A stretch of 64,000 nt of DNA, from assembly GCA_028692715.1 (NCBI GenBank), contig JAQUWU010000006.1, positions 96,074-160,073 of the forward strand, read 5' to 3'. The notes beneath the pieces were generated by a model. It saw only the letters and a program-made list of their open reading frames with translations. It searched no databases and was not told the DNA's origin. Position numbers and translations under genes: made by a program. Numbering within the stretch: position 1 is the first letter of the stretch; every line of letters starts with the position of its first letter. Source of the stretch: Paludibacter sp. GTDB lineage: Bacteria; Bacteroidota; Bacteroidia; Bacteroidales; Paludibacteraceae. This document shows positions 1 to 64,000 of this stretch, one piece after another.

Positions 1-2
1 TG

Positions 3-50
3 CAAAAATACCCTGAATGGCTGACAAATAATAAATTAATAAAAAAATAA
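3..50 (+). CDS. Possible C-terminal tail of a gene cut by the left edge
   Basis: The frame starting at base 3 is open to a TAA at 48-50 and would encode about fifteen residues ending in NNKLIKK. It sits 25 bases before the first PL1 start, as expected for the end of an upstream gene in the same operon. The fragment is too short to assign to a family, and it could be chance. Confidence 0.3.
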   Translation, partial: QKYPEWLTNNKLIKK

Positions 51-75
51 AATCTAACATATAAATTCAATTATC

Positions 76-1470
76 ATGAAAAAGTATTTTCTAATATCAC
101 TAGTCATTTTAATGACGGTATCAACATCCTGGTCACAACAACTAGCGTTCCCTACTGCCGAAGGTTATGGTAAATATACCGTTGGCGGCCGTGGCGGAGA
201 AGTTATTGAAGTAACCAATTTAAACGATAGTGGAGAAGGCAGTTTAAGAGCCGCCGTTGAAGCCAAAGGACCACGAACTGTAGTGTTTAGAGTGTCTGGT
301 ACTATCAATCTTGAAAAGTCATTATCAATTAAAAATCCATTTATAACCATTGCAGGTCAAACTGCACCAGGTGATGGGATTTGTATCAAAAAAAGTCCAT
401 TAGTAATTGGCACTGATAATGTGATTGTCAGGTATTTAAGAGTTCGACTGGGAAATGAATCGGGCGATGATGCCGATGCTGTATCGAGCCGGTTTACTAA
501 ACACATAATTTTAGACCATATTTCGGCAAGTTGGAGTGTGGATGAAACCATGTCAGTTTATCACAATGATAGTATAACTATTCAATGGTGTATCATTTCA
601 GAAAGCATGTTTAACTCAAACCATGTGAAGGGAGCTCACGGTTTTGGTGGCATCTGGGGATCGAATTATGGTACATATCACCACAATCTTATTGCTGATC
701 ACGGTAGCCGTAATCCTCGTATGGCTTCTGGTTCAGGTTTCATGGATTACAGAAATAATGTAATCTATAATTGGGGGTATAATAGCTGTTATGGAGGCGA
801 GAATCAACAAGTTGGCACTCCAAGGTTTAATTTTTCGAAATTCAATATTGTAGCCAATTATTACAAACCGGGACCTGCAACACAAACCGGAAATGTATCT
901 TATCGTATTTGCAACCCAGCCATGCGCAACAACGAAACTTCAGACTTTGGCAAATGGTATGTTGCTGAGAATGTAGTTGTAGGTAATGAAAAAGTTACTG
1001 CCGATAATTGGGATGGTGGCGTTCAACCTTCAGGAGGCGACAAAAATCTTCCTTTTGTAAAAATGGAAAAACCATGGGAAGCAATGCCTATCAACCAACA
1101 AACAGCCGAAAAAGCCTATGAATTAGTACTTCAAAATGCCGGAGCTACATTGCCAAAAAGAGATATTGTTGACACCCGTATTGTTAATGATGCTAGAACT
1201 GGGGTTGCTACTTTCGAAGGTGCTTCCTATAAAAAAACGAAAAAGGTTGCTGATGAATCTGTGAAAACAGGCATCATTGATTCTCAAAATGATGTTGGTG
1301 GTTGGCCGGAATTAAAAAGTATCCCTGCTCCCATTGATACCGATCACGATGGAATGCCTGATGCTTGGGAAAAAGCAAATAAACTTGACCCTAAAAATGC
1401 TGATGACAGAAATAAAATTGGAGTTGATGGGTACACTATGTTGGAAAAATACCTGAATAATATCAACTAA
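76..1470 (+). CDS. Polysaccharide lyase family 1 (pectate lyase-like), copy 1 of tandem trio
   Basis: Secreted right-handed beta-helix lyase predicted to cleave polygalacturonate by beta-elimination. Residues 1-20 are a signal peptide ending near SWSQQ. The PL1 hallmarks are visible: LDHISASWSVDE at 146-157, which carries the expected Ca2+-binding acids, and SRNPR at 211-215 followed by DYRNNVIYNW at 224-233, where the catalytic Arg should lie. The C-terminus (about 421-446) has a DTDHDGMPDAWE motif resembling a thrombospondin type-3 or EF-hand-like calcium-binding repeat, often found at the end of Bacteroidota PL1 enzymes. No type IX secretion tail is seen. It begins a head-to-tail array with gaps of 70, 12, 12 and 3 bases. 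Family assignment is firm; substrate specificity (pectate, pectin or rhamnogalacturonan) is inferred. Confidence 0.9.
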   Translation: MKKYFLISLVILMTVSTSWSQQLAFPTAEGYGKYTVGGRGGEVIEVTNLNDSGEGSLRAAVEAKGPRTVVFRVSGTINLEKSLSIKNPFITIAGQTAPGDGICIKKSPLVIGTDNVIVRYLRVRLGNESGDDADAVSSRFTKHIILDHISASWSVDETMSVYHNDSITIQWCIISESMFNSNHVKGAHGFGGIWGSNYGTYHHNLIADHGSRNPRMASGSGFMDYRNNVIYNWGYNSCYGGENQQVGTPRFNFSKFNIVANYYKPGPATQTGNVSYRICNPAMRNNETSDFGKWYVAENVVVGNEKVTADNWDGGVQPSGGDKNLPFVKMEKPWEAMPINQQTAEKAYELVLQNAGATLPKRDIVDTRIVNDARTGVATFEGASYKKTKKVADESVKTGIIDSQNDVGGWPELKSIPAPIDTDHDGMPDAWEKANKLDPKNADDRNKIGVDGYTMLEKYLNNIN

Positions 1471-1540
1471 TAAAAGCAACAATTTATTTCCTTTTAAAAT
1501 AAACTACAATCTAAATCTCACTAACTTTTAATTAAAAGAA

Positions 1541-2965
1541 ATGAAAAAATATATTTTATCACTTGGACTTTTAATGTTTTTTTCTACTTCATGGGCTCAA
1601 CAATTAGCATTCCCTACTGCCGAAGGTTATGGTAAATATACTGTTGGAGGACGAAATGGAATCGTATATGAAGTAACAAATCTCAATGATTCTGGCGAAG
1701 GTAGTCTTCGTGCCGCTGTTGAAGCCAAAGGATCAAGAACGGTTGTGTTTCGTGTTTCAGGGAATATTGAGCTCAGTAGCGATTTACGGATCAATAACCC
1801 TTATATTACTATTGCAGGTCAAACTGCACCGGGAGATGGTATTTGTATTAAAAAATACCCACTCATGATTAATGCCGATGAGGTAATCATTCGTTATATC
1901 AGGGTACGATTTGGTGACGAAGCTCTAAAGGATGCCGATGCCGTTTCAAGTAGGTTTGTAAAAAACCTCATATTAGATCATGTTTCTGCAAGTTGGAGTG
2001 TCGATGAGGTACTGTCTGTTTATCATGGCGAATACACTACAGTGCAATGGTGTTTAATTGCAGAAAGTATGTTCGATTCCAATCATCCTACAAAAGGGAA
2101 TCATGGATTTGGAGGTATTTGGGGATCTAATTATAGTACTTACCACCATAACCTGATTGCAAATAATTCCAACCGAAATATTCGCTTCGCCTCAGGATGT
2201 GGCAATACCGACTATCGTAATAACGTCATATACAATTGGGGTTTTGAGTCTGCTTACGGTGCGGAATCTATACAGAAGGGTAATGATAAATTCAATTTCT
2301 CCAATGTTAATATGGTGGCCAATTACTACAAACCAGGACCTGCAACTCAACCGGGAAGATTATCTCATCAAATTGCAGCGCCTTGGTCACGTAATGGCAA
2401 TAGTGATTATGGTAAATGGTATATCGCAGAGAATGTTATGGTTGGTAGTCAGGAAGTAACCAACGATAATTGGAAGGGAGTTGTTCCAGCTTTAACAGCT
2501 ATTCAAGGTGTTCAGGAAGCTAATCCATGTAACATAGAAGCAATTCCAAGCTTAAAACTTGATAAACCCTGGCCTGCAATGTCATTCAATCAACAAACTG
2601 CAGAACAAGCCTATGCTTCCGTACTCAACAATGTAGGAGCTAACTTACCTAAAAGAGATGCTGTTGACCTTCGTATTATCAACGAAACCCGAACCGGCAT
2701 TGCAACTTTTGAAGGCAAATCTTACGAAAAGTTTTACGAGGTTGCCGATAAATCTAAAAAATGTGGAATCATCGATTCTCAAAATGATGTTGGTGGCTGG
2801 CCTGAATTAAAAAGCACCCCCGCTCCCATTGATACCGACCATGATGGAATGCCTGATGCTTGGGAAAAAGCAAATAAACTTGACCCTAAAAATGCAGAGG
2901 ATAGAAATAAAGTGGGGAAAGATGGATACACCATGTTAGAAAAATACCTGAATAGTATAAATTAA
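1541..2965 (+). CDS. Polysaccharide lyase family 1 (pectate lyase-like), copy 2 of tandem trio
   Basis: Secreted PL1 paralogue of the preceding gene, 474 residues, with a signal peptide ending FSTSWAQQ. It keeps the acidic motif LDHVSASWSVDE and the helix motif DYRNNVIYNW, but the usual RNPR is RNIR, so the Pro next to the presumed catalytic Arg is replaced. The middle region carries an insertion relative to copy 1 around NWKGVVPALTAIQG. The C-terminal DTDHDGMPDAWE calcium-binding-like repeat is almost identical to copy 1. It most likely arose by tandem duplication and acts on the same class of homogalacturonan substrate, perhaps with altered product or methylation preference (inference). Confidence 0.9.
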   Translation: MKKYILSLGLLMFFSTSWAQQLAFPTAEGYGKYTVGGRNGIVYEVTNLNDSGEGSLRAAVEAKGSRTVVFRVSGNIELSSDLRINNPYITIAGQTAPGDGICIKKYPLMINADEVIIRYIRVRFGDEALKDADAVSSRFVKNLILDHVSASWSVDEVLSVYHGEYTTVQWCLIAESMFDSNHPTKGNHGFGGIWGSNYSTYHHNLIANNSNRNIRFASGCGNTDYRNNVIYNWGFESAYGAESIQKGNDKFNFSNVNMVANYYKPGPATQPGRLSHQIAAPWSRNGNSDYGKWYIAENVMVGSQEVTNDNWKGVVPALTAIQGVQEANPCNIEAIPSLKLDKPWPAMSFNQQTAEQAYASVLNNVGANLPKRDAVDLRIINETRTGIATFEGKSYEKFYEVADKSKKCGIIDSQNDVGGWPELKSTPAPIDTDHDGMPDAWEKANKLDPKNAEDRNKVGKDGYTMLEKYLNSIN

Positions 2966-2977
2966 ATACATTTTATT

Positions 2978-4294
2978 ATGAAAAAATACCTTATTATTTT
3001 ATTAGTTAGTTCATTGATTATAAGCACTTCATGGGCTCAACAACTTGCGTTCCCAACTGCAGAAGGATACGGAAAATACACCGTAGGAGGACGTGGTGGA
3101 GTAGTTTTAGAAGTTACCAATTTAAATGATAGCGGAGAAGGTAGCCTTCGCGCTGCATTGGAAACTAAAGGCCCACGAACTGTCGTATTTAGAGTCTCAG
3201 GAACGATTACAGGCAATTTTTCTATCAAAAACGACAGTATTACTATTGCCGGACAAACAGCACCCGGGGATGGTATATGTATTAAAGGAAACCTTTCTAC
3301 TGGGGCCAACAATATAATTATTAGGTATATTCGTGTAAGGTTTGACCCTTCCACAGGTGCAAATGACGGAATGGGTGGCAGGTATCATAAAAATATTATC
3401 TTCGATCATGTTTCAGTTAGTTGGAGTACCGATGAAACCTTGACACTCTACCATAATGAGAACACAACCGTTCAATGGAGCATTATTGCAGAAGCGTGCC
3501 CCAAAGGCACCACCAATGAACATCGATTTGGTGGTATATGGGGCAATAACTACGGCACATGGCATCATAATTTGATTGCACATAACGCTAGTCGAAACCC
3601 ACGCTGGGCTTCAGGTTGTGGATATAACGATTACAGAAACAATGTAATTTATAACTGGGAATATGCAAGTAGCTATGGTGGGGAAGCACGTCAGAAAGGT
3701 GACAGACGTACACCAAAAATTGAACATTCTACTATTAACATGATTGCCAATTATTATAAGCCGGGACCTGCTACTCAATCAAAAGTGAGGAGTTGCATTG
3801 TTGCTCCTTCAACGCGTAATGAAGATGCTGACGCCGGTCAATGGTGGGTTTCCGATAATTTTGTAGAGGAAAGCCCTGAGGTTACTGCTAATAACTTGTT
3901 GGGTGTAACAAAAACAAGTTCAGCATACAGACTCAACGAACCTTGGCAAGCAATGAAAATTAATCAGCAAACAGCTCAAGAAGCCTATCAATATGTTCTC
4001 GACCATGCAGGTTGTTCTTTACCTAATCGCGATAAAGTGGATATTGATATTATTAACGATGTACGTACAGGTACTGCTCAGTACGGTAAAAATGGCATTA
4101 TCAATAATCCTAGTGATGTTGGTGGTTGGCCTGAATTAAAAAGCATCCCCGCTCCTATTGATACGGACCATGATGGAATGCCAGATAGTTGGGAAAAAGC
4201 AAATAAACTTGATCCTAAAAATGCGGATGACAGAAACAAGATCGGCGCTGATGGATACACCATGCTGGAAAAATACCTGAATAGTATTAAATAA
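2978..4294 (+). CDS. Polysaccharide lyase family 1 (pectate lyase-like), copy 3 of tandem trio
   Basis: Third secreted PL1 paralogue, 438 residues, and the shortest of the trio. It begins with a signal peptide ending ISTSWAQQ. FDHVSVSWSTDE supplies the acidic calcium-site motif, and SRNPRWASGCGYNDYRNN supplies the catalytic Arg region. The segment between the helix and the calcium-like C-terminal repeat is shorter than in copies 1 and 2, because the conserved ATFEG segment after the RTGT motif is missing. It lies 12 bases after copy 2 and 12 bases before the GH140-like gene, so all are probably cotranscribed. Confidence 0.9.
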   Translation: MKKYLIILLVSSLIISTSWAQQLAFPTAEGYGKYTVGGRGGVVLEVTNLNDSGEGSLRAALETKGPRTVVFRVSGTITGNFSIKNDSITIAGQTAPGDGICIKGNLSTGANNIIIRYIRVRFDPSTGANDGMGGRYHKNIIFDHVSVSWSTDETLTLYHNENTTVQWSIIAEACPKGTTNEHRFGGIWGNNYGTWHHNLIAHNASRNPRWASGCGYNDYRNNVIYNWEYASSYGGEARQKGDRRTPKIEHSTINMIANYYKPGPATQSKVRSCIVAPSTRNEDADAGQWWVSDNFVEESPEVTANNLLGVTKTSSAYRLNEPWQAMKINQQTAQEAYQYVLDHAGCSLPNRDKVDIDIINDVRTGTAQYGKNGIINNPSDVGGWPELKSIPAPIDTDHDGMPDSWEKANKLDPKNADDRNKIGADGYTMLEKYLNSIK

Positions 4295-4306
4295 TAAAAA
4301 CAACAT

Positions 4307-5773
4307 ATGAAAAAAATTCTTGTATTATTTATTTTGGCATTTTTTATAAATACTTCTTTCAATTTGTTTGCTCAGGCACCCTGGGAACATGGCAAATTAG
4401 AAGTAGCTAAAAATAGTCATTTCATTCAACACGCCGATGGTACGCCTTTTCTATGGATAGGAGATACTGGCTGGGGAATGATGCAACAACTCACGCGTGA
4501 AGAAGTAGATCTTTACCTTGACAGTCGTCAAAAATTAGGATTTACTGTTATTCAGGCAGTGGCACATTGGTCTCCTCACGGTGGCGGAATGCAACGCAGT
4601 CCTGATAATGCAGCCAATGCCTATGGCTTTCGACCATTTACAGGTACCGAAGAAAAACCAAATACTGCTGAACCATTAGTAGTAAAAGGTGGAACACCTG
4701 ACAAACCAAATGATTATTGGGATCATGTAGATTACTGTATCAATGCCATTAAGAAACGAAATATGTACCTGGCATTATTGCCTTGTTGGGCGAGTCAGTT
4801 AATTTCAGGCAAGGGAGAATATACGGTAGAAGAGGCCAAAATTTATGGCGCATTTTTAGGAAATCGCTATAAAAATGAACCGAATATTATTTGGATGCTG
4901 GGCGGCGATACCAAAGCTCAATTTAAAGGCTTTGACAAAAACCAAAAGTATGCAGAATTTGATTTCAGATCAGTCTACCGTGCAATGGCAGAAGGAATTG
5001 TAAAAGGAGTAACGGGTCAAACTCCGGCCTGGAACCAATCAAGTCCTGCCTGGGATCAGGTTTTTATGACTTATCACCCCGATGGTGATGCCGATTTTAA
5101 CTCATCCAAATGGTTCCAACAAGATGCCTGGCTCGATGCCAATGGTATTGAAGTCTGGAAAGAAGTAAATGAAGTGTACCGAACTGTTTTAGACGATTAT
5201 CAACTAGGAGAACCGGTAAAACCAACACTTTTTCTGGAAGGTTCTTATGAATACGGAACCTACCGCCACGAATGTGGTTGGGTAACACCGGTTAGAGTGC
5301 GCCGTCAATTTTACCAAACTTTCTTTGCCGGTGGAGCCGGACATACCTATGGAGCCGGACCAATCTGGGCAATGCGTGGCGATGGTGGTGATTATAGCTG
5401 TGGATATACTTGGAAAGAAGCACTTAATTTCCCCGGAGCAAAACAGGTTGCTATTATAGGGAAAGATTTTTTATTAAAACACAATTGGTCGCAATGGATT
5501 CCAAACGGAAATGTGATTGCTGAAGTTGGTGAAGGTGATAATTTAAAAGTAGCTGTTACAACAGCTAATGGTGAAATGGCTCTGGTTTATTTTTCAGATA
5601 ATTCCAATACCAGTGTAAAAAACATCTTGAAAAAAGAGGCAGAAGCCTATTGGTTTTATCCACGTGATGGTGAAATTAAAAAAGCAGAAACTTTCAACGT
5701 AAACGAAAGTCGCAATATGGTTCCACCTGAAAAATGGGAGGACGCTGTATTAGTCCTTAAAATAAATAATTAA
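4307..5773 (+). CDS. GH140-like glycoside hydrolase (DUF4038), candidate apiosidase
   Basis: Exported protein of 488 residues with a signal peptide ending LFAQ. Residues 45-90 hold the DUF4038 signature (PFLWIGDTGWGMMQQLTREE...LGFTVIQAVAHW) that starts the TIM barrel of GH140, the family of enzymes that release apiose-linked side chains from rhamnogalacturonan-II. Candidate catalytic acids are Asp201 in MLGGD and Glu311 in LFLEGSYEYG, by comparison with the family layout. The last 90 residues look like the small C-terminal beta domain that usually follows (putative collagen-binding-like). Its place within a PL1 array fits pectin side-chain removal. Apiosidase activity is inferred from the family, since members outside the characterised RG-II loci are untested. 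Confidence 0.8.
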   Translation: MKKILVLFILAFFINTSFNLFAQAPWEHGKLEVAKNSHFIQHADGTPFLWIGDTGWGMMQQLTREEVDLYLDSRQKLGFTVIQAVAHWSPHGGGMQRSPDNAANAYGFRPFTGTEEKPNTAEPLVVKGGTPDKPNDYWDHVDYCINAIKKRNMYLALLPCWASQLISGKGEYTVEEAKIYGAFLGNRYKNEPNIIWMLGGDTKAQFKGFDKNQKYAEFDFRSVYRAMAEGIVKGVTGQTPAWNQSSPAWDQVFMTYHPDGDADFNSSKWFQQDAWLDANGIEVWKEVNEVYRTVLDDYQLGEPVKPTLFLEGSYEYGTYRHECGWVTPVRVRRQFYQTFFAGGAGHTYGAGPIWAMRGDGGDYSCGYTWKEALNFPGAKQVAIIGKDFLLKHNWSQWIPNGNVIAEVGEGDNLKVAVTTANGEMALVYFSDNSNTSVKNILKKEAEAYWFYPRDGEIKKAETFNVNESRNMVPPEKWEDAVLVLKINN

Positions 5774-5776
5774 AGA

Positions 5777-7900
5777 ATGAAAACAAATAATTCAAACAAA
5801 ATTAAATCGATACCTACCATGGAAAAGAAGGATATGTTGAAACAAATCTTCACAACCCTGATTTTTATACTATTCATTGGAGTATTCTCAGGGCAAGCGG
5901 CTAACTCACCACTTAAGGGAACTGCTGAAGCAAAAACTTTATTGAAGGATTTCCCTTTTCTGGGAAAACTTTTAACAACAGAAAAACCCTGGGAAATGCA
6001 GCCGCAAGTGCTTGCAAGTAGGGTATTCGACCGAATGCCCAACATTGCACAAGGCAATAAAGAATACCCACTTTTGTTTAGCGATCGTAGCGAAGAAAAC
6101 GGTTGGTCAGGCGAAAAAGTATTCAATTTAGTTGCCTATGAATCTGAATTCTATGCTTTTGATCGGGAATATCCTGTAATGAAGCTCCACATCGGGCGTC
6201 CGCTCTTGTTTGATGTACAACATGGACGAGTAGAGGCACTTTCCAAGGCTTCGAAATTAACTTCAAGATTTCCATATCTTGACCCGAAAGTGATACCAGC
6301 ATTTTTGCAAAAACTGGATAGCATCGTTGACCTATTAGCTCCGTACGGAGCAAGACGATTACCGGGTGATTCTTACCTGGCTTCAAATTATTTATTGCCC
6401 AATGGTATTCAAATGACAGTGACCAATTTAACCGGCTCAACCAATGGAACTCCGTATGTAGAAATTGAATTGAGACCGTGGGGTCCGGTGGAGAAATTAG
6501 CAGGCAGTCAAACGCTTGCTTTCCCGGAAGCCGAGGGTGCAGGTCGTTATGCTAAGGGTGGTAGAGATGGTAAAGTTTATGTTGTAACTTCGTTGGACGA
6601 TTACTTATCGGAAGGTCGCCCCGGCAGACCCGAAGGCACTTATGGTCAGGCAAGTGAATATGCCACCACATTGGGTAAAGGAAAATGGATTCCTTATGTT
6701 GATGGTTTAGGGAATGCACATCCTGATGAAGGCCGACCATTATTGCCTGGATTTCCTGCACTGCCTGCTGAAAAGTTAATTCACGGTACTTTGCGTGAAG
6801 CTGTGGAAGCTGTAGGCCCACGTTATATTGTTTTTGCTGTTTCAGGAACTATCAACCTGAAAGCGCCTCTTGAAATCAACAATCCATACATTACCATTGC
6901 CGGACAAACAGCTCCGGGAGAAGGAATTCAAATCAGAAATTTTGGAATTAAAGTGGAAACACACGATGTAATTCTGCGGTATTTACGCATTCGTGTAGGA
7001 GATATTAAAGGACCGGGGAATCTTAAAAGAGCTTTTGGAGAACAAACCCACGCTTTGGATTTGAACGCCATGAACATTATTGCCGACCATTGCGATATAG
7101 CTTATGCCTGCGATCAGGTTTTCAATACTTATGGCCAATTTCAACGGGAAGCAACTACTTTACAGTGGTCGTATATATATGGCGCACCCACAGCTTCAAC
7201 CCATGATAAAGGTGAACATTCAATGATTTCAGTCGGCGTTGGCTGGGGCTGGGTTTCATCGCATCATAACCTGTTGGCGCACGGTCGTGTACGAAATCCG
7301 CGTATTGATATGCTCACGTATGATTTCAGGAACAATGTTGTTTACAATTTTGTAGGTACGGGATATGGTTCAGAAAATGATTATCTGCGTCTGAATTATG
7401 TGGGTAATACGCTTAAAAAAGGACCCGATTCAAAGGGTAATCCAATGTATGCATGGAGTGAAGAAACTAAATATGCACAATGGTATGAACGAGACAATAA
7501 ATTGCCCGACGATTTTAAAAGTGTATTCGGAAAGTCGGATGTAGCAGTTATCAGCGCACCAATTCCTGCAATACCAGTGGTTACCCAGCCAGCTGACGAA
7601 GCTTATAAGTTGGTGATTGAAAATGGTGGTGCAACCAAACCGGTCAGAGATGCAATAACATCTTACGTGTCGCAAACGGTAAAAGATGGTACCGGTTTTA
7701 TCCCACATACTGCATCCGACTGGCCACTTGGCGGTTTTGCAAAGTATCCGAAAGCAAAGGCACAAGTCGACAAAAATGAAAATGGTATTCCTGACGATTG
7801 GGAAATAAGTCACGGACTTGACCTGAACAAAACAAAAGCAACCGGGCACGATTTGGATTCGAAATACGAGAATATTGAAGTTTATATGAATTCCATATAA
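5777..7900 (+). CDS. Large PL1-like lyase with N-terminal extension
   Basis: Predicted secreted protein of 707 residues, starting 3 bases after the GH140-like stop. Alternative starts are ATG at 5819 and 5834; the latter gives the cleanest signal peptide (MLKQIFTTLIFILFIGVFSG). Residues about 50-240 form an N-terminal region I cannot name. The PL1 helix begins near LAFPEAEGAGRYAKGGRDG (about 243), with an unusual insertion rich in Gly and Pro before TLREAVEAVGPRY. The usual DHxSASWSxDE motif is replaced by ADHCDIAYACDQ, so the calcium site is altered. VRNPRIDMLTYDFRNNVVYNF keeps the catalytic Arg region. The tail is DKNENGIPDDWE, a degenerate calcium-like repeat. It is probably a divergent pectin or rhamnogalacturonan lyase. 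Confidence 0.8.
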   Translation: MKTNNSNKIKSIPTMEKKDMLKQIFTTLIFILFIGVFSGQAANSPLKGTAEAKTLLKDFPFLGKLLTTEKPWEMQPQVLASRVFDRMPNIAQGNKEYPLLFSDRSEENGWSGEKVFNLVAYESEFYAFDREYPVMKLHIGRPLLFDVQHGRVEALSKASKLTSRFPYLDPKVIPAFLQKLDSIVDLLAPYGARRLPGDSYLASNYLLPNGIQMTVTNLTGSTNGTPYVEIELRPWGPVEKLAGSQTLAFPEAEGAGRYAKGGRDGKVYVVTSLDDYLSEGRPGRPEGTYGQASEYATTLGKGKWIPYVDGLGNAHPDEGRPLLPGFPALPAEKLIHGTLREAVEAVGPRYIVFAVSGTINLKAPLEINNPYITIAGQTAPGEGIQIRNFGIKVETHDVILRYLRIRVGDIKGPGNLKRAFGEQTHALDLNAMNIIADHCDIAYACDQVFNTYGQFQREATTLQWSYIYGAPTASTHDKGEHSMISVGVGWGWVSSHHNLLAHGRVRNPRIDMLTYDFRNNVVYNFVGTGYGSENDYLRLNYVGNTLKKGPDSKGNPMYAWSEETKYAQWYERDNKLPDDFKSVFGKSDVAVISAPIPAIPVVTQPADEAYKLVIENGGATKPVRDAITSYVSQTVKDGTGFIPHTASDWPLGGFAKYPKAKAQVDKNENGIPDDWEISHGLDLNKTKATGHDLDSKYENIEVYMNSI

Positions 7901-7998
7901 TATTAGTTGATAAGATACAGAAGATAAATACTTTATCAAATTGGACTTTTTAAAATAAAATACTTAATAACACTTAAATTAAAATTAACACGTATATC

Positions 7999-9612
7999 AT
8001 GATTTTTTTAAGACGAAACTTCATTTTATTTATACTAATGCTCTCAGCAATAGTATTACATGCACAAGAAAAAACGCCTAAATGGGGAATATTTGAATTA
8101 ACCCTGCAGGGCAATAGTTCGGGTAATCCGTTTATCGACACAAAATTATCGGCCGAATTCAAACACGGAAATAAAGTGTATCGCCCCGAAGGTTTTTACG
8201 ACGGGAACGGTGTATTTAAAATACGTTTTATGCCAAATGAAGAAGGCGTCTGGACTTATGTTACGAACAGTAACGACAAAAAACTCAACAATAAAAAAGG
8301 CAAATTCATTTGTACTGCAGCTTTACCTAATGTGCATGGACCGGTAAGGGTAAGTCACAAGTATCATTTTGCATACGAAGATAGTACAAACTATACCCCT
8401 TTTGGAACAACCATTTACGAATGGTCGTTTCGCGGAAAAGAAAACAGGGCACAAACTATCGAAACTTTGAAAACTTCGCCATTTAATAAAGTGCGTATGT
8501 TGGCTATTCCTCCGTACAAAAAAAATTACGTGGAAGGTCCTGACAAATTAACCTTATTCCCTTTTGTTGGTACTGATAAAACTAATTTTGATTTCACACG
8601 CTTTAATCCTGAGTATTTTAAAATTCTGGAAGAAGACATCAAAAGTCTGTCGGAAATTGGAATTGAAGCCGATTTCATTCTTTTTCGCCCTTACGATAAA
8701 GGCAAATGGGGATTTGATATGATGGCAGACTCCACAAATATTATGTATATAAAATATATGGTAGCCCGTTTTGCAGCTTATCATAACATTTGGTGGAGCA
8801 TGTGCAACGAGAACAGTTTTATCAAGCATTTAACCGACGAAGACTGGGATCGATATTTTCAGGCAGTACAAAAAGCCGATCCGTACAGTCATTTATTATC
8901 CATACACAATGCCGACCGTTTATACGATTATACCAAACCATGGGTTACACATGTAAGTTATCAATATTATAATGTGGTAAAAAGTCCCTGGGGCACATCA
9001 TTGTTGAGCGATATTTACAGAAAACCCATTGTTAATGATGAAATCAATTACGAAGGAAATAGTGGTAGTCGATGGGGGCAACTTACCGGCGAAGAAATGA
9101 CTTTCCGCTTTTGGAATGCCTATATCGGTTGTGGTTTTGCAACTCATGGCGAAACAACTCCCACCGGCTGGATAAGTGGTGGTGGCAAGTTGGAAGGAGA
9201 AAGTCCGGCAAGGATAGCCTTTCTGCGGAAAATATTAGAAGACGGCCCAAAAGGAGGACTGGAGCCAATAGATAAATATTATACTCCAAATTTTGCAGGA
9301 AAATACGGCGAATATTATCTGATTTATTTTGGTAAAGAAACGCCTACAGAGTGGAAATTTAAATTGCCAAAATCGATGTTAGCTACCGGCATGAAATTTA
9401 AAGTTGATGTGATTGACACCTGGAATATGACCATAACTCCGGTTGATAAATCTTTTGAAATACAGGCACTGGATAATTATTCATATATTGATAAACAAAA
9501 GCAAAGTATTACACTTTCAGGTAAACCGTATATGGCATTAAGAATAATAAAGATAGGTGATGAAACTGAAACTCAGAAAGCAAATAAAACTAAAATTAAT
9601 GAATTGGAATAG
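7999..9612 (+). CDS. DUF5060-type putative glycoside hydrolase
   Basis: Exported 537-residue protein with a signal peptide ending VLHAQ. Residues about 28-105 match the DUF5060 beta-sandwich pattern (KWGIFELTLQGN, then RPEGFYDGNGVFKIRFMPNEEGVWTY). A TIM-barrel-like region follows. IWWSMCNENS places a Glu at 271, and PIVNDEINYEG places Glu348/Glu352, a layout typical of retaining glycosidases. The final 90 residues are a beta domain resembling DUF5605. Related proteins are common in pectin and plant-polysaccharide loci of Bacteroidota, but the substrate is not known to me. Position between a PL1-like lyase and GH105 suggests a pectin side-chain sugar. Confidence 0.7.
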   Translation: MIFLRRNFILFILMLSAIVLHAQEKTPKWGIFELTLQGNSSGNPFIDTKLSAEFKHGNKVYRPEGFYDGNGVFKIRFMPNEEGVWTYVTNSNDKKLNNKKGKFICTAALPNVHGPVRVSHKYHFAYEDSTNYTPFGTTIYEWSFRGKENRAQTIETLKTSPFNKVRMLAIPPYKKNYVEGPDKLTLFPFVGTDKTNFDFTRFNPEYFKILEEDIKSLSEIGIEADFILFRPYDKGKWGFDMMADSTNIMYIKYMVARFAAYHNIWWSMCNENSFIKHLTDEDWDRYFQAVQKADPYSHLLSIHNADRLYDYTKPWVTHVSYQYYNVVKSPWGTSLLSDIYRKPIVNDEINYEGNSGSRWGQLTGEEMTFRFWNAYIGCGFATHGETTPTGWISGGGKLEGESPARIAFLRKILEDGPKGGLEPIDKYYTPNFAGKYGEYYLIYFGKETPTEWKFKLPKSMLATGMKFKVDVIDTWNMTITPVDKSFEIQALDNYSYIDKQKQSITLSGKPYMALRIIKIGDETETQKANKTKINELE

Positions 9613-9700
9613 AAATGTTTAGTAAAAACTATAAATAAAAATAGATATTACCCTTTTGAAATACATTAAAATTCAAACAAATAAAATCATAAAATCATTC

Positions 9701-11131
9701 ATGAAAAACTTAATTCATTATTCAGACCGAACATCTAATAAAAAGAAATTGGGTGCGTTTCTAAATCAATGCAAAACAGCACTATTTTTACTTTTAGTTT
9801 TGCTATTCAGCACTAACTCGAATGCTCAGGAAAGAAAAGTTGAACGATTCCCTGTATACGAAGTAGCCTACGAATATCCGTCAGTTGATAGTATAAAGAT
9901 CATATTAAACCGTGTACGTAATTATTATTTGTCAACCAGCAAACTAATTATTATGGATAAGGAAACCGGCAAAGAAATTACCGATTTTTCGAAACCGAAT
10001 AAAAACGCTATTGTTGCACCGGGTTTTGCCGGAGAATGGGGCTACACCAACGGCGTAGTACTTTCAGCTTTCGAATATATCAATGATGTAACTGGTGATC
10101 CAAGCTATTTGGCAAACGATACCAAGTTCTTTGATTTAATGGTAAATACTGCACCTTATTTTGAAAAAAACAGAGAAAAATTTGGCGAAAAAGCAAGTAA
10201 TGGTTGGGGTAGATATCCTGATTTTGAAGCGTTGGATGACTGCGGATCCATCTCCGCTGCTATGATAAAAACCTACCTAAAAAACAAAAACAAAAACTAT
10301 CTGAAAGTAATTAATACTACTGCCGATTTTATATCCAACAAACAGTTTCGGTTGGATGATGGAACACTGGCACGTCATCGTCCCCAATACCAATCTATTT
10401 GGGCTGACGACATTTACATGAGCGTCCCTTTTTTGGTAAACATGGGCGTGCTTACGGGCGATAAAAAATACTTTGATGATGCCATAAAACAAATTTTGCA
10501 AATGGCCGACCGTCTTTACATTCCTGAAAAAGAGATTTTTGACCATGGCTGGAATGTGACTTCAGGCGATTACGACCCACGTTTCTTTTGGGGACGTGCA
10601 AATGGCTGGACACTCATGTCGATGGTTGAAGTGCTCGAAGTTGTTCCGGAAGGTTACCCTGGCCGCGATAAAGTTTTACACCTCTACCGATCAATGATAC
10701 GCAGTTTAGCTAATCTACAGGATGGCAGCGGTTTTTGGCATAACCTGTTAGATAAAAATGACACTTATCTTGAAACCTCATGTACTGCCATGTTTACTTT
10801 TGCCATTGCTAAAGGTATTAATGAAGGCTGGATAAATCATGTGTATGGTCCTGTGGCACTAACAGGCTGGAATGCGCTTCAAACAGTTATTTACAAAGAC
10901 GGTGCTGTGGATGGCACTTGCGAAGGAACAACTTTTGCACACGATAATACGTATTATTACCATCGACCAAAAAGTATTATGGCTACACATGGTTACGGAC
11001 CTGTTTTATACGCCGGTGCTGAAATGATACGTCTATTGCAAAACGATAAAATAGCGGTATCCAAAGCCAAACCGAATTCTACAAATAGCACTTTTCATTA
11101 TACTTTAAAAAGCGAATGGACTAAAAAATAA
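9701..11131 (+). CDS. GH105 unsaturated rhamnogalacturonyl/galacturonyl hydrolase
   Basis: An (alpha/alpha)6-barrel enzyme expected to remove the 4,5-unsaturated uronic acid from oligosaccharides made by the neighbouring lyases. I chose ATG 9701 (476 residues). A TTG 15 codons upstream is open, but only ATG 9701 places the hydrophobic signal (LFLLLVLLFSTNSNAQ) at a usual distance. Family motifs are WGYTNGVVLSAFEYI, DFEALDDCGSI, the IWADDIYMSVPFL segment holding the Asp expected to hydrate the double bond, DPRFFWGRANGW and FWHNLLD. It follows the DUF5060 gene by 88 bases. The N-terminal signal suggests a periplasmic or surface location. Confidence 0.9.
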   Translation: MKNLIHYSDRTSNKKKLGAFLNQCKTALFLLLVLLFSTNSNAQERKVERFPVYEVAYEYPSVDSIKIILNRVRNYYLSTSKLIIMDKETGKEITDFSKPNKNAIVAPGFAGEWGYTNGVVLSAFEYINDVTGDPSYLANDTKFFDLMVNTAPYFEKNREKFGEKASNGWGRYPDFEALDDCGSISAAMIKTYLKNKNKNYLKVINTTADFISNKQFRLDDGTLARHRPQYQSIWADDIYMSVPFLVNMGVLTGDKKYFDDAIKQILQMADRLYIPEKEIFDHGWNVTSGDYDPRFFWGRANGWTLMSMVEVLEVVPEGYPGRDKVLHLYRSMIRSLANLQDGSGFWHNLLDKNDTYLETSCTAMFTFAIAKGINEGWINHVYGPVALTGWNALQTVIYKDGAVDGTCEGTTFAHDNTYYYHRPKSIMATHGYGPVLYAGAEMIRLLQNDKIAVSKAKPNSTNSTFHYTLKSEWTKK

Positions 11132-11275
11132 ACTAAATTTTCAGCTGGTTTTTCGCTTAAACTATTGATGTCTTTGACATTAATAATGAATTTTATGTCC
11201 AAATACTAACAAATTATTAATACAACAATAAAGATTTTAATCAGCATTTATACTATTATTTCTAATTAAAAAAAT

Positions 11276-12523
11276 GTGAAAAAATCCTTTTTATATACAT
11301 TACTTTTATTTATTTCTATTACTTCATATTCAAGAAACAAGGCTCCAATTGAAACAAATGTTGATCGAAAAATTCAGATTTACCTGGATTGTGATGATTG
11401 TAACTCTTCATTCTTTACAAGAAATCTTAATTATGTTGATATTGTAAGGGACGCCAAACTTGCCGATGTGCATATTTTTGGAACAAAGCAAAAAACGGCA
11501 AGCAATAGTATTGAATATGGCATGAATTTTATTGGATTTAATCGGTATGCTGATCTTCATTATAATTTAAAAACTTTTTCGCCTCAGGATGAAACTGAAA
11601 TGCTGAAATGGGAAAGATTGTTGAAAATTATAAATATTGGACTTCTACCCCATTTGTCAAGAACACCTGAAATTAGCGAAATAAATATTAGTCATTCGGT
11701 TGATACTATGGTTACACAAAAAAAGTGAACATAGTTCCCTGGAATTATTGGATTTTTCGGGTTGAATTAGGCTCTGATTTTGAAGGTGAGGAAAGCAAAC
11801 AAGAATATTCGTTGAAAAGTTCGTTTAAAACTGATTGGATAACGGAGACATTAAAATTTAAGTCAACACTTTCTTATGATATTAACAATGAAACTTATAA
11901 AGATAATAATGAGATAATTACAAGCAAAAAAAAAGAAGCCGAATTGAACACCAGACTGATTTATTCTTTGAATCCAAGATGGTTTGTGGGATTATTTGGA
12001 GAACTTTCAAGATCTTCTTATCCCAATTTAAATTCAGCCATGTATCTGGGACCTGCTATTGAGTATAATATTTTCCCTTTGGGATAAATCTGACAAAAAG
12101 GTCTTTACAATTGCATATCATTTGAGAGCATATTATTATAATTATAACCAATTAACCATATACAATAAATTAGATGAATGGAAAACAACCGAATCTTTAA
12201 AATTATCTTTATTAATGCGGCAGCCTTGGGGCGAAATTGAAAATACACTCGAAGGAGCACATTATTTAGACGACTTCTCAAAAAACAAATTATCGTTTGA
12301 ATCTAATTTTTCAATTAATGTAGCAAAAGGCTTGTCAGTTTTTATGGAATTAGATGCTCAGTTATTAAACAATCAATTATATCTTCCTGCAGGGGAAGCT
12401 TCAAGAGAGGAGATTCTATTGCAACAAAGAAAATTGGCTACAAATTTTGAAATCTCAGGGAACTTTGGTATCCGATTTACTTTTGGTTCAAAATACAATA
12501 ACATTGTCAATCAAAGACTTTAA
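11276..12523 (+). pseudogene. Broken outer-membrane beta-barrel-like gene, two frameshifts
   Basis: Three consecutive open frames read as one protein of about 414 residues. Segment 1 (11276-11728, GTG start) has a signal peptide and the CDDCNSSFFTRNLNYVDIV / ADVHIFGTKQ / GMNFIGF pattern. Segment 2 continues at VNIVPWNYWIFRVELGS and runs to GPAIEYNIFP. Segment 3 resumes at WDKSDKKVFTIAYHLRAYYYNY and ends in TFGSKYNNIVNQRL. I know this order from an unnamed family of barrel-like proteins in Bacteroidota and some Proteobacteria, whose intact members read straight through. The first shift needs one more A in the run at 11718-11724. The second needs one fewer T at 12078-12080. The first site is also a dnaX-type slippery heptamer, A AAA AAG, directly before TGA. 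Pseudogene is the default reading; sequencing error and programmed frameshifting are alternatives. Confidence 0.75.
11719..11728 (+). other. Slippery heptamer A AAA AAG followed by TGA
   Basis: In the frame of the upstream segment the codons are CAA AAA AAG TGA, so bases 11719-11725 form the same heptamer used for -1 frameshifting in dnaX. A -1 slip leads directly into GTG AAC ATA GTT CCC TGG, the conserved continuation. Only a weak 4-bp hairpin (GAAC-ATA-GTTC, 11727-11737) lies downstream, and there is no obvious upstream Shine-Dalgarno stimulator. The site may simply be a decayed homopolymer. Confidence 0.5.
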
Positions 12524-12640
12524 GTTTTACTGTTGCTAATTACTTTATTTATCTTGAGATTATGATTATTTTATGATTGTAATGGTTATTATTTTATTAG
12601 GATCAGGATGTTTCTTATACAAATTTTTCAACACAATATT

Positions 12641-14113
12641 ATGAATAAATACTTTTTTTCAGCACTTGCACTTTTACTGTCATTAACTACTTCATGATCG
12701 CAACAACTAGCATTTCCGGGGGCAGAAGGATTCGGCGCATACTCCAAAGGGGGGCGTGGCGGACAAATTGTTGAAGTAACAAACTTACAAGACGATGAAA
12801 TGGGCTTAATTCCCGGAAGCTTACGATGGGCATTTAAAAAAAGTGAATCTGAACCAACAACCATTGTATTTCGGATTTCAGGAGTTATCCATTTGGTTAC
12901 CGATTTGAGAGGGAAGTTTACAAAAGGCTTGACTTTAGCCGGACAAACTGCTCCCGGCGATGGTATTTGTATACGTGGGAGTAAAGTAAACTTCGGCGGA
13001 AGTTCAAATTTAATAATCCGACACCTACGCTTCCGTATTGGTTTGAATGACGATGGTAGTTTTGTAAAAGGAGGTTCAATAGGACTTGAAAATGCCAACA
13101 ATGTCATTATTGACCATTGTACTTTTGGGTGGTCGGGCGAAGAAAACATGACCATGTATGATAATGATTTCACCACAGTTCAATGGTGCATCATCCATGA
13201 GGGACTTTACGCGTCGGGGCATGCAAAAGGAGCACGCAGCTTTGGGGTTCAGTGGGGAGGTCAAAATGCGACTTATCATCACAATTTATTAGCACATAAC
13301 AATAATCGAAGCCCACGATTCAACGGCAGTAAACACCACGATATTAATGTTGTATACGAGTATGTAAACAATGTCAATTATAATTGGGGCAGAGCTACTT
13401 CTGCCTATGGAGCCTACATTGAGATTCCAAACGGAACGTATGATTGTAACTTTATAAATAACTATTACAAGCCTGGTCCGGCCAGACCGGGTGATATGCC
13501 TTCATTTTTTGCTAATTCATTGCATCACTCCATACAAGGCGACTCAATAATGGCAAAATGGTATATGAATGGGAATATTATGGAGGGTTCTGCAAATAAA
13601 GCTCTGAATAAGGATAACTCACTTGGGCTTAATGCAGAAATGTATAAACCGGCAGGGGTTCAAAAATCGGCTTTAATCTCCTTAAAACCTTTTATTATTC
13701 CACATAAACTTAATATTGAAACAGCCGAGAATGCTTATAAAAGTGTGTTGGCGGGTGCAGGTGCATTTCCAAGAGATGTTGTAGATAAACGCATTGTACT
13801 TGAAGTACGTACTGGAACTGCAACAGGAAAAGGTACAACAGCAAAATATCACGAAAAAAATGAAGCCACATTAGTGGATAATCCATATTATGGAGTTGCC
13901 AAAGGAATCATTGATAATCCTGTTATGGCGTTCGGAGAAAACGCATATCCTGAATATAAAACATTTAATGTACCAACAGATTCTGATCATGACGGTATGC
14001 CTGACGAATGGGAAAAGAAAAATGGACTCGATCCAAACAATGCAGAGGACAGAAATATAGTTGGAAAGGATGGTTACACTATGTTGGAAAAATATTTAAA
14101 CAGTATAAAATAA
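12641..14113 (+). pseudogene. PL1 pectate lyase-like gene with in-frame TGA in the signal peptide
   Basis: From ATG 12641 the frame encodes MNKYFFSALALLLSLTTS, then TGA at 12695-12697, then SQQLAFPGAEGFGAYSKGG and a full PL1 protein to 14113. Sister genes have TGG (Trp) at exactly this position (TSWSQQ, TSWAQQ), so one G-to-A change explains the stop. The rest looks intact: IIDHCTFGWSGEE for the calcium site, RSPRFNGS for the Arg region, an NYNWG helix motif and a C-terminal DSDHDGMPDEWE repeat. Translation could restart at ATG 12800 (437 residues), but that product would lack a signal peptide and the first helix strands. The gene is probably inactive, unless the base is a sequencing error or the stop is suppressed. 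Confidence 0.8.
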
Positions 14114-14131
14114 AAGACGAGTCTAAAATTC

Positions 14132-14139
14132 TATCTTTG
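14132..14139 (+). promoter_or_regulatory. Bacteroidota -7 promoter element for the GH28 gene
   Basis: TATCTTTG matches the TANNTTTG consensus and lies 30 bases before the GH28 start, giving a predicted leader of about 26 bases. I see no clean TTTG -33 element at the usual spacing. It is the only good match I noticed inside the pectin island on the plus strand. Confidence 0.55.
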
Positions 14140-14169
14140 CTTTCATTGGAATAACTTAAATTTGAAAAA

Positions 14170-15552
14170 ATGAAAATAGTATTGAAATTTTTTATCGTAT
14201 TGTTCTTATGTGTTCCCCTTAGCACCCGGGGGCAAGTAAAAGCGCAAAAAAGCAAAGCAGCCGGAGTAGTATACAATGTGTATGATTTTGGTGCCAAAGG
14301 AGATGGGAAAACAAATGATCAAAAAGCCATCCAGAAAGCAATTGACACTTGTGGAAAAACAGGTGGCACTGTATTGTTGAAAAAAGGAAATTTTCTTACC
14401 GGGCAAATTGAATTGGTGAGTAATATCACATTGCAAATTGATACAACAGCAGTAATTTTGGGCATTCAATCCGACAAAGAAGAACATTATCCCCATAAAC
14501 TGATTGAAACCAACTATCCAAACCGAATGCTCGAAGACTGTCAACGAAGACTGATTTACGGAAATAATATAGAGAATGTTAGCATTACAGGCGGTGGAAC
14601 CATTAATGGTCAGGGAAGTTACGATCAATGGATGAATGTCAAAAACCTGGGAACGGAAAAAGACCGGCCTTCCATATTTACGATTGTTGGTTCAAAAAAT
14701 ATCTCGGTGTCAAATATAACGTTGCTTTATCCGGCATGCTGGACACAGGTCTATATTGAATGTGACAACGTCCATATTCAAAACATCAAAGTAAATACCG
14801 GTGAACTGACTCCCAACCGTGATGGAATTGACATTGTTGACTGCCATAAAGTGTTGATAGAAGATTGTTTTATTCAGTCAGAAGATGATGGTATCTGCTT
14901 CAAAAGCGGTAGTGAATATGGTTGTAAGGATGTAGTAGTGAGACGCTGTACTATGGATAAATTAAATGTAATTCCCGGCAATTGCATTAAACTGGGAACG
15001 GATGGTTTGGGAAGTTTTATGAATTTCGAGTTTCATGATTTGATATTGAAAAATGCAGTTGCTCAAACAGCCATTGTTATTGAATCTATGGACGGTGCAG
15101 TGATAGACAATATCAATGTTTCAAATTGTGACATTACAAATTGCGGACAGGCAATTTTCATTTTGCTGGCCGACCGAAAACGTACCGTTCCTGACCGAAA
15201 GCCACGTATTGGAAGTATCTCGAACGTATATTTCAAGAATATTAAAGGTCGAAATTTCACACAGCAATTTCCATCCATCATCACAGGCATTGAGGGTCAC
15301 AATATTCAAAATATCACTTTCGAGAATTTTGATCTTGTAGTAAAAGGTGGAATAAATTCAGTCGACCAACAAGTGATGGAATATGATGGTACTTATCCCG
15401 AAGGCAATAAATTTGGCGAAACCAACGCCCATGCATTTTTTGTTAGGCATGCAGATAAAGTATCTTTTATTAACTGTAAGATTAGTTCGGAATTAAAAGA
15501 TGCCCGTCCATGGCTGATACATAAAGATGTGAAAACTGTAGAAATCAAATAA
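14170..15552 (+). CDS. GH28-family polygalacturonase-like protein, divergent active site
   Basis: Exported parallel beta-helix protein of 460 residues with a signal peptide ending LSTRGQ. The N-terminus has the pectinase opening YDFGAKGDGKTNDQKAIQKAID (38-59). The acids expected for GH28 are visible as NRDGID (216-221) and SEDDG (237-241). The usual GHG histidine motif is replaced by PGNCIKLGT (269-277), and I cannot find a clear RIK motif. It may be a GH28 subgroup acting on rhamnogalacturonan or a decorated galacturonan, or a relative with a different mechanism. It starts 56 bases after the broken PL1 gene, with its own promoter-like element. Confidence 0.8.
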   Translation: MKIVLKFFIVLFLCVPLSTRGQVKAQKSKAAGVVYNVYDFGAKGDGKTNDQKAIQKAIDTCGKTGGTVLLKKGNFLTGQIELVSNITLQIDTTAVILGIQSDKEEHYPHKLIETNYPNRMLEDCQRRLIYGNNIENVSITGGGTINGQGSYDQWMNVKNLGTEKDRPSIFTIVGSKNISVSNITLLYPACWTQVYIECDNVHIQNIKVNTGELTPNRDGIDIVDCHKVLIEDCFIQSEDDGICFKSGSEYGCKDVVVRRCTMDKLNVIPGNCIKLGTDGLGSFMNFEFHDLILKNAVAQTAIVIESMDGAVIDNINVSNCDITNCGQAIFILLADRKRTVPDRKPRIGSISNVYFKNIKGRNFTQQFPSIITGIEGHNIQNITFENFDLVVKGGINSVDQQVMEYDGTYPEGNKFGETNAHAFFVRHADKVSFINCKISSELKDARPWLIHKDVKTVEIK

Positions 15553-15570
15553 TAAAGCTATTTACTTAGA

Positions 15571-15660
15571 AAAGGGACAGAGTCCCGATAATCTTTGTAG
15601 AAATAATTAAGCCCCAAAAACCGAGGTGCAGCGCACCGAATTGAAAATCGGCGTAGCCAA
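15571..15660. repeat. Hairpin-rich intergenic repeat-like segment
   Basis: The gap between GH28 and the oxidoreductase holds two compact hairpins: GGGAC-AGA-GTCCC at 15574-15586 and GGTGC-AGC-GCACC at 15625-15637. Their style resembles interspersed palindromic repeats of Bacteroidota. No second copy of the same unit occurs in this window that I could find. The first hairpin lacks a T-run, so it is a poor terminator. Confidence 0.45.
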
Positions 15661-15792
15661 CTATAAGTTAGGACATATTGCGGATAATCATTATTTTATA
15701 AGGGCTATTTATAAAAAACTCTAATACAATGATAGATACCAGCGACGAGCAGTCAGGTTTCGATAGACATATAAAAAACAAATTACAATCAG

Positions 15793-16785
15793 ATGAAAGA
15801 GATAATTAAATTTGTAATCATTGGAAGCGGCAATATTGCCAATACCTACGCTAAGGCAATTCAAAAAATTGAAAATGCTGAAGTCGTTGGTATAGTATCG
15901 ACTAAATTAAATAAATTGGCGAATTTTAGTCATCTTCCATCATTTCATAACTTACTTGAAATTGATCTGGATTTTGATGCCATCATTATTTGTACCCCAA
16001 ATGGATATCATCACCTCAGTGCTATAGAAGCTGCCTCGTTAGGCAAACATGTACTCTGCGAAAAGCCCATTGGTATAACCTTAGAGTCTATCGATAAAAT
16101 GATTGACGCTTGTAAAGAAAACAAGGTGAAATTGGGTGTTGCCTATCAGCGAAGGTTTAGCTCGGATAATCCGATTGTCAAGAAATTAATTGATGAAAAG
16201 AAGCTGGGAAAGATTTTTTCGGTTGATTTAGCCGTTAAAAATTATCGGGATGATAATTATTACAATTCAGCTGCTTATCGGGGAACTTATGAAATTGACG
16301 GTGGTGGTCCATTTATTCAACAAGCTTCGCATTATATCGATTTATATTACTGGTTTTTTGGAAAACCAACCCGGCTTGTAAGTCAGTTGGCCACTTTTGT
16401 TCATAATATTGAAGTTGAAGATCATGGCGCGGCTATATGTCTTCACGATTCAGGTATGATTGGTACTATTACTGCATCGACAGCCACAAAACCCGGATTT
16501 CCTGCAAAAATGGAAATTTACAGCAGCAAAGGTTTTCTTATTTTAGAGAATGATGTAATCACACATTGGGACATTGAAGGGGTTGAAAATCCCACCAAAC
16601 AACAGTCGAAAAAGAACACGCATACAGGAGCTTCTACAGCATCAGTTGAAGATACATCAAATCATGAACTCATACTTAATGACTTTATTGATTCGATAAT
16701 TACTGGAAAAGACCCTCTGATTACTGGTGAGTCCGCAAGAAACGCGACAGAAATTATCCTGGAAATTTATAAAAATCAGTTTTAA
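15793..16785 (+). CDS. Gfo/Idh/MocA-family NAD(P)-dependent oxidoreductase
   Basis: Cytoplasmic sugar or inositol-type dehydrogenase of 330 residues with no signal peptide. The Rossmann nucleotide site is VIIGSGNIA (8-16), the family motif CEKPIG is at 89-94 with the conserved Lys91, and SHYIDLYYWFFG marks the C-terminal catalytic domain. Its substrate cannot be read from sequence. In this island it may reduce or oxidise a pectin-derived keto-sugar or uronate (inference). It forms a likely operon with the cupin gene, which begins 29 bases later. Confidence 0.85.
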   Translation: MKEIIKFVIIGSGNIANTYAKAIQKIENAEVVGIVSTKLNKLANFSHLPSFHNLLEIDLDFDAIIICTPNGYHHLSAIEAASLGKHVLCEKPIGITLESIDKMIDACKENKVKLGVAYQRRFSSDNPIVKKLIDEKKLGKIFSVDLAVKNYRDDNYYNSAAYRGTYEIDGGGPFIQQASHYIDLYYWFFGKPTRLVSQLATFVHNIEVEDHGAAICLHDSGMIGTITASTATKPGFPAKMEIYSSKGFLILENDVITHWDIEGVENPTKQQSKKNTHTGASTASVEDTSNHELILNDFIDSIITGKDPLITGESARNATEIILEIYKNQF

Positions 16786-16814
16786 TAATTTTATTCGTAA
16801 AATAAAGGAACAAT

Positions 16815-17309
16815 ATGTCAAATAAAAAAACAAAAAGTAAAGCCCTATTCTCGCTACTGTTTCTATTGATTATACTTTCAGTAAAAATTGATGCCAGCAC
16901 AAAAAAGATTGTACCTAATCAAATTGAAAATGCTGAAGTAAACAAAACTAACAGCAACATAATTGATATTAATCAAGAAAAAAATATTGTCAATGAGAAA
17001 AAAAACACTTCAGAATGGATAATTAAGGGAAGTTCAATCGATTTTATAAACGGACGGCGACCATATAATCTGGATGGACGGGAAATAAATTCAAAACATT
17101 TTGTAGTACGAATAACCACACCAGAAAACCCCTTTGAACCGCACAAACATAAGCAGTCTGAATTGTGGTTTATTATTGAAGGCAAAGGAAAAGTACTACT
17201 TAACGGTAAAGAATATGATGTGGAAAAAAACGACCTGATTATCCTCGATCCTTGGGTAGAACATAGGCTCACTACTACTAGTCAGTTGACTTGGATTTGC
17301 CTTGGCTAG
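16815..17309 (+). CDS. Exported cupin-domain protein, KdgF-like candidate
   Basis: Protein of 164 residues with an N-terminal hydrophobic segment (about 10-25, signal peptide or anchor), a linker rich in Asn and Lys, and one cupin barrel. Cupin motif 1 is exact: H110-x-H112-xxx-E116 then G123 (PHKHKQSELWFIIEG). Motif 2 supplies His150 (DPWVEHRL). KdgF, a cupin of pectin pathways, converts unsaturated galacturonate to its open ketonised form. This gene's place beside lyases and an oxidoreductase fits such a job, but KdgF is normally cytoplasmic and this protein looks exported, so the function is open. Confidence 0.75.
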   Translation: MSNKKTKSKALFSLLFLLIILSVKIDASTKKIVPNQIENAEVNKTNSNIIDINQEKNIVNEKKNTSEWIIKGSSIDFINGRRPYNLDGREINSKHFVVRITTPENPFEPHKHKQSELWFIIEGKGKVLLNGKEYDVEKNDLIILDPWVEHRLTTTSQLTWICLG

Positions 17310-17404
17310 ATAAATTTTCGGTATAGTACATCGATAGAACTTTTATTATAATAATTTCTTGCATAAAACAATTCAAATAAGGTACAAAACCATATAAAAA
17401 ACAG

Positions 17405-18745
17405 ATGAAAAAACACTTTTTATTATTACTCGTAATCGTATTGTTTACTAATACATCAATATCTCAACAACTTGCATTTCCGGGAGCTGAAGGTTTCGGT
17501 GCTTATTCCATTGGCGGACGTGGCGGGCAGGTAATTTTTGTTACTAATCTGAATGATCAGGGTCCGGGTAGTTTGCGATGGGCAGTTGAACAAGAAGGTC
17601 CGCGTACCGTTGTGTTTGCTGTATCTGGAACCATTGAACTCAAGAAAAGGCTTGATATTGAGCATCCTTATATAACCGTTGCCGGGCAAACAGCACATGG
17701 TGATGGAATTTGCCTTAAAGGCGAAACAGTAAAGATTTTAACACACGATGTAATTATTCGTTACCTACGCGTTCGAGTTGGTGATGCTAAATTTAATGTG
17801 AGAGGCTCCAACCAAGGGAAAGATGCCATCGATATATCGGTTGGTGAGGATATTATTGTTGATCATTGTTCTGCTAGCTGGAGTTTAGATGAAGCTCTGT
17901 CTGCTTCAACCAAAAATCCAACTCTTACCCGAGTAACAGTTCAATGGTGTTTTATTACCGAAGGTTTGAATGTCGATCACCATGGTTTTGGTTCATTAAT
18001 TCGCGGAACAGGCGGTGCAAAATACAGTTATCTGCATAATCTCTATGCACATAATTACGGTCGCAATCCACGCCCGGGAAACTACAATGTAAATCCCTAC
18101 GACAAAGATCCCCTAGGATTGTTGTTGGATTTCAGGAACAATGTGATTTACAACTGGGGTGGAGAACACGCAGGATACAATAATGACTCAATAAGTGTTA
18201 CCCGTTTAAATTATGTAGGAAACTACCTGATTTCCGGAGCAGATTCGAAAGCAACCGGAATTGCTTATTCTACCGGTTCTGCCTTTGATCGCTCGTATTT
18301 CGAAGCTAATTACTACGACGAAAAACTACCTACCAATCAATGGTCTTTAGTAAAATTCCGTAAAAACTGGACCGAAAAAAATATTCAGAATTTTAAGCTG
18401 TCAGTTCCCTTCGAAACTGGACCGGTGAAAACAGAAGATGCACAAGTAGCCTATCAACAGGTTCTGAATAATGGTGGAGCCACCTTGCCCAAACGCGATG
18501 CGGTTGATAGTAGAATAGTGAACGGTGTAAAAACCCGAACCGGGCGGATTATTAAAAGTCAGGACGATGTGGGTGGCTGGCCGGAATTGAAAAATGCCCC
18601 CGCTCCTACTGATTCCGACCAAGATGGCATGCCTGATACTTGGGAAATTAAAAACAATCTTAATCCAAGAAATGCTGATGACAGAAATAAAATTGGAACA
18701 AATGGATACAGCATGTTAGAAAAATATTTAAATACTATAAAATAA
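17405..18745 (+). CDS. Polysaccharide lyase family 1 (pectate lyase-like)
   Basis: Secreted 446-residue PL1 enzyme with a signal peptide ending NTSISQQ. IVDHCSASWSLDE gives the acidic calcium-site motif, GRNPRPGNYN the catalytic Arg region, and DFRNNVIYNWG the following helix strand. The C-terminal DSDQDGMPDTWE repeat matches those of the other copies. It differs from the trio by a longer loop after RNPR and by WAVEQEGPRT near residue 60. The gene pairs with the next PL1 gene 7 bases downstream. Confidence 0.9.
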   Translation: MKKHFLLLLVIVLFTNTSISQQLAFPGAEGFGAYSIGGRGGQVIFVTNLNDQGPGSLRWAVEQEGPRTVVFAVSGTIELKKRLDIEHPYITVAGQTAHGDGICLKGETVKILTHDVIIRYLRVRVGDAKFNVRGSNQGKDAIDISVGEDIIVDHCSASWSLDEALSASTKNPTLTRVTVQWCFITEGLNVDHHGFGSLIRGTGGAKYSYLHNLYAHNYGRNPRPGNYNVNPYDKDPLGLLLDFRNNVIYNWGGEHAGYNNDSISVTRLNYVGNYLISGADSKATGIAYSTGSAFDRSYFEANYYDEKLPTNQWSLVKFRKNWTEKNIQNFKLSVPFETGPVKTEDAQVAYQQVLNNGGATLPKRDAVDSRIVNGVKTRTGRIIKSQDDVGGWPELKNAPAPTDSDQDGMPDTWEIKNNLNPRNADDRNKIGTNGYSMLEKYLNTIK

Positions 18746-18752
18746 AAATAAT

Positions 18753-20441
18753 ATGAAAAAAGAATTAAATTTATTAGCGATTTGCATTTTAGGTTTGGTA
18801 ATGACGACCAATGCACAATATCCAAAAATACCTGAAGATGTAGGTATAGCCTCAAAACAATTATTGAAAAAGGCAGATAGTTTATCAAACCTGGCTTGGG
18901 AGAAAGCTTTACCAACAATCGAAAAAGAAGCTCGTGAAGGAAGACCTTATAATCCATGGGCAGCCCGACCATTCGATTTACCACAAGCTGAAATTCCAGC
19001 TTTCCCCGGAGCTGAGGGAGGTGGAATGTTTACTTTTGGCGGACGTGGCGGTAAAGTGATTACCGTAACAAGCCTCGAAGACAATGGTCCCGGGACTTTA
19101 AGAGAAGCTTGCGAGACAGGTGGTGCAAGAATCATAGTTTTTAATGTGGCTGGAATAATCAGATTAAAATCTCCACTGTCAGTTCGTGCTCCTTATGTAA
19201 CTATTGCCGGACAAACTGCGCCCGGAGACGGTATTTGCATTGCTGGTGAAAGCTTTTGGATTGACACACACGATGTAATTATCAGACACATGCGTTTTCG
19301 CCGTGGAGAGACATGGGTTGGACGACGTGACGATGCAATTGGAGGTAATGGTATTGGAAATATTATGTTCGATCATATTTCAGCAAGTTGGGGACTTGAT
19401 GAAAATATGTCGATGTACCGTCATATGTATTTGAAAGATCCACGCACGGCTCCGGTTAAATTAGGAACTGTAAACATTACTATTCAAAATTCAATATTTT
19501 CGGAGGCTTTAGATACTTGGAATCACTCATTCGGAAGTACCCTTGGAGGAGAAAATTGCTCTTTTATTCGAAACCTGTGGGCCAACAATGCCGGTAGAAA
19601 CCCATCCATAGGTTGGAATGGCATCTTTAACTTCACCAACAATGTAGTATTCAACTGGGTTCACCGTAGTATCGATGGCGGAGACCATACTGCATCTTAT
19701 AATATCATTAATAACTACTTTAAGCCAGGGCCTTTAACACCACTCAATAAATCTGTAAGCCATAGAATATTAAAACCGGAGTCGAGATACACTTTTAATG
19801 GAAAAAAAGTATATGGAATGGTGTATGTAAATGGTAACGTAATTGAAGGAAATAATAAAGTCACAAAGAACAACTGGGATGGTGGTGTTCAGATTGAAAA
19901 CATGGATGATGCAGGTGAATTTACTCGATCTATCAAATTAGAAAAACCTGCTACAATGCCATACATGACCATAATATCTGCAGAAAAAGCTTATGATTTT
20001 GTAGTAGAGAATGCAGGTGCAACACTTCCAAAGCGCGATGCAGTTGACTTACGCATAAGTCGCACTGTTAAAACAGGTGTACCTGAATACGTTGAAGGGG
20101 TTGACAACTCAGATGTACCTAAATTTAAATACCGCAGCTTACCAGAGGATTCGTATAAAAAAGGAATCATAACCGATATTAGACAAGTGGGTGGTTATCC
20201 AGAATACAAAGGTGAGTCGTATGTTGATACAGACAAAGACGGAATGCCCGATGCATGGGAGAAAAAGTATGCCAAACTAGGATTGGATCCAAATAATCCT
20301 AATGATGCTAATCTGGATTGTAATGGTGATGGCTATACTAATATTGAAAAGTACATCAACGGCATTAATCCAACAAAAAAAGTAGATTGGAAAGACCTGA
20401 AAAAAAACGAGGATACACTCAGTAAAAAAGGTGGTTTGTAA
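18753..20441 (+). CDS. PL1-like lyase with N-terminal linker region
   Basis: Secreted 562-residue protein with a signal peptide ending TTNAQ. Residues 20-85 are a charged, helical-looking linker (KQLLKKADSLSNLAWEKALPTIEKEA). The helix starts at PAFPGAEGGGMFTFGG. FDHISASWGLDENMSMY keeps the calcium-site acids. The Arg region is AGRNPSIGWNG and then NFTNNVVFNW, so the first Arg of RNPR remains, while the second Arg and the Arg of DxRNN are lost. The C-terminus has DTDKDGMPDAWE plus a second acidic loop, DCNGDGYTNIEKY, together resembling a paired calcium-binding or dockerin-like module. Substrate preference probably differs from the other copies. Confidence 0.85.
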   Translation: MKKELNLLAICILGLVMTTNAQYPKIPEDVGIASKQLLKKADSLSNLAWEKALPTIEKEAREGRPYNPWAARPFDLPQAEIPAFPGAEGGGMFTFGGRGGKVITVTSLEDNGPGTLREACETGGARIIVFNVAGIIRLKSPLSVRAPYVTIAGQTAPGDGICIAGESFWIDTHDVIIRHMRFRRGETWVGRRDDAIGGNGIGNIMFDHISASWGLDENMSMYRHMYLKDPRTAPVKLGTVNITIQNSIFSEALDTWNHSFGSTLGGENCSFIRNLWANNAGRNPSIGWNGIFNFTNNVVFNWVHRSIDGGDHTASYNIINNYFKPGPLTPLNKSVSHRILKPESRYTFNGKKVYGMVYVNGNVIEGNNKVTKNNWDGGVQIENMDDAGEFTRSIKLEKPATMPYMTIISAEKAYDFVVENAGATLPKRDAVDLRISRTVKTGVPEYVEGVDNSDVPKFKYRSLPEDSYKKGIITDIRQVGGYPEYKGESYVDTDKDGMPDAWEKKYAKLGLDPNNPNDANLDCNGDGYTNIEKYINGINPTKKVDWKDLKKNEDTLSKKGGL

Positions 20442-20514
20442 TTATACAAAATAGCAATAAACAATTGTTTTTTTTATGTGATACATTTATTTAAATGATA
20501 ATACATTTTAAATC

Positions 20515-22458
20515 ATGGAAAGGATTTTGAAATTTACAAAACAAAGGCAAGTCATCGCTTTAATAGTTGTTACGTTGACATTTGCTACAACATTGTTTTC
20601 GCAGTCCAAGGCTGGCAAAAATGGCGACGGCAAGGTGACCATTTCTGGTGAGCTTCGTCAGTGGCATGATGTCACGCTTGACCTTTCTGGTCCATTTTGC
20701 AACGAAATGGACAAAACTCCAAATCCTTTTACCGATTATCGGTTCGACATAATTTTCGAACATGAATCAGGCACACCCAACTATACCGTTCCCGGCTATT
20801 TTGCTGCCGACGGCAATGCTGCCGAATCGGGAGCTCAATCGGGTAAAGTCTGGCGTGCTCATTTATCTCCCGATAGAACTGGTAAATGGACGTACCGCAT
20901 TTTGTTTGTCAGTGGCCCGGGAGTTGCCGTTTCAGATTTTCCCGGTAAAAGCCTTGCGCCATTCAATGGGCTTACAGGATCATTTGAAGTTAAACCAAGC
21001 GACAAAACAGGTCGTGACTTCCGTGGAAAAGGGCGCTTGCAATATGTAGGGCGTCATTACTTACAATTTGCCGGCAACGGTGAATATTTTCTTAAAGCTG
21101 GTCCTGATTCTCCCGAAACTCTATTAGGGTCGGTTGACTTTGACAATACTATAGCTGGAAAAGAAAAAGTTCCATTAAAAACCTGGGATAAACATGTAAA
21201 AGACTGGAAGAATAATGATCCGGTTTGGCACGGAAATAGAGGCAAAGGTCTGATTGGTGCACTCAATTATTTAGCAGCTAAAGGTGTTAATTCAATTTCT
21301 TTTATTCCCTACAATGCCGGTGGTGATGGTGATAATGTATGGCCTTTTGTTGAGCGTAATGATAAATTTCATTATGACTGCTCAAAACTCGACCAGTGGG
21401 GAATTGTATTTTCCTATGCCCAAAAGCTTGGACTGCATCTACATTTTAAATTGCAGGAAACTGAAAATGATGACAACAGAAAACGTAGTGGCGCACAAAT
21501 AATTGATATCCCACTAAAACAAGGTGAAGTGGTTGCTGTTCCTGAAGCGCTTGATGGTGGAGCAACAGGTCCGGAACGCAAACTTTATCTGCGCGAACTG
21601 ATAGCCCGCTATGGTCAAAATTTGGCATTGAACTGGAATCTGGGTGAAGAAAATACGCAGACTCCGGAAGAGCAACGTGCCATGGCTTTATACATTCACA
21701 AAACAGATCCATATCCCCACAATATCGTCATCCATTCTTACCCAAATATGCAGGATCGAGTTTATCCACCGCTTCTTGGAAACGGTTCAGCATTAACCGG
21801 TGCTTCGCTTCAAAATATGTGGAATGAAACACATGCAAAAACATTGCAATGGGTAAAAGCATCTGATAATGCAGGTAAACCATGGGTAGTTGCCAACGAT
21901 GAACAAGGGTCGGCAAGCCTAGGTGTACCTCCTGATCCTAATTACGATGGATTCAGCGGCACTGCCGGTGAAGGCAATGAAGCTTACGATTTGAATGACA
22001 TTCGTCGCTGTACCTTGTGGGGCAACCTCATGGCAGGTGGTGCCGGCGTGGAGTATTATTTCGGATATAAACTTACTCAAAACGACATTATTGCCGAAGA
22101 TTTTCGCAGTCGCGATAAATCATGGGATTATTGCCGCATTGCTCTCGATTTTTTCAAAGAAAAAAATATCCCATTCTGGGGAATGAAAAATGAAGACGAG
22201 TTGGTCGGAAACTATGCGTATGACAATTCACTTTATTGTTTTGCCAGTCGGAGTGAACTCTACTTGGTTTATCTTCCACATGGCGGTAAAGCAACACTTG
22301 ATATGACCTTGGCTGCCGGTGAATTTTCAGTTTCATGGTTTAACCCACGCGAAGGTGGCGCACTTATATCAAAAGAAACGATTGGTGGTGGCATGCCGGT
22401 TGTGCTCACCGCACCATCCGAAAAAGATGATTGGCTTGCTGTTGTAAAGCGCAGGTAA
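20515..22458 (+). CDS. DUF5060-containing putative glycoside hydrolase, second type
   Basis: Exported 647-residue protein with a signal peptide ending TTLFSQ. Residues about 45-160 are a DUF5060-like beta-sandwich (RQWHDVTLDLSGPFCNE, then HLSPDRTGKWTYRILF). A TIM-barrel-like domain follows: LALNWNLGEENTQTPEEQRA places Glu378/Glu379 and WVVANDEQGSAS places Glu463, plausible acid/base and nucleophile. The end resembles a small beta domain. It shares only the general layout with the 7999-9612 protein, so the two probably act on different linkages. Its codons are visibly richer in G and C than its neighbours, which may reflect a separate transfer. The substrate is unknown. Confidence 0.7.
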   Translation: MERILKFTKQRQVIALIVVTLTFATTLFSQSKAGKNGDGKVTISGELRQWHDVTLDLSGPFCNEMDKTPNPFTDYRFDIIFEHESGTPNYTVPGYFAADGNAAESGAQSGKVWRAHLSPDRTGKWTYRILFVSGPGVAVSDFPGKSLAPFNGLTGSFEVKPSDKTGRDFRGKGRLQYVGRHYLQFAGNGEYFLKAGPDSPETLLGSVDFDNTIAGKEKVPLKTWDKHVKDWKNNDPVWHGNRGKGLIGALNYLAAKGVNSISFIPYNAGGDGDNVWPFVERNDKFHYDCSKLDQWGIVFSYAQKLGLHLHFKLQETENDDNRKRSGAQIIDIPLKQGEVVAVPEALDGGATGPERKLYLRELIARYGQNLALNWNLGEENTQTPEEQRAMALYIHKTDPYPHNIVIHSYPNMQDRVYPPLLGNGSALTGASLQNMWNETHAKTLQWVKASDNAGKPWVVANDEQGSASLGVPPDPNYDGFSGTAGEGNEAYDLNDIRRCTLWGNLMAGGAGVEYYFGYKLTQNDIIAEDFRSRDKSWDYCRIALDFFKEKNIPFWGMKNEDELVGNYAYDNSLYCFASRSELYLVYLPHGGKATLDMTLAAGEFSVSWFNPREGGALISKETIGGGMPVVLTAPSEKDDWLAVVKRR

Positions 22459-22507
22459 TTTTGAGTTTTAACTCTTAATTTCAATTATATTTGATAGTAT
22501 TAAAATG

Positions 22508-22541
22508 AAGCCATAAACCCTCACAATGGGGTTTATGGCTT
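22508..22541. terminator. Hairpin between convergent genes
   Basis: A 13-bp stem (AAGCCATAAACCC paired with GGGTTTATGGCTT) with an 8-base loop lies between the convergent glycosidase and GH28 genes. The minus-strand side is followed by a T-rich CATTTTAAT. It is probably a two-way terminator, though the plus-strand T-run is poor. Confidence 0.65.
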
Positions 22542-22625
22542 TCCTGTCGATAGATATGGTTATATCAATTTATAATTCAAGAATCTTGAATGTTTATTAG
22601 AGATTATACAAACATATAATCATTA

Positions 22626-24005
22626 TCAATGAGCAAAAGTAGGCATTTCGGTTACAATTCCTCCAATATTTACATTTTCGAGTTGTATATTTTCGACATT
22701 ATTAAAGCTAACGCCTATGGGTGTTGATTCTATCATAACATTCGAAAATTTAATATCATGAATTTTTTTATCCGAAAATCCCTGAATTACTAAACCGGCA
22801 TGGTTTGCTTTTTTACAGATTAAACCATCAACATAAACCCGATGAATATCTGTCACAAATCCTTTACCTTCACCATGATAAAAGGAAGTGGCATAAAAAA
22901 CATCTTCCACTTCGTCAAATTTCAAATTATTTATGTAAATATCGGACATATACCCTCCCCTATCCGGATTTGATTTCAAATAAATACCTCTTTTACAATA
23001 CGTTGAAGTACAATTTTCCACAAACACATTGCGTACACCTGCCGACATTTCGCTGCCGATAACAACTGCGTGCAATCCTTTGAATCTACAATTTCGAATA
23101 ATAATATTTTCTGAAGGTATAGCAGTACTTCTCCCTTCGTGATCACGTCCAGCTTTTATAGCTACATTGTCATCCCCATTATCAAAATCAACATCTTCAA
23201 TCAATATATTTTTTGAATATTCGGGATCAATACCATCATTGTTTATATTTTTCGCATTAAAACTAATACCTCTTATGGTAGCATTTTCCGCTTTTAGTAA
23301 ATGAATACACCAAAAGGGTGAATTGGTGATATGAACTCCTTCAATCAGAATATTTTCACACTCGAAAAGTTGCATTAATTGTGGACGAAGAAAACTACCT
23401 TCTCCAAACTTTCTTTCTTCAAGGGCTACATTTGCATAATTCATTTCCCTGCTCTTTGTTTGTGCATTTGTTTGAAATTTCTTCCATTTACTAAAAGTTT
23501 CAGAAGCATTCCCATCAATAATCCCCTTTCCTGTAATCGAAATATTTTTCAGTTTATAGCCATAAATTAATGGACTGTAGTTATAAAGGAAAGTTCCTTC
23601 CCAACTGGTAAAAACCATTGGTAGATAATCAGTTGGCACTTCGCTGAATTTAAGGCGTGCTCCTTTTTGTAAATCAATATTCAAGTTGCTTACCAAATGT
23701 AAAGGACCTTTAATAAAATAGATTCCAGGTGGTACTACTACCTTCAACCCCTTTTTATCTGTACATAGTTGAAAAGCCTTATCAAAAGCCGGTTTACAAT
23801 TTGTTACTGAATCACCTATTGCACCCAGATTGGTAATAATAATTGAATCGGTAGGGGAAGTGGGAGCTTTAATATGCTTTAATATTGCATTCCGCTTTTT
23901 AATTCGAATATCCGTTTTTGCATTTGCCAAACAGATTGAAAATGCTATACCCATAAATAGAGTGAGAATTGTTTTGTAATTATTGAATCCAAAGATATTT
24001 CTCAT
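22626..24005 (-). CDS. GH28 polygalacturonase
   Basis: Exported 459-residue parallel beta-helix hydrolase with a signal peptide ending CLANA. It shows the GH28 catalytic set: NNDGID (255-260), NGDDNVAIKAG with paired Asp278/279, LHAVVIGSEMS with His312 standing for the GHG motif, and KRGIYLKS (338-345) for RIK. It should hydrolyse alpha-1,4 galacturonan, probably exo-acting because its loops resemble exo-polygalacturonase-like members. It is transcribed against the rest of the island and closes it on the right. Confidence 0.9.
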   Translation of the reverse strand: MRNIFGFNNYKTILTLFMGIAFSICLANAKTDIRIKKRNAILKHIKAPTSPTDSIIITNLGAIGDSVTNCKPAFDKAFQLCTDKKGLKVVVPPGIYFIKGPLHLVSNLNIDLQKGARLKFSEVPTDYLPMVFTSWEGTFLYNYSPLIYGYKLKNISITGKGIIDGNASETFSKWKKFQTNAQTKSREMNYANVALEERKFGEGSFLRPQLMQLFECENILIEGVHITNSPFWCIHLLKAENATIRGISFNAKNINNDGIDPEYSKNILIEDVDFDNGDDNVAIKAGRDHEGRSTAIPSENIIIRNCRFKGLHAVVIGSEMSAGVRNVFVENCTSTYCKRGIYLKSNPDRGGYMSDIYINNLKFDEVEDVFYATSFYHGEGKGFVTDIHRVYVDGLICKKANHAGLVIQGFSDKKIHDIKFSNVMIESTPIGVSFNNVENIQLENVNIGGIVTEMPTFAH

Positions 24006-24021
24006 AATTTTGTATTTTTCG

Positions 24022-24029
24022 TAAAGATA
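24022..24029 (-). promoter_or_regulatory. Promoter-like -7 element for GH28 (minus)
   Basis: On the minus strand TATCTTTA matches TANNTTTG at seven of eight positions. It lies 16 bases before the ATG at 24005, so the leader would be very short. Confidence 0.35.
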
Positions 24030-24263
24030 TAAAAAGAATTTCAGGTTAAAAAGTAAAAATAATTCATTTTAAATAACAAAATACATCCTGACTCAGTAAT
24101 ATCTTGAAACATTTACAGCCCAAGGTTTTATTTTTCATTATTATCAAGCAAAAAATGAATGTTACTACTATTATAATTATCAACACTAACTTTATAATTT
24201 TTTAAAGAAACAATCTGTCAATAAAAAACGTTTTGAAAGCAAATTTATATACATTTTTTTGAG

Positions 24264-24271
24264 TATTTTTG
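24264..24271 (+). promoter_or_regulatory. Bacteroidota -7 element for pepT
   Basis: TATTTTTG matches TANNTTTG exactly. It places a start of transcription about 21 bases before the pepT ATG. Confidence 0.5.
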
Positions 24272-24296
24272 TCTCTTAATTTTAAATTAAATCATT

Positions 24297-25520
24297 ATGA
24301 ACATTACCGACCGTTTTCTGAAATATGTAAGCTTCACTACTACTTCAGACGAAAACACAAACATGACACCCAGTACTCCTGGTCAAATGGTATTTGCAAA
24401 ATACTTAGTTGAAGAACTAAAAAGTATCGGATTAATAGAAGTAGAACTGGACAAAAACGGTTATATAATGGCAACATTACCTTCGAATATCGACAAAGAA
24501 GTCCCAACAATTGGTTTTATTTCCCATATGGATACCAGTCCGGATATGACTGCCAAAAATGTAAAACCCCGCATAGTTACAAATTATGACGGCAATGACA
24601 TTTTGTTAAACGAAGAAAAAATAATTCTTCTTGAAACCGAAAAATATCCTGAAATACTACAATATAAAGGTCAGGACATTATTGTAACTGATGGTACAAC
24701 CTTGTTAGGCGCAGATGATAAAGCCGGGATAACCGAAATTGTTTCAGCCATGGAATATCTGCTAGCTCATCCCCAAATTAAACATGGTAAAATACGACTT
24801 GGATTTACTCCCGACGAGGAAATTGGTCAGGGAGCCGATCATTTTGATGTGGAAAAATTTAATGCCGAATGGTCGTATACCATGGATGGCGGTGAAATTG
24901 GAGAATTGGAATTTGAGAATTTCAATGCTGCCGGTGCAAAAGTTCATTTTAATGGGTTGAATGTTCATCCCGGTTACGCCTATCATAAAATGATAAATTC
25001 AATGCGCATTGCGCAACAATTTGTAGGCATGCTACCACGCTGGGAAACGCCCGAACACACACAGGATTACGAAGGATATTATCATTTGACGAACGTAGAG
25101 GGTACTGTTGAAAAATCGACTCTCAGCTATATTATACGCGACCATGACCATGATCGTTTCGAGCGCAGAAAAAAAGAAATGCAACATTTAGTGAATAAAA
25201 TAAATGCTGAATATGGTGCAAATACAGCAGAAATTGAAATTCATGATCAATATTACAATATGCGTGAAATGGTAGAACCACAAATGCATATCGTCGATCT
25301 GGCTTTTGAAGCTATGGAAGCTGTTGGCGTAAAACCAAATGTAAAACCAATACGCGGTGGAACTGACGGATCACGACTTTCGTATATGGGACTGCTCTGT
25401 CCTAATATCTTTGCCGGCGGACATAATTTTCATGGTCGCTTTGAGTTTGTTCCAGTACAATCAATAGAAAAAGCCACAATGGTCATTGTTAAAATAGCAG
25501 AACTATTGGCTGCAAAGTGA
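24297..25520 (+). CDS. pepT: Peptidase T (tripeptide aminopeptidase)
   Basis: Cytoplasmic M20B metallopeptidase of 407 residues that removes the N-terminal residue from tripeptides. The two-zinc ligands are visible: His77 and Asp79 in [10 protein letters not shown], Asp140 in LLGADDKAG, Glu174/Glu175 in TPDEEIGQG, Asp197 in TMDGGEIGE, and His376 or His379 near the C-terminus in AGGHNFHGR. Length and domain order are those of PepT throughout. It is the first housekeeping gene after the pectin island. Confidence 0.95.
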
Positions 25521-25526
25521 TATTAG

Positions 25527-25574
25527 TGATTGGTTAATCGGCTGATTCGTTAATTAAGTGATTCGTTATAATTA
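25527..25574. repeat. Degenerate tandem repeat, three 16-base units
   Basis: Units at 25527-25542, 25543-25558 and 25559-25574 each begin TGATTSGTTA and then drift. They sit between pepT and gcvT and resemble short interspersed repeats seen between Bacteroidota genes. No function is apparent. Confidence 0.5.
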
Positions 25575-25600
25575 AATTACAAACAACAATACAAATTAAA

Positions 25601-25620
25601 AGCCCCTTTAGGGGTTGGAG
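25601..25620. repeat. CCCC-TTTA-GGGG palindromic repeat fragment
   Basis: AGCCCCTTTAGGGGTTGGAG ends four bases before the gcvT ATG. The core CCCCTTTAGGGG is a common interspersed palindrome in Bacteroidota. Lying in the ribosome-entry region, its 4-bp G/C stem could affect translation of gcvT, and the flanking GGAG could serve as a Shine-Dalgarno-like sequence (inference). Confidence 0.5.
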
Positions 25621-25624
25621 TCTA

Positions 25625-26695
25625 ATGAAAACAACAGCATTTACAAAAAAACATATTGAATTAGGTGCTAAAATGCACGAGTTTGCCGGCTATAACATGC
25701 CGATTGAATACAGTGGAATTACCGATGAACATCTAACTGTTCGTAATGCTGTGGGAGTTTTTGACGTTTCGCACATGGGTGAGTTTTGGGTGAAAGGGCC
25801 TAAAGCCTTGTCATTTTTACAAAAAATTACATCAAATGATGTTGCTGCTTTGCCGCTAGGTAAAGCTCAATATTCATGTTTCCCGAATGGGAAAGGTGGA
25901 ATTGTTGATGACATTTTGGTTTATCATTACGAAAAGGAAAAGTATTTTGTGGTGGTTAATGCTTCGAACATAGAAAAAGACTGGAACTGGTGTGTAAGCC
26001 ACAATTCCAATGGAACTGATTTGGAAAATGCTTCCGATAAAATGTCACAATTAGCCATTCAGGGACCAAAAGCGTTGGCCACATTACAAAAACTTACTGA
26101 TATTGACCTTTCTGAAATTCCTTATTATGGATTTGTAACGGGTAAAATTGCAGGAATAAAAGAAGTTATTATTTCGAATACAGGCTATACGGGTGCAGGG
26201 GGTTTCGAATTGTATTTCTACCCTGAATATGCAGATAAATTATGGAATGATATTTTTGAAGCAGGGGCCGAATTTGGAATCAAGCCCATTGGTTTGGGAG
26301 CGCGTGATACATTGCGTCTTGAAAAAGGCTACTGTCTTTATGGAAATGACATTAACGATACCACTTCGCCCATCGAAGCAGGATTGGGTTGGATTACAAA
26401 ATTTGTTGAGGGTAAAAATTTCATCGATCGTCCATTGCTTGAAAAACAAAAAGCCGATGGAGTTGAAAGAAAATTGGTTCGTTTTGAACTTAAAGAAAGA
26501 GGTATTCCTCGTCACGAATACGAAATTGTAAACGAAAAAAATGATCTTATCGGTATTGTGACTTCCGGCACTATGTTACCCGACACAAAAAAAGGGATTG
26601 GGATGGGATATGTTCAAACAAAATACTCAGAAGAAGGCTCATCAATATTTATAAAAATCAGAGCTAATAACCTGGAAGCAATTGTGATAAAATAA
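25625..26695 (+). CDS. gcvT: Glycine cleavage system T protein (aminomethyltransferase)
   Basis: Folate-dependent enzyme of 356 residues that takes the aminomethyl group from the lipoylated H protein to tetrahydrofolate, releasing ammonia. Motifs are [29 protein letters not shown], the [17 protein letters not shown] segment, and [18 protein letters not shown]. Length and end-to-end similarity fit GcvT. gcvH and gcvP are not in the window, so the system is dispersed here. No glycine riboswitch pattern is apparent upstream. Confidence 0.95.
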
Positions 26696-26746
26696 TCACC
26701 TCGTTTGCTTTTATTCGGGATTGATTTCGTCCTCAAACCCATCCCT

Positions 26747-28879
26747 ATGAGAAAAATCGTACTGTTCTATTTTCTTTTGGCTACAGCTCAAATAGCTGTA
26801 GCACAGGAAAAACATGTACTTATTACAGATACTGCCGACTCAAAATCCATCACTAAAAATGTATTTGACATTGAGGAAGTTCAAGTCACCGCAAAACTCA
26901 GCGATGCTAATCTGAAATCGGGATCAACAGGCTTGCTCATTGATGTAAAACAATTAAAACAACTCCCAAAACTTATAGGTGAAAGTGACCCTTACAAAGC
27001 CTTACAATACATGGGTGGTGTTTCGCAAGCCGGAGAAGCCAATTCGGGCTTGTATGTGAGAGGCGGAAACAACGACCAAAACCTGATACTCTTTAATGGT
27101 TCGATGATTCAAAATCCAACTCATGTATTGGGGATGTTCTCTGTTTTTAATCCGGACCTTATTGGCGAAATGCGTTTTATAAAATCGGGGATGCCGGCCG
27201 AATACGGTGGTCGACTGTCTTCCATTGTTGAAATAAATACTGATAACTCAATTCCTGACTCTCTCAAAATAAAAGGATCTGTTGGATTAATTTCGTCCCG
27301 TATCTCCACACAAATTCCCATCGAAAGAAAAATTTCAATTTATGCTTCATGGCGTGGAAGTTATATCAGCTCTATTATTCTGCCATTACTTTCTAAAGTT
27401 GGAATCGACAGTTTACTAACACAAAACAAGTATGAATTTTGGGATGCGAATGCGGGATTTATCTACAATATTTCTCAAAAGACCCGACTAACAGGAAGTT
27501 TTTACATTGGTAAAGATGATTTTAGAGCTGGTGAACTTAAGCAGGTCAATTTAAGCAGTAATTATACCTTTTGGCAAAATACCACCGCAGGAATCCAATT
27601 GAATCATATTTTTAATGAAAAGTGGAGTATGAATCATCAACTGAATTATTCGGAATTTCAAATTCAAACCACACTTGATTGGTATAATTCTAAACAAAGT
27701 ATAAAATCTCAATTAAAAAATATAAATTACAAGTCAGATTTTTTTAATATCATCAACAATAATCATAAGTTAAAATTCGGGGTGGAAATTTCTTATTATA
27801 ATGCACTTCCAAATCACTTTACATCTGACTCTATAGTTTCTAGTGATGTTAATACAGATTATAATTATATTCATTCTACACAAATAACTTTTTACGGGCG
27901 AGATGAATGGACGTGGAGAAATTGGCAATTCAACCTCGGATTACGGACAAACCTTTATGCTCATATTGGACCATATACTGATTTCAATGAAATTGCTGAC
28001 ATAATCTATAATAAAAACAAAATTATAAAAACATATTCGGGAATTGAACCACGCTTCTTCTCTCGCTATTTAATCAATTCAAAATCATCTATAAAAGTTT
28101 CAGCAACGAATCATATTCAATATCTGAATCAAATTCCTATTTTCTCTATCGGTATACCAATGGATTTACAAATTCCGGCATCATTATTTGTTAAACCGCA
28201 AGAATCTTGGCACTTCTCAGGAGGTTATTTCCGAAATTTAGATGATAATAATTGGGAAATCAGTATTGAAGTATACTATAAAAATTTTAAGAATCTATTA
28301 GAGTTTAATAATGGGGAAAATGGTACATTCTCTAATGGAATGTATGAAAATAGTTTACAAAGTGGCACAGGATGGACTTATGGATCTGAGTGGAAATTGA
28401 GTAAAAATTATGGAAAACTTACCGGTTGGATTTCTTATAATTTAGCATGGAATTATCGACAATTTTCAGAGATAAATAATGGATTGCCGTTTTTAGACAG
28501 AAATGATAGACGACATGATTTGTCTGTAGTGGGAATGTATGAAATTGATAAAAAATGGCATTTATCTGCTGTTTTTGTATATGCAACAGGTAGTAGACTC
28601 AATCTGCCCTTGAGTTGGTTTATAATTGACAATAAATATGTTCTGGAATACGGAAAATACAATGCATTTGTAATGCCGGCATATCACAGATTAGATGTTT
28701 CGTTGAACTACAAACTTAAACCTTGGCATGGAATAAATTCGGAATTAGATTTTTCAATATATAATTTATATAACCGGTATAATCCTTATCAGATATATTT
28801 TAACCCGGCAAATCAAAAAATAATGATGAGTTACTTATTACCGATAATTCCTTCTATTTCCTGGAACTTTAAATTTTAA
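26747..28879 (+). CDS. TonB-dependent outer-membrane receptor
   Basis: Outer-membrane transporter of 710 residues. ATG 26747 is chosen over an upstream TTG at 26705 because it places a normal signal peptide (MRKIVLFYFLLATAQIAVAQ) at the start. Residues about 40-165 form the plug: EVQVTAKLSDANL, then SDPYKALQYMGGV, GLYVRGGNNDQNLILFNG and MPAEYGGRLSSIVEI. The rest is a beta-barrel with alternating aromatic strands, ending in SWNFKF with a terminal Phe. It lacks the N-terminal carboxypeptidase-regulatory-like domain common in SusC proteins. Pairing with a DUF4249 lipoprotein 12 bases downstream suggests a SusCD-like unit of another type. The ligand is unknown. Confidence 0.85.
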   Translation: MRKIVLFYFLLATAQIAVAQEKHVLITDTADSKSITKNVFDIEEVQVTAKLSDANLKSGSTGLLIDVKQLKQLPKLIGESDPYKALQYMGGVSQAGEANSGLYVRGGNNDQNLILFNGSMIQNPTHVLGMFSVFNPDLIGEMRFIKSGMPAEYGGRLSSIVEINTDNSIPDSLKIKGSVGLISSRISTQIPIERKISIYASWRGSYISSIILPLLSKVGIDSLLTQNKYEFWDANAGFIYNISQKTRLTGSFYIGKDDFRAGELKQVNLSSNYTFWQNTTAGIQLNHIFNEKWSMNHQLNYSEFQIQTTLDWYNSKQSIKSQLKNINYKSDFFNIINNNHKLKFGVEISYYNALPNHFTSDSIVSSDVNTDYNYIHSTQITFYGRDEWTWRNWQFNLGLRTNLYAHIGPYTDFNEIADIIYNKNKIIKTYSGIEPRFFSRYLINSKSSIKVSATNHIQYLNQIPIFSIGIPMDLQIPASLFVKPQESWHFSGGYFRNLDDNNWEISIEVYYKNFKNLLEFNNGENGTFSNGMYENSLQSGTGWTYGSEWKLSKNYGKLTGWISYNLAWNYRQFSEINNGLPFLDRNDRRHDLSVVGMYEIDKKWHLSAVFVYATGSRLNLPLSWFIIDNKYVLEYGKYNAFVMPAYHRLDVSLNYKLKPWHGINSELDFSIYNLYNRYNPYQIYFNPANQKIMMSYLLPIIPSISWNFKF

Positions 28880-28891
28880 TTCAAAATAATT

Positions 28892-29776
28892 ATGAAATGC
28901 AATTATTCAATTTTGTTATTATTATTGTTGGTTGTTTCATGTCAACCGGAGTTGGATTATAAAACGAGTGGTTACGTTCAAAAAATCATAGTTGAGGGAT
29001 ACATTTCCAATAATGAGTATCCAAAAGTATATTTAACCCTAAATATCCCTTTATCTGAAAAAGTTGACTCAATTTCAATACTTAATAATGTTATAAGATA
29101 TGCAAAAGTAACGGTTTCAGACTCACTCAATCCAAATGTCGTTGAAGCAAAAACAGAAATATTGACTTCAGGATGGGAAACAGATAAGAGGTTATTTCCT
29201 CCATATAAATATTTTGGAAGAAAATATAAAGGGGAAGAGGGGAAAAAATATTACCTGACAGTAGAATATGGCGGATTTACTCTGAAAGCTCAAACAACTA
29301 TACCACTTAAAACTCCCATTAAGAACTTTTCCACTAAACCTGTTAATGGGAATGATACTCTTAAAAGCTTATTTATGACAATAGATATTAATCCTACTTT
29401 GAAAAATAGTTATCGGGTTTACTCATTAAAAAAAAAGGATGGATACTACAAAGAAACTCAGTTATTGTATAACTCAAAATTCATCTTATCTGGGACGAAT
29501 ACTTTTGGCATAAATCCAACAGTTAGTAAAATAGATTCAAGTTATTCTGAGGGGGAAAATTTCGTTAAAGGTGATACTGTATTTATACGATTGTGCACAC
29601 TTGATAGTGTTAGTACTGATTTTTTTAGCGATTTAACTTTATTTTCGTCATCACAGGGAATGGGTAATAACCTACTTATTGGCGAAAAAGAATCGCTAAA
29701 ATCAAATATCAGTTATCCCGGGTTTGGAATTTGGTATGGAAATGGTGTTTCAACTTATAGGATTATTATTCCATAA
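28892..29776 (+). CDS. DUF4249-family lipoprotein, partner of the TonB receptor
   Basis: Lipoprotein of 294 residues with the lipobox VVSC (Cys17) after a hydrophobic signal. The VQKIIVEGYISNNEYPKVYLTLNIPL segment is typical of DUF4249, a family that regularly follows TonB-dependent receptors in Bacteroidota and probably works with them at the cell surface. The predicted body is beta-rich. It ends just before a strong terminator. The cargo is not evident. Confidence 0.85.
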   Translation: MKCNYSILLLLLLVVSCQPELDYKTSGYVQKIIVEGYISNNEYPKVYLTLNIPLSEKVDSISILNNVIRYAKVTVSDSLNPNVVEAKTEILTSGWETDKRLFPPYKYFGRKYKGEEGKKYYLTVEYGGFTLKAQTTIPLKTPIKNFSTKPVNGNDTLKSLFMTIDINPTLKNSYRVYSLKKKDGYYKETQLLYNSKFILSGTNTFGINPTVSKIDSSYSEGENFVKGDTVFIRLCTLDSVSTDFFSDLTLFSSSQGMGNNLLIGEKESLKSNISYPGFGIWYGNGVSTYRIIIP

Positions 29777-29780
29777 AAAA

Positions 29781-29806
29781 GGAGAAGTTAAAAACTTCTC
29801 CTTTTT
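29781..29806. terminator. Bidirectional intrinsic terminator
   Basis: A 9-bp stem GGAGAAGTT / AACTTCTCC (29781-29789 and 29793-29801) has an AAA loop, A-run before it and T-run after it. It separates the convergent DUF4249 gene and the minus-strand lipoprotein gene and should work in both directions. Confidence 0.9.
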
Positions 29807-29823
29807 AGAAACTGATTAAAATA

Positions 29824-31230
29824 TTAATCAATATTTGGTAACATAGATTCAAATTTAGTAATAACAGTCTTAAAGTTATCGTTCATGTATTTTTCAAAAT
29901 CAGTTATTTTCGAACCATCACTTAATACTAAGCGAGGTTGTGCATAGTAACTCGTTTTTGTAGGATAAGCATAGAAAGTGTAGGTATAAACTCCTGTGTT
30001 ATAATTATAACTATAGTCATAATAATCATATTCAACTGTAGTGGTAGGAAGGTTATAACCTGTCGTTGTTGCTGTATAAACCAAAGTTGCTTGTTCACTG
30101 TAATCAGGTCTTTCTTCTTCATTTGTAAAAAACTCAACATCGGCAAACTTTTGATTCTCTTTTGCAAAAAAACCATAAGACTTTAGATATTTGTTGTAGA
30201 TTAAGACCATCTTATCATTATATGTTTTACCATCATATAAATATTCTGTCCATTTATAATATTGATCATTATGAATTATAGAATCAGGTTTTAATGCCCT
30301 ACCTTCAGTCATAAAGTTCGTCATATCAGTAATACTTCCATAAATAGCAACATTCATAATTTGGAATGTCACATTGGCTGAATTCAGAAAGTCTTCAATT
30401 TCTTCATTGTTAATGCTGTCGTTATTAATATCCTCAATCTCAGTGGCAGTAAACTTTCCTTTTGCACTGGCTTCGCATTTAAGTAAAACATCTGAATTAT
30501 ACTTAAAATTATAACTTGCTGAAACATTTGTGTTTGTATTTGTAACAGAAGCACTCCAATTATATGCACCAATCACAAGAGTTTGTAAAACTGATGTTGG
30601 TGTTCCATCTGAAGCATACGCCCCTGTATATTGAGCATTTAATGCTTCAACATCATCTACTTTCAATATAACAGAAATACTTTTTGGATAAAACTCACCT
30701 GGATCCACTTCAGGTATTAGTACATTTGATTCTGAATAATTAACAGTTATTGTTGCATTGTTAACCGTAGAGTTTAAATCATCTGCCGGAAATATAAGAA
30801 CTGCTTTATTAACTACAACTCCAGTTGCTTTGTCAAAGTCTTGTTTTTCGACATTCCATGTCCAAGTACCCCAAATATCATCTTTCGAACTACTTGCGAC
30901 TCTTAATTGTTTGTTAAAATTGTCTAATGCATTAATGTCGTTTTTCATCAAATCTGCACTTAATTGACGAAAACTGTTCATGAATGCTGGAGATATTGAT
31001 GAATAATTTCTGTTTAGAAACTGAGTTAATGTTATATAACCCTGGGTTTGTTGCAGACCTGTCATTTTATCCGCTAAATCTAATCCACTTTGTTCAATGC
31101 TTTGTTTTTGTTGTTCAACCGTTTGAGATGAAAATTCCAATGTTTCGTCCCCATCTAGTTTGTTCCCGCAGGAATTAAATGATAAAAGTAAAACAATTGC
31201 CGTAGCAATTCGAAAAAGATTTTTCTTCAT
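29824..31230 (-). CDS. Large lipoprotein of unknown function with tyrosine-rich segment
   Basis: Lipoprotein of 468 residues with the lipobox FNSC (Cys21). I do not recognise its family. It begins with a Gln/Ser-rich helical region (QTVEQQKQSIEQSGLDLADKM), has beta-rich repeats in the middle with IWGTWTWNVEKQDFDKATG, and carries a striking tyrosine-rich patch near the C-terminus (VEYDYYDYSYNYNTGVYTYT). It has its own promoter and an upstream terminator, so it is transcribed alone. It is predicted to be an outer-membrane-anchored protein; no role can be assigned. Confidence 0.75.
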   Translation of the reverse strand: MKKNLFRIATAIVLLLSFNSCGNKLDGDETLEFSSQTVEQQKQSIEQSGLDLADKMTGLQQTQGYITLTQFLNRNYSSISPAFMNSFRQLSADLMKNDINALDNFNKQLRVASSSKDDIWGTWTWNVEKQDFDKATGVVVNKAVLIFPADDLNSTVNNATITVNYSESNVLIPEVDPGEFYPKSISVILKVDDVEALNAQYTGAYASDGTPTSVLQTLVIGAYNWSASVTNTNTNVSASYNFKYNSDVLLKCEASAKGKFTATEIEDINNDSINNEEIEDFLNSANVTFQIMNVAIYGSITDMTNFMTEGRALKPDSIIHNDQYYKWTEYLYDGKTYNDKMVLIYNKYLKSYGFFAKENQKFADVEFFTNEEERPDYSEQATLVYTATTTGYNLPTTTVEYDYYDYSYNYNTGVYTYTFYAYPTKTSYYAQPRLVLSDGSKITDFEKYMNDNFKTVITKFESMLPNID

Positions 31231-31280
31231 AAAAGATAAATTTTAAATTAATTGATTAATTAGTGTGAATAAAATATTTG

Positions 31281-31288
31281 CAAAAGTA
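31281..31288 (-). promoter_or_regulatory. Bacteroidota -7 element for the unknown lipoprotein
   Basis: On the minus strand TACTTTTG matches TANNTTTG, about 50 bases before the ATG at 31230. Confidence 0.55.
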
Positions 31289-31483
31289 ATGTATTTATTT
31301 GTGAAATAATATAAAATATAAAATTATTTCTTCTAGGGTCTAAAAAAAATCAATTATTATATAATGCATCAATTATTACTATGTTTTAAAATCGTTTATA
31401 CAACTGAATAATAAGTATCTAAATACAAAATATCGAGATTCGATTTTATTGCATGAAATTGAATATTTTATAACGAACTATTG

Positions 31484-31538
31484 TCAATACAAAGACCTTT
31501 CTAATGCTTTGCAAACATTAGAAAGGTCTTTGTATTGA
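31484..31538. terminator. Perfect 23-bp inverted repeat after maeB
   Basis: Arms 31484-31506 and 31516-31538 are perfectly complementary, with a 9-base loop CTTTGCAAA. It lies 22 bases past the end of the malic enzyme gene and probably ends its transcription, although no long T-run follows on the minus strand. Its perfect length is unusual. Confidence 0.7.
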
Positions 31539-31560
31539 TGTTATAAATAAATTAGAGAAA

Positions 31561-33861
31561 CTAAGAAATCCTTGTCAAATTATTTGTTTTAATTTGCTCT
31601 TCCACAATGGCATCCAGCACGGCAATTGCCGTCATATTTACAATGTCACGAACTGAACTTTCGACATCTAATATATGGATAGGTTTATTTAATCCCATTT
31701 GAATTGGGCCTATTGATTCTGCTAAACCCATCTCTATCAACATTTTGTAAGCCGTATTTGCCGAACTAAGGTTTGGAAACACAAGTGTATTTACATTTTT
31801 TCCACTTAATTTTGAGAATGGGAATTTTTTATCGCGAAGTTCTTTGTTGAGTGCAAATGTTACCTGCATTTCTCCATCTACAATCATGTCGGGATATTTA
31901 TCATGAAGCGTTTTTACTACCTCATGAACACTAGCCGGACTCCCTGTTTTATCCGATCCAAAATTTGAATACGACAACATAGCCATTACCGGCTCGTGAG
32001 CAAAGAATTTTACGGTGTCATGCGTTAGTTTGGCAATATCCAACAATGCTTCTGTAGTTGGATGACGATTGAGAAGTGTGTCTGCAAGAAAGAATGTTCC
32101 TTTCTTTGTATTCATTATATGCATAGCCGCAATATGTTTCAGCCCATCACGAATCCCTATTACATCTTTTGCCGCCTGAATGGAGTCGGTATATTTTGTA
32201 TAAACACCGGTAATCAACGCATCAGCATCGCCAACTTCCACCATCATCATACCAAAATAGTTCCGTTCGTACATTTTTTCGTTTGCTTCATCAAATGTCA
32301 TACCTTCACGACTACGTTTTTCGGAAAGTCTTAATGCATACCTTTCTCTGCGTTTTTCTTCCCTGTCATGACGAAGATTCACAATTTCAATTCCGGTTAA
32401 ATCAATCTCGTTTTCCAGCGCAATACTGGCAATTTTCTCTTCGTTTCCTAACAATATAGGATAACAAATACCTTCAGCAAGCGCCATTTCAGCTGCTTTC
32501 AACATATTAATGTGATTTGATTCGGAGAACACAACACGTTTTGGATTTTGACGGGCAGTATCGTAAAAACGACGTAACATTTTATTGTCGTTACCCATCA
32601 TTTCGCGCAATTTATTGTTATATGCGTCCCAATCTTTAATCTCAATGCGAGAAACTCCGGATTCCATAGCAGCACGGGCAACAGCAGGTGCTACAATTGT
32701 CAACAATCGTGGATCAAGTGGTTTTGGAATAATATAATCAGGTCCAAAGGTCAAACGTTTCAAATTATAGGCGGCATTTACCACGTCAGGAACCGGTTTT
32801 TTTGTCAATTCGGCAATAGCAAGCACAGCAGCCTTTTTCATTTCTTCATTGATACATTTCGCACGAACATCCAATGCACCCCGGAAAATATAGGGGAAAC
32901 CAAGTACATTATTGATTTGATTAGGATGATCGGAACGACCGGTTGCAAAAATGATATCGGGACGAGCAGACATTGCATCTTCGTACGAAATTTCAGGATT
33001 TGGATTTGCTAATGCAAAAACAATTGGTTTTACATTCATGGTTTGCACCATTTCTTTTGATAAAACTCCAGCAATAGATAATCCTAGAAATACATCTGCA
33101 TCTTTTACCGCCTCTGCTAAAGTAGTTATGGTTCTATCAGTTGCAAAAGGTTTTTTACGTGAATTTAAATCAGTGCGTTGTTTGTTAATAACACCTTTCG
33201 AATCCACCATCACAATATTTTCGAGCTTTGCTCCCAACAACATATATAATTGGGTACAGGAATTTGCTGCAGCACCAGCACCATTCACCACAATTTTTAC
33301 ATCTTCAATTTTCTTCCCAACAATTTCAAGAGCATTAATTAACCCTGCCGAAGATATAATGGCAGTTCCGTGTTGATCATCATGCATCAATGGAATATCC
33401 AACTCAGCTTTAAGTCTTTCTTCAATTTCAAAGCATTCAGGCGCTTTAATATCTTCAAGGTTGATACCACCAAAGGTTGGCGCAATAGCTTTCACCACCT
33501 GAATAAATTTTTCCGGGTCCGTTTCATTTACTTCAATATCAAAAACATCTATTCCGGCAAATATCTTAAAAAGTAATCCTTTTCCCTCCATTACAGGTTT
33601 TCCTGCCAACGCACCAATATTACCAAGTCCAAGAACAGCCGTACCATTTGAAATAACAGCAACCAAATTTCCTTTTGAAGTATATTCGTATGCTGTATTT
33701 GGATCTTTTTCAATTTCGAGACAAGGTTCTGCAACGCCCGGTGAGTAAGCTAATGATAAATCGCGTTGAGAACTGTAAGGTTTTGTTGGAACAACCTCTA
33801 TTTTTCCTGGTTTTCCCTGTGAATGATAGAGAAGAGCATCTTCTCTTGTTAATTTTGCCAT
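31561..33861 (-). CDS. maeB: NADP-dependent malic enzyme, MaeB type
   Basis: Protein of 766 residues that oxidatively decarboxylates malate to pyruvate. The N-terminal malic-enzyme half has [51 protein letters not shown] and the [12 protein letters not shown] nucleotide-binding loop. Residues from about 430 to the end form the phosphotransacetylase-like domain ([20 protein letters not shown]..., [13 protein letters not shown]), which in MaeB proteins is regulatory rather than catalytic. A -7 promoter element lies about 60 bases upstream. Confidence 0.95.
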
Positions 33862-33920
33862 AATTTTATGTGTGATGTATAAATTGTAAGTAAATATTGG
33901 AATCTTATTTGAAATCGTCG

Positions 33921-33928
33921 CAAAATTA
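33921..33928 (-). promoter_or_regulatory. Bacteroidota -7 element for maeB
   Basis: Minus-strand TAATTTTG followed by C matches TANNTTTG. It predicts a leader of about 55 bases before the maeB ATG. Confidence 0.55.
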
Positions 33929-33979
33929 CAAATTATTCAATCAATATCGTATTAATTTAGTACAATAATTTAATAAATA

Positions 33980-34651
33980 TTATTTTTCAAAATGATGATC
34001 ATCAAATTTCTTTCGAAAGTAATGCCCCCAGCGAAAACCAAGACTTTTACTTTTTAAAATTACCGGATGATTAGGGTAAAAAGTACCTTGAACAGAAGTG
34101 TCATAGGTTGCTCCATTGGGTTTGTTTGGTCGTGGAATAGAATCATTTTTCCAACGCAATGGATTGAAATAAGGATTTATATCAATGGCCATTCCGGTAG
34201 CGTGCTTCGAATAGGATATATTTCGGTAACAAAAACTGTAGGTGTTATTGTCCTGCATCGACAAATTATCATTCCAATTGTATTTCACAATGGGAATTGC
34301 TTTTGCAATGGGAAAATGTATTTCAAGAATATATTTAAATAGTTCTGAAATGTCGTTTGCTAATAATTTATTTGTAAGTATTTGTCCCTGATGTAACTTC
34401 TTATCGATAGAATAATATTGAACATCCAACAATTGTAGCTGATCAATAATTTTTTGTGGTGCATTAGAGCCACTCACTGCACTATCAAAACTATAATTGC
34501 AATCAACAATTAGTGTATCCTTATCGATTAAAGGTTTTGATTCTGATATTACAACCGTAGTTTTAGTTTTTAACTCCCGCTTTTTCTCTTGGGTACAGGC
34601 AGTTAAAAAGACTATAAGAATTGTGAAAACTACAGTTGTTACTTTAAACAT
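33980..34651 (-). CDS. M15-family D-Ala-D-Ala-type peptidase, lipoprotein
   Basis: Protein of 223 residues with the lipobox LTAC (Cys19). The M15 zinc site is visible as SKHATGMAIDINP (His, then Asp six residues later) and the closing DDHHFEK. The YNWNDNLSMQDNNTYSFCYRNI region resembles the VanY/M15C group. It probably trims peptidoglycan peptides from the periplasmic face. Its start is one base from the stop of the YeiH-type gene, so the two are translationally coupled. This type is usually annotated M15 without a known physiological role. Confidence 0.85.
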   Translation of the reverse strand: MFKVTTVVFTILIVFLTACTQEKKRELKTKTTVVISESKPLIDKDTLIVDCNYSFDSAVSGSNAPQKIIDQLQLLDVQYYSIDKKLHQGQILTNKLLANDISELFKYILEIHFPIAKAIPIVKYNWNDNLSMQDNNTYSFCYRNISYSKHATGMAIDINPYFNPLRWKNDSIPRPNKPNGATYDTSVQGTFYPNHPVILKSKSLGFRWGHYFRKKFDDHHFEK

Positions 34652-34652
34652 T

Positions 34653-35579
34653 TTAATAAAAACTATAAATAAATATCAGACTTATAACGGCAATAAAAAA
34701 CCAGAGTATTACTCCCAGTACCATAGGCTTTATTCCCACCGATTTTATTACTTTTCTTGAAAGTCCTGCTCCAATAAAAAACAAAGTCAGGGTCAAACCT
34801 TGTTTTGCAACCGATACAATTCCATGAGTTAGTACTTGTGGCATGAAATTAAATGAATTAACGATCATTGCAAGGATAAAAAAGAAGATAAACCAGGGAA
34901 TGACAATCTTATCGCCTTTTGATTTAAAATAAAACGAGGTGAATACTGAAAGGGGAATAATCCACAATGCGCGGGTAAGTTTTACAGTGGTGGCAATTTT
35001 CAATGCTTCCTCACCATATATTGCCCCTGCTCCTACTACCGAGCTGGTGTCGTGAATGGCAATAGCTGCCCACATACCAAATTCTCGTTGAGTAAGCTCC
35101 AGCCAATGTCCCAAAGCAGGAAAAAGAAACAAGGCTATTGCATTTAACACAAATATAGTTGCAAGCGAAACTGACATTTCACTTTCGTCAGCTTTTGCAA
35201 TCGGTCCTACGGCTGCTATTGCACTCCCTCCACAAATTGCCGTTCCGGTTGAAATAAGGTAAGACGAAACTTTTGATACCTTGAGCCATTTTCCAAGCGT
35301 AATTCCCAAAAACATTACACTTGTCACAGATACAATGGTAAAAAACATTCCATCACTTCCTGCTTTTAAAGATTCTTGCAGATTCATTCCAAACCCAAGC
35401 CCAACAACTGAAATTTGCAATAAGTATTTGGAGACTTTTTTATTGAAAACAGGAAGTGGATTCCCTAATGTGAGGGCGAAAATCAAACCCATAAATAAAG
35501 CAAAAGGTGGTGTAATATAACTTGTCAAACACAATATTGCCATTACTATATAAATGACAACCGTAAATTTATTCTGCAT
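34653..35579 (-). CDS. YeiH-family putative sulfate exporter (UPF0324)
   Basis: Inner-membrane protein of 308 residues with about nine or ten hydrophobic segments. Family motifs are SVVGLGFGMNLQESL, STGTAICGGSAIAAVGP with its Gly-rich turn, and AIHDTSSVVGAGAIYGEEAL. The family is annotated as putative sulfate exporters on limited evidence. It shares an operon with the M15 peptidase, with one base between them. Confidence 0.85.
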   Translation of the reverse strand: MQNKFTVVIYIVMAILCLTSYITPPFALFMGLIFALTLGNPLPVFNKKVSKYLLQISVVGLGFGMNLQESLKAGSDGMFFTIVSVTSVMFLGITLGKWLKVSKVSSYLISTGTAICGGSAIAAVGPIAKADESEMSVSLATIFVLNAIALFLFPALGHWLELTQREFGMWAAIAIHDTSSVVGAGAIYGEEALKIATTVKLTRALWIIPLSVFTSFYFKSKGDKIVIPWFIFFFILAMIVNSFNFMPQVLTHGIVSVAKQGLTLTLFFIGAGLSRKVIKSVGIKPMVLGVILWFFIAVISLIFIYSFY

Positions 35580-35604
35580 AATGATTCATTTTTTTTTGAA
35601 CCGA

Positions 35605-35612
35605 CAAAGGTA
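35605..35612 (-). promoter_or_regulatory. Bacteroidota -7 element for the YeiH-type operon
   Basis: Minus-strand TACCTTTG matches TANNTTTG exactly and gives a leader of about 21 bases. It is divergent from the recF promoter. Confidence 0.6.
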
Positions 35613-35720
35613 CATTTATTAATTCGGTACATTGTTTTAATATCACTATTTTTTAGACTTTTTTTTATTTGTTGAAAACTTTGTTGCGCTTCTTTGAATA
35701 AAAGAAGGACAAAATTTATG

Positions 35721-35728
35721 TACCTTTG
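35721..35728 (+). promoter_or_regulatory. Bacteroidota -7 element for recF
   Basis: TACCTTTG followed by CA matches TANNTTTG. It gives a start of transcription about 21 bases before ATG 35754 and rules out the TTG at 35694 as a translation start. Confidence 0.65.
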
Positions 35729-35753
35729 CAGTAGAAAAAAAAGCTACAGAAAC

Positions 35754-36842
35754 ATGCGTTTGAAATCCCTCTCCATCCTTAATTACAAAAATATCCGCGA
35801 AGCAGAATTAATCTTTTCTCCAAAGATTAATTGTTTTATTGGAAATAATGGAATGGGAAAAACCAATATTTTGGATGCCATCTATTTCCTTTCCTTTTGT
35901 AAAAGTCATTCAAATTCAATTGATTCGCAAAACATTCTGCACAATGCCGATTTTGCTTTGATACAAGGAAAATATCAGATTGGCGACAATATTGAAGAAA
36001 TATATTGTGGCATGAAACACCGGCAAAAAAAACAATTTAAACGCAACAAAAAAGAATACGAAAGACTTTCCGAACATATTGGGCTACTTCCTTTGGTATT
36101 GGTTTCGCCCGACGATGCTGTTTTAATTTCGGAGGGAAGTGACGAACGACGAAAATTTATCGATGGTGTTATTTCGCAGTACAATAAAAATTATCTTCAT
36201 CAACTGCTTCAATATAATAACGCACTCAAACAACGGAATGCTTTATTAAAAAATGAAACAGTAACTGATGAGTCATTATTAGACATCTGGGAAGAACAAA
36301 TGGCACTTTTTGGCACTTACATTTACGAACAACGTAAAATATTTATCGATGAGTTCATTCCTATCTTTCAACATTTTTATAGCTATATTTCAAGCGGGAA
36401 TGAAGAAATATCGTTAAGCTATAAATCGCAACACGATGAAAACGACATAAAAACACGTATGAAAAACACACGTGATCGCGACAAGATGCTGGGATATTCA
36501 ACGCAGGGAATTCACAAAGATGAACTCGAAATGATGCTCGATGATTATCCCATTAAAAGAGTTGGGTCGCAAGGACAAAATAAAACCTATCTAATTTCGT
36601 TGAAACTTGCTCAATTCGATTTTTTAAAACGGACGCATAAATTATCACCACTTCTATTGCTTGATGACATATTTGACAAACTAGATGCGGAACGCGTAAA
36701 AAAAATTGTGGAACTGGTTTCCGAAGATACTTTTGGTCAAATCTTCATTACCGACACCAATCGTGAGCATTTAGATGCTATACTACAACAACTCGGACAA
36801 GAATCACAGATATTCCTTGTGAACAATGGTGAAATTTCGTAA
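35754..36842 (+). CDS. recF: DNA replication and repair protein RecF
   Basis: SMC-like ATPase of 362 residues that loads RecA at gaps with RecO and RecR. The Walker A site is GNNGMGKT (30-37), the family segment AIYFLSFCKSHS follows, and the C-terminal signature/Walker B region is GSQGQNKTYLISLKLAQF...LLLLDDIFDKLD. ATG 35754 is preferred over an upstream in-frame TTG because a promoter element lies between them. The neighbours are not the dnaA-dnaN set often found near recF. Confidence 0.95.
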   Translation: MRLKSLSILNYKNIREAELIFSPKINCFIGNNGMGKTNILDAIYFLSFCKSHSNSIDSQNILHNADFALIQGKYQIGDNIEEIYCGMKHRQKKQFKRNKKEYERLSEHIGLLPLVLVSPDDAVLISEGSDERRKFIDGVISQYNKNYLHQLLQYNNALKQRNALLKNETVTDESLLDIWEEQMALFGTYIYEQRKIFIDEFIPIFQHFYSYISSGNEEISLSYKSQHDENDIKTRMKNTRDRDKMLGYSTQGIHKDELEMMLDDYPIKRVGSQGQNKTYLISLKLAQFDFLKRTHKLSPLLLLDDIFDKLDAERVKKIVELVSEDTFGQIFITDTNREHLDAILQQLGQESQIFLVNNGEIS

Positions 36843-37153
36843 AATATCCTTTCTGTTTATCAAATAAACTTTCCTATTTCTTTAAAATAATAATTTATTT
36901 TATTTTCTTTATAATGAATCTATTATTTATAATGAATTACATTTTAGAAAATATTATGAACAATTTTATTTTTTATTTAATTGATTTTCATGCGTTTAAA
37001 AATTTTTTCGGAAAACATTTTATTTTTATGCATAAAAACTATTTATTTATTTTGGAAATTTCAGAATAATTTTATAACATTGTAGTCCGTATTCAAAGCA
37101 ACATCATTAATACTTATTATACTAATACAAATTATATTAGAAAAAAATTTATC
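36843..37153. other. AT-rich intergenic region upstream of nrdJ
   Basis: These 311 bases are very AT-rich, with runs of A and T. Only the nrdJ promoter near 37051-37082 is recognisable. I found no cobalamin-riboswitch-like pattern or other structured RNA. Confidence 0.6.
37051..37082 (+). promoter_or_regulatory. Promoter of nrdJ with -33 and -7 elements
   Basis: TTTG at 37051-37054 is followed after 20 bases by TAACATTG at 37075-37082, which matches TANNTTTG except at one base. The spacing is that of Bacteroidota housekeeping promoters. The predicted leader is about 65 bases. Confidence 0.55.
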
Positions 37154-39703
37154 GTGGAAAAACAAACATTTACTCCTGAAGAAATTCGTCTTGCATCAAT
37201 AGAGTATTTCAAAGGCGACGATTTGGCAACCAAAGTATGGGCTACCAAATATGCACTAAAAGACTCATTTGGAAACACCTATGAATTGACACCGGACGAC
37301 ATGCACCGTCGTTTAGCAAAAGAAATTGCCAGAATTGAAAGAACCTATCCAAATCCTTTGACCGAAGATGAACTTTTCGGGTTATTTCAGAACTTTAAAT
37401 ACATTGTTCCACAGGGCAGTCCTATGACTGGCGTTGGAAATGAATTTCAGATTGCTTCACTTTCAAACTGTTTTGTCATTGGCTTTGATGGCGATTCGGA
37501 TTCTTATGGTGCCATTATTAAAATTGATGAAGAACAGGTGCAATTAATGAAACGCCGTGGTGGCGTTGGGCACGACTTATCTCATATCCGTCCGAAAGGC
37601 TCGCCTGTAAAGAACTCTGCATTGACCTCGACTGGGATTGTACCATTCATGGAAAGATACTCGAATTCCACTCGCGAAGTTGCTCAGGATGGTCGTCGGG
37701 GAGCGTTAATGTTGAGTGTTTCGGTAAAACATCCCGACTCCGAATCATTTATCGATGCTAAAATGGAATCGGGGAAAGTTACCGGTGCTAATATTTCTGT
37801 AAAAATCACTGATGATTTTATGGAAGCAGCCATAAATAACAAAGAATTTACACAACAATATCCTGTTCTTTCAAAAGAACCATGGTATACAAAGCAAGTT
37901 GAAGCAAATTCTATCTGGAAAAAAATAGTACACAATGCATGGCAATCGGCAGAGCCGGGAATTCTTTTCTGGGACACCATCATAAGAGAATCAGTACCTG
38001 ATTGTTATGCTGACTTAGGTTACAGAACCGTTTCAACAAATCCTTGCGGCGAAATTCCATTATGTCCTTATGATAGCTGTAGATTATTAGCTATAAATTT
38101 ATATTCGTACGTAAAAAATCCTTTTACGCCTGAAGCATCTTTCGATTTCGAATTATTCAACAAACACGTTAGACTTGCTCAACGTATTATGGATGATATT
38201 ATCGATCTGGAAATGGAAAAGATTGAAATGATTATTCATAAAATACAAACTGATCCCGAAGACGATGTGATCAAAAGCACAGAATTCCAACTGTGGGAAA
38301 AAATAAAAACTAAAACTTCTCAGGGACGTAGAACAGGTGTTGGCACCACTGCAGAAGGTGATATGTTAGCTGGCATGGGATTCCGTTACGGCACTGATGA
38401 AGCAACTGATTTTTCAGAAAAAGTTCACAAAGCAATTGCATTGGCTGCATATCGCTCATCGGTAGATATGGCTAAAGAACGTGGATCATTTACAGCTTAC
38501 GATCCAAAACGCGAAGAAAACAATCCATATATCCAACGATTACGTGAAGCTGATGCTGATTTGTACAAAGACATGGTAAAATATGGTAGACGAAATATCG
38601 CCTGTTTGACTATAGCTCCTACCGGAACAACAAGTATCATGACTCAAACCACATCAGGAATTGAGCCTGTATTTATGCCGGTTTATACCCGTCGGAGAAA
38701 AGTGAACCCCAACGATAAAAATGTTCGGATTGATTTTGTAGATGATAATGGTGATTCGTGGGAAGAATACATTATTTTCCACCATAAATTTGTAACTTGG
38801 ATGGAGGCACATAATTATCCGACCACAAAAAAATACACAAAAGAGGAAGTAGACGAGATGGTCTCTAAATCGCCCTATTATAAAGCTACTGCCAACGATG
38901 TGGATTGGTTGAAAAAAGTACAAATGCAGGGAAGAATTCAGAAATGGGTTGATCACTCAATAAGCGTAACTATCAATTTACCCGCTGATGCCACAGAAGA
39001 ATTGGTTGGAAAATTATATGAAGAAGCGTGGCGTTGTGGCTGTAAAGGTGTAACTGTATATCGCGATGGTTCTCGTGCCGGAGTAATGATTGCTGTTGAA
39101 GAGAAAAAAGATGAAAACAGTGATGAAAAGAAAATATGTTTTCCCTACGATGAAAATCAATCAGTTCGTCCAAAAGAACTCGACTGCGAAATTGTTCGGT
39201 TCCAAAATGCTAAAGACAAATGGATTGCATTTGTTGGTTTAAAAAATGGGAAACCATACGAAATCTTTACCGGATTGGCAGACGACGAAGAAGGGATTTT
39301 ACTACCGAAAACAATCAATGAAGGAAAAATCATCAAAACAGTTGACGATAAGGGAAACAAACGCTATGACTTCCAATTCGTAAACAAGCGCGGTTATAAA
39401 ACAACTGTTGAAGGCTTATCACACAAATTTGATAAAGAGTTTTGGAACTATGCGAAATTAATATCCGGAGTATTGCGCTATGGAATGCCTATCGATCAGG
39501 TAATTAAACTTGTAGCAGGGCTTCAACTCGACAATGAATCTATTAATACATGGAAAGTTGGTGTTGAACGAGCTCTAAAAAAATACATACCCGATGGAAC
39601 GAGCCTAAGCGAAAAACCTTGTCCGGAATGTGGACAACTAACCCTTGTTTATCAGGAAGGTTGCTTAACTTGCAAAAACTGTGGATATTCAAGATGTGGA
39701 TAA
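37154..39703 (+). CDS. nrdJ: Adenosylcobalamin-dependent (class II) ribonucleotide reductase
   Basis: Protein of 849 residues that makes deoxyribonucleotides with adenosylcobalamin as radical source. The GTG start gives the usual family N-terminus. Motifs are PQGSPMTGVGNEFQIASLSNCF, STNPCGEIPLCPYDSCRL with the active-site region, and IAPTGTTSIMTQTTSGIEPVF. A TSCPD-like C-terminal domain and a terminal zinc ribbon (CPECG...CLTCKNCG) follow, giving the last residues their redox Cys pair. It is transcribed alone and needs B12 supply. No nrdAB or nrdDG is in view. Confidence 0.95.
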   Translation: MEKQTFTPEEIRLASIEYFKGDDLATKVWATKYALKDSFGNTYELTPDDMHRRLAKEIARIERTYPNPLTEDELFGLFQNFKYIVPQGSPMTGVGNEFQIASLSNCFVIGFDGDSDSYGAIIKIDEEQVQLMKRRGGVGHDLSHIRPKGSPVKNSALTSTGIVPFMERYSNSTREVAQDGRRGALMLSVSVKHPDSESFIDAKMESGKVTGANISVKITDDFMEAAINNKEFTQQYPVLSKEPWYTKQVEANSIWKKIVHNAWQSAEPGILFWDTIIRESVPDCYADLGYRTVSTNPCGEIPLCPYDSCRLLAINLYSYVKNPFTPEASFDFELFNKHVRLAQRIMDDIIDLEMEKIEMIIHKIQTDPEDDVIKSTEFQLWEKIKTKTSQGRRTGVGTTAEGDMLAGMGFRYGTDEATDFSEKVHKAIALAAYRSSVDMAKERGSFTAYDPKREENNPYIQRLREADADLYKDMVKYGRRNIACLTIAPTGTTSIMTQTTSGIEPVFMPVYTRRRKVNPNDKNVRIDFVDDNGDSWEEYIIFHHKFVTWMEAHNYPTTKKYTKEEVDEMVSKSPYYKATANDVDWLKKVQMQGRIQKWVDHSISVTINLPADATEELVGKLYEEAWRCGCKGVTVYRDGSRAGVMIAVEEKKDENSDEKKICFPYDENQSVRPKELDCEIVRFQNAKDKWIAFVGLKNGKPYEIFTGLADDEEGILLPKTINEGKIIKTVDDKGNKRYDFQFVNKRGYKTTVEGLSHKFDKEFWNYAKLISGVLRYGMPIDQVIKLVAGLQLDNESINTWKVGVERALKKYIPDGTSLSEKPCPECGQLTLVYQEGCLTCKNCGYSRCG

Positions 39704-39730
39704 CTATTGAAATGAATAAAAACAAAAAAA

Positions 39731-39757
39731 AACGAGTCATACGACTCGTTTTTTTTT
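39731..39757. terminator. Bidirectional intrinsic terminator
   Basis: The ACGAGTC stem (39732-39738) pairs with GACTCGT (39743-39749) around the loop ATAC, flanked by A-run and T-run. It sits between the convergent nrdJ and rfbD genes and overlaps the last bases of rfbD. Confidence 0.9.
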
Positions 39758-40610
39758 ATTTCAATAATTCTATACATTTTGTCAAACTCTCTTCCCAGTG
39801 GGGAATTGAAATGTCGAATGTCGTTTTAATTTTTGCTTTGTTTAATACACTGTAATGTGGACGAGGCGCACGTGTTGGATAATCTTTTGTTTCGATTGGT
39901 CTTACATCACAGCTTATTTCGGCAAGACGATGAATTGCTTTGGTGAAATCGTACCAACTGCAAACACCTTCGTTAGAAAAGTGATATATTCCGGGGATAA
40001 ATTTCTCAGAGCTTAAAATTTTCAAAATAGAATCAGCTAAATCTGCTGCATTGGTAGGTGTACCCACCTGATCGAAAATAACATTCAACGCATCTCTTTC
40101 TTTCCCAAGCTTCATCATCGTTTTTACAAAATTATTTCCGTAAAAAGAATAAAGCCACGATGTACGAATAATGATAGCATTATCACACACTTCTTTCAAA
40201 GCAATTTCTCCATCCAGTTTTGACTTTCCATAAACTGAAGCAGGACAAACAGGCATATCTTCAGTATAGGGTATATAATTTGTGCCATCGAACACATAAT
40301 CGGTTGAAATTTGTACGACTTTAAGATGATTTTTGGCTGCAACTTCACCAATATTTCTCACGGCATCACGATTGATTTTGTAACACAGCTTCTGATCGTC
40401 TTCTGCTTTGTCAACGGCAGTATAAGCTGCACAATTGACAATAATATCAACTTTATTTTTGTTTACAAATGCTTCTAATGCGGCTTTATCGCAAATATCC
40501 AACTCTGCAACATCGGTAAAAATGTATTGAAATGATGGGTAGCGTTTAGACGCTTTTTGCATCTCGCTTCCCAATTGACCGTTACTTCCGCTAACTAAAA
40601 TTGTTTTCAT
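39756..40610 (-). CDS. rfbD: dTDP-4-dehydrorhamnose reductase
   Basis: Extended SDR of 284 residues that makes the final reduction to dTDP-L-rhamnose. The nucleotide site is SGSNGQLGSEM, NCAAYTAVDKAE is the family motif, and STDYVFDG plus YGKSKLDGE supply the Tyr/Lys pair. rfbA, rfbB and rfbC are not adjacent. It lies 10 bases after thrA in the same direction, so the two are probably cotranscribed, an association without an obvious functional reason. Confidence 0.93.
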   Translation of the reverse strand: MKTILVSGSNGQLGSEMQKASKRYPSFQYIFTDVAELDICDKAALEAFVNKNKVDIIVNCAAYTAVDKAEDDQKLCYKINRDAVRNIGEVAAKNHLKVVQISTDYVFDGTNYIPYTEDMPVCPASVYGKSKLDGEIALKEVCDNAIIIRTSWLYSFYGNNFVKTMMKLGKERDALNVIFDQVGTPTNAADLADSILKILSSEKFIPGIYHFSNEGVCSWYDFTKAIHRLAEISCDVRPIETKDYPTRAPRPHYSVLNKAKIKTTFDISIPHWEESLTKCIELLK

Positions 40611-40620
40611 TATACTTCGT

Positions 40621-43056
40621 TTATCTTATATTGGCAATACTCATAATATCCGAAAAAACACCGGCAGCAGTAACCCCTGCTCCTGCTCCATACCCCTTAA
40701 TCATCATTGGATATTCGTTATATCGTTCGGTGGTGATAAGAATTATATTATTACTTCCTTGTAGTTCGTAAAAAGGATGTGTGCTATCCACTTCCTGTAG
40801 CCCTACATTACAATTTCCATTTTCCATAGTGGCAACAAATTTAAGTCGTTTACCTTCCGCTTCAAGATTTTGACGTTTTGTTTCAAATTCGGCATCTAAC
40901 TCCGATATTGTTTTCCAAAAATCTTCCAGACTTCCAGCAAAATATTTTTCCGGAATAAAAAGATTTTTTACAACATCGGCTTGCTCTACTTTATAACCCG
41001 CTTCACGTGCTAAAATAACTAATTTACGAATCACATCTTTCCCGCTTAAGTCAATACGGGGATCGGGTTCGGAGAATCCAGCCTCTTTTGCCAGCAAAAT
41101 GGCTTTGCTTAATGGAGTTTCACTACTTATTGTATTGAATATAAAGTTTAACGTTCCTGATAAAACAGCTTCCATTTTTTGAATGTGATCTCCACTGTTG
41201 ATCAGATTATTCATTGTGTTAATAATAGGAAGACCGGCACCCACATTGGTTTCAAAAAGAAATTTCACACCACGGCGACGAGCTGTTTCTTTCAAATTTG
41301 AATAATTCTCGTAAGCAGATGAGGCAGCTAATTTATTGGCAGTTACAACTGATATATTATTTTCCAACAATTGCTGGTATAAATCGGAAATAGAAGCATT
41401 CGCAGTACAGTCAACAAAAACGGAATTAAAAATATTTAAATTTATAATTTCATTTTTAATCAATTCCGGTGAAGCATCAACGCCATTGTTTTTAATATCC
41501 TCAGCATACGAATCCAGATTAATTCCATCGCGATTAAACAGCATTTTTTTACTGGAAGCTATACCTACAACATTTAATTTCAGGCCATTGAGAGCCATTA
41601 ATTTCTGTTGTTGTTTTTTTATCTGATTGATTAAACTTCCACCCACTAATCCGATTCCGGCAATATAGATATTCAATACCTGATATTCTGACAGGAAAAA
41701 CGAATCGTGAATAACGTTCAATGCTTTTCGTAAGGATTTACGATCAGTCACAAAGGAGATATTTGTTTCTGAAGCTCCCTGAGCACAAGCAACAACATTG
41801 ATACCATTTCGACCCAACGTCCCAAACAACTTTCCAGCAATACCGGGAGTTCGTTTCATATTATCACCCACGATAGCCACGGTTGCTAAATCGTCTTCGG
41901 AAAATATCTCATTTATTTCGCCCTGAGAAATTTCATAAGCAAATTCTTTACGCAATGCTTCAACAGCTAATGCACTATCGGCATTACGAACACCTATAGA
42001 AGTCGTGTTTTCAGAAGAAGCCTGAGAAACCAAAAATACTGAAATTCCATTTTTAGCCAGCACACGGAATATGCGGTAATTCACTCCAATCACACCTACC
42101 ATACCAAGACCCTGCACGGTAATTAACGAAGTATCGTTAATTGAGGAAATTCCTTTAATTGCTTTTGCAACTTCACCTGATTTCTCACGCGAAATATAAG
42201 TTCCTTCAGCTTCAGGATTAAAAGTATTCTTAATTATTACAGGGATATTCTTATGAAAAACCGGGAAAATTGTCGGTGGATAAATCACTTTAGCACCGAA
42301 ATTACAAAGCTCCATTGCTTCGATAAAACTCAGTTTTTCAATAACATAAGCATTATTGATAATTCGTGGATCGGCAGTCATAAATCCATCCACATCAGTC
42401 CATATTTCAAGTAGGGATGCATGAAGAGCTGCAGCAATGATAGCAGCGGTATAATCCGAGCCACCACGGCCTAAATTGGTAATAAAATTGGTATTGCAAT
42501 CGGTAGAAATAAAACCACCACAAACCGAAATTGGTGGTAAACTCGTGAATGTCTCTTTAATTAGCTGATTTGATTTTTCAAAATCAACTATGTGTTTATC
42601 AAACTGATTTTCTGTTTTAATAAACTTTCGTGCATCAAAATGAACGGCATTATTGATTGCATTGCAAACAATAACAGACGATAAAGATTCACCGTAACTT
42701 ACAATGGTATCGGTGATTTTAATTGAAATATCTTTGATTAAATAAATTCCGCGAAAAATATTTGACAAGTCGGCAAATTGAGTATTTACTCGCTCTATCA
42801 CATCCAGTTTTTTGGATTCAGCTATCACAGCATCAATCACTTCGAGATGGCGCGTTACCATAAGTTCATATTCACTCAGGTAAGCAGCATCCCCTTCGGA
42901 AGCCATTTTAGCCACTTTATAAAGTTGATCCGTTATACCTGAAAGAGCTGACACAACAACAATTACAGGCTCGTCTTCAGCCTCTACAATTTTTTTTACA
43001 CTCAAAATCCCATTGACAGAACCTACGGATGTTCCGCCGAATTTCAATACTTTCAT
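40621..43056 (-). CDS. thrA: Bifunctional aspartokinase / homoserine dehydrogenase
   Basis: Fused enzyme of 811 residues catalysing the first and third steps from aspartate to homoserine. The kinase half begins KFGGTSVGS (5-13) and includes LGRGGSDYTAAIIAA. Two ACT-type regulatory stretches (ITVQGLGMVGVIGV, VAIVGDNMKRTPGIAGKLF) lie at about 315-460. The dehydrogenase half starts at IAGIGLVGGSLI and includes FETNVGAGLPIINTMNNL and KDVIRKLVILAREAG. thrB and thrC do not follow; rfbD does. Confidence 0.95.
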   Translation of the reverse strand: MKVLKFGGTSVGSVNGILSVKKIVEAEDEPVIVVVSALSGITDQLYKVAKMASEGDAAYLSEYELMVTRHLEVIDAVIAESKKLDVIERVNTQFADLSNIFRGIYLIKDISIKITDTIVSYGESLSSVIVCNAINNAVHFDARKFIKTENQFDKHIVDFEKSNQLIKETFTSLPPISVCGGFISTDCNTNFITNLGRGGSDYTAAIIAAALHASLLEIWTDVDGFMTADPRIINNAYVIEKLSFIEAMELCNFGAKVIYPPTIFPVFHKNIPVIIKNTFNPEAEGTYISREKSGEVAKAIKGISSINDTSLITVQGLGMVGVIGVNYRIFRVLAKNGISVFLVSQASSENTTSIGVRNADSALAVEALRKEFAYEISQGEINEIFSEDDLATVAIVGDNMKRTPGIAGKLFGTLGRNGINVVACAQGASETNISFVTDRKSLRKALNVIHDSFFLSEYQVLNIYIAGIGLVGGSLINQIKKQQQKLMALNGLKLNVVGIASSKKMLFNRDGINLDSYAEDIKNNGVDASPELIKNEIINLNIFNSVFVDCTANASISDLYQQLLENNISVVTANKLAASSAYENYSNLKETARRRGVKFLFETNVGAGLPIINTMNNLINSGDHIQKMEAVLSGTLNFIFNTISSETPLSKAILLAKEAGFSEPDPRIDLSGKDVIRKLVILAREAGYKVEQADVVKNLFIPEKYFAGSLEDFWKTISELDAEFETKRQNLEAEGKRLKFVATMENGNCNVGLQEVDSTHPFYELQGSNNIILITTERYNEYPMMIKGYGAGAGVTAAGVFSDIMSIANIR

Positions 43057-43100
43057 CGTTTTGGAATACTTTTAAATTAAACTAACTTTGATTTAGATTG

Positions 43101-43108
43101 CAAAATTA
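43101..43108 (-). promoter_or_regulatory. Bacteroidota -7 element for thrA
   Basis: Minus-strand TAATTTTG followed by CA matches TANNTTTG and gives a leader of about 40 bases. I saw no Thr-rich leader peptide or attenuator in the short space. Confidence 0.6.
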
Positions 43109-43192
43109 GCGATTTTAAAGCGAATAATAAGTGGGTTTGTCCATTTTCTGCTAAAAGTGTTGCAACATTCCGAAATTTGAACTACTTTTGCA

Positions 43193-43200
43193 GCGCTTTA
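43193..43200 (+). promoter_or_regulatory. -7 element for tRNA-Arg
   Basis: TACTTTTG matches TANNTTTG and lies about 20 bases before the mature tRNA end. Confidence 0.6.
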
Positions 43201-43219
43201 AAAATTCTGAAAGTTGATT

Positions 43220-43293
<74 letters not shown>

Positions 43294-43308
43294 CTTTTAA
43301 AATAATTA

Positions 43309-43343
43309 ATCCGCTATAAATTAGGTTTATAGCGGATTTTTTT
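43309..43343 (+). terminator. Intrinsic terminator of tRNA-Arg
   Basis: A 12-bp perfect stem (43309-43320 with 43326-43337) and a TTAGG loop are followed by a T-run. It lies 15 bases after the tRNA. Confidence 0.9.
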
Positions 43344-43381
43344 ATTTCTATATCCGGCTCACAAACTATTCGGTACAGATG

Positions 43382-43416
43382 TAAAAAAACTTCTGCTATC
43401 TTTCGATAACAGAAGT
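43382..43416 (-). terminator. Intrinsic terminator of the RRM gene
   Basis: Arms 43389-43400 and 43405-43416 form a 12-position stem with one mismatch and a 4-base loop. On the minus strand it is followed by seven T. It ends transcription of the RNA-binding protein gene just downstream of its stop. Confidence 0.85.
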
Positions 43417-43444
43417 CCTTATAGTGTTTTCAAAAAAACTGAAA

Positions 43445-43690
43445 TTAATTTTTTGGAAGTGCTTCTTTAACAACCATTGGACGGCCATCAAATTCAGCTC
43501 CGTTTAATTCAGAAATTACTTTCTTAGCAGCTTCATCATCTGACATTTCAACAAATGCAAAACCTTTTGATCTGCGTGTTTCGCGATCGATGATTAGTTT
43601 GCATGAATCAACTTGACCATATTCTGCGATTGCTTCTTTAAGGTCGTTTTCTCTAACATTGTAACTTAAGTTACCTACGTAAATGTTCAT
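43445..43690 (-). CDS. RRM-type RNA-binding protein
   Basis: Single-domain RNA-recognition-motif protein of 81 residues. RNP2 is NIYVGNLSY (2-10) and RNP1 is SKGFAFVEM (41-49), both with the aromatic residues that stack on RNA. Such proteins are common in Bacteroidota and cyanobacteria, where several respond to cold and bind RNA broadly. A predicted leader of about 115 bases, with a -7 element near 43813, and a strong terminator make it a single-gene unit. Confidence 0.92.
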   Translation of the reverse strand: MNIYVGNLSYNVRENDLKEAIAEYGQVDSCKLIIDRETRRSKGFAFVEMSDDEAAKKVISELNGAEFDGRPMVVKEALPKN

Positions 43691-43812
43691 ATTATATAAA
43701 ATTATTAATTGTGATAAAAAGAAGCAGAATTACGAAGGTATAACAAATACTAATTTAAAAAAAATAGGTAATAAAATTAAACAAACGAAGTATACATTTT
43801 TCTTTTCAGGGA

Positions 43813-43820
43813 CAAAGGTA
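43813..43820 (-). promoter_or_regulatory. Bacteroidota -7 element for the RRM gene
   Basis: Minus-strand TACCTTTG matches TANNTTTG exactly. With transcription starting near 43808, the RRM mRNA would have a leader of about 115 bases, long for this phylum. Confidence 0.5.
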
Positions 43821-44195
43821 CTCTTTTTATCTCAATCTGACAATTTATCTTGTTTATATTGGATTATTTAAGTTAAACATGATTAGGTATTGGGAAATTA
43901 AAGCTGTATAAAGAGAGGATTATAACTGGTAAAGCTACTATTTACGCTAAAAAGTTTCATATTCAGTTGTCCCAATTCATAATATTTCAAATAGTGTTCC
44001 GGTTTTTAAACTTTACAAAATTGCTATTACACAACAAGTTAATAATATTTAAATTTATTCAGTTGAATATAAACTATTTATCTACAAAAATAGCGAACTT
44101 TAACTGCTGAAATTTGTTATAAAGAAAAGGAATAATTAAAGATGTAAATTAAAACATTTTAAAAGATAAAATAGAAAAATATTCTTTCAAGAGAA

Positions 44196-44226
44196 ACAAA
44201 TGTATTTACAAAAAATATTCATTTGT
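44196..44226. promoter_or_regulatory. Inverted repeat upstream of the YtxH trio
   Basis: ACAAATG (44196-44202) and CATTTGT (44220-44226) are exact inverted arms with 17 bases between, and further partial pairing of TATTT with AAATA inside. It lies 40 bases before the YtxH start and could be an operator or an mRNA hairpin. It is modest and may be chance in AT-rich DNA. Confidence 0.35.
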
Positions 44227-44265
44227 AAAACAACATAGTATAAACCCTTAAAATAATTCAAGATT

Positions 44266-44517
44266 ATGAGTACAACTAAAGTATTGTTAGGAGTAGTTGC
44301 CGGAGCTGCAGCCGGTGCTATATTGGGAGTGTTATTCGCCCCCGCAAAAGGGGCAGCAACCCGTAGACTTATTGCACAAAAAACTGAAAAGCAAGCTGAA
44401 GACCTGAAAGAGAAATTTAATGATTTCATTGACCATGTTACCGAAAAATACAGTCAAGCCAAAGAAGATATTGATGAAACTTTAGACGCTGAAGCTACAG
44501 AAGCGAAAGTTTCTTAA
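44266..44517 (+). CDS. YtxH-domain protein
   Basis: Small membrane protein of 83 residues. A Gly/Ala-rich transmembrane helix (about 6-27, LLGVVAGAAAGAILGVLFAP) is followed by AKGAATRR and a charged amphipathic helix. This is the YtxH family pattern, often linked to general stress response. It opens a three-gene group with the holin-like and the 132-residue proteins. Confidence 0.9.
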   Translation: MSTTKVLLGVVAGAAAGAILGVLFAPAKGAATRRLIAQKTEKQAEDLKEKFNDFIDHVTEKYSQAKEDIDETLDAEATEAKVS

Positions 44518-44658
44518 AACTAAACCTTTTCAAGTTTAATTTATTTTAAAAGTTTGTTCCGGATTAAAATTTATTTCACTAAATTGTTCTGCCTTAGAAT
44601 TTCCGGAGCAAGCTTAATTACAATCACATTCCCCCAAGAACAGATAATATATATCATT

Positions 44659-45000
44659 ATGAAAGACAACTCGGAATTAATAGATTCGCTATTGGAAAAA
44701 GCAACCAATTACGGAAAAACAAATCTCGAATTATTAAAATTACAAGCAATTGATAGAACTTCTGATAAAGTTTCATCAATTACCCCTATTGCTATTGTAA
44801 TAACCATTCTGAGTTTTTTTCTATTATTTGCTAATTTAGGAATTGCCTTTTGGTTGGGCGATTTATTTGGGAAAATCTACCTTGGATTTTTGGTGGTAAG
44901 TGCATTATATGTGTTAATTAGTCTTATTATATACTTTTTCATGCGGAAAATCATTAAGCAAACAGTATATGATTTTGTAATAAGACATCTTTTAAAATAA
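44659..45000 (+). CDS. Holin-superfamily-III-like (phage_holin_3_6-type) membrane protein
   Basis: Protein of 113 residues with two transmembrane helices (about 38-60 and 70-93) after a helical N-terminal segment, ELIDSLLEKATNYGKTNLELLKL. ATG 44659 is chosen because 35 extra codons upstream look noncoding. The pattern resembles the Holin-X/YqjE-like family, typically found with YtxH genes in Bacteroidota rather than in phage. It probably has an envelope-stress role (inference). Confidence 0.8.
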   Translation: MKDNSELIDSLLEKATNYGKTNLELLKLQAIDRTSDKVSSITPIAIVITILSFFLLFANLGIAFWLGDLFGKIYLGFLVVSALYVLISLIIYFFMRKIIKQTVYDFVIRHLLK

Positions 45001-45005
45001 ATAAA

Positions 45006-45404
45006 ATGAAAAAAATAACCAACTCTGCCGAACTAAAGTCTGCAATCGCAGAAAAGAAGATCCTTCTTAAAACTCAATGGAAAGATCTAAAAGAACAGTC
45101 ACTGATTACTTATGAAGGTCACAAACCGATGAATCTGATTTTGAATTCATTGCAAAACATGAACTCCGGTTCGTTTCATGCTAATAAAATATTTGGAGCA
45201 ATTTCAGGTTTATTAAGCGGATTCATTACTAAAAAGTTTGCTATTGGTAAATCCAATAATATATTACGAAAGATTTTAGGTACTGTTTTGCAATTTGGAG
45301 TTAGTAGTTTTGTAGCTCAGCATGCTGATGAAATGAAAACCTATGGAAAAATATTTATTGATGTGATTTTGGGGAAGAAAGTAAAAAAGACAGGAATAAG
45401 ATAA
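45006..45404 (+). CDS. Conserved small membrane-associated protein of the YtxH group
   Basis: Protein of 132 residues with no family I can name. The N-terminus is charged and helical (SAELKSAIAEKKILLKTQWKDLKEQ). Two moderately hydrophobic stretches follow (ANKIFGAISGLLSGFITKK and LRKILGTVLQFGVSSFVAQ). It starts 5 bases after the holin-like gene, so it belongs to the same unit, and similar trios recur in Bacteroidota. Confidence 0.75.
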   Translation: MKKITNSAELKSAIAEKKILLKTQWKDLKEQSLITYEGHKPMNLILNSLQNMNSGSFHANKIFGAISGLLSGFITKKFAIGKSNNILRKILGTVLQFGVSSFVAQHADEMKTYGKIFIDVILGKKVKKTGIR

Positions 45405-45456
45405 ATCCAATTACTTGACAAAAATTTATTTACAAAAGATAAACAGTAAAATAAAA

Positions 45457-45515
45457 CCTGCCTGCAACAGGCAGACGCTATTTATACTGATAAGACGAAC
45501 TTGCCTACGGCAGAC
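45457..45515. repeat. GCAGGCAG-type palindromic repeat
   Basis: CTGCCTG-CAA-CAGGCAG (45458-45474) is a perfect hairpin, and a related TGCC-TAC-GGCA hairpin lies about 40 bases on. Such paired hairpins are typical interspersed elements of Bacteroidota. They lie between convergent genes and may aid termination. Confidence 0.55.
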
Positions 45516-45672
45516 TGATTTAAGACGGAATAAATATCTGTAAACCGATATGATTTTTAGGGTTGCGAATAAATCTTATCTTGCTTGCAAGATTAAATCT
45601 GAAACAAATCCGCATTTTAAAGTCAAATTATCAGCTTCAATAAAGCTTATTTTTTTTGTATCTACTGTGTTA

Positions 45673-46374
45673 TTATTTGTAAATGAGAAAGATACACGGA
45701 CGTTTATTTAAATCGGGAAGATTATTTTTCCACTCTTTAATGGTTTTTGTTTTTATAAATTCCGTTTCGAGCGTGATATCGACTGCAATACAAAGTTTTG
45801 TGTTGGGTTGTAAGGATTGGAGAATTTCCTCTAACATTTTCATATTCCGATAGGGCGTTTCGATAAAAATCTGCGATTGACTTTCGGAATAAACCCTTGA
45901 TTCCAACCTTTTTAAAGCTTTCGAACGCTCTCCAGGCTGAATGGGCAAATAACCCACAAATGCAAAACTCTGTCCGTTAAATCCCGAAGCCATAAGAGAA
46001 AGAAGAATAGAGGATGGTCCAACTAAAGGAACAACCGTAAAATCATTTCGTTGGGCAATAGCCACTACATCTGCTCCAGGATCGGCAATGGCAGGACAGC
46101 CGGCTTCCGATAAAACTCCCATATCATTTCCATCAAACATGGGTTTTAAAAAATCACTTAATTCTTCAGGTGAAGTATGCTGATTCAATACAAAGAAGGT
46201 CAGCTCATCGATATTTATTGCCTGATTTACTTTCTTCAAAAAGCGACGGGCTGTACGAATATCTTCCACAATAAAATAGCGTAATGCAGTTACTATTTCG
46301 GTGTTCAACGAAGGTAAAATACGATTAAAATCAGTTTCACCTAGAGAAGTTGGTATTAAATATAAGGTGGACAT
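45673..46374 (-). CDS. RsmI-like SAM-dependent methyltransferase
   Basis: Tetrapyrrole-methylase-fold protein of 233 residues. Motifs are LYLIPTSLGETD at the start, MGVLSEAGCPAIADPGADVVAIAQ and VPLVGPSSILLSLMASGFNGQSFAFVGYLP. These are the RsmI/YraL layout (16S rRNA 2'-O-methylation at C1402), but this short Bacteroidota form differs from canonical RsmI and its target is not certain. Confidence 0.85.
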   Translation of the reverse strand: MSTLYLIPTSLGETDFNRILPSLNTEIVTALRYFIVEDIRTARRFLKKVNQAINIDELTFFVLNQHTSPEELSDFLKPMFDGNDMGVLSEAGCPAIADPGADVVAIAQRNDFTVVPLVGPSSILLSLMASGFNGQSFAFVGYLPIQPGERSKALKRLESRVYSESQSQIFIETPYRNMKMLEEILQSLQPNTKLCIAVDITLETEFIKTKTIKEWKNNLPDLNKRPCIFLIYK

Positions 46375-46375
46375 A

Positions 46376-46451
46376 TAAACCAGTTGATAATTGATAGTTG
46401 ATAATTAATAGAAAGAAAAACTGATAATTGTCAACTGTCAACTGTCAACTG
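46376..46451. repeat. Heptamer and AT-rich interspersed repeat over the ABC-F stop
   Basis: On the plus strand the unit TCAACTG recurs three times in a row near 46434-46454, after the related GATAATTGATAGTTGATAAT at 46385-46404. In the reverse direction the heptamer supplies the last codons and TGA stop of the ABC-F gene. The pattern is a known kind of spreading intergenic repeat in this phylum. Confidence 0.6.
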
Positions 46452-48371
46452 TTCCAGTTCTTCGCTTAAGATTTCCCATTCGTATATTTTTTGCTCCATC
46501 TCCCGTTGTTTTTTCTGATAAAGCATGATATATTCATTATCTGATGCTTTTTCGGGTAATTGAAGCATTTCATCCATTTTGGCAATTTCGGCTTCAAGCT
46601 TTGAAATGAATGCTTCTACTTCTTCCACCGCTTTCTCGGCTTTTCGTATTTTCCGGTTAAATTCTTTTCGGGCTTCGTAAGTTAGTTTATTTTCCGAAAC
46701 TGTTTTTTCTTTCGACTCATTGGCTACTTTAAGCGAATTATTCACTTCTAGTTCCCGCAATGTATCCATTTTTTTATATTGTAGAAATTCAAAGATGCCA
46801 CCTAGGTGTTCGCGCACTTTTTTATTTCCAAACTCGTAAACTTTTGTCACCAAACCATCCAAAAACTCACGGTCGTGCGAAACAACGATTACTGTACCAT
46901 CAAAAGCTTTAATAGCATCTTTCAGCACATCTTTTGAGCGCATATCAAGGTGATTGGTAGGTTCGTCAAGAATCAGCAAGTTCACCGGTTCGAGTAATAA
47001 ACGTATCATTGCAAGGCGACTGCGTTCACCACCCGAAAGTACTTTTACTTTTTTATCAGAAGCCTCGCCACCAAACATAAAAGCTCCGAGAATATCACGA
47101 ATTTTTGTTCGGACATCACCCACAGCAACATAGTCAATCGTTTCAAAGACAGTACGATTTTCGTCAAGCAAAGAAGCTTGATTCTGAGCAAAATATCCGA
47201 TTTTTACATTATGACCTAATTTCATAATGCCTGAATATTCTATTTCGTTCATAATACATTTTACCAGCGTACTTTTCCCTTCACCATTTTTTCCAACAAA
47301 AGCCACTTTTTCGCCACGGTTGATAATCATTCCGATATTATCAAGTATCAAATTATTTCCATAAGCTTTGGAAAGATGTTCAATTTCAACTGGAATACTC
47401 CCTGAGCGAGGTGCGGGGGGAAATTTTAGTCGTAAACTGGAATTATCTTCCATGTCTACTTCAATGCGTTCAATTTTATTGAGTTGCTTAATGCGCGACT
47501 GAACCTGTATGGCTTTGGTAGCTTTCGAGCGAAAACGATCGATAAAATCCTCCGTTTCCTGAATCATTTTTTGTTGATTCTCGTACGCTCTTACCTGTTG
47601 CTCGTGTCTTTCCTGACGCAGTATAAGATATTTGGAATAATGTACATTGTAATCATAAATTTTACCAAGGGAAATTTCAATGGTTCTACCGGTAACAGTA
47701 TCGATAAAAGCTCTATCATGCGAAACCAACAAAATAGCACTATTTGTATTTGCCAGGAAATTTTCTAACCATTGGATGGACTCGATATCAAGATGATTTG
47801 TTGGTTCGTCCAAAAGCAATACATCGGGTTGTAGAAGAAGAATTTTAGCTAATTCAATACGCATACGCCACCCTCCACTGAATTCGGAACACTGACGTTC
47901 AAAATCGCTTCTTAGAAATCCTAAACCTAACAAGGTTTTTTCAATTTCTGCATGAAAATTTCCATTTCCAATAATTTGAAGATGTTCGTTTTCGCGTGTC
48001 AGCTTGTCCAACAAAAAATGATAATCTTGGCTTTCATAATCCGTTCGTTCAGCTAACTCAACATTTAATTGTTCAATTTGTGCCTGAAGATCTGTAATGT
48101 GTTCGAAAGCTTTTTCAGCTTCTTCCAACACAGTTGTACCCTCATTATGTATCATGTGTTGAGGTAAATAACCAATGCTAAGATCTTTTGGAACCGTGAC
48201 TCTTCCACTTGTTGGAGCTTGTTTCCCTGCAAATATTTTAAGAAGGGTAGTTTTCCCCGCTCCATTTTTACCTACAAGTGCAATTTTATCTTTCGGATTA
48301 ACCAAAAAACTTATTTCATCAAATAAAGGCGAACCGCCAAATTCCACAGTAAGTTGTTCAACAGAAATCAT
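46431..48371 (-). CDS. ABC-F family ATP-binding protein
   Basis: Soluble twin-ATPase of 646 residues without membrane segments. The first domain has GKNGAGKTT, FSGGWRMRIELAKILL and LLLDEPTNHLD. The second has GKNGEGKST, LSGGERSRLAMIRLLL and LILDEPTNHLD. Between them lies the helical ABC-F linker. The C-terminal coiled coil (KAEKAVEEVEAFISKLEAEIAKM) resembles Uup/YdiF-type proteins that act on stalled ribosomes. The last residues come from a heptamer repeat. It is predicted to be a translation factor rather than a resistance determinant. Confidence 0.92.
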   Translation of the reverse strand: MISVEQLTVEFGGSPLFDEISFLVNPKDKIALVGKNGAGKTTLLKIFAGKQAPTSGRVTVPKDLSIGYLPQHMIHNEGTTVLEEAEKAFEHITDLQAQIEQLNVELAERTDYESQDYHFLLDKLTRENEHLQIIGNGNFHAEIEKTLLGLGFLRSDFERQCSEFSGGWRMRIELAKILLLQPDVLLLDEPTNHLDIESIQWLENFLANTNSAILLVSHDRAFIDTVTGRTIEISLGKIYDYNVHYSKYLILRQERHEQQVRAYENQQKMIQETEDFIDRFRSKATKAIQVQSRIKQLNKIERIEVDMEDNSSLRLKFPPAPRSGSIPVEIEHLSKAYGNNLILDNIGMIINRGEKVAFVGKNGEGKSTLVKCIMNEIEYSGIMKLGHNVKIGYFAQNQASLLDENRTVFETIDYVAVGDVRTKIRDILGAFMFGGEASDKKVKVLSGGERSRLAMIRLLLEPVNLLILDEPTNHLDMRSKDVLKDAIKAFDGTVIVVSHDREFLDGLVTKVYEFGNKKVREHLGGIFEFLQYKKMDTLRELEVNNSLKVANESKEKTVSENKLTYEARKEFNRKIRKAEKAVEEVEAFISKLEAEIAKMDEMLQLPEKASDNEYIMLYQKKQREMEQKIYEWEILSEELEQLTVDS

Positions 48372-48423
48372 GAGAAAAAAAATAAGTAAATTAAAAATAA
48401 AGAGAAATGGATAGAAATAAAGA

Positions 48424-49506
48424 CTACAGTTTTTTTAACTGTTTTCGGTCAACCATCCTCCACAATGCGTAGGTAAGTATAGAAGCAATTGTAAAGGCAG
48501 TTATCACCAAAATTCCAATGGACCAATTTCGGCCGATTAGACCTAAACCAATGAATAATAATGAGACACATAACAAAACAAATGTAACTTGTCGGTGTTT
48601 CATTCCTGACTTTAATAATAAATGATGGATATGATTTTTATCGGGGTGGAAAGGTGATACACCTTTTTTAATTCTGGTGGACATTACGCGAAGTGTATCG
48701 AAAAGAGGAACAGATAAAACACATATTGCAACTGCAGGAGCTGCAGACATAAAGTATTCAGGAGCAACCGATTTTGAAGCATTTAAATCACAAAATTCAA
48801 ACACATAATAGGCAATCATATATCCCAACAATAAAGATCCAGAATCGCCCATAAATATTTTTCTTTTTCCACCAAACACATTGTATAAGAAGAAAACAAA
48901 TAATGAGCCCACCATAGCATATGCCGATATAGCCATATTTATTTCACCAGTAATTTGGAAATATGCAGCAAAAAACAGGCTGTATAATATCCCCAATCCA
49001 GATGCTAATCCATCCACTCCATCTATTAGATTAAGTGAATTCATAATTACAATAAAAACAAAAAATGAAAGCAAATAACTAATTGCGAGTGAAAGTTCAT
49101 TAATCCCTAAAAATCCATGTAAATGAGTAAGCCTAACATCCGAAACAACAATTAAGAAAAAGGCGGATGATAACTCACCTAATAATTTCCAAAATGGTTT
49201 TATATCTATCAGATCATCAACAAACCCAACAATTAATATAATAAATATACCTACAATTTGAAATTGAAGTTCAGAAATTATTCCATACGAAAACAAAAAA
49301 ACAGTCAATAAAAAGGAAATGAAGATATTTATCCCTCCAATATTAGGGATTACGCCCTCGTGTGATGTTCTTTTATTAGGTTTTACTACAAAGTTTCTAC
49401 TTTTTGCAATATTAATTACTAAAGGCATAAAACTTAATCCAATAAGAAAAGAAACTAATATTGAAAAAAACGGGTAATTATGGATAATATTATTGATATA
49501 GGACAT
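48424..49506 (-). CDS. WecA-like undecaprenyl-phosphate sugar-1-phosphate transferase
   Basis: Polytopic membrane protein of 360 residues, about ten or eleven helices, that attaches the first sugar phosphate to the lipid carrier. Motifs are GFVDDLIDI (metal-binding Asp pair), MNSLNLIDGVDGLASG, MGDSGSLLLG and HPDKNHIHHLLL. The sugar is probably GlcNAc or a related N-acetylated sugar. It follows the FlaA1-like dehydratase gene by 17 bases and starts the polysaccharide chain in the model for this locus. Confidence 0.9.
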   Translation of the reverse strand: MSYINNIIHNYPFFSILVSFLIGLSFMPLVINIAKSRNFVVKPNKRTSHEGVIPNIGGINIFISFLLTVFLFSYGIISELQFQIVGIFIILIVGFVDDLIDIKPFWKLLGELSSAFFLIVVSDVRLTHLHGFLGINELSLAISYLLSFFVFIVIMNSLNLIDGVDGLASGLGILYSLFFAAYFQITGEINMAISAYAMVGSLFVFFLYNVFGGKRKIFMGDSGSLLLGYMIAYYVFEFCDLNASKSVAPEYFMSAAPAVAICVLSVPLFDTLRVMSTRIKKGVSPFHPDKNHIHHLLLKSGMKHRQVTFVLLCVSLLFIGLGLIGRNWSIGILVITAFTIASILTYALWRMVDRKQLKKL

Positions 49507-49523
49507 TTATAATTAAAATTTTA

Positions 49524-51461
49524 TTACACATCTAATCTTTCATACTGTGAATTTTTACTCAAAAATTCAGGAACAATTTTTTTCATCAACGAAACAGTTA
49601 AAAAGTTCTTACACATTTTGCTATTATTGATTAATTCATCAATTTGCACTGATATTTCATCAAAATCATATTCACGAACTTTTGCAATCATTATTTTGGG
49701 ATGATGTGTTTTTATTGTCAACTCTTTTTTATTTAACAATTCTTCATATAATTTTTCGCCGGGACGTAAACCTGTATACTGAATTTTAATATCTACTTCT
49801 GGTATATAACCTGCCAACCTTATCATTTTTCTTGCCAAGTCTACAATCTTAACAGGGTTTCCCATATCAAAAATAAATATTTCTCCTCCTTCACCCATTG
49901 CACCAGCTTCAAGAACCAACATACAAGCTTCAGGTATGGTCATAAAATACCTAATTATTTCAGGGTGAGTAACAGTTACCGGTCCTCCTTTTTCAATTTG
50001 TGATTTAAAATAAGGAATTACAGAGCCATTTGAACCAAGTACGTTTCCAAAACGTGTAGTTATAAATTTTGTACTTGCATTAGCATCCTTATTTAATTTA
50101 TAAAATAAGGATTGTACATAAATTTCAGCAATACGTTTTGAAGCACCCATTACATTAGTCGGGTTTACTGCTTTATCAGTAGAAATCATAACAAATCGTT
50201 CTACTTTATATTTTACGGCCAAATCAGCCATAATCTTCGTTCCTTTAACATTTGCTTGAATGCTTTCAACCGGATTATCTTCCATCAAAGGAACGTGTTT
50301 GTATGCTGCAGCGTGATAAATAAAATCTGGCCTGAACATATCAATCACATATTCCATCCGCTGAATATTTCTTACATCACCAAGGATTATACTAAAATTT
50401 TGTTGTGGATATTGCTCTTCAAGCTCTAACTTTAAGCTATGCATAGGTGACTCGGCCTGATCAAGCAATATAATTAATGTAGGATGGTAATGAATAACCT
50501 GACGTACAATTTCACTTCCAATGGAACCGGCTGCTCCAGTAATTAAAATAACTTTCGATTTTAATTGTAAAGCTATATTTTCAGTTGAAATTTTAATTGA
50601 TGGACGCTCTAATAAATCTTCAATTTGAATGGATTTTATTTGTTTTATCGTAGGCATGTCATTTTTCCAAATACTCATTGGAGGTGAGGTCAGAATAGAC
50701 AAACCGTTATTTATGAAAATATCTAAATCGTAATTGGGATTTAATTCTTTGAATTTATTTGGAGAAACAATTATTGCTTTTGCTTTTTTTACAATTACTT
50801 TTTCAACTATTTCTTCAGTTAAATGGTAAACTTTTACTCCCATAATAACCCGTTCGCTTGCATTTTTATTATTATCAATAAAACCCACCAGCTTATATTT
50901 GGCCTCCTGAGTAGCTTTTAACATTTTAGAAATACCAATTGCTGCTGATTGAGTACCATAAATCATTACAGGAATTATACTTCCAAAATTTTGGGTAAAA
51001 TAATCATATCCTGTCTTCACAGCCAATCTTAAACCAAAAAGAAGAAGGAAAGAGATTATACCATAAATAATTAATGCAGAATAATAGAAAAGAATATATG
51101 AAGTACTTACATAAAAGAAATAATTTAGCAAACTCAACAATGCAACATTTATACTAACAGCCAATAATAATTTTGTAGCATCAACAAAGCTAGAATATCT
51201 TAATACACCAGAATAAGTGTGGAATAACCAAAATAGTATTATTTGAAGAATAACAATAATTGAAATTCTTTGAAAATAATTTAACAGTCTTATGTCGTCA
51301 ATATTTGAAAATAACTTTGTGGAAAAATAAAATGCAACATAATATGAAATCAGACATAGAAAAATATCAATGATTAAAACCATCCACCGCGGAATGTATT
51401 TTAAACTTGTTAAATGAGAAAACATATCAGTACTTTTCAGAAAAGAAAATGAATCTTTCAT
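49524..51461 (-). CDS. Membrane UDP-sugar 4,6-dehydratase, FlaA1/WbpM/CapD type
   Basis: Protein of 645 residues with four N-terminal transmembrane helices, a CoA-binding-like middle domain and a C-terminal extended-SDR domain. The nucleotide site is ILITGAAGSIGSEI (about 306-319). The catalytic stretch is MISTDKAVNPTNVMGASKR, where the usual Tyr is Met, as in long WbpM/PglF-type enzymes. The acceptor is probably UDP-GlcNAc, leading to a deoxyamino sugar for the glycan. A promoter element precedes it. Confidence 0.9.
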   Translation of the reverse strand: MKDSFSFLKSTDMFSHLTSLKYIPRWMVLIIDIFLCLISYYVAFYFSTKLFSNIDDIRLLNYFQRISIIVILQIILFWLFHTYSGVLRYSSFVDATKLLLAVSINVALLSLLNYFFYVSTSYILFYYSALIIYGIISFLLLFGLRLAVKTGYDYFTQNFGSIIPVMIYGTQSAAIGISKMLKATQEAKYKLVGFIDNNKNASERVIMGVKVYHLTEEIVEKVIVKKAKAIIVSPNKFKELNPNYDLDIFINNGLSILTSPPMSIWKNDMPTIKQIKSIQIEDLLERPSIKISTENIALQLKSKVILITGAAGSIGSEIVRQVIHYHPTLIILLDQAESPMHSLKLELEEQYPQQNFSIILGDVRNIQRMEYVIDMFRPDFIYHAAAYKHVPLMEDNPVESIQANVKGTKIMADLAVKYKVERFVMISTDKAVNPTNVMGASKRIAEIYVQSLFYKLNKDANASTKFITTRFGNVLGSNGSVIPYFKSQIEKGGPVTVTHPEIIRYFMTIPEACMLVLEAGAMGEGGEIFIFDMGNPVKIVDLARKMIRLAGYIPEVDIKIQYTGLRPGEKLYEELLNKKELTIKTHHPKIMIAKVREYDFDEISVQIDELINNSKMCKNFLTVSLMKKIVPEFLSKNSQYERLDV

Positions 51462-51502
51462 AACAGTTCTGTTTCGGTTTTTGTTTTATTAAAAATGGTC
51501 TG

Positions 51503-51510
51503 CAAAGATA
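51503..51510 (-). promoter_or_regulatory. Bacteroidota -7 element for the dehydratase/WecA operon
   Basis: Minus-strand TATCTTTG followed by CA matches TANNTTTG and gives a leader of about 37 bases. Confidence 0.6.
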
Positions 51511-51656
51511 AGTTTAAAAAGCGAAAAACATATAAAAATATGGCAAATAACATTTTATTAATAGCGTTTTTTTACCTATGCTATTCATATTCTACATTAT
51601 AGACCAAATTATTGAATAAAATTGAATGAAATTGAAGATGAAGTTTATAATATATA

Positions 51657-51664
51657 TATCTTTG
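51657..51664 (+). promoter_or_regulatory. Bacteroidota -7 element for panB
   Basis: TATCTTTG followed by CA matches TANNTTTG and lies 27 bases before ATG 51691, so the earlier in-frame TTG at 51622 cannot be the normal start. Confidence 0.65.
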
Positions 51665-51690
51665 CACACTCAATTATAAAACAAAGTATT

Positions 51691-52509
51691 ATGTCAGTTC
51701 AAAGAGAAGACTCAAGAAGGGTGACAACTCATCGTATTTTAGAAATGAAACAACGTGGTGAAAAGATTAGTATGCTAACGGCTTACGACTTTACCATGGG
51801 AACAATCGTTGATCAGTCTGGTGTTGATATCATTCTTGTAGGAGATTCTGCGTCAAATGTAATGTGCGGAAATTTAACAACGCTACCCATTACGTTGGAT
51901 CAAATGATTTTTTTTGCAAAGTCAGTTGTTAGAGGTGTGAACAGAGCCTTGGTTGTAATAGATATGCCCTTTGGCACCTATCAGGGAAACTCGCGGGAAG
52001 CACTTGCATCGGCCATTCGGATTATGAAAGAAACACATGGCGATTGTCTCAAATTAGAAGGTGGTGAAGAAATTTTGGAATCTGTGAAACGAGTTTTGAG
52101 TGCCGGTATTCCTGTAATGGGTCATTTAGGTTTAATGCCGCAATCAATAAATAAATATGGTTCGTATGCCGTTCGTGCAAAAGAAGAAGATGAGGCTGAG
52201 AAATTAATACGTGATGCACATGTACTTGAAGATGCCGGATGTTTTGCCTTAGTTTTGGAAAAAATTCCTGCGAAACTAGCAAAACAAGTTGCCTCAGAAC
52301 TAACAATCCCTGTTATTGGTATTGGTGCCGGAAATGAAGTTGACGGACAAGTGCTTGTATTACATGATATGGTAGGATTAACACAAGATTTTTCTCCCCG
52401 TTTTCTTCGTCGTTACGCTGATCTTCAACGCATTATGCACGAAGCAATTGAACATTACGTTAAAGACGTAAAATCAGGCGACTTTCCAAATGAAGAGGAA
52501 CAATATTAA
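51691..52509 (+). CDS. panB: 3-methyl-2-oxobutanoate hydroxymethyltransferase
   Basis: TIM-barrel enzyme of 272 residues that transfers a hydroxymethyl group to 2-oxoisovalerate, the first step to pantothenate. Motifs are [72 protein letters not shown] and [21 protein letters not shown] 51691 is supported by the promoter element between it and the upstream TTG. It is a lone plus-strand gene in the glycan locus. Confidence 0.95.
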
Positions 52510-52516
52510 AGTAATG

Positions 52517-52569
52517 ATTATATAATGAAAAGAGGCTGTTTAAAAAACAGCCTCTTTTCATTATATAAT
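52517..52569. terminator. Perfect 25-bp stem terminator between panB and the decarboxylase gene
   Basis: Arms 52517-52541 and 52545-52569 are perfectly complementary with a loop of AAA. The core AAAAGAGGCTGTTT stem is flanked by A/T tracts, so it can act on both strands between convergent genes. Confidence 0.85.
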
Positions 52570-52580
52570 GTTCAAATATA

Positions 52581-53522
52581 TCACAAATTCAATTCTTCTT
52601 TGAAATAAGCAATGGTTTTTATCAACCCTTCTTCGAGTTGAATATCCGGGCTCCAATGATTTAACAATTTATCAGCCTTGCTAATATTTGGTTGACGTTG
52701 TTTCGGATCGTCCTGAGGCAAATCCTGAAAAATCAATTTTGATGTTGAATTTGTAAGTTCAATTACTTTTGTAGCCAATTCCAACATTGTAAATTCATTC
52801 GGATTTCCAATATTTACCGGCCCTATAACCGATTCATCGGTTTTCATCATTCGTATCATACCTTCTACCAAATCATCAACGTATTGGAAACTTCTTGTCT
52901 GTAAACCATCACCAAAAATTGTAATATCCTGACCCTTCAAAGCCTGAACAATAAAATTAGAAACAACACGTCCATCACCGGGATTCATGCGTGGACCATA
53001 AGTATTAAAAATACGAATAATTTTAATTCGCACGCCATTCTGACGATGATAATCCATAAAAAGAGTTTCAGCGCAGCGTTTTCCTTCGTCGTAACAAGAG
53101 CGGATACCGATAGGATTTACATTCCCCCAATATTCTTCGTATTGTGGATGCACCGAAGGATCACCATACACTTCACTGGTAGAAGCCTGTAAAATTTTAG
53201 CTTTTACACGTTTTGCAAGCCCTAACATATTGATAGCTCCCATCACCGAAGTCTTTACAGTTTTAATTGGATTGTACTGATAATGAATAGGTGAAGCCGG
53301 ACAAGCGAGATTGTAAATCTCATCTACTTCTGCCATATAAGGCGTTGTAACATCATGACGAACAAATTCAAAATATCCGTTTCTTAAATTGTGCTCAATA
53401 TTTTTACGTCTACCGGTGAAAAAATTATCCAAACAAATCACTTCGTTTCCTTCTTTTAAAAGTCGGTCGCACAGATGAGAACCAATAAATCCCGCACCTC
53501 CTGTAATAAGTATTCTACTCAT
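52581..53522 (-). CDS. UDP-glucuronate decarboxylase (UDP-xylose synthase)
   Basis: Extended SDR of 313 residues converting UDP-glucuronate to UDP-xylose. ATG 53522 is chosen over one 16 codons upstream because the Rossmann motif [12 protein letters not shown] then starts at the usual residue 5. Family signatures are [55 protein letters not shown] with the Tyr/Lys pair, and [22 protein letters not shown]. It supplies a pentose donor for the surrounding polysaccharide locus. Confidence 0.9.
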
Positions 53523-53643
53523 AATGTTATATTTTAGTATGTTATATTTTTGAAATACATTAATTATCAAACAATCTAATGATTGACAAATTAAGGTTGC
53601 TAAATTACAAATATTTTTTTAAAAGAATAGAAAAATACTGATT

Positions 53644-54525
53644 TTAATCACCCTTCAATCCCAAACTTCTACCTCCATCCACAATAAAATTTTGTCCTGT
53701 GATAAAAGAAGCTTCATCTGAAGCTGCAAAAGCTACCATGTTAGCAATATCTTCTGGTTTCCCATAGTCATTCATATAATTGGTTTGTTTGATACGTTCT
53801 AGTTTGCTGAAATTAATAGCATCACGCTGAACAATTCCCGGTGATACACAATTCACATTAATACCGTATTTTCCTAACTCCATTGCAAGCGATTTCGTGA
53901 AAACAATAACGGCTCCTTTACTCGCAGCATATTCAGAATAGCCGGCCTTTCCCTGAGTGCCAATTGAAGAACTAATTGTAACAATTTTGCCTGAATTTTG
54001 AGTCATCATTTGCTTTGCTGCGTATTTTGTGCAAAGTATTGTTCCAATCAGGTTTACATCAATCACGTCCTTAATTATGTCCGGATCTTGATCTGCAATA
54101 TTGTTGTTCTTTTCACGCGCACTTCCTCCGGCACTTGTAACCAACACATCAATTTTTCCTGATTCAGCAATTACTGTATCAAAAAAATGTTGAATACTAT
54201 CTTTGTTACTAATATCTATAATTCCCGGAAAAGCACTTCCACCTGCTTCACGAATTTCATTAATAACGGCTGACAATTTACTTTCTGTGCGACCGCACAC
54301 ATATACTTTTGCACCTTCGGAAGCAAAGCGGAAACAAATGGCTCGTCCAATAGCTCCCGACCCACCTGTCACAACCACTACCTGACCGTTAAACCGACCT
54401 TTCTTGTTGATGTTTATATTATAAGGTCGGGTAACATTAATGACTTCAAAACGTTTTAAAACGCTTTCCTTCATCTTCTGTCGGAATCCCGATGGTAATA
54501 TTTTTTTTAATAACTTTTTTAGCAT
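53644..54525 (-). CDS. Short-chain dehydrogenase coupled to the MenD-like gene
   Basis: Protein of 293 residues. A 45-residue basic N-terminal extension precedes the SDR domain, with VVVTGGSGAIGRAI and the catalytic YSEYAASKGA. NAD(P) specificity is not clear. It lies three bases after the MenD-like stop, so translation is coupled. It may reduce a keto product of that enzyme (inference from context). Similar SDRs occur in many pathways, so the product name is general. Confidence 0.85.
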   Translation of the reverse strand: MLKKLLKKILPSGFRQKMKESVLKRFEVINVTRPYNININKKGRFNGQVVVVTGGSGAIGRAICFRFASEGAKVYVCGRTESKLSAVINEIREAGGSAFPGIIDISNKDSIQHFFDTVIAESGKIDVLVTSAGGSAREKNNNIADQDPDIIKDVIDVNLIGTILCTKYAAKQMMTQNSGKIVTISSSIGTQGKAGYSEYAASKGAVIVFTKSLAMELGKYGINVNCVSPGIVQRDAINFSKLERIKQTNYMNDYGKPEDIANMVAFAASDEASFITGQNFIVDGGRSLGLKGD

Positions 54526-54528
54526 ATC

Positions 54529-56262
54529 TTATCGTTTAAAGAAATTATTTAAAATCTTACCTGCTTTTCTTTTTGCTTTATCAGCAAGTGTCACTCTGTT
54601 AATTTCAGCCATATATTTTTTATAAACAGCTGCATCTTCATCTATTGTAGTAAATACTTCCAATAACACAGGACCATCAATTTTCATATCAATCAACATC
54701 TCAATTCCATTGTCAACACTTTCCTTATCGGTGGCTGAAATATACTTCATTCCTATGGATTCGACCCACCCTTTGGCTGAAGTTATATGTCCGGCAGAAG
54801 TGTGTTGAACTAATACAGGTCCCATATCGTTTCCAAAAGGCAAGTGCATAACCGCTCCACCCTGATTATTCACCAATAAAATTCTGATATTTTTTGATAA
54901 ATGACGATTCCACAACGCATTCATATCGTAAAAGAAAGTGAGGTCACCAATAATCAGAAAAACAGGTTGTTCCGAAGTTGCTGCATATCCCACTGCGGTT
55001 GACATACATCCGTCAATTCCATTCACACCTCTATTGCAATAACATTTGATAGATTCATCAATATCAAATAAATGTCCAATGCGTATAGCACTGCTATTTG
55101 ATAGCTGTAGCACTGAGTTTTGTGGTAGTTGATTTATTAATTTACCGATGGAATATACCTGACTAAACTCCACTTCTGGCTTGGTAATTGTTTCCGAAAT
55201 TTCATTCCATCTATCAAAATAGCTATTATCAGTGGCTTTTGAATTTTCGGCTGTCATTATTTCGAAGAATGCTGCTTCGTTCATTTCGAACATTTCGGTC
55301 AATTTATGAAATGCATCGCAAACAACATTCTCCGGACCAATCTGCCAATTATCCATATGGGACGCATTTCGATTCAAATAATCTTTTATTTCGCTGTTAA
55401 AAATAATATTTCCACCCAGCGTAAGTACAACATCAGGCGAAAGTTCTGCCTGTTCGTTTAAAGTCATTGCTTTGAGGACAACAAAGGAGTTGAGGATAGC
55501 ATTTGGGTGCAAACAATTGGAGATTCTGTCAGTAATAATAACACAGTTGTACATTTCGCAAAATTTGTTCAACGCCTTATCCAAACGTTCAGTATATTTT
55601 ACGGATTGTCCCCAAACCATCATAATTTTTTTGCCAGTAAGTTTTTTTCTGAATTGCGACCAGATTTCAGGATCTTCATCAGCTTTATGACAGGTTATTT
55701 TCCTTACTACAGGAAGTTCGGTCAATTGAAATGTATCCGATTTATGTTCAAAAATCGGATAATTAAGTTGAACGGGCCCTGCACCTGTATGATTTAATTC
55801 AATCAATGCTTCATTTATAATTCTGTTGGCATACCATTCGTCCAAATCAGTTTTTATAAGTGGTAACTGTCCGTGGTATTTTATAAATTCATGAAACATA
55901 TTATCCTGTCGCATCATTTGATCTTCCTTTTGACCCAATAATTCGGGAACACGATCAGCCGTAAGTAGTAATAACGGTAATTTCTGATAAAAAGCTTCAC
56001 TCACTGCCGAACCGTAGTTTGCCACCGATGTTCCTGACGAACAGCAAATAGCAACAGGTTCGTTGCTTTCCTGAATTAAACCCAACGCAAAAAATGCGGC
56101 ACTTCGTTCGTCAACAACCGAAAATGGTTGAAAGAATGGGTCATTTTCAATGGAATGACTCAAAGGGAAGTGACGTGACCCCGGAGAAATAACAATTTTG
56201 CGAATATTATTGGCTTTCAACAAAAAAAGTATATGCTGTAGAAGTTTGTTATTTGAATACAT
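54529..56262 (-). CDS. MenD-like thiamine-diphosphate carboligase in a glycan locus
   Basis: ThDP enzyme of 577 residues. SPGSR (26-30), DERSAAFFALGLI with the cofactor-activating Glu52, NRGVNGIDGCMSTA and GDLTFFYDMNAL match MenD, the SEPHCHC synthase of menaquinone synthesis. The C-terminal third differs from canonical MenD (NNQGGAVMHLPFG rather than the usual Gly-rich FSFLP pattern). No other men gene is nearby. Between a flippase and an SDR it may instead join a 2-oxoacid to a sugar. Menaquinone synthesis remains possible. Confidence 0.75.
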   Translation of the reverse strand: MYSNNKLLQHILFLLKANNIRKIVISPGSRHFPLSHSIENDPFFQPFSVVDERSAAFFALGLIQESNEPVAICCSSGTSVANYGSAVSEAFYQKLPLLLLTADRVPELLGQKEDQMMRQDNMFHEFIKYHGQLPLIKTDLDEWYANRIINEALIELNHTGAGPVQLNYPIFEHKSDTFQLTELPVVRKITCHKADEDPEIWSQFRKKLTGKKIMMVWGQSVKYTERLDKALNKFCEMYNCVIITDRISNCLHPNAILNSFVVLKAMTLNEQAELSPDVVLTLGGNIIFNSEIKDYLNRNASHMDNWQIGPENVVCDAFHKLTEMFEMNEAAFFEIMTAENSKATDNSYFDRWNEISETITKPEVEFSQVYSIGKLINQLPQNSVLQLSNSSAIRIGHLFDIDESIKCYCNRGVNGIDGCMSTAVGYAATSEQPVFLIIGDLTFFYDMNALWNRHLSKNIRILLVNNQGGAVMHLPFGNDMGPVLVQHTSAGHITSAKGWVESIGMKYISATDKESVDNGIEMLIDMKIDGPVLLEVFTTIDEDAAVYKKYMAEINRVTLADKAKRKAGKILNNFFKR

Positions 56263-56267
56263 AAGCT

Positions 56268-57815
56268 TTATTTTTTATTGTTAATACTGAGTTTATTTGA
56301 AATTATGGATTTTATTTTACTGATAATAAATGTACGTTCATCTTTGTTGAGCCCGATAAAGTAAACTGAACTTAACACTGAAAGAACGCTTACAATACAA
56401 ACGACTAAGAGTCGGATAAAACCTGGCTGCATAAAATAAGATGCAAGAAATGGTAATATCAACGCCACTACTCCAACTAATAATACCAAAAGAACTACTT
56501 CTAAATAATATTTTCGAACAGGCAGTTGTACCATTGTTCTCAACATTTGAAGTCTAACTTGCATTGCAAACAATGCTATAAAAATACCAATTGTCATGGT
56601 AATTTGAGGTTCGAAACCCAAATACAAAAACAAAATAGATAAAGGTAAATTCAGAATAGTAACACTCCCTACAATAATCTGGTATTTACGAATTTTTCCC
56701 GTTGCAAACATTGTCTGAATCAATGTTTTGGACATAGATTCAATAATTGAAATAATCAACACCAACCGAACAAAAATAACAGTGTAGTCTGGTACATTTT
56801 TCAACCATAATTTCAGAATATATTCGGTTTCGGTTAAAATAGGTAAAGTCAGGAAAAAAACCAGAAAAAATGCATATTTACTTCCACTGAAAACCAATTT
56901 GAAAAGATATACTTTATCATTTGCCGCATAACTTTTGGTTATTTGCGGGTTTAACGCCATCAGAAAGTTATTTGTAAATTGGTCAACAGCTGATTTTACC
57001 TGATTTGTAATTCCCATAGCCGCATTCACAATGGTTCCAAAAAACAGGTTCAAAACAATATTTATTCCCTGAGTTCGAATCATAGTAGAAGACACTCCGA
57101 TCAGGTTCCAACCGGCAAAAGACATCATTTCTTTAAACAATTTTTTATGCCATTCCCATTTAAAATTGGCTTCGGCAAAATGCCTCTTGGAATATGTTCC
57201 ATAAATAATTCTAAGGACAACCGAAACGCCAAAAGTAAGTACGGCATACAATTTCAACTTATCAAAATCGAACCAGGTAACTGAAAATGCTACAAAAAGC
57301 TTTAAAGTTACTTCGACAATACTTATCACAGCAAATGCCTGCATGTGTTCGTTGGCAATAATTACAGCATCGTAAGGAACACTCAAAATGGTGACAATGA
57401 AGGCAAAAATCGAAAATTGCAATACCCAATTTGCGGCTTCCATTCGAGATGGATCGATATTCATTTTAGCATTCAAAAACCAAACACCAATAGTTTCGAG
57501 CAATACAAAAACAATAGCAGCAATAAAAAAATGAATAATGACGCTGGTATTGAAAATATCGTTGAGACCTTTTGGATTTTTTCGTCCTATTTCAAAATTC
57601 ATAAAACGCTGAACAGCAGTAGCCATTGTGGTATTTATTGATGAAAACATCATTACCACACCACCAATTACATTGTAAATTCCATATTCGCTTATTCCCA
57701 ACACGTTAAGCACTACACGCGAGGTATAAAGTGCAACTGCCATGGTAAATATCATACGGATATAAAGCATCATGGAATTTTTTGCAATACGATTGCTGTT
57801 TTTACTTTTGTCCAA
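56268..57815 (-). CDS. Wzx-type polysaccharide flippase
   Basis: Polytopic membrane protein of 515 residues with about 12-14 helices. The N-terminus (KNSMMLYIRMIFTMAVALYTSRVVLNVLG) and ISEYGIYNVIGGVVMMF are typical of the oligosaccharide flippase family. It should flip lipid-linked repeat units to the periplasm. It overlaps closely with the MenD-like gene (5-base gap) and the GT2 gene (24-base gap). Confidence 0.88.
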   Translation of the reverse strand: MDKSKNSNRIAKNSMMLYIRMIFTMAVALYTSRVVLNVLGISEYGIYNVIGGVVMMFSSINTTMATAVQRFMNFEIGRKNPKGLNDIFNTSVIIHFFIAAIVFVLLETIGVWFLNAKMNIDPSRMEAANWVLQFSIFAFIVTILSVPYDAVIIANEHMQAFAVISIVEVTLKLFVAFSVTWFDFDKLKLYAVLTFGVSVVLRIIYGTYSKRHFAEANFKWEWHKKLFKEMMSFAGWNLIGVSSTMIRTQGINIVLNLFFGTIVNAAMGITNQVKSAVDQFTNNFLMALNPQITKSYAANDKVYLFKLVFSGSKYAFFLVFFLTLPILTETEYILKLWLKNVPDYTVIFVRLVLIISIIESMSKTLIQTMFATGKIRKYQIIVGSVTILNLPLSILFLYLGFEPQITMTIGIFIALFAMQVRLQMLRTMVQLPVRKYYLEVVLLVLLVGVVALILPFLASYFMQPGFIRLLVVCIVSVLSVLSSVYFIGLNKDERTFIISKIKSIISNKLSINNKK

Positions 57816-57839
57816 AATTCACTTTTTAAAAGGTGTAAA

Positions 57840-59012
57840 TTATGCTCTTTTTGCTCTTTCCCAATTTACGCTTTGCGATTTCTTCAGATAGCGTCCAAAT
57901 CCCATAAATACGGCGTAATTCATAATAAAGAAATAATACGGTATAAAAAAGATTTTCACTTTCAGTTTTTTGTTTTCGAGCAACCAGCCTGTTAATGCAA
58001 AAACATAAAACAAAATTTGTAATATTAAAATCACTAAAAACGGAGTTGAATCTGTTGCTAAAACAATGTTTACAAGTAAAATAAGTAATAAACAGAGTGG
58101 TGTAATGGTCCAACGCAAAACCCTGTGCGATATGTATTGGAACGAAAGAATACCGTACTTAAAAATATTCAATAAAGGATAAAGTCGTACAACGGATTGT
58201 ATGCCTCCTGCAGCAATGCGTATTTTTCGTTTAAGTTCTTCTTTCACATTTGCCGAGGCAGTTTCAATAGCATACGCCTCCGGATCGTAATCAATTTTGA
58301 AACCACGCATTGCAACACGAAGCGAAATAATAAAATCGTCAAGCAAAGTATCGGGTTCCACTTCGTTGTACAATTCAGTACGAATAGCAAAAAGCTCACC
58401 CGCAGCACCTACTGCCGAGTATAGTTCAGCATCCCAGCGTTTTAATGCCGATTCATATTTCCAGTAAAGACCTTCGCCTGCTGCTGAGGCAGCTTCCTCT
58501 TCGGCATTAAAAATGCGTTTTTCGCCCGACACACAACCCACTTTCGGATTACTGAACATCTGTGCAATTTTCATGATAGATTCTTCGCCCAACAAAGTAT
58601 TTGCATCGGAAAAAATAACGATGGGCGTTTTCACAAATTTAATTGCACGGTTCATAGCGGCAATTTTTCCGTTTCTCTCTGGTTTGTGCAACACTTCAAC
58701 ATCACCATATTCTTTCAATAAATCAGGTGTATTATCGTTCGAACCATCTGTAACCCAAATTTGATGCAATTTCTCTTTTGGATAATTCAGTTTTCGGGTA
58801 TTTTCAATTTTATTTTTCACATAATCCTGTTCGTTGTAAGCTGCAACCAAAAGAGTAACTTCCGGCAAATCTTTCTCAGCTAAAAGAACGTTTGATTTTT
58901 TTGAAAAAATACGTTTTATTCTCAACAAAACATATAATACCAATCCGTAACCCAGGTATGTATAAATAATAATTCCGGCTAGAATCCAAAAAATGACGAC
59001 TAATGTATCCAT
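57840..59012 (-). CDS. GT2 glycosyltransferase, membrane type
   Basis: Protein of 390 residues with an N-terminal helix, a cytosolic GT-A domain (VTLLVAAYNEQDYV, WVTDGSNDNTPDLL, VIFSDANTLLG, DDFIISLRVAMRGFKI) and three or four C-terminal helices. The layout resembles poly-GlcNAc and cellulose-synthase-like transferases, but the RKIRIAAGG stretch replaces the canonical QxxRW motif. It probably adds a sugar to the lipid-linked unit. A poor repeat-rich gap separates it from the pyruvyl-transferase-like gene. Confidence 0.85.
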   Translation of the reverse strand: MDTLVVIFWILAGIIIYTYLGYGLVLYVLLRIKRIFSKKSNVLLAEKDLPEVTLLVAAYNEQDYVKNKIENTRKLNYPKEKLHQIWVTDGSNDNTPDLLKEYGDVEVLHKPERNGKIAAMNRAIKFVKTPIVIFSDANTLLGEESIMKIAQMFSNPKVGCVSGEKRIFNAEEEAASAAGEGLYWKYESALKRWDAELYSAVGAAGELFAIRTELYNEVEPDTLLDDFIISLRVAMRGFKIDYDPEAYAIETASANVKEELKRKIRIAAGGIQSVVRLYPLLNIFKYGILSFQYISHRVLRWTITPLCLLLILLVNIVLATDSTPFLVILILQILFYVFALTGWLLENKKLKVKIFFIPYYFFIMNYAVFMGFGRYLKKSQSVNWERAKRA

Positions 59013-59118
59013 AATATTATTTTTTAATGATAACTATTTTTTATGATTATCCGCAAAAGTTCCTAAAAAACACTGATTTACAAAAATTTTTCTTTTTCAA
59101 AAATAAAAATTTTCTTTC

Positions 59119-59189
59119 AACCACTAATTTCACGAATTAACACGAATTACGAACATTTATTTTTGTGTGAATTCGTGTAATTTGTGGTT
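59119..59189. repeat. Interspersed inverted repeat (CACGAATT type)
   Basis: The left arm near 59119-59149 (AACCACTAATTTCACGAATT...) and the right arm near 59164-59189 are imperfect reverse complements. This CACGAATT-rich inverted repeat is a common Bacteroidota intergenic element. It sits in the 276-base gap between GT2 and the pyruvyl-transferase-like gene. Confidence 0.6.
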
Positions 59190-59288
59190 CATTTTTTTAT
59201 CATTTATTGAAAACATACATATTTGAAGTCTATTTTTCAAGTATTATTTGTTTCAATATTGAAATAGAATTCATTGTGTATAGTCATT

Positions 59289-60422
59289 CTATTTTTTTAA
59301 GGCTGTATTTAAATAATCGTACACCTTTTCGCATTCGATAATTAACTTTTCTTCAAAACCTGAATAATCAATTTTAAGCACTTCCTCAGGATTTGTGTTG
59401 TTTGAGTATTTTCGATCTTTAAAATGAAAAGTGCTCAACAATGTATCAATTCTGGATGACATGGGTGCGCTTTTTCCTTCTCTGTCGAAAATAAGGAAGG
59501 GTTTACGCATTTGCATCGAAAAAATAGCCGAATGAAACGAATCAGTACAAATTAAATCGGCACAATGAATGTAATCTATGAATTCGCCAGGATTTGCATC
59601 GTAACGATCAAAATCTTCAAGATTTTTTAAATGTATAATTTCCAGAAAATTCTTGTCAGCAAGCTCTTGTAGTGCTTTTTTCCTTTTGGCCGATAATGCA
59701 CCAATAAAATAAGTGAGTAAGTATTTTGATTTCGGTTTCATACGGGCAGGTTCAGCCACTTTTAACCATTGTTCGGGCGTCAACATTAATGTCGGGTCGA
59801 TTAAAACTGGTGCTTCTCTCCCTGTCAACTTTTTAATCAACTCCGCTCCTGCCCCTTCGCGAACCGAAAGAAAAGCCATTTCTGAAATCCATTTAGAATA
59901 GAGTACTTCATACTTTTTAGCAATAGTGGAAACGCCAAAACTTGGTGCCAATGCAATACGTTTTTCCTTTGGTGCAAAAGTCAGAAAATCGACAGATGAG
60001 CCGTATCGGATATTAGGATTCCAGATTTGATCGCTGCCCACCACAAAATAATCATATCGCGAACCTAAATCATAAGGAATATCATTTGTTGTCACCACAA
60101 AATCAGTTTCATCAATATGCTTAGTATTGTATTTTCTAAATGAAAGGTCTTTTGCTTTCTGTCCGGCAAGATATTTTTCCCGATTCCGTTTTTCCTGAAT
60201 TTTTTCTATTCCTTTTTTAAATAGTGTAACCGGACTTTGCTTCAATGCATTTATCAACCTACTTTTTAAACTCAGAATTTCATCATTTCCTTTTATGGGA
60301 TAATTCACAATAGATTCTACCTCAAATCCCATTGATTTAAGTATTTCCTGCGAAGCGTAATTTTGTAAACGGTTTCCGTAGTTTAGGTAGTCGGTGATTG
60401 TAATTATTCCTATCTTTTTCAT
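59289..60422 (-). CDS. Polysaccharide pyruvyl transferase family protein
   Basis: Protein of 377 residues with no signal peptide. It has the family opening IGIITITDYLNYGNRLQNYA, the conserved VVGSDQIWNPNI, and a late IHCADLICTDSFHSAIFS with the characteristic DSFHS. These enzymes add a pyruvate ketal to a sugar, though many members have other or unknown roles. It fits decoration of the surface polysaccharide. Confidence 0.88.
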   Translation of the reverse strand: MKKIGIITITDYLNYGNRLQNYASQEILKSMGFEVESIVNYPIKGNDEILSLKSRLINALKQSPVTLFKKGIEKIQEKRNREKYLAGQKAKDLSFRKYNTKHIDETDFVVTTNDIPYDLGSRYDYFVVGSDQIWNPNIRYGSSVDFLTFAPKEKRIALAPSFGVSTIAKKYEVLYSKWISEMAFLSVREGAGAELIKKLTGREAPVLIDPTLMLTPEQWLKVAEPARMKPKSKYLLTYFIGALSAKRKKALQELADKNFLEIIHLKNLEDFDRYDANPGEFIDYIHCADLICTDSFHSAIFSMQMRKPFLIFDREGKSAPMSSRIDTLLSTFHFKDRKYSNNTNPEEVLKIDYSGFEEKLIIECEKVYDYLNTALKK

Positions 60423-60538
60423 ATATTTTTGTTTTTAAGATACTAGAGCCAAGACAAAAGATTAAAGATTAAAAACATTTTTATAATCCTTTATTTTGAA
60501 AACTTGTTTCCCAATTTATTATCATAATAAGCATTTTA

Positions 60539-61480
60539 TCATTTCTTAAATTTCCGAATTTTATCTCTTACTTTTATTGCAAAATGTCTTAGTCCTGGGA
60601 GGTATTTTCCGCTTTTCATATTGTACATTAACGATTCAGAGTTAAAAATCATTTCGAAATTTTCAGTGCAAAGTACCGGTTTTTTAGTTATTCGATTTAT
60701 TTCAATTGACTGACTCAGGGAGCTTTCGATAAAAAGAATATAATTTCCTGATTTATAGGTATTGGCTTTATGCTCGGCATGACTGTTTGCTTTCTGGCGG
60801 GCTTCTTTGTTGGGTAAATCGAGCATCACCAGTTGGTTGTATTTTACGTTGTTTTTTCCCAACCAGCTTTCCGTTTCTTTGCGGTATTTCTCCAAACGTG
60901 AAGTAACAATTGTTCCAATTTTACTGCCCGGAATAAACAATGCAGGAGCATTCAGACAGAAATCAATGTATTTTGGACCATCATCATTTTGTTCTTCAGT
61001 CGGGTCTATACATAAAACACCGTCAATATCGAAACAAGCTTTCTCAAGAGTGGTATGATTAAAGATATTCCATTGAAAATAACGGGGCAGCGGAACTTCT
61101 TCGAAAAAATAATCCACCAATTTTTCTTTTCCCGGTATTACATAAATGGCGCAATAGCTTATATCAAAATCTTTATTCAGATCTTTCAGCATTTCTTTTG
61201 ATTTTAGCATAGCTGAACCGGAAGCAATGCTATCGTCGACCACCAATATCTTTTTAAACTGCTTAATATCAAAAAATTGTCCCCTTGCTCCTGCTTTATA
61301 AATATGTCCATTTAGGAACGAATGAATATCGGTGTAAGGACGATTTAAGTAAAGTGCCAACAAGTTTGCAGGCAACATACCACTACGTGGAATGCCAACT
61401 ATTAAATCAAAATCGCGAGGGATTACATTCAATTTTTTAAGAATAATTTTATTTAAGTCCGAAATATTCCTGTAATACAT
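60539..61480 (-). CDS. Phosphoribosyltransferase-HAD fusion protein
   Basis: Protein of 313 residues with two domains. Residues about 20-130 are a type-I phosphoribosyltransferase with FDLIVGIPRSGMLPA and the PRPP-binding loop KILVVDDSIASGSAM. Residues about 150-260 resemble a HAD-like fold opening with ACFDIDGVLC, although the usual later HAD motifs are hard to place. Such fusions appear in glycan clusters. It may make or process a phosphoribosyl donor for the polysaccharide, but the reaction is unknown to me. Confidence 0.75.
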   Translation of the reverse strand: MYYRNISDLNKIILKKLNVIPRDFDLIVGIPRSGMLPANLLALYLNRPYTDIHSFLNGHIYKAGARGQFFDIKQFKKILVVDDSIASGSAMLKSKEMLKDLNKDFDISYCAIYVIPGKEKLVDYFFEEVPLPRYFQWNIFNHTTLEKACFDIDGVLCIDPTEEQNDDGPKYIDFCLNAPALFIPGSKIGTIVTSRLEKYRKETESWLGKNNVKYNQLVMLDLPNKEARQKANSHAEHKANTYKSGNYILFIESSLSQSIEINRITKKPVLCTENFEMIFNSESLMYNMKSGKYLPGLRHFAIKVRDKIRKFKK

Positions 61481-61535
61481 ATTCTTGATATTTAATTAGT
61501 TAATCTCAATTTATTTTTCTCTTTAAACCAGACAC

Positions 61536-62714
61536 TCAAATATTTTTTTCTATAATATTGCCGAAAAGTTCTGTTCGGGCTTCCCACGAATTAGAGGCCG
61601 CAAAGGCTATTCTTGCTTTTATCTTTTCGGGAGTATCTGTCTGAGTTTCAATTTTTAATTTCTCTACAAAATCATCTATGCTATGCGATACGGTTACCAA
61701 TCCTTCAAATTCCGGTAAAATGGCAAAAGGTGTCATTACTAACGGCACACCAACTGCCAAATATTCGTTTATTTTCAACGGATAGATATTCCTATTTACC
61801 TCATTTACAATGTATGGTATAATTCCCACATCGTAAGTTGCCAATAATTCGGGAACATCATTGGGTTTTATCGGATCAAAAAACTTTACGTTTGGATATT
61901 TGCTTAAACGAGCTTTCAGTTGTTGGTTTCGAGGGTCGCCTGTAAATTCAAAATCAAAATCAGAAAGCGCTTTTACAGCAGTTTCTACTGTTTCAATATC
62001 AAATCGAGGATCTAAACTACCAATAAAACCTACTTTTTTACGATCACGTTTAAATACTTCCTTTTTGCTGAATTTTTCAAATACCGGAAAATCAACTCCA
62101 TTTTTCACCACATGACTATTCACATTTATGCTGAGTTTCTGTTTATTTAAAAAATCGGAAGTGGTAATGATTGTTTTTACTTTTTTTGAAAAGTTATCTT
62201 CATAATCAAAAATTCTTTTCCCGAAGAAACCTGATTCTACGCCATCATAACAATAATAAATATGAGCTTTCTCTTTTAATTTATTTAATAGCGATAATCC
62301 GTAAAATGGATTATAAGCAGTGACAATAATCGGATTATCAAATTTCAGTTTCTTTATAGTTTTCTTCAATGAAATTTTGTAAATCAACACGTTAATTCCA
62401 AAGAAAAAACGAAACAATTTTTCATTTTTAAGAAAAAAAACAGGAATTCCGGGAGGAGTTACCAAATTGTAAACCTTGCTACCTACGCTTGAATCAATAA
62501 GTTGTAACCTTTTTTTGAATCCCACCATACGTGCTGCAGGAGCATTTTGTTTGCCCCTTAAAGTGGAAAGAATATCTTTTACTGTATAAGGATATTCGAC
62601 AAATAAAACCCGGTTATTTAATGCCAAACGTTCCATAATTTGTACGGTAGATTTGGCATAATTTCCAAACCAACTCGTATTAGCTATACAAATGATATTT
62701 TCCCCTTTTAACAT
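61536..62714 (-). CDS. GT4-like glycosyltransferase
   Basis: Cytosolic GT-B protein of 392 residues. The Rossmann-like second half includes KKVGFIGSLDPRFDIETVETAV, VKFFDPIKPNDVPELLATYDVGIIPYIVNEVNRNIYPLKINEYLAVGVPLVMT, the region that binds nucleotide-sugar in this group. The N-terminus ENIICIANTSWFGNYAKST is typical of TuaH-like transferases. It lies 6 bases after the next GT4 gene, so both are cotranscribed. Confidence 0.85.
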   Translation of the reverse strand: MLKGENIICIANTSWFGNYAKSTVQIMERLALNNRVLFVEYPYTVKDILSTLRGKQNAPAARMVGFKKRLQLIDSSVGSKVYNLVTPPGIPVFFLKNEKLFRFFFGINVLIYKISLKKTIKKLKFDNPIIVTAYNPFYGLSLLNKLKEKAHIYYCYDGVESGFFGKRIFDYEDNFSKKVKTIITTSDFLNKQKLSINVNSHVVKNGVDFPVFEKFSKKEVFKRDRKKVGFIGSLDPRFDIETVETAVKALSDFDFEFTGDPRNQQLKARLSKYPNVKFFDPIKPNDVPELLATYDVGIIPYIVNEVNRNIYPLKINEYLAVGVPLVMTPFAILPEFEGLVTVSHSIDDFVEKLKIETQTDTPEKIKARIAFAASNSWEARTELFGNIIEKNI

Positions 62715-62720
62715 GAGTCT

Positions 62721-63866
62721 TTATCTTTTTAGTTCGTTATAAACTTCTGTATACAAAGCAAGGTATTTTTCGGCCATTACTTTCCACGAGAATTGTTTTG
62801 CACGCTCAATTCCTTTCAAACTGAGTTTATTTCTAAAATCCGTATCATTCAAAATTTTCTCGATGGCTGTTACAATTTCTGTTGGCTTTGTAGGGTCAAC
62901 AATTACAGCTGCATCACCTGCAATTTCTGGCATAGATGAGGTGTTTGATGTTATCACAGGAACGCCACATGCCATACCTTCGAGAATAGGGATTCCAAAA
63001 CTCTCGCGAAGTGAAGGATAAAGAAAAACTTTACATTGATTAATAATGGTAGGCATTTCGGCATTTGGAACATAACCGGTCATTACAATATCTTTTCTGA
63101 TTTCGGTATGCCCAATATCTGACAAGACCTGCATCAATGCATTTTCCTCGTAATCGAGCATCACCAATTTATATTTCAGTTCCGATTTTGCATTGAATAA
63201 AGCAAAAGCTTTCAATGCATTCGGCGTATTTTTCTTCGGATCGGTATTTCCTAAAAAGAAAAGAAAATTATCGGGTAAATTATATTTTTGTTTTGTATTT
63301 TCAAGTATTGTTTTGTCCTCAATTTTCTGAAAATGAGTTCCTACACCATTATAAATTGCTACCAGATTTTCGCCTAAATGCATGAAGTTTTTAATTCTTT
63401 TCTTCTCAAATTCCGAAACGGTAACTACCCGTTTACTGTTTCGGGCAACAGCTGGAACAACCCAACGGCGGTACATATTGCCAAATTTCTGATACAAAGT
63501 ACCTGATTTTTTAAAAATGCTGACACTTTCGAGATAGATAATATCATGTAAAGTAGTAACTACCGGAACTTCACACCAAATAGGAGCTGTATTACTGGTG
63601 CAATGTAACATATCACAACCTTCATTCAAAGCAGCTTTAGGCAGGGCAAATTGTTCCCAGGTAGGATAGGGACCGCCATTTAATTCCACAATTTTAAAAT
63701 TGGCAGTATGTGGAATACAAGTATTATCTTCATCGGGTTTTACGAATACCACATATTCATTTACCTTATCAATAAGTTGAAGATTTTTTATCAACTCAAG
63801 AGCCACCATATCCATTCCATGTTTTTTTGTGCGGTAAAGTCTTTGTCCTTCTATGCCAATTTTCAT
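62721..63866 (-). CDS. GT4 glycosyltransferase, mannosyltransferase-like
   Basis: GT-B protein of 381 residues. ATG 63866 is chosen because the 22 codons upstream lie in a C/T-rich palindromic repeat rather than coding sequence. The protein starts MKIGIEGQRLYR and has FLFFLGNTDPKKNTPNALKAF, the VFLYPSLRESFGIPILEGMACGVPVITSNTSSMPEIAGDAAVIVDP acceptor/donor signature with the E-x7-E motif, typical of GT4. It is the first gene of the visible operon, and transcription may enter from beyond the right edge. Confidence 0.9.
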   Translation of the reverse strand: MKIGIEGQRLYRTKKHGMDMVALELIKNLQLIDKVNEYVVFVKPDEDNTCIPHTANFKIVELNGGPYPTWEQFALPKAALNEGCDMLHCTSNTAPIWCEVPVVTTLHDIIYLESVSIFKKSGTLYQKFGNMYRRWVVPAVARNSKRVVTVSEFEKKRIKNFMHLGENLVAIYNGVGTHFQKIEDKTILENTKQKYNLPDNFLFFLGNTDPKKNTPNALKAFALFNAKSELKYKLVMLDYEENALMQVLSDIGHTEIRKDIVMTGYVPNAEMPTIINQCKVFLYPSLRESFGIPILEGMACGVPVITSNTSSMPEIAGDAAVIVDPTKPTEIVTAIEKILNDTDFRNKLSLKGIERAKQFSWKVMAEKYLALYTEVYNELKR

Positions 63867-63879
63867 GTGAGTTGTTTTT

Positions 63880-63943
63880 AAACCCCCTAACCTTGACCTC
63901 ACCCCAACCCTCTCCATTAGGAGAGGGAGCAAGAGGGGGAATA
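63880..63943. repeat. CCCTCTCC-GGAGAGGG palindromic repeat
   Basis: CCCTCTCC-ATTA-GGAGAGGG is a perfect 8-bp hairpin near 63909-63928, within a C-rich then G-rich stretch. It is a typical Bacteroidota interspersed repeat just upstream of the GT4 start, and could act as a terminator for transcription arriving from the right, separating operons. Confidence 0.6.
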
Positions 63944-64000
63944 GAGAGAAGTTTGTAATTCTTTTTTTTTTGAGAAATATAATAAATATTTATTTTGCCG

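Follow-up and report, generated by a model that had tools for sequence, protein, structure and literature searches.

A MenD-like ThDP enzyme paired with an SDR in a glycan gene cluster of Paludibacter: a candidate carboligase for glycan precursors

Gene Content of the Locus

The window, a stretch of 64,000 nucleotides from Paludibacter sp., carries three closely spaced genes on the minus strand: a Wzx-like flippase of the polysaccharide export family (56268..57815; 515 aa, TTG start), a MenD-like ThDP enzyme presumed to be a 2-oxoglutarate-using carboligase (54529..56262; 577 aa), and an SDR presumed to be the ketoreductase of the module (53644..54525; 293 aa, PF13561 and PF00106). The gaps between them are 5 and 3 bases in the open reading frame listing, in agreement with the tight packing within a glycan cluster that the initial annotation had described. 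The flippase scores below its Pfam cut-off (PF01943, 23.8 vs. 28.2 bits). Five further minus-strand genes precede the flippase and encode a family 2 glycosyltransferase (57840..59012; PF13641, PF00535), a PF04230 protein of the polysaccharide pyruvyl transferase family (59289..60422; 100.2 bits), a phosphoribosyltransferase-like protein of the same cluster (60539..61480; PF00156, with a weak match to purine PRTs), a TuaH-like glycosyltransferase (61536..62714; PF13692, and NF047676 at 97.6 bits, under the cut-off of 550), and a family 4 glycosyltransferase (62721..63932; PF00534), which is the last gene before the contig end. Because the window (positions 96074–160073) stops where the contig of 160073 bases stops, the glycan cluster is cut upstream of 63932. 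Following the SDR on the same strand is a UDP-glucuronate decarboxylase of the UDP-xylose synthase (UXS) type (52581..53570; phmmer match to UDP-glucuronate decarboxylase 1, 2b69, E 8e-123), which could supply a 4-keto sugar. Family-library searches found no other men gene among these nine genes (52581–63932), the remaining window being covered as an ORF list only, and this accords with the initial reading. Phosphonopyruvate decarboxylase is an enzyme of capsule loci; neither its own family model nor PEP mutase was among the listed matches of the nine genes, which speaks against this identity here.

The trio of flippase, MenD-like gene, and SDR occurs again in a relative (L031) with 74–81% identity, and in a looser form across phyla, and is therefore not a chance arrangement. 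We collected 27 MenD-like members from Bacteroidota, Clostridia, Akkermansia, and one spirochaete; cultivated environmental carriers include Draconibacterium orientale and Sphingobacterium olei. Rows for L022 (contig shared with L031) and for fragments shorter than 480 aa (L026) were dropped. None of the 27 has menF or menB closer than 5 kb on its own strand, which is the criterion by which the set was drawn; the partners, residues, and clade described below are independent of it. For 26 of the 27 genes, a flippase of the window's sequence group or of another group checked by Pfam is found at a distance of at most 7.5 kb, and the flippases of other groups in L039, L046, L050, L055, and L064 exceed the Pfam cut-off.

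MenD-like Proteins Form a Clade Distinct from Canonical MenDs

The window protein exceeds the curated cut-off of the MenD model TIGR00173 (292.6 vs. 244.2 bits), and the solved structures closest to it are MenDs. The 50 Foldseek rows listed for its predicted model (mean pLDDT of 86.3) are likewise all MenD, with TM scores of ~0.4–0.54 and rmsd of 17–19, values at which the relative placement of domains in this single-chain prediction is unreliable. The genome nevertheless encodes a second, canonical MenD on another contig together with menF and menB, so the window gene is not the only MenD of its genome, a point that the initial annotation had marked for checking. In a tree that used 23 of the 62 canonical rows, the MenD-like proteins form one clade (SH-aLRT 99) apart from the canonical rows, with a distant subfamily, here termed II, nested inside; a phylogeny had been proposed as a check. 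One canonical row, L110, has no men neighbor in view and was assigned manually; apart from Arg in place of Lys at position 292, it has canonical residues.

Searches for men genes in the genomes carrying 21 of the 27 loci (L035, L041, and L045 were left out) found menB over the cut-off in five. Each of the other 16 has a single TIGR00173 match over the cut-off, whose coordinates are those of the MenD-like locus in 16/16 cases, although many carrier genomes are draft assemblies and the absence of menB is not absolute. A canonical MenD is present in the window's own genome and in the genomes of L031 and L023 (outside the 21 tested). Based on the second MenD and on the 16 carriers in which neither menB nor a second MenD passes its cut-off, we reject a menaquinone role for the window gene, which upholds the initial reading. 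TIGR00173 would name these proteins MenD, probably wrongly in most carriers tested.

To sample the window's own phylum, three candidates were scored in each of 345 genomes; the top score was 849 bits, in the own genome, followed by 615 bits for G318 and G310. Of the 29 loci fetched in addition to that of the window, six were opened (L116–L121, those of G318 and G310 and four more), and all have canonical residues; in L116 and L117, menF and menB adjoin MenD. With three candidates scored per genome and lower matches unopened, more distant members could be missed. Among 299 genomes from the phylum of G065, two loci besides that of G065 resemble subfamily II (L146 and L147), and L148–L158 have canonical residues. 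A dehydrogenase-type gene neighbors each of the four subfamily II members seen; it is an SDR in L113, L114, and L147 and epimerase-type in L146. Ser391 and Arg413, two of the donor residues considered next, are lost in L113 and L114, where the donors have thus probably changed.

Cofactor, Donor, and Acceptor Residues

The roles of MenD donor and acceptor residues were taken from the accessible text of PMC12312563 and PMC9835592. Glu52 (E. coli Glu55) and Gly439–Asp440 are kept in the window protein, so that the ThDP motifs of MenD are intact as first noted, and the ThDP, Mg, and catalytic Glu equivalents (E55, D442, N469, and I418) occur in all 27 MenD-like proteins. The residues that bind the 2-oxoglutarate carboxylate (Ser391, Arg395, and Arg413 in E. 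coli numbering) are also kept in 27/27. The initial annotation had offered 2-oxoglutarate or pyruvate as the donor; this conservation speaks for the former and makes pyruvate less likely, and on these residues 2-oxoglutarate is the predicted donor.

The acceptor side differs. Gln118 is invariant in both sets (27/27 MenD-like and 62/62 canonical). Ser32, Arg33, and Arg107, each found in 62/62 canonical MenDs, are kept in 7, 22, and 21 of the 27 MenD-like proteins, respectively, and Phe475 is kept in 19/27 vs. 61/62. Leu478 is absent from all MenD-like proteins (0/27) vs. 55/62 canonical, with Ile in six, and Pro108 is likewise found in 0/27. Lys292 occurs in 0/27 vs. 58/62, at a position where the alignment is least certain and the role is borrowed from a nearby Listeria residue. 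The window protein keeps Ser32, Arg33, Arg107, and Gln118, and the isochorismate side is thus still partly present; it has lost Lys292, Phe475, and Leu478. Pro108, Lys292, and Phe475, all absent from the window copy, are present in the canonical MenD of the same genome and in 17/17 further canonical MenDs from two phyla. Position 116 is Glu in 27/27 MenD-like proteins and position 117 is Asp or Glu in 25/27, a pattern of acidic residues that looks selected rather than decayed.

An SDR Is the Recurrent Partner

An SDR is encoded near 21 of the 27 MenD-like genes. Gene lists were usable for 20 loci, where the SDR is adjacent in 17 and within two genes in all 20; permutation gave a mean of 3.0 adjacent loci, and none of 20000 permutations reached 17. 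The gene list of L050 is spoiled by an antisense ORF, which placed this locus outside the adjacency test; its SDR was seen in other locus searches. In 20 control flippase loci from 17 genomes of the window's own genus and order, no SDR matched a profile trained on the partner SDRs at E 1e-5, and the proposed tie of the MenD-like gene to a glycan cluster and a reductase is thereby sustained. At four of the six SDR-less loci, a different oxidoreductase-family gene lies no more than two genes away. These include aldo-keto reductases in L023 and L035, which weigh little as stand-ins for the SDR because control locus L209 has one by its flippase without a MenD-like gene, and an epimerase-type partner in L057 that need not be a reductase; no recognized reductase was found among the genes checked in L038. 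The PF04230 protein, considered as a special partner, lost weight in the same comparison, being present in 22/27 MenD-like loci but also in 9/20 controls. A close relative of UDP-glucuronate decarboxylase lies near the MenD-like gene in only 3/27 loci, the window included, and no keto-sugar-forming gene is shared by the full set of 27.

The window SDR has a predicted model with a mean pLDDT of 86.8, in which helices 2–9 and 12–26 are at lower confidence. Partner SDRs share fold and catalytic residues with classical SDRs of the FabG/glucose dehydrogenase type: Asn158, Ser186, Tyr199, and Lys203, as well as the glycines of the cofactor motif (G54, G57, and G60), are invariant in all 19 aligned sequences, from which L037 (SDR in two ORFs) and L050 were left out. 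They differ from FabG-type enzymes in a basic N-terminal extension (17/19) and in the invariant residues R137, R286, and L288.

Basic Tails on Both Enzymes

The initial annotation held that the C-terminal part of the protein departs from MenD, and the departure includes an extra basic helix (residues 559–576 in the window model) that canonical MenDs do not have. The last 20 residues carry a net charge of at least +4 in 21/27 MenD-like proteins vs. 9/62 canonical MenDs. The N-terminal extension of the window SDR comprises ~44 residues with two predicted helices, and the first 20 residues of the partner SDRs reach at least +4 in 17/19. None of seven NDP-sugar epimerase-type enzymes from the same loci reaches this charge at either end, and the alternative oxidoreductases at SDR-less loci are without a basic extension. 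Basic tails are also found on family 2 glycosyltransferases (10/18 C-termini), on flippases, and on a small number of other enzymes, and are not proof of membrane binding. The terminal basic helix on both the MenD-like protein and the SDR suggests a site of action at the inner membrane face, where the substrate may be a lipid-linked sugar.

Proposed Function and Alternatives

On balance we lean toward a model in which a former menaquinone enzyme has switched jobs. The MenD-like protein would bind ThDP, decarboxylate 2-oxoglutarate as MenD does, and pass the resulting acyl unit, with its four carbons and carboxy group, to a carbonyl acceptor within a glycan precursor. The SDR would reduce the ketone so formed, or else act first by oxidizing the acceptor; both enzymes would work at the inner membrane face, perhaps on a lipid-linked sugar, and the neighboring flippase would carry out the completed unit. 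More tentatively, and as a possibility only, the MenD-derived family may consist of two subfamilies with different donors that make acidic C-branched sugars on membrane-bound precursors, through C–C attachment of the four-carbon carboxylate from 2-oxoglutarate and reduction of the ketone. The completed residue of such a sugar would add 104.05 Da to the acceptor. We know of no acidic C-branched residue built from a four-carbon 2-oxoglutarate unit in bacterial glycans.

A special case of the favored model, with which its probability overlaps, is that the branch is made on a nucleotide sugar in solution: the decarboxylase at 52581–53570 would form a UDP-4-keto-pentose, the MenD-like enzyme acylate C4, and the SDR reduce the product. 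In the window and in L031 the UXS-type gene comes directly after the SDR, and in L033 it precedes the MenD-like gene by two genes. There are precedents in YerE, ErwE, and caryophyllose (accessible text of PMC12247030) and in EvdS6, which releases UDP-4-keto-xylose, a compound proposed to accept an acetyl branch in a TPP-dependent step (PMC10338323). With that gene in only 3/27 loci, basic tails that favor a membrane-bound acceptor, and a glycosyltransferase that may simply consume UDP-xylose, we regard this case as unlikely. We judge in much the same way a model identical to the favored one except for another 2-oxoacid donor, such as pyruvate or a hydroxy-2-oxoacid; E. coli MenD also accepts (S)-4-hydroxy-2-oxoglutarate (accessible text of PMC7696235) and the donor residues are incomplete in L113 and L114, but they are complete throughout the window's subfamily.

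Decarboxylation without carboligation would yield succinic semialdehyde, which the SDR could convert to 4-hydroxybutyrate for decoration of the glycan. This would account for the retained donor residues and the reductase partner, and a changed acceptor side would then need no acceptor; however, no acyl-activating enzyme is among the nine window genes examined and the acidic positions 116 and 117 look selected, which leaves this option quite improbable. Least credible, and in our view very improbable, is that the window gene is a true menaquinone MenD, the second of its genome, that simply ended up among glycan genes. Its score over the TIGR00173 cut-off and its retained Ser32, Arg33, and Arg107 would fit, but a canonical copy with menF and menB exists, 16/21 relatives are in genomes without menB over the cut-off, the SDR partner recurs, and the residues at 108, 292, and 475 separate the window copy from canonical MenDs.

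If the favored model of carboligation followed by reduction is true, a central vitamin K2 enzyme has been recruited, once according to the tree, into surface-glycan synthesis and now occurs in gut and environmental bacteria of several phyla. From the model would follow branched acidic sugars of a new class and a 2-oxoglutarate-based C–C ligase for complex acceptors that would be of use to chemists. Gene names would be corrected, given that the curated model assigns these proteins to MenD in genomes without menB over the cut-off and thereby misleads predictions of respiration.

Relation to Known Systems

Compared with MenD (SEPHCHC synthase, TIGR00173), the window protein shares the fold, ThDP site, 2-oxoglutarate-binding residues, and a score above the curated cut-off; it differs in having no adjoining men genes, other partners, partly changed acceptor residues, a basic C-terminal helix, and a clade of its own. 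Among the matches listed, no paper found in the open-access literature places a MenD in a glycan-cluster role. The initial suggestion that sugar chemistry of this type is undescribed does not hold, since yersiniose-type sugars are known to arise by ThDP-dependent carboligation onto a keto sugar and subsequent reduction, through the YerE lineage (PMC12247030 and PMC4753412, accessible text). YerE-like enzymes (yersiniose, erwiniose, and caryophyllose) follow the same logic as that proposed here, namely decarboxylation of a 2-oxoacid, C–C bond formation to a keto sugar, and later reduction within a surface-glycan cluster. YerE is an acetolactate-synthase-type flavoprotein, as presented in PMC4753412 and PMC10338323, whereas the window protein belongs to a different enzyme lineage. 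The window gene lies in a glycan cluster, and a UXS-type decarboxylase is near in only 3/27 loci. The everninomicin EvdS6/eurekanate route shares a UDP-glucuronate decarboxylase that supplies a 4-keto-pentose for TPP-dependent branching, but its branching enzyme, hypothetical in PMC10338323, is a pyruvate-dehydrogenase-like heterodimer. Membership of the window protein in the acetolactate-synthase-like group was rejected at 18.8–24.5 bits vs. model cut-offs of 538–970, the models being those of acetolactate synthase and not of YerE itself. As a separate observation, another genome of the same genus carries an acetolactate-synthase-like glycan gene (L222).

Gene Neighborhoods of MenD-Like Proteins

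As the initial annotation described, the MenD-like gene of the window (54529–56262), which encodes a ThDP enzyme, lies between genes for a short-chain dehydrogenase (SDR; 53644–54525) and a flippase-like protein (56268–57815). The three share the minus strand, and the intervals between them are 3 and 5 bases long. Upstream of this trio are, in order, a family 2 glycosyltransferase, a polysaccharide pyruvyl transferase family protein (PF04230), a phosphoribosyltransferase-like protein, and a further pair of glycosyltransferases, and a UDP-glucuronate decarboxylase is encoded downstream. The contig end coincides with the window end, so the glycan cluster, cut off at 63932–64000, is incomplete. 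The protein encoded at 60539–61480 has a phosphoribosyltransferase-like domain and, after it, a HAD-like DIDGVLC motif seen by eye; its sequence cluster has members only in the window and L031 in the gene lists of the 27 MenD-like loci described below. Capsule polymerases exist that add ribofuranose with PRPP and a phosphatase, and this protein could be a stand-alone form of such a system.

A classical SDR resembling that of the window occurs near 21 of the 27 MenD-like genes. Among the 20 loci with a usable gene list, the SDR adjoins the MenD-like gene in 17 and is at most two genes away in all 20, as compared with 3.0 adjacencies expected by permutation (as many in 0 of 20,000). The SDR is upstream of the MenD-like gene in L034 and L036 and downstream in all other loci; because gene order differs, the pair has been kept through rearrangement. 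Where no SDR was recognized, the genes within two positions include an aldo-keto reductase (L023, L035), a Gfo/Idh/MocA protein (L040), or an epimerase-type NAD protein (L057); no such partner was recognized among the neighbors in L038, and L045 stops at a contig end. The SDR of L037 is spread over two ORFs (9927–10605), reflecting either gene disruption or misassembly. A flippase from one of four sequence groups lies within 7.5 kb of 26 of the 27 genes, the exception, L041, being cut by a contig end.

Based on 20 control stretches (9.0–19.0 kb, 17 related genomes) around all other window-family flippases above 200 bits, the link to the SDR looks specific and that to PF04230 is not: the stretches contain no MenD-like gene and no SDR matching the partner profile (0/20 each), and PF04230 is present in 9. 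In one of the 20, an aldo-keto reductase (L209, 9556–10443) directly follows the flippase without a MenD-like gene. A further control stretch, a glycan locus from the window's genus, encodes an acetolactate-synthase-like protein (L222, 1404–3122; 490.7 bits, cut-off 538.35) that scores 37 bits against the profile of MenD-like proteins and, by eye, adjoins an epimerase-like gene. This protein may be of the known YerE type, a sugar-branching ThDP enzyme of another lineage than MenD, in which case the genus would contain both lineages.

Phylogeny and Distribution

We took the best 80 of 249 loci from a contig scan of genomes, plus loci of related genomes, and sorted them by neighbors within 5 kb into 27 full-length MenD-like proteins lacking menF and menB there (window included) and 62 canonical MenDs. 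Record names of the 27 include Paludibacter, Sphingobacterium, Draconibacterium, Bacteroides, Phocaeicola, Prevotellaceae, Akkermansia, Spirochaetaceae, Clostridia, Clostridium, Ruminococcus, Hungatella, Muricomes, and Lachnospiraceae, among others. A quickly computed maximum-likelihood tree with 53 sequences, 23 of them from the 62 canonical ones, separates the two types, as the initial annotation had proposed to check: the 27 form one clade (SH-aLRT 99) with two members of subfamily II, which is more distant, nested among them, neighbored by canonical MenDs of Bacteroides-type bacteria (93). The direction of change is likely but not firm, since the branch to E. coli, on which the tree is rooted, is very long.

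The initial annotation would have been refuted if the window copy were the only MenD of its genome with the menaquinone pathway otherwise complete, but the genome has two MenD-type genes; the second, on contig C68 (32% identity over the matched part), is flanked by menF and by the sole menB match of the genome. The MenD-like type was recognized in 3 of 60 related genomes, the window's own, G002 (L031), and G024 (L023), so its distribution is patchy. Among 21 carrier genomes tested, many of them draft assemblies, menB scores over its cut-off in 5, and exactly these 5 have two proteins over the cut-off of TIGR00173, the curated MenD model. The other 16, including the named isolates Muricomes intestini DSM 29489, Clostridium sp. 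KNHs205, and Sphingobacterium olei, have one, and in all 16 its position is that of the MenD-like locus. At E 0.001 some menB-like match is found in 10 of the 21, 5 of these under the cut-off; isochorismate synthase exceeds its cut-off in 3, with L033 just below (223.0 vs. 224.75). TIGR00173 likely misnames MenD-like proteins in the 16 genomes without menB over the cut-off.

Active-Site Residues and Predicted Chemistry

In E. coli MenD numbering, Ser391, Arg395, and Arg413, whose Listeria equivalents hold the carboxylate group of the intermediate formed from 2-oxoglutarate (PMC12312563), are present in 27/27 MenD-like proteins. The isochorismate-side residues named in that paper or PMC9835592 are conserved unevenly: Gln118 in 27/27, Arg33 in 22, Arg107 in 21, Phe475 in 19, Ser32 in 7, and neither Lys292 nor Leu478 in any. 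Pro108 is likewise absent (0/27), Glu116 is invariant, and position 117 is acidic in 25. Canonical MenDs retain the carboxylate- and isochorismate-side residues, uniformly so in 18 compared together (Bacteroidota and the Clostridia-type phylum); of all 62, four carry Tyr instead of Arg395 and four have a residue other than Lys at position 292. The window protein retains Ser32, Arg33, and Arg107, which argues against an entirely new acceptor.

On the simplest interpretation, the enzyme would decarboxylate 2-oxoglutarate on ThDP and transfer the four-carbon unit onto a carbonyl of a glycan precursor, the new ketone then being reduced by the SDR; the order may also be reversed, with the SDR making the ketone before the MenD-like step. 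The nearest known logic is that of YerE, which adds a pyruvate unit to CDP-3,6-dideoxy-4-keto-glucose (PMC12247030), with later ketoreduction shown for Pau7, an aldo-keto reductase of paulomycin (PMC4753412). By these precedents the kind of chemistry, of which the initial annotation knew no description, is known; in the open-access literature, outside which most subscription papers lie, we found no account of this enzyme lineage or of its predicted donor in a glycan setting. As discussed for EvdS6 (PMC10338323), the UDP-glucuronate decarboxylase could supply a 4-keto-pentose in the window and two relatives; no closely related gene is present in the other 24 of the 27 loci.

Basic Tails

The stretch after the last shared motif has a median length of 37 residues in MenD-like proteins and 14 in canonical MenDs, and the last 20 residues carry a net charge of at least +4 in 21/27 versus 9/62. 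The same charge threshold is reached at the N-terminus by 17 of 19 partner SDRs. In the same loci it is reached at either end by 0/7 NDP-sugar epimerase-type enzymes and 0/4 UDP-galactopyranose mutases, at the N-terminus by 1/3 nucleotidyl transferases and 1/5 UDP-glucose-dehydrogenase-like proteins, and at the C-terminus by 10/18 family 2 glycosyltransferases and 7/10, 5/9, and 4/5 members of flippase groups. AlphaFold predicts both tails as helical, with confidence below that of the cores. We infer that the tails of the MenD-like protein and SDR mediate peripheral membrane binding.

Subfamily II

Subfamily II probably uses a different 2-oxoacid donor, given the loss of both Ser391 and Arg413 in L113, L114, and L147 and of Arg413 in L146, which keeps Ser391; L113 and L114 also lack Arg33 and Arg107. 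In Bacteroides xylanisolvens (L113, 7542–9287, minus strand; 172.7 bits) and Akkermansia (L114, 3549–5294, minus strand; 158.2 bits) it is a second MenD-like protein under the TIGR00173 cut-off. The genes sit in glycan clusters beside SDRs or an epimerase-type gene. An SDR adjoins those of L113, which has a flippase-like gene (MatE, 23.0 bits vs. cut-off 24.9), and L114, which has a PF04230 gene; an SDR precedes that of L147 (1489–3243), and in L146 (1486–3252) a flippase precedes the gene and an epimerase-type protein follows, as in L057.
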